Assembly: GCA_030151165.1 (NCBI GenBank)
Contig: JASLEM010000107.1
Span: 1-6,952 of the forward strand
From: Burkholderiaceae bacterium
GTDB lineage: Bacteria > Pseudomonadota > Gammaproteobacteria > Burkholderiales > Burkholderiaceae
DNA length: 6,952 nt
Reading direction: 5' to 3'
The notes under the pieces were generated by a model. That model had not been told where the DNA came from and made no database searches. It saw nothing but the letters and a program-made list of their open reading frames with translations. The stretch's first letter is position 1. Each line of letters begins with the position of its first letter. A program made the translations under genes and the position numbers. Shown here in pieces: positions 1 through 6,952 of the stretch.

Positions 1-173
1 TTGAACTTGAGGGTGCGCCGCGCGCCGGCGTCGCTGGCCGCGCTCGCCGCGGGGTGCGCGTTGGTGATCGTCTTCTCGTCGGTGGCGTGGGCCAGCGTCG
101 TGATCGCGAGCGTGCCGAGCGCGGCGAACGTGGTGGCCAGGGCCAGGGCGGTGGAGGCGAGGGGCTTCTTCAT
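1..173 (-). CDS. Small exported protein of unknown function, N-terminal part only
   Basis: The frame opens with ATG at 173 and reads without a stop to the left edge, so 57 residues are visible and the C-terminus is missing. Residues 1-30 form a typical Sec signal peptide: a short basic start (MKK), a hydrophobic Ala/Leu/Thr-rich core at about 5-27, and a probable signal peptidase I site after the AHA triplet at 28-30, followed by polar TDEKT. The mature protein would therefore act in the periplasm or outside the cell. The visible mature part is low in complexity (Ala, Ser, Asp) and shows no domain I recognise. No strong Shine-Dalgarno sequence precedes the ATG, and an 11-bp tandem repeat sits just upstream. 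It lies downstream of the 94-residue gene on the same strand, 118 bases away. I am fairly sure of the coding call from the signal peptide and third-position GC, but I assign no function. Confidence 0.7.
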   Translation of the reverse strand, partial: MKKPLASTALALATTFAALGTLAITTLAHATDEKTITNAHPAASAASDAGARRTLKF

Positions 174-180
174 GAGGCGG

Positions 181-202
181 GTCGGGTTGCGGTCGGGTTG
201 CG
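181..202. repeat. Perfect 11-bp tandem duplication upstream of the exported-protein gene
   Basis: The unit gtcgggttgcg occurs twice head-to-tail at 181-191 and 192-202 without a mismatch. It ends 8 bases upstream of the start codon at 173, so it lies in the putative 5' untranslated region of that gene. It looks like a simple slippage duplication. A role in spacing or expression is possible but not shown. Confidence 0.8.
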
Positions 203-291
203 GCCGGCCGCGCGTCGCGTCCGGGTTTGCCGACCCGACGGCAAACGGCGCGCCCAGCCGCGCCGCGCCCTCGCCTGCCCGCGTTCTCCGG

Positions 292-576
292 TCAGCGATC
301 GGGCATCAGCTCGTCGATCGCCGCCGTCGTGTTGAGCGCGTGCTCGGCGACCTGCTCGATGTTCATGCCGATCACGGCCAGCGGGTAGGTGCCCGAGACG
401 ATGCCGTCGAGCCACAGCTCCGCCGCCAGCGCCTCCGGCGGCAGGCCCTCGACGGCCGCCACGAGGCACTCGACGATCGAGCCGAGCCCGTCGTCGCCGT
501 AGAGCTCCTCGGCCTCGAAGCTCACGCCGTAGCCGAACGAATCGGAAGATTTGTCGATGTCGATGCGCACGATCAT
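292..576 (-). CDS. Small acidic protein of unknown function (94 residues)
   Basis: The frame starts with ATG at 574-576 and ends with TGA at 292-294. I chose this start over an in-frame upstream one because an AAGGA ribosome binding site lies six bases before it, and because the upstream reading (to about 705) gives a basic, arginine-rich stretch unlike the rest. The protein is compact and acidic, with clusters of Asp/Glu at about 6-30 (including EAEELYGDDG) and 74-93. It has one cysteine (37) and no signal peptide or membrane segment, so it should be a soluble cytoplasmic protein. The alternation of an initial beta-like stretch (MIVRIDID) and helical segments suggests a small alpha/beta fold, but I do not recognise the family. 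It lies 199 bases downstream of the ABC exporter on the same strand, with a dyad between them, so it may be a separate transcription unit. Confidence 0.75.
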   Translation of the reverse strand: MIVRIDIDKSSDSFGYGVSFEAEELYGDDGLGSIVECLVAAVEGLPPEALAAELWLDGIVSGTYPLAVIGMNIEQVAEHALNTTAAIDELMPDR

Positions 577-582
577 GGGAAG

Positions 583-587
583 TCCTT
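583..587 (-). promoter_or_regulatory. Ribosome binding site of the 94-residue gene
   Basis: On the minus strand AAGGA stands six bases before the ATG at 576. It is the clearest Shine-Dalgarno match of the complete genes here and it decides the start codon of the small acidic protein. Confidence 0.7.
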
Positions 588-696
588 TCAGGGCGCCGGA
601 AGCGCCGTTTCCTGGAACTGATTGTCCCGCAGCTCGATGCACTGGCTGGAAAATCGACGCGTCCGAGCGGCGCGCCGGAACGTGTCCAGGCAAGGC

Positions 697-735
697 GCAA
701 AGCACCGCCGTAGCGGCGCTACGGCGAGCATTTGC
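697..735. repeat. Dyad (hairpin) in the spacer downstream of the ABC exporter
   Basis: The core is a perfect 9-bp inverted repeat: cgccgtagc at 706-714 and gctacggcg at 718-726, with a three-base loop. After a 4x4-base internal mismatch the arms pair again over five bases (gcaaa at 697-701 with tttgc at 731-735). It begins about 50 bases after the exporter stop codon, which is the usual place for a transcript 3' end. There is no T-run after the stem on either strand, so it is not a canonical intrinsic terminator. It could instead stabilise the mRNA 3' end, act with Rho, or be a dispersed palindromic repeat. No reading frame I believe in covers this spacer (577-775). Confidence 0.55.
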
Positions 736-775
736 AACGCGGCATGGGCGCGTTCCGGCGCGTCGAGCGGGCGTG

Positions 776-2626
776 TCAACGCTCGCCGGTCTGGAGTCGC
801 CAGAGGGCCGCGTACGCGCCGCCGCGCGCGACGAGCTCGTCGTGCGTACCCGACTCCACGATGCGACCGGCCTCCATCACGTGGATGCGATGCGCCTGGC
901 GAACGGTCGAGAGCCGGTGCGCGATGATCACGCTGGTGCGGCCCTGGACGAGCCGGTCGAGCGAGCGCTGGATCGCGGCCTCGGTCTCGTTGTCGACGGC
1001 CGACGTCGCCTCGTCGAGGATCAGGATCGGCGGGTTCTTCAGGATCGCCCGCGCGAGTGCCAGCCGCTGGCGCTGCCCGCCCGAGAGCTTCATGCCGCGC
1101 TCGCCCACCGGCGTGCGGTAGCCCTGCGGCAGCGCGCGGATGAACTCGTGCGCCTCGGCGGCCTGGGCGGCGCGGACGATGTCGGCCTCGCTCGCGTCGT
1201 GCAGGCCGTACGCGATGTTCTCGGCGACCGTGCCGTCGGTGAGGAAGCTGTCCTGCGGCACGTAGCCGATGGCGCGGCGCAGGTCCTGGAGGTCGAGCGT
1301 CGTGATGTCGACGCCGTCGAGCCGGATGCGGCCCGGGCCGGCGTCGTACAGGCGCAGCAGCAGCTTCACCAGCGTGCTCTTGCCGCTGCCGGTGCTGCCG
1401 ACGAAGGCCACCGTCTCGCCCGGCGCGATGCGCAGCGAGAGGCCGTCGATCGCCGGCGCCACGAGGTTGGACGCGAGCGCGCCGGCGAAGCTGCGCGTGT
1501 CGCGCGACTCGCCCTGCGCGGCAGCGTGGTACGCGAAGCGCAGGTCGTCGAACACCAGCTCGCCGCGCACTTGGGCGCGCGGGAGCGCGCGTCCCGCGTA
1601 CGGGATGGCGATCGGCGTCTGCAGCAGGTTCATCACGCGGTCGATCGAGGCCATCGAGCGCTGGTAGAGGTCGGTCATGTCGGCCAGGCGCGTCAGCGGC
1701 CACAGCAGGCGCTGCGTCAGGTAGACGAGCGCCGAGTAGCTGCCCACGCCGATCTCGCCGCGCAGCGTCATCAGGCCGCCGTACAGCATCGTCACGCTGA
1801 AGCCGGCCAGGATCGCGATGCGGATCACCGGCGTGATCGCCGCCGACAGCCGGATCGCCTCGCGGTTGCGTTCGCGGTAGGCGAGCGAGGCCTGGGCGAT
1901 GTGGTCGGTCTCGAAGTCTTCGGCCGTGTAGGCCTTGATGGTCGCCACGCTCTGCAGGTTGTTGTTCAGGCGGGTGGCCATCGCGCCCGCGGCCTCGCGC
2001 ATCGCGGCGTAGCGCGCGGCCAGCCGGCGCTGGAACCAGAACGCGCCGTACAGGATCAGCGGCACCGGCACCAGCGCGAGCGCCGCGAGCTTGGCCGTCA
2101 GCGCGAAGAACACGCCGCCCACCATCAGCGAGCCGACGAAGACCTGGATCAGGTCGTTCGCGCCGCCGTTGAGGAAGCGCTCCATCTGGTTGACGTCCTC
2201 GTTCAGCACCGCCAGCAGGTTGCCGGTGCGGTTGCGCTCGAAGTACGCCATCTCCAGCCGCTGCACGTGCGCGTACGCCTCCATGCGCAGGTCGTGCTGC
2301 AGGTTCTGCGCGATGCCACGCCACTTGAGGCTGTACAGGTACTCGAAGAACGACTCGCCGAGCCAGATCGCGATCGTGAGCACGGTGAGCAGCACGAGCT
2401 GCTGCGTCGGGTCGGCGATGCCGAAGCGCGCGACGAACGAGGCCTTGCGGTTGACGACGACGTCGACCGCCACGCCGATCAGCAACTCCGGCAGGACGTC
2501 GAAGAACTTGTTGACCACCGAGTAGACCGTCGCCAGCACGACGTCGGCCCGATACCCCTTGGCGTACCCCATCAGCCGGCGCAGCGGATGGACAGGCGGG
2601 CGGGCGGCGGGGTGGGGATCGGTCAT
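776..2626 (-). CDS. ABC exporter, fused transmembrane and ATPase domains (MsbA/multidrug type)
   Basis: This is a complete 616-residue half-transporter of the ABC-B exporter family. It should work as a dimer in the inner membrane and use ATP to drive export of a lipid, drug or peptide; the substrate cannot be read from the sequence. The membrane domain covers about 1-330, with hydrophobic segments near 28-58, 76-98, 157-177, 180-198 and 262-310. The nucleotide-binding domain covers about 355-616: A-loop Tyr366, Walker A GSTGSGKST (410-418), Q-loop Gln458, signature LSGGQ (514-518), Walker B ILILDE (534-539) with catalytic Glu539, D-loop SAVD (542-545) and switch His570. All catalytic residues are present and the length is normal. 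About 20 extra residues (369-390) separate the A-loop strand from the Walker A strand. The start at 2626 is preceded by an 11-bp tandem repeat rather than a clear ribosome binding site. It is transcribed divergently from the DUF1697 gene. The family is certain; the substrate is unknown. Confidence 0.96.
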   Translation of the reverse strand: MTDPHPAARPPVHPLRRLMGYAKGYRADVVLATVYSVVNKFFDVLPELLIGVAVDVVVNRKASFVARFGIADPTQQLVLLTVLTIAIWLGESFFEYLYSLKWRGIAQNLQHDLRMEAYAHVQRLEMAYFERNRTGNLLAVLNEDVNQMERFLNGGANDLIQVFVGSLMVGGVFFALTAKLAALALVPVPLILYGAFWFQRRLAARYAAMREAAGAMATRLNNNLQSVATIKAYTAEDFETDHIAQASLAYRERNREAIRLSAAITPVIRIAILAGFSVTMLYGGLMTLRGEIGVGSYSALVYLTQRLLWPLTRLADMTDLYQRSMASIDRVMNLLQTPIAIPYAGRALPRAQVRGELVFDDLRFAYHAAAQGESRDTRSFAGALASNLVAPAIDGLSLRIAPGETVAFVGSTGSGKSTLVKLLLRLYDAGPGRIRLDGVDITTLDLQDLRRAIGYVPQDSFLTDGTVAENIAYGLHDASEADIVRAAQAAEAHEFIRALPQGYRTPVGERGMKLSGGQRQRLALARAILKNPPILILDEATSAVDNETEAAIQRSLDRLVQGRTSVIIAHRLSTVRQAHRIHVMEAGRIVESGTHDELVARGGAYAALWRLQTGER

Positions 2627-2649
2627 CGGGCGGTCATCCGGCGGTCATC
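2621..2649 (-). repeat. 11-bp tandem repeat creating two mini-frames before the ABC exporter start
   Basis: Nearly three copies of an 11-bp unit (plus strand ggtcatc followed by ggc-like bases) run from 2621 to 2649. Each carries an ATG on the minus strand, at 2648, 2637 and 2626. Only the last is in frame with the exporter. The first two open four-codon frames (M-T-A-G and M-T-A-R), and the stop TGA of each overlaps the next ATG as ATGA. The second mini-frame therefore ends exactly on the exporter start codon. This arrangement is seen directly; translational coupling would be inference, since no good ribosome binding site precedes any of the three ATGs. Confidence 0.7.
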
Positions 2650-2694
2650 GCACGGCGGGCGGGCGTGCGGGCACCGCGTCGGCGCGGCGGCCCG

Positions 2695-2700
2695 AGTTTA
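2695..2700 (-). promoter_or_regulatory. Weak candidate -10 element for the ABC exporter
   Basis: In the divergent spacer the minus strand reads GGTAAACTC. TAAACT matches four of six bases of the sigma-70 -10 consensus and is the most AT-rich point of an otherwise GC-rich spacer, about 70 bases before the exporter start. No convincing -35 hexamer lies 16-18 bases upstream, so this is only a candidate. Confidence 0.2.
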
Positions 2701-2732
2701 CCGACGGCGCCCGGCCCGCCCGCGCAGTGCGC

Positions 2733-2738
2733 CAGAAT
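2733..2738 (+). promoter_or_regulatory. Weak candidate -10 element for the DUF1697 gene
   Basis: CAGAAT lies about 30 bases before the ATG at 2769 and resembles a -10 hexamer (four of six matches). There is no -35 match at proper spacing and no clear ribosome binding site before the ATG. If it is used, the leader would be only about 25 bases long. Confidence 0.15.
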
Positions 2739-2768
2739 GCGCGCACCAGCCACCCTCCCCCGTCGACC

Positions 2769-3317
2769 ATGAAGCGTCACATCGCCCTGCTGCGCGGCAT
2801 CAACGTCGGAAAGGCCAAGCGCATCGCGATGGCCGACCTGCGCACGCTGATGGAAGGCCTCGGCCACGTCAACGTGCGCACGCTGTTGAACAGCGGCAAC
2901 GCGGTGTTCGACGCCCAGGGCGGCACGCCCGCCGCGCATGCCGCGAAGCTGAAGGCCGCGATCCTGCAGCACGCGGGGGTCGACTGCGAGGTGATCGTCA
3001 AGACCGGCGCCGACCTCGCCGCCGCGATCGCCGAGCACCCGCTCAAGGCGCATGCGAACGACGATGCGCGCATGCTCGTCATGTTCACGCAGGACGCCGC
3101 GTCGCTCGCGCTGCTGGCGCCGCTCGAAGGCGGCGACTGGGCGCCCGAGGCCTTCGCCGTCGGCCGCCACGCCGCGTGGCTGTGGTGCGCGGACGGCGTG
3201 ATCGACAGCCGCATCTCGAAGGCCGTCGGCAAGCTGCTCAAGACGAGCGGCACCGCGCGCAACTGGGCGACGGTGGAGAAGCTGGACGCGATGGTGCGGG
3301 AAGTGCGGGAAGGCTGA
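2769..3317 (+). CDS. DUF1697 family protein
   Basis: This is a complete 182-residue soluble protein that matches the DUF1697 family along its whole length. The diagnostic N-terminal pattern is present: LLRGINVG (7-14), then MADLR (21-25), LGHVNVRT (31-38) and NSGNAVF (41-47). So is the typical C-terminal pattern TARNWATVEKL (162-172). Family members are about 180 residues long, so this one is full length. The biochemical role of the family is not established. The repeated alpha/beta pattern and the lack of a signal peptide or membrane segment suggest a cytoplasmic protein. I start it at 2769 because the family begins with Met plus a few residues before the first strand (here MKRHIALLRG); the open frame continues upstream but reads as arginine-rich noise there. 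It is divergent from the ABC exporter and convergent with the acetyltransferase, so it is probably transcribed alone. Confidence 0.93.
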   Translation: MKRHIALLRGINVGKAKRIAMADLRTLMEGLGHVNVRTLLNSGNAVFDAQGGTPAAHAAKLKAAILQHAGVDCEVIVKTGADLAAAIAEHPLKAHANDDARMLVMFTQDAASLALLAPLEGGDWAPEAFAVGRHAAWLWCADGVIDSRISKAVGKLLKTSGTARNWATVEKLDAMVREVREG

Positions 3318-3338
3318 GGCGGCGCCAGCGCGCCTCAG
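3314..3338. terminator. Hairpin spanning the two convergent stop codons
   Basis: A perfect 8-bp inverted repeat, ctgaggcg at 3314-3321 and cgcctcag at 3331-3338, encloses a nine-base loop. The TGA of the DUF1697 gene (3315-3317) is in the left arm, and the TGA of the acetyltransferase gene (3335-3337 on the minus strand) is in the right arm. The position suits a bidirectional transcript end for two convergent genes 17 bases apart. Neither side has a T-run, so a classical intrinsic terminator is not supported. Confidence 0.4.
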
Positions 3339-4252
3339 GCGGCCCCGGCGGGTCTGACCATCAGCACCTGGTGCACCGCCTGTGCCGCGAAGCCCTCGCG
3401 CCGCGCCGCGTCGCCGCCGAGGTCGTCGCGCTGCAGCGGCGGGATCACGATGTCCTCGGCCGGATGCGCGATGCGCAGGCGGCGCAGCAGCACCTGCGCG
3501 TCGTGCTGCGCCGGGTCGGTGTCGACGAGGCTGTGCACCTGCGTCGGCGTGCCGTCGACGACGCTGAACACCAGTTGCGCGCTGCCCAGGCGCCAGCACG
3601 TCAACGCCCGCGCGCTCATCGCGAGCGACGGCGACGTGACCTGCAGCGGCACGTCCGGCACCCGGCCGACGACGTCGTCCAGCCACGCGAACGCGTCCGC
3701 GTGGTCGACGACCTGCGGCTCCGGCAAGGGCTCGCGCGCCGAGGCCCGCCGGCTCGCCTCGGCCGACTGGATCCAGCCGTTCAACCGGCGCAGCGCGACG
3801 AAGCCGCGGCGCTCGTAGAGGGCCAGCGCTCGCGCGTTCTGCGCGATGCATTCGAGCTCGACGTCCGCCACGCCCGCGGCGCCGGCGCGCGCCACGACGT
3901 CGTCGAGCAACAGGCCCGCGACGCGCCGCTGGCGTCTCGCCATGATGGGCGCGCTGCCCGCGACGCCGCTGCCGCGCGCCGCGGGCAGCGCGCCCACCAT
4001 GGCGAGACGCCAGCGGCGCGTCGCGGGCCGCGGCGCGACCAGCGCGAAGGCGACCGGCCGCCCGGCGCCGCCCGGCAGCGCGACCCGGCTCGCGCCGAGA
4101 TCGACCGCGTGGCGGCCGAGGAAGGCCGGCCACTGCTCGAACGTCATCTGGAACGGGCCGATGATGTAGTCCGAGAACGCCGCCATCGCGGCGGCGTGCA
4201 GGTCGGCCGGCGCCACCGCGGTGCCGGGAACCAGGATCGTGTCGATCGTCAT
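3335..4252 (-). CDS. GNAT-family N-acetyltransferase with a 14-residue inverted-duplication insert
   Basis: This is a complete 305-residue protein predicted to transfer an acetyl group from acetyl-CoA to an amine; the substrate is unknown. The GNAT domain lies at about 5-165. The acetyl-CoA-binding loop is RGSGVA (93-98, matching R/Q-x-x-G-x-G/A). The later conserved block is ELECIAQNARALALYERRGF (132-151), with the usual Asn139, Tyr146 and Gly-Phe 150-151. Between the loop and the helix that normally follows it (LLLDDVVARA, 114-123) there are 14 extra residues, SAPIMARRQRRVAG (100-113). They are encoded by an antisense copy of the upstream codons; removing them restores a normal motif and gives 291 residues. 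The region 175-305 looks like a degenerate second GNAT-like half, with LLRRLR (255-260) and a late GF (287-288). It has no signal peptide. The ATG at 4252 is the first in-frame ATG after the efflux gene stop; its ribosome binding site is weak. The family is confident, but activity is doubtful because of the insert. Confidence 0.9.
   Translation of the reverse strand: MTIDTILVPGTAVAPADLHAAAMAAFSDYIIGPFQMTFEQWPAFLGRHAVDLGASRVALPGGAGRPVAFALVAPRPATRRWRLAMVGALPAARGSGVAGSAPIMARRQRRVAGLLLDDVVARAGAAGVADVELECIAQNARALALYERRGFVALRRLNGWIQSAEASRRASAREPLPEPQVVDHADAFAWLDDVVGRVPDVPLQVTSPSLAMSARALTCWRLGSAQLVFSVVDGTPTQVHSLVDTDPAQHDAQVLLRRLRIAHPAEDIVIPPLQRDDLGGDAARREGFAAQAVHQVLMVRPAGAA
3913..4029. repeat. 50-bp inverted repeat with 17-base loop inside the acetyltransferase gene
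   Basis: The left arm 3913-3962 and the right arm 3980-4029 are reverse complements at 49 of 50 positions; the sole mismatch pairs 3945 with 3997. The loop is 3963-3979. In the mRNA this would be a very stable hairpin of about 117 bases. The 42 bases at 3914-3955 appear to be the new copy. They are bounded by an 11-base direct repeat, gcccgcgacgc at 3914-3924 and 3956-3966, exactly 42 bases apart. The inverted version of the same 11-mer sits at 4018-4028. This fits an intrastrand fold-back copy of the preceding codons. Confidence 0.95.
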
Positions 4253-4314
4253 GTCGCGCCCACTTTCAGCCAGCGTGCGCGGACATCGCCCATCGACTCC
4301 CGACCGGCACGCGG

Positions 4315-6952
4315 TCAGCCCGCGTGCTGGTCGACCGGCACCTGCCGAGTATCGCCGCCGCGCCGCGACGAGCGCGTCGAGAAGCGGCGCATCGCGTTCA
4401 TCGGCTCGCTCCGGCGGAACAGGCCGCCGGTGCGGATGCCGATCGCCCACAGCACGAGGCGGTAGAAGAAACGCAGCGTCGTGACGAACGCGAGGAACTC
4501 GAGCACGCCGAGTGCGGCCGCGCCCATCGACGACACGCGCAGCGCACGGCGATGGAAGCTCGCGCGGGCGCGCTCGCGCATCATCTCGATGCTGTCGTAG
4601 AAGCACGGGATGACCAGGAGCGTCAGCAGCGTCGAGGTGATGGTGCCGCCGATGATCGTGACGGCCATCGGGCGGTAGAACTCGCCGCCCTCGCCCAGCC
4701 CGATCGCGACCGGCAGCATGCCGGCGATCAGCGCGAAGGTGGTCATCAGGATCGGGCGCAGGCGTTTCCGGCCCGCGTGCATCAGGGCCTCCTCGCGATC
4801 CATGCCTTCGCGCTCCTCGGCGCGCGCGGCGTCGAGCAGCAGGATGGCGTTCTTCGCGACCAGGCCCATCAGCATGATGACGCCGATGATGGACATCAGG
4901 TTCAGCGTGCCGTGCGTCGACACCAGCGCGATCACCACGCCGATCAGGCTCAGCGGCAGCGAGATCATCACCGGCACCGGCGCCGTGAACGAGCCGAACT
5001 GGATCACGAGCACGAGGTACATCAGCGCGATGCCCGAGATCAGCGCCGTGCCGAGCGCCGAGAACACCTCGTCCTGGTCGTGCGAGTCGCCCGCGAGCTC
5101 GACGCCGAAGCCCGGCGGGAACTGGATCTCCTTGACGATCTTCATCGCGTCCGCGGTGACCTCGCCGGTCGAGCGGCCCTGCGCGTTGGCGGCCACGACC
5201 ATCATGCGCTTGCCGTTCGCGTGCTCGATCGTCGACGGCGACTTGCCCATCGACACGTCGGCGATCTGCTCGAGCGGCACGACGCGGTCGGTGCCGGCGA
5301 TGGCGATCGGCAGGCGCTCGATGTTGGTCGCGTCGACGCGATCCTCCGGCGCGAGGCGCACCGCGACGTCGCGCGTCTCGCCGGTCGGGTCGACCCAGTC
5401 GCCCGACTCGACGCCCGCGAACGCGACGCGCAGCGTCTGCGCCGCGTCGTTGATCGACACGCCCATCTGGTTGGCGAGGCCGCGCTTCAGGTCGATGCGC
5501 AGCTCCTGCTGCGGATCCTGCTGCGACAGGCCGATGTCGACCGCGCCCTTGACCGTGTGCAGCTTGGCCATGAAGTCGGACGTGATCTGCAGCAGCTGGC
5601 GCGCGTCGGTGCCGTAGAAGCGCACCTGCACGGGCTTGTCGGTGCCGTTGTTCAGGTTGTCCAGCACGACGTACTCGGCGCCCACCAGCTGCGCCATGCG
5701 GCCGCGCAGGTCGGTCGCGATCTCGGAAGCGCTGCGCTTGCGCTGCGTGCTCTTGCCGATGTCGACGTAGATGCGCACGTTGTCCGACGAGATGCGCGTG
5801 CTGGTGTGCTTGTACTCGGGCAGCTGGCGCGCCAGCTCGGTCATCTCGTGCGCCTTCTGGATCGCGTACTTGATGTCCATGCTGGGCGGCATGCGCGCGG
5901 TCACGGCGATCTGGCCGAAGTCCTGCTTCGGCAGGAACTCGCTGCCGCCGGCCACGGCCTGCAGGCCGAGCGCCGCGACGAAGCTGAGGAACGCGATCCA
6001 GCCCATGATCCAGCGGTGGTGCAGCGCCCACTGGATGACGCGGCTGTAGCGATCGGCCTGGTGGTCGAACCACTCGTTGAAGCGGTGCAGCACGCGGCCG
6101 ATGGCGTTGCGCGGCGCGGTCTCGTGGTCGGGCGGGTCGCCCCAGTACGCCGACAGCATCGGGTCGAGCGTGAACGAGATGAACAGGCTCACGATCACCG
6201 ACACGGCGACCGTCAGCCCGAACGGCCGGAACCACTCGCCGGCGATGCCCGGGATGAACGCGACCGGCGCGAACACCGAGACGATCGAGAACGTCGTCGC
6301 CGCCACGGCCATGCCGATCTCGGAGGTGCCGTTCAGCGCCGCGGTGCGCCGGTCCTCGCCGCGCTGCATGTGGCGCACGATGTTCTCGCGCACCACGATC
6401 GCGTCGTCGATCAGCACCCCGATCGCGAGCGACAGCCCGAGCAGGCTCATGAAGTTCAGCGTGAAGCCGCACAGCCACACCGCGATGAACGCGGTCAGCA
6501 CCGAGGTCGGCAGCGACAGCGCGGTGATCAGCGTCGAGCGCCACGAGTTCAGGAACACGAAGACGACCGCGACCGTGAGGAAGGCGCCGAAGAACAGCGA
6601 GTGGATGACGTTGTTGAGGCTGTCCTGCGCCTCCTCGCCGCCGTCGCGCGTGACTTCCAGCGTCGCCTTGCCGCCCTGCTCGGTGTTGATCGCCTTGACG
6701 AGGTCGCGCACCTGCTTGGCGACGCTGACCGTGCTCGCGTCGCGCGTGCGCGAGACCCAGAGGCCGACGTTGGCGCGGCCGTCGCGCTCGCTGCGGCTGG
6801 TGTCCTCGGCGAAGCCGTCCTGCACGGTGGCGACCTGGCCGAGGCGGATCAGCGTGTCGCCCGCGCGCTTGACCGGGATCTGCGCGAACTCGCCCGGCGA
6901 TTCGATGCGGCCGACCAGGCGGATGCTCTGGTCCTGCAGCGCGCCGCGCACC
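4315..6952 (-). CDS. RND multidrug efflux permease (HAE-1 type), N-terminus beyond the window
   Basis: The frame is open from the right edge to a TGA at 4315-4317, and 878 residues are visible. By comparison with AcrB-type pumps (about 1,050 residues) roughly the first 225 are missing, including membrane segment 1. The protein is the inner-membrane, proton-driven pump of a tripartite efflux system. Residues below are numbered from the edge. Segments 2-6 lie at about 115-265, with the adjacent proton-relay Asp pair in VLIDDAIVV (Asp182-Asp183). Segment 7 is at 313-332, the second periplasmic loop at 335-630 and segments 8-12 at 632-785, with the relay lysine in GLVAKNAILLLD (Lys700). The Asp-Asp pair points to drug-type rather than metal-type RND pumps. 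After segment 12 the chain continues for about 90 residues with another hydrophobic stretch (810-837) and a basic, polar tail, which is longer than usual. The adaptor and outer-membrane partners, if linked, would lie beyond the right edge. The acetyltransferase follows 62 bases downstream. Confidence 0.95.
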   Translation of the reverse strand, partial: VRGALQDQSIRLVGRIESPGEFAQIPVKRAGDTLIRLGQVATVQDGFAEDTSRSERDGRANVGLWVSRTRDASTVSVAKQVRDLVKAINTEQGGKATLEVTRDGGEEAQDSLNNVIHSLFFGAFLTVAVVFVFLNSWRSTLITALSLPTSVLTAFIAVWLCGFTLNFMSLLGLSLAIGVLIDDAIVVRENIVRHMQRGEDRRTAALNGTSEIGMAVAATTFSIVSVFAPVAFIPGIAGEWFRPFGLTVAVSVIVSLFISFTLDPMLSAYWGDPPDHETAPRNAIGRVLHRFNEWFDHQADRYSRVIQWALHHRWIMGWIAFLSFVAALGLQAVAGGSEFLPKQDFGQIAVTARMPPSMDIKYAIQKAHEMTELARQLPEYKHTSTRISSDNVRIYVDIGKSTQRKRSASEIATDLRGRMAQLVGAEYVVLDNLNNGTDKPVQVRFYGTDARQLLQITSDFMAKLHTVKGAVDIGLSQQDPQQELRIDLKRGLANQMGVSINDAAQTLRVAFAGVESGDWVDPTGETRDVAVRLAPEDRVDATNIERLPIAIAGTDRVVPLEQIADVSMGKSPSTIEHANGKRMMVVAANAQGRSTGEVTADAMKIVKEIQFPPGFGVELAGDSHDQDEVFSALGTALISGIALMYLVLVIQFGSFTAPVPVMISLPLSLIGVVIALVSTHGTLNLMSIIGVIMLMGLVAKNAILLLDAARAEEREGMDREEALMHAGRKRLRPILMTTFALIAGMLPVAIGLGEGGEFYRPMAVTIIGGTITSTLLTLLVIPCFYDSIEMMRERARASFHRRALRVSSMGAAALGVLEFLAFVTTLRFFYRLVLWAIGIRTGGLFRRSEPMNAMRRFSTRSSRRGGDTRQVPVDQHAG

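What the first reader, a model, noticed from the sequence alone, without database searches (positions are those of the whole stretch)
3913..4029. Large in-gene inverted duplication with the signature of a fold-back template switch
Seen: the arms are 50 bp with one mismatch and the loop is 17 bases. The junctions make a complete story on the minus strand. The 3' end CGCGGGC (3962-3956) can fold back onto GCCCGCG (3986-3980), a 7-bp pairing. Extension from there copies the strand's own upstream codons for 42 bases. The copy ends in GCGTCGCGGGC, which matches the original template at the point of departure and so permits return in register, giving the 11-base direct repeat 42 bases apart. The net gain is 42 bases, which keeps the frame. 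The single mismatch (a T where the copy predicts C, changing Thr to Ile at residue 103) would be a later point change, so the event looks recent. Quasi-palindrome template switching is an established mutational mechanism; its use here is inference. The alternative is a fold-back artefact of amplification or assembly.
Basis: partly seen in the sequence, partly recalled or inferred. Interest (0 to 1): 0.75.

Follow-up and report, generated by a model that had tools for sequence, protein, structure and literature searches.

The report
Self-copied inverted insert in acetyltransferase gene
A bacterial enzyme gene carries a 42-base stretch that is a backward copy of its own neighbouring sequence, most likely left by a copying enzyme that briefly switched strands; it is a clear natural example of a known kind of mutation and probably damaged the enzyme.

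Summary
The inverted repeat is real: 3913-3962 / 3980-4029, 50 bp, one mismatch, loop 17, far beyond chance (score 46; highest in 60 shuffles 16). It lies in a GNAT acetyltransferase gene (minus strand, 4252-3335). The 14 residues it adds are absent from the 119 other homologues aligned and from 30 of 30 distinct family loci, so it is a derived 42-bp in-frame insertion copied backward from the codons just upstream. It falls at the start of the helix behind the acetyl-CoA loop. Both switch points sit in short homologies (7 and 11 nt); the return homology comes from a probable pre-existing inverted repeat (4018-4028 / 3956-3966).

The arm mismatch is a later change in the ORIGINAL arm (ATG to GTG, Met86Val): the copy keeps the ancestral ATG, so residue 103 was probably never Thr. 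And the sequence fits synthesis on either strand, not only minus-strand fold-back. The gene probably lost activity (inferred from predicted structures). An artefact is unlikely but untested: no reads, no sister strain. New member of a known kind, of modest interest.

The parts
3335..4252 (-). GNAT-family N-acetyltransferase gene, 305 codons plus stop, carrying the insertion
   Evidence: translation; Pfam PF00583 27 bits over 20.7 cutoff; structural matches to GNAT enzymes
3980..4029 (-). Original arm: the gene's own codons (residues 75-91, RPATRRWRLAMVGALPA), the template of the copy; carries derived GTG (Val86)
   Evidence: motif conserved in homologues
3963..3979 (-). Loop between arms (residues 92-97, RGSG acetyl-CoA loop region)
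   Evidence: R93, G94, G96 present in 119 of 119 others
3913..3962 (-). Inverted arm: inverse copy of the upstream arm, including 7 nt of homology at its start and the 11-nt direct repeat at its end; carries the ancestral base at the mismatch
3914..3955 (-). Net 42-base insertion (residues 100-113 SAPIMARRQRRVAG; equivalently 99-112, since the ends are ambiguous within the direct repeat)
   Evidence: absent in 119 of 119 other homologues in A2 and 30 of 30 distinct loci
3914..3924 (+). Direct repeat copy 1, GCCCGCGACGC (return point)
3956..3966 (+). Direct repeat copy 2, GCCCGCGACGC (departure point; also one arm of the probable pre-event 11-bp inverted repeat with 4018-4028)
3956..3986 (-). 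Short hairpin (3966-3956 with 3986-3976, one T.G wobble) that could prime the backward copy
4018..4028 (+). Other arm of the probable pre-event quasi-palindrome (GCGTCGCGGGC on +)
3997..3997 (-). First base of codon 86 (GTG); substitution after the duplication, where homologues have ATG

Best explanation
A replication or repair template switch inside a GNAT gene made a 42-bp in-frame insertion. Preferred route: a nascent minus strand that had reached 3956 folded back, its 3' end CGCGGGC pairing with GCCCGCG at 3986-3980 in a short hairpin. It then copied its own previous bases backward (template 3987-4028, 42 bases, or 43 with 4029), and returned to the true template through 11 nt that the end of the copy shares with the departure site. 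That homology exists because 4018-4028 and 3956-3966 already formed an 11-bp inverted repeat, a quasi-palindrome. The result is a hairpin with 50-bp arms. Shown: the sequence anatomy, the derived state of the insertion, and homology at both switch points. Inferred: the switch itself, the strand and enzyme, that it happened in the cell, the pre-event bases, and the effect. The insert separates the RGSG acetyl-CoA loop from its helix by 14 residues and puts a 50-bp hairpin in the mRNA, so the enzyme has probably lost most activity. Afterwards one base of the original arm changed (Met86Val). The confidence given covers in-cell template switching by either route; about 0.47 of it is for this fold-back order and 0.35 for the first rival.
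For: Arms and repeats exact. Beyond chance. Insert absent in 119 of 119 other homologues aligned and 30 of 30 distinct family loci. The 11-nt and 7-nt homologies have a chance of 1.4e-6 and 1.9e-4 of matching at one given site at this composition. 4018-4028 / 3956-3966 is the only perfect 11-bp inverted repeat with spacer up to 60 in the window apart from pairings within the two long arms; its gapped score is 31 against 12-26 in 29 relatives. The 31-nt primer hairpin folds at -16.4 kcal/mol with the 3' end paired; 6 of 200 shuffles fold as well. The arm mismatch carries the ancestral base in the copy, so time has probably passed since copying. A like event, fold-back palindrome extension with return and a 66-bp insertion, is described for rad27-delta yeast (PMC5677150, section 12 part 1 read). 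Loss of function: in the predicted structures the helix starts about 9 residues earlier than in the nearest homologue, and residues 97-100 have pLDDT under 50.
Against: No reads, no sister strain and no whole genome are held; the protein cluster is a single sequence on one 6952-base contig. The nearest homologue is only 78% to 82% identical, so the exact pre-event DNA is inferred. At the departure site, G99 occurs in 0 and V97 in 3 of 119 others, and the L after the insert stands in a column where 3 of 119 have L, so part of the site may have been remodelled. The strongest fold of the pre-event strand pairs the 3' end with 4028-4021, not with the internal site used. An 11-bp inverted repeat somewhere in 7 kb is not rare: 33 of 60 shuffles score 11 or more. 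Apart from Met86Val the gene shows no clear decay: 3 departures in 65 conserved columns, two of them shared with near homologues.
Confidence: 0.82

Rival explanations
1. Same product by another biological route: plus-strand synthesis switching to the opposite strand at the 11-nt homology and returning at the 7-nt one (intermolecular switch of the kind credited to Ripley), or snap-back synthesis at a double-strand break followed by microhomology end joining. This share is counted inside the 0.82 of the best explanation.
For: Both orders of switch give the observed bases (my reading of the sequence). In this order the first switch uses the longest homology, the one that the strongest fold also pairs. 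Break-induced fold-back inversions are documented in yeast (PMC11724301, abstract and outline); the intermolecular alternative is discussed in PMC5677150 (passages).
Against: Nothing in the sequence tells them apart. The break-associated inverted duplications of PMC11724301 are mostly about 5-34 bp, with the other end captured by end joining (abstract). PMC5677150 prefers the intramolecular route for its own mutant (passages).
Confidence: 0.35
2. Fold-back artefact of library preparation, amplification or assembly.
For: Chimeric reads with inverted repeats are known from library preparation (PMC10908179, passages), and polymerases switch templates at inverted repeats in PCR, up to 1.54% of reads for one polymerase (PMC5218489, passages). 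The contig is a singleton. A chimera of two strains or a base error at 3997 could mimic the arm difference.
Against: Needs two switches in one molecule and then dominance in the assembly. The junctions share only 7 and 11 nt, too short for a usual assembler k-mer (recalled), so the joins must have been in reads. A tube copy should match its template, but the copy differs by one base and has the ancestral one.
Confidence: 0.08
3. A mobile palindromic element (Rickettsia palindromic element, MITE) inserted in frame.
For: In-frame palindromic insertions in genes are known in Rickettsia (recalled).
Against: The palindrome is made of the gene's own conserved codons; no third copy of the arm in the window (next best match has 20 of 50 mismatches). 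There was no whole genome to search.
Confidence: 0.01
4. A conserved functional hairpin or functional protein loop in this subfamily.
For: Very stable RNA hairpin, -145.8 kcal/mol, z -15.4; open frame kept.
Against: Absent from the 119 other homologues aligned and 30 distinct loci. An open frame is expected by chance between one time in four and one in three (one third for length, times 0.77 by composition or 784 of 874 antisense 42-mers of the gene).
Confidence: 0.03

Closest known systems
Palindrome extension by fold-back template switching in rad27-delta yeast (PMC5677150; passages and section 12 part 1 read)
   Same: Nascent strand folds back at a short palindrome, copies tens of bases of itself, realigns to the template and leaves a tens-of-bases insertion with a short duplication
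   Different: Bacterial wild sequence rather than a mutant yeast line; parental sequence not observed; in frame inside a conserved enzyme motif
Quasipalindrome-associated template-switch mutations in E. coli lacZ reporters (PMC7202029; listing and methods section read)
   Same: Bacterial; inverted repeat; intramolecular switch in a coding gene
   Different: Those reporters score correction of a 4-bp difference between arms, not extension of arms by about 40 bp
Template switching in S. cerevisiae coding genes (PMC8604942; abstract and outline seen)
   Same: Evolutionary footprint in protein-coding genes at inverted repeats
   Different: There arm homogenisation and spacer inversion, up to five neighbouring amino acids; here a 14-residue insertion
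Small inverted triplications (PMC13334657; abstract and section 2.6 read)
   Same: Short inverted copy, short junction homology
   Different: They are DUP/INV/DUP of about 150 bp; no third, direct copy of the arm here
Coding palindromes in Nematomorpha mitochondria (PMC6649704; abstract and outline seen)
   Same: Long inverted repeat inside an open reading frame
   Different: There both arms encode conserved residues; here only one arm does

Membership tests
Quasi-palindrome template-switch mutation (palindrome-extension class) | One arm is an inverse copy of adjacent original sequence | tested here: met
   49 of 50 positions; upstream arm is the conserved one
Quasi-palindrome template-switch mutation (palindrome-extension class) | Copy is derived, absent in relatives | tested here: met
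   0 of 119 other homologues aligned carry it; 0 of 30 distinct family loci
Quasi-palindrome template-switch mutation (palindrome-extension class) | Homology at both switch points and a pre-existing inverted repeat | tested here: met
   7 nt and 11 nt; inverted repeat 4018-4028/3956-3966; pre-event state inferred, not observed
Quasi-palindrome template-switch mutation (palindrome-extension class) | Parental allele observed in an isogenic or sister strain | not testable with these tools
   no sister strain found; nearest protein 78%
Small inverted triplication | Third, direct copy of the segment after the inverted one | tested here: not met
   only two full-length places match the arm in the window; next best has 20 of 50 mismatches
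Mobile palindromic element (RPE/MITE) | Foreign origin, not host-gene sequence | tested here: not met
   arms are codons of the host gene's conserved motif
Mobile palindromic element (RPE/MITE) | Dispersed copies in the genome | tested here: inconclusive
   no other copy in the window; whole genome not held
Library or assembly fold-back artefact | Arms identical because copied in the tube | tested here: not met
   one difference, ancestral base in the copy; a strain chimera or base error is not excluded
Library or assembly fold-back artefact | Minority soft-clipped reads, no spanning reads | not testable with these tools
   no reads available
GNAT acetyltransferase | GNAT domain and fold | tested here: met
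   PF00583 above cutoff, but the best stretch is residues 107-151 only; Foldseek best matches are GNAT enzymes
GNAT acetyltransferase | Continuous acetyl-CoA loop and helix (motif A; the motif's role is recalled) | tested here: not met
   14 residues inserted after RGSGVA(G); residues 97-100 pLDDT under 50 and helix starts at 102, against a helix starting right after RGSG in P0003

The most novel reading that the evidence does not exclude
The inverse self-copy is kept as a working new piece of protein: 14 residues read from the antisense of the enzyme's own motif now lengthen the cofactor-binding helix and alter the enzyme, while the 11-bp direct repeat allows exact loss of the 42 bases, so the locus could toggle between two enzyme forms.
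Probability: 0.07. Interest if true: 0.65.

Novelty: new member of a known kind. Interest (0 to 1): 0.36.

Why it matters
It is a clean natural bacterial case in which departure point, template, return point and a later substitution can all be read from one sequence, and in which a hairpin was extended rather than merely corrected. The template-switch papers that I opened concern yeast, cancer genomes or E. coli reporters. The base difference between arms shows how relatives can order events after the copy, which helps to separate real events from fold-back artefacts in metagenome contigs.

Tried and rejected
Mobile palindromic element, conserved functional hairpin and small inverted triplication were considered and set aside (see rivals and membership tests). 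General gene decay was looked for and not found beyond Met86Val. A same-species or sister contig was sought through the GNAT protein, one genome-contig scan (one locus, 47%), a viral-contig scan (no relative), a plasmid DNA search (417 records, the ten listed match the RND pump region), 399 genomes of one family (69 with a match, best long match 56% identity; loci held for the best 30 places), two genera (four and three genomes, no new places) and the neighbouring DUF1697 protein (best 91%, on a 1196-base contig). None gave DNA close enough to show the empty site. Of 248 protein hits only the best 120, the window's own included, were listed and aligned. The pattern used could match only the form without the insert and missed L016; I therefore realigned all 31 loci without that assumption: 31 of 31 lack the insert and have ATG at codon 86, L001 and L002 being the same gene. 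still rests on the 29 distinct loci found by that pattern. Literature searches returned capped listings, of which I saw titles and starts of abstracts; none of these spoke of a bacterial in-frame insertion of this kind, which is not proof that none is in print.

Full report
What is there. The gene on the minus strand (start 4252, stop codon 3335-3337) reads open for 305 residues. Pfam finds a GNAT acetyltransferase domain, but the best stretch covers residues 107-151 only, and Foldseek places the predicted structure among GNAT enzymes, several of them tandem GNATs. The inverted repeat has arms 3913-3962 and 3980-4029 (50 bp, one mismatch, loop 17), or 54 bp with two mismatches and a loop of 9. 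The direct repeat GCCCGCGACGC begins at 3914 and at 3956. The best inverted repeat of each of 60 dinucleotide shuffles scored 9 to 16; this one scores 46. No inverted repeat scoring 16 or more occurs in the 31 related loci, 125,063 bases, two of which overlap.

It is an insertion. The 120 best proteins of a database search with 248 hits, the window's own and 119 others, were aligned; none of the 119 others has the 14 extra residues. The same holds for 31 of 31 fetched family loci, 30 of them distinct (an earlier count with a pattern that assumed the form without the insert is superseded). The upstream arm encodes the conserved motif (WRLA..GALPAARG), so the downstream arm is the copy. The inserted residues are SAPIMARRQRRVAG or, equivalently, GSAPIMARRQRRVA. 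They follow RGSGVA(G), where residues 93, 94 and 96 are the same in all 119 others.

How it was made. On the minus strand the sequence before the insertion ends in GCGTCGCGGGC (3966-3956). Its last seven bases pair with 3986-3980; with one T.G wobble the pairing extends to 3976, and the 31-nt segment folds at -16.4 kcal/mol with its 3' end paired, though 6 of 200 shuffles fold as well. Extension from there copies 3987-4028 and yields the 42 new bases, ending in the same GCGTCGCGGGC; that lets the strand return in register. The return homology exists because 4018-4028 and 3956-3966 form an 11-bp inverted repeat, the only perfect one with spacer up to 60 in the window apart from pairings within the two long arms. 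With a two-base gap it is longer, and its gapped score of 31 exceeds those of 29 relatives (12-26). So the site was probably a quasi-palindrome, a known trigger of template switching (PMC7202029, PMC5677150). An 11-bp inverted repeat somewhere in 7 kb is not rare in itself: 33 of 60 shuffles score 11 or more. What matters is that it lies exactly at the switch points.

Strand. Read in the other direction, a plus strand copying 3956-3966 could switch to the opposite strand at 4018-4028 through 11 nt and return through 7 nt, with the same product. The strongest fold of the pre-event minus strand (-36.5 kcal/mol, 0 of 200 shuffles as stable) pairs the 3' end with 4028-4021, not with the internal site. 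I keep self-fold-back as somewhat more likely because it needs one molecule only, but this is not shown.

The mismatch. At 3945/3997 the copy reads ATG in the sense of the original arm, and the original arm reads GTG. Met is present in 117 and Leu in 2 of the 119 other homologues, and ATG in 30 of 30 distinct family loci. So the copy holds the ancestral base and the original arm changed later (Met86Val). It is also the best argument against a copy made in the tube, although a chimera of two strains or a sequencing error at 3997 would give the same picture.

Effect. AlphaFold models (mean pLDDT 93.7 and 96.4) place the motif A helix at 102-125 in the window's protein and at 91-105 in the nearest homologue P0003, which corresponds to 111-125. 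The helix is thus about nine residues longer at its start, the RGSG loop is no longer next to it, and residues 97-100 have pLDDT under 50. I infer weakened or lost acetyl-CoA binding. The transcript would carry a hairpin of -145.8 kcal/mol, a likely RNase III substrate (recalled). Apart from Met86Val the protein shows no clear decay: three departures in 65 conserved columns against 0-5 in the set, two of them shared with near homologues. An open frame after such an event has a chance of about one quarter to one third, so it is no sign of selection.

Source. No whole genome is held. The GNAT protein is a single-sequence cluster on one contig of 6952 bases. The GNAT-DUF1697 pair seems conserved: hits to both proteins name contigs of 17,422 bases and of 1,977,392 bases. 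The latter is named Scleromatobacter humisilvae there, order Burkholderiales, family Sphaerotilaceae. The window is therefore probably from an uncultured relative in the Burkholderiales.

Verdict. A well-formed footprint of template switching, of the palindrome-extension type described in yeast (PMC5677150). It is a new member of a known kind. The main open point is whether reads confirm it.

Noticed in passing
window 2769-3337: A DUF1697 gene (+, 2769-3317) and the GNAT gene (-, stop codon 3335-3337) are convergent with 17 bases between them; the pair seems conserved on the contigs of P0003/P0129 and of Scleromatobacter humisilvae, judged by equal contig lengths.
   Followed up: partly
window 776-2626 and 4315-6951: An ABC transporter of permease-ATPase type (-) and an RND efflux permease of AcrB type (-) cut by the contig end.
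   Followed up: no
window 3956-3966: Residue G99 at the departure site is in none of 119 other homologues and V97 in only 3, so the departure site may have been remodelled in the same or an earlier event.
   Followed up: partly
window 292-582: A 96-residue stretch read on the minus strand with no Pfam match.
   Followed up: no
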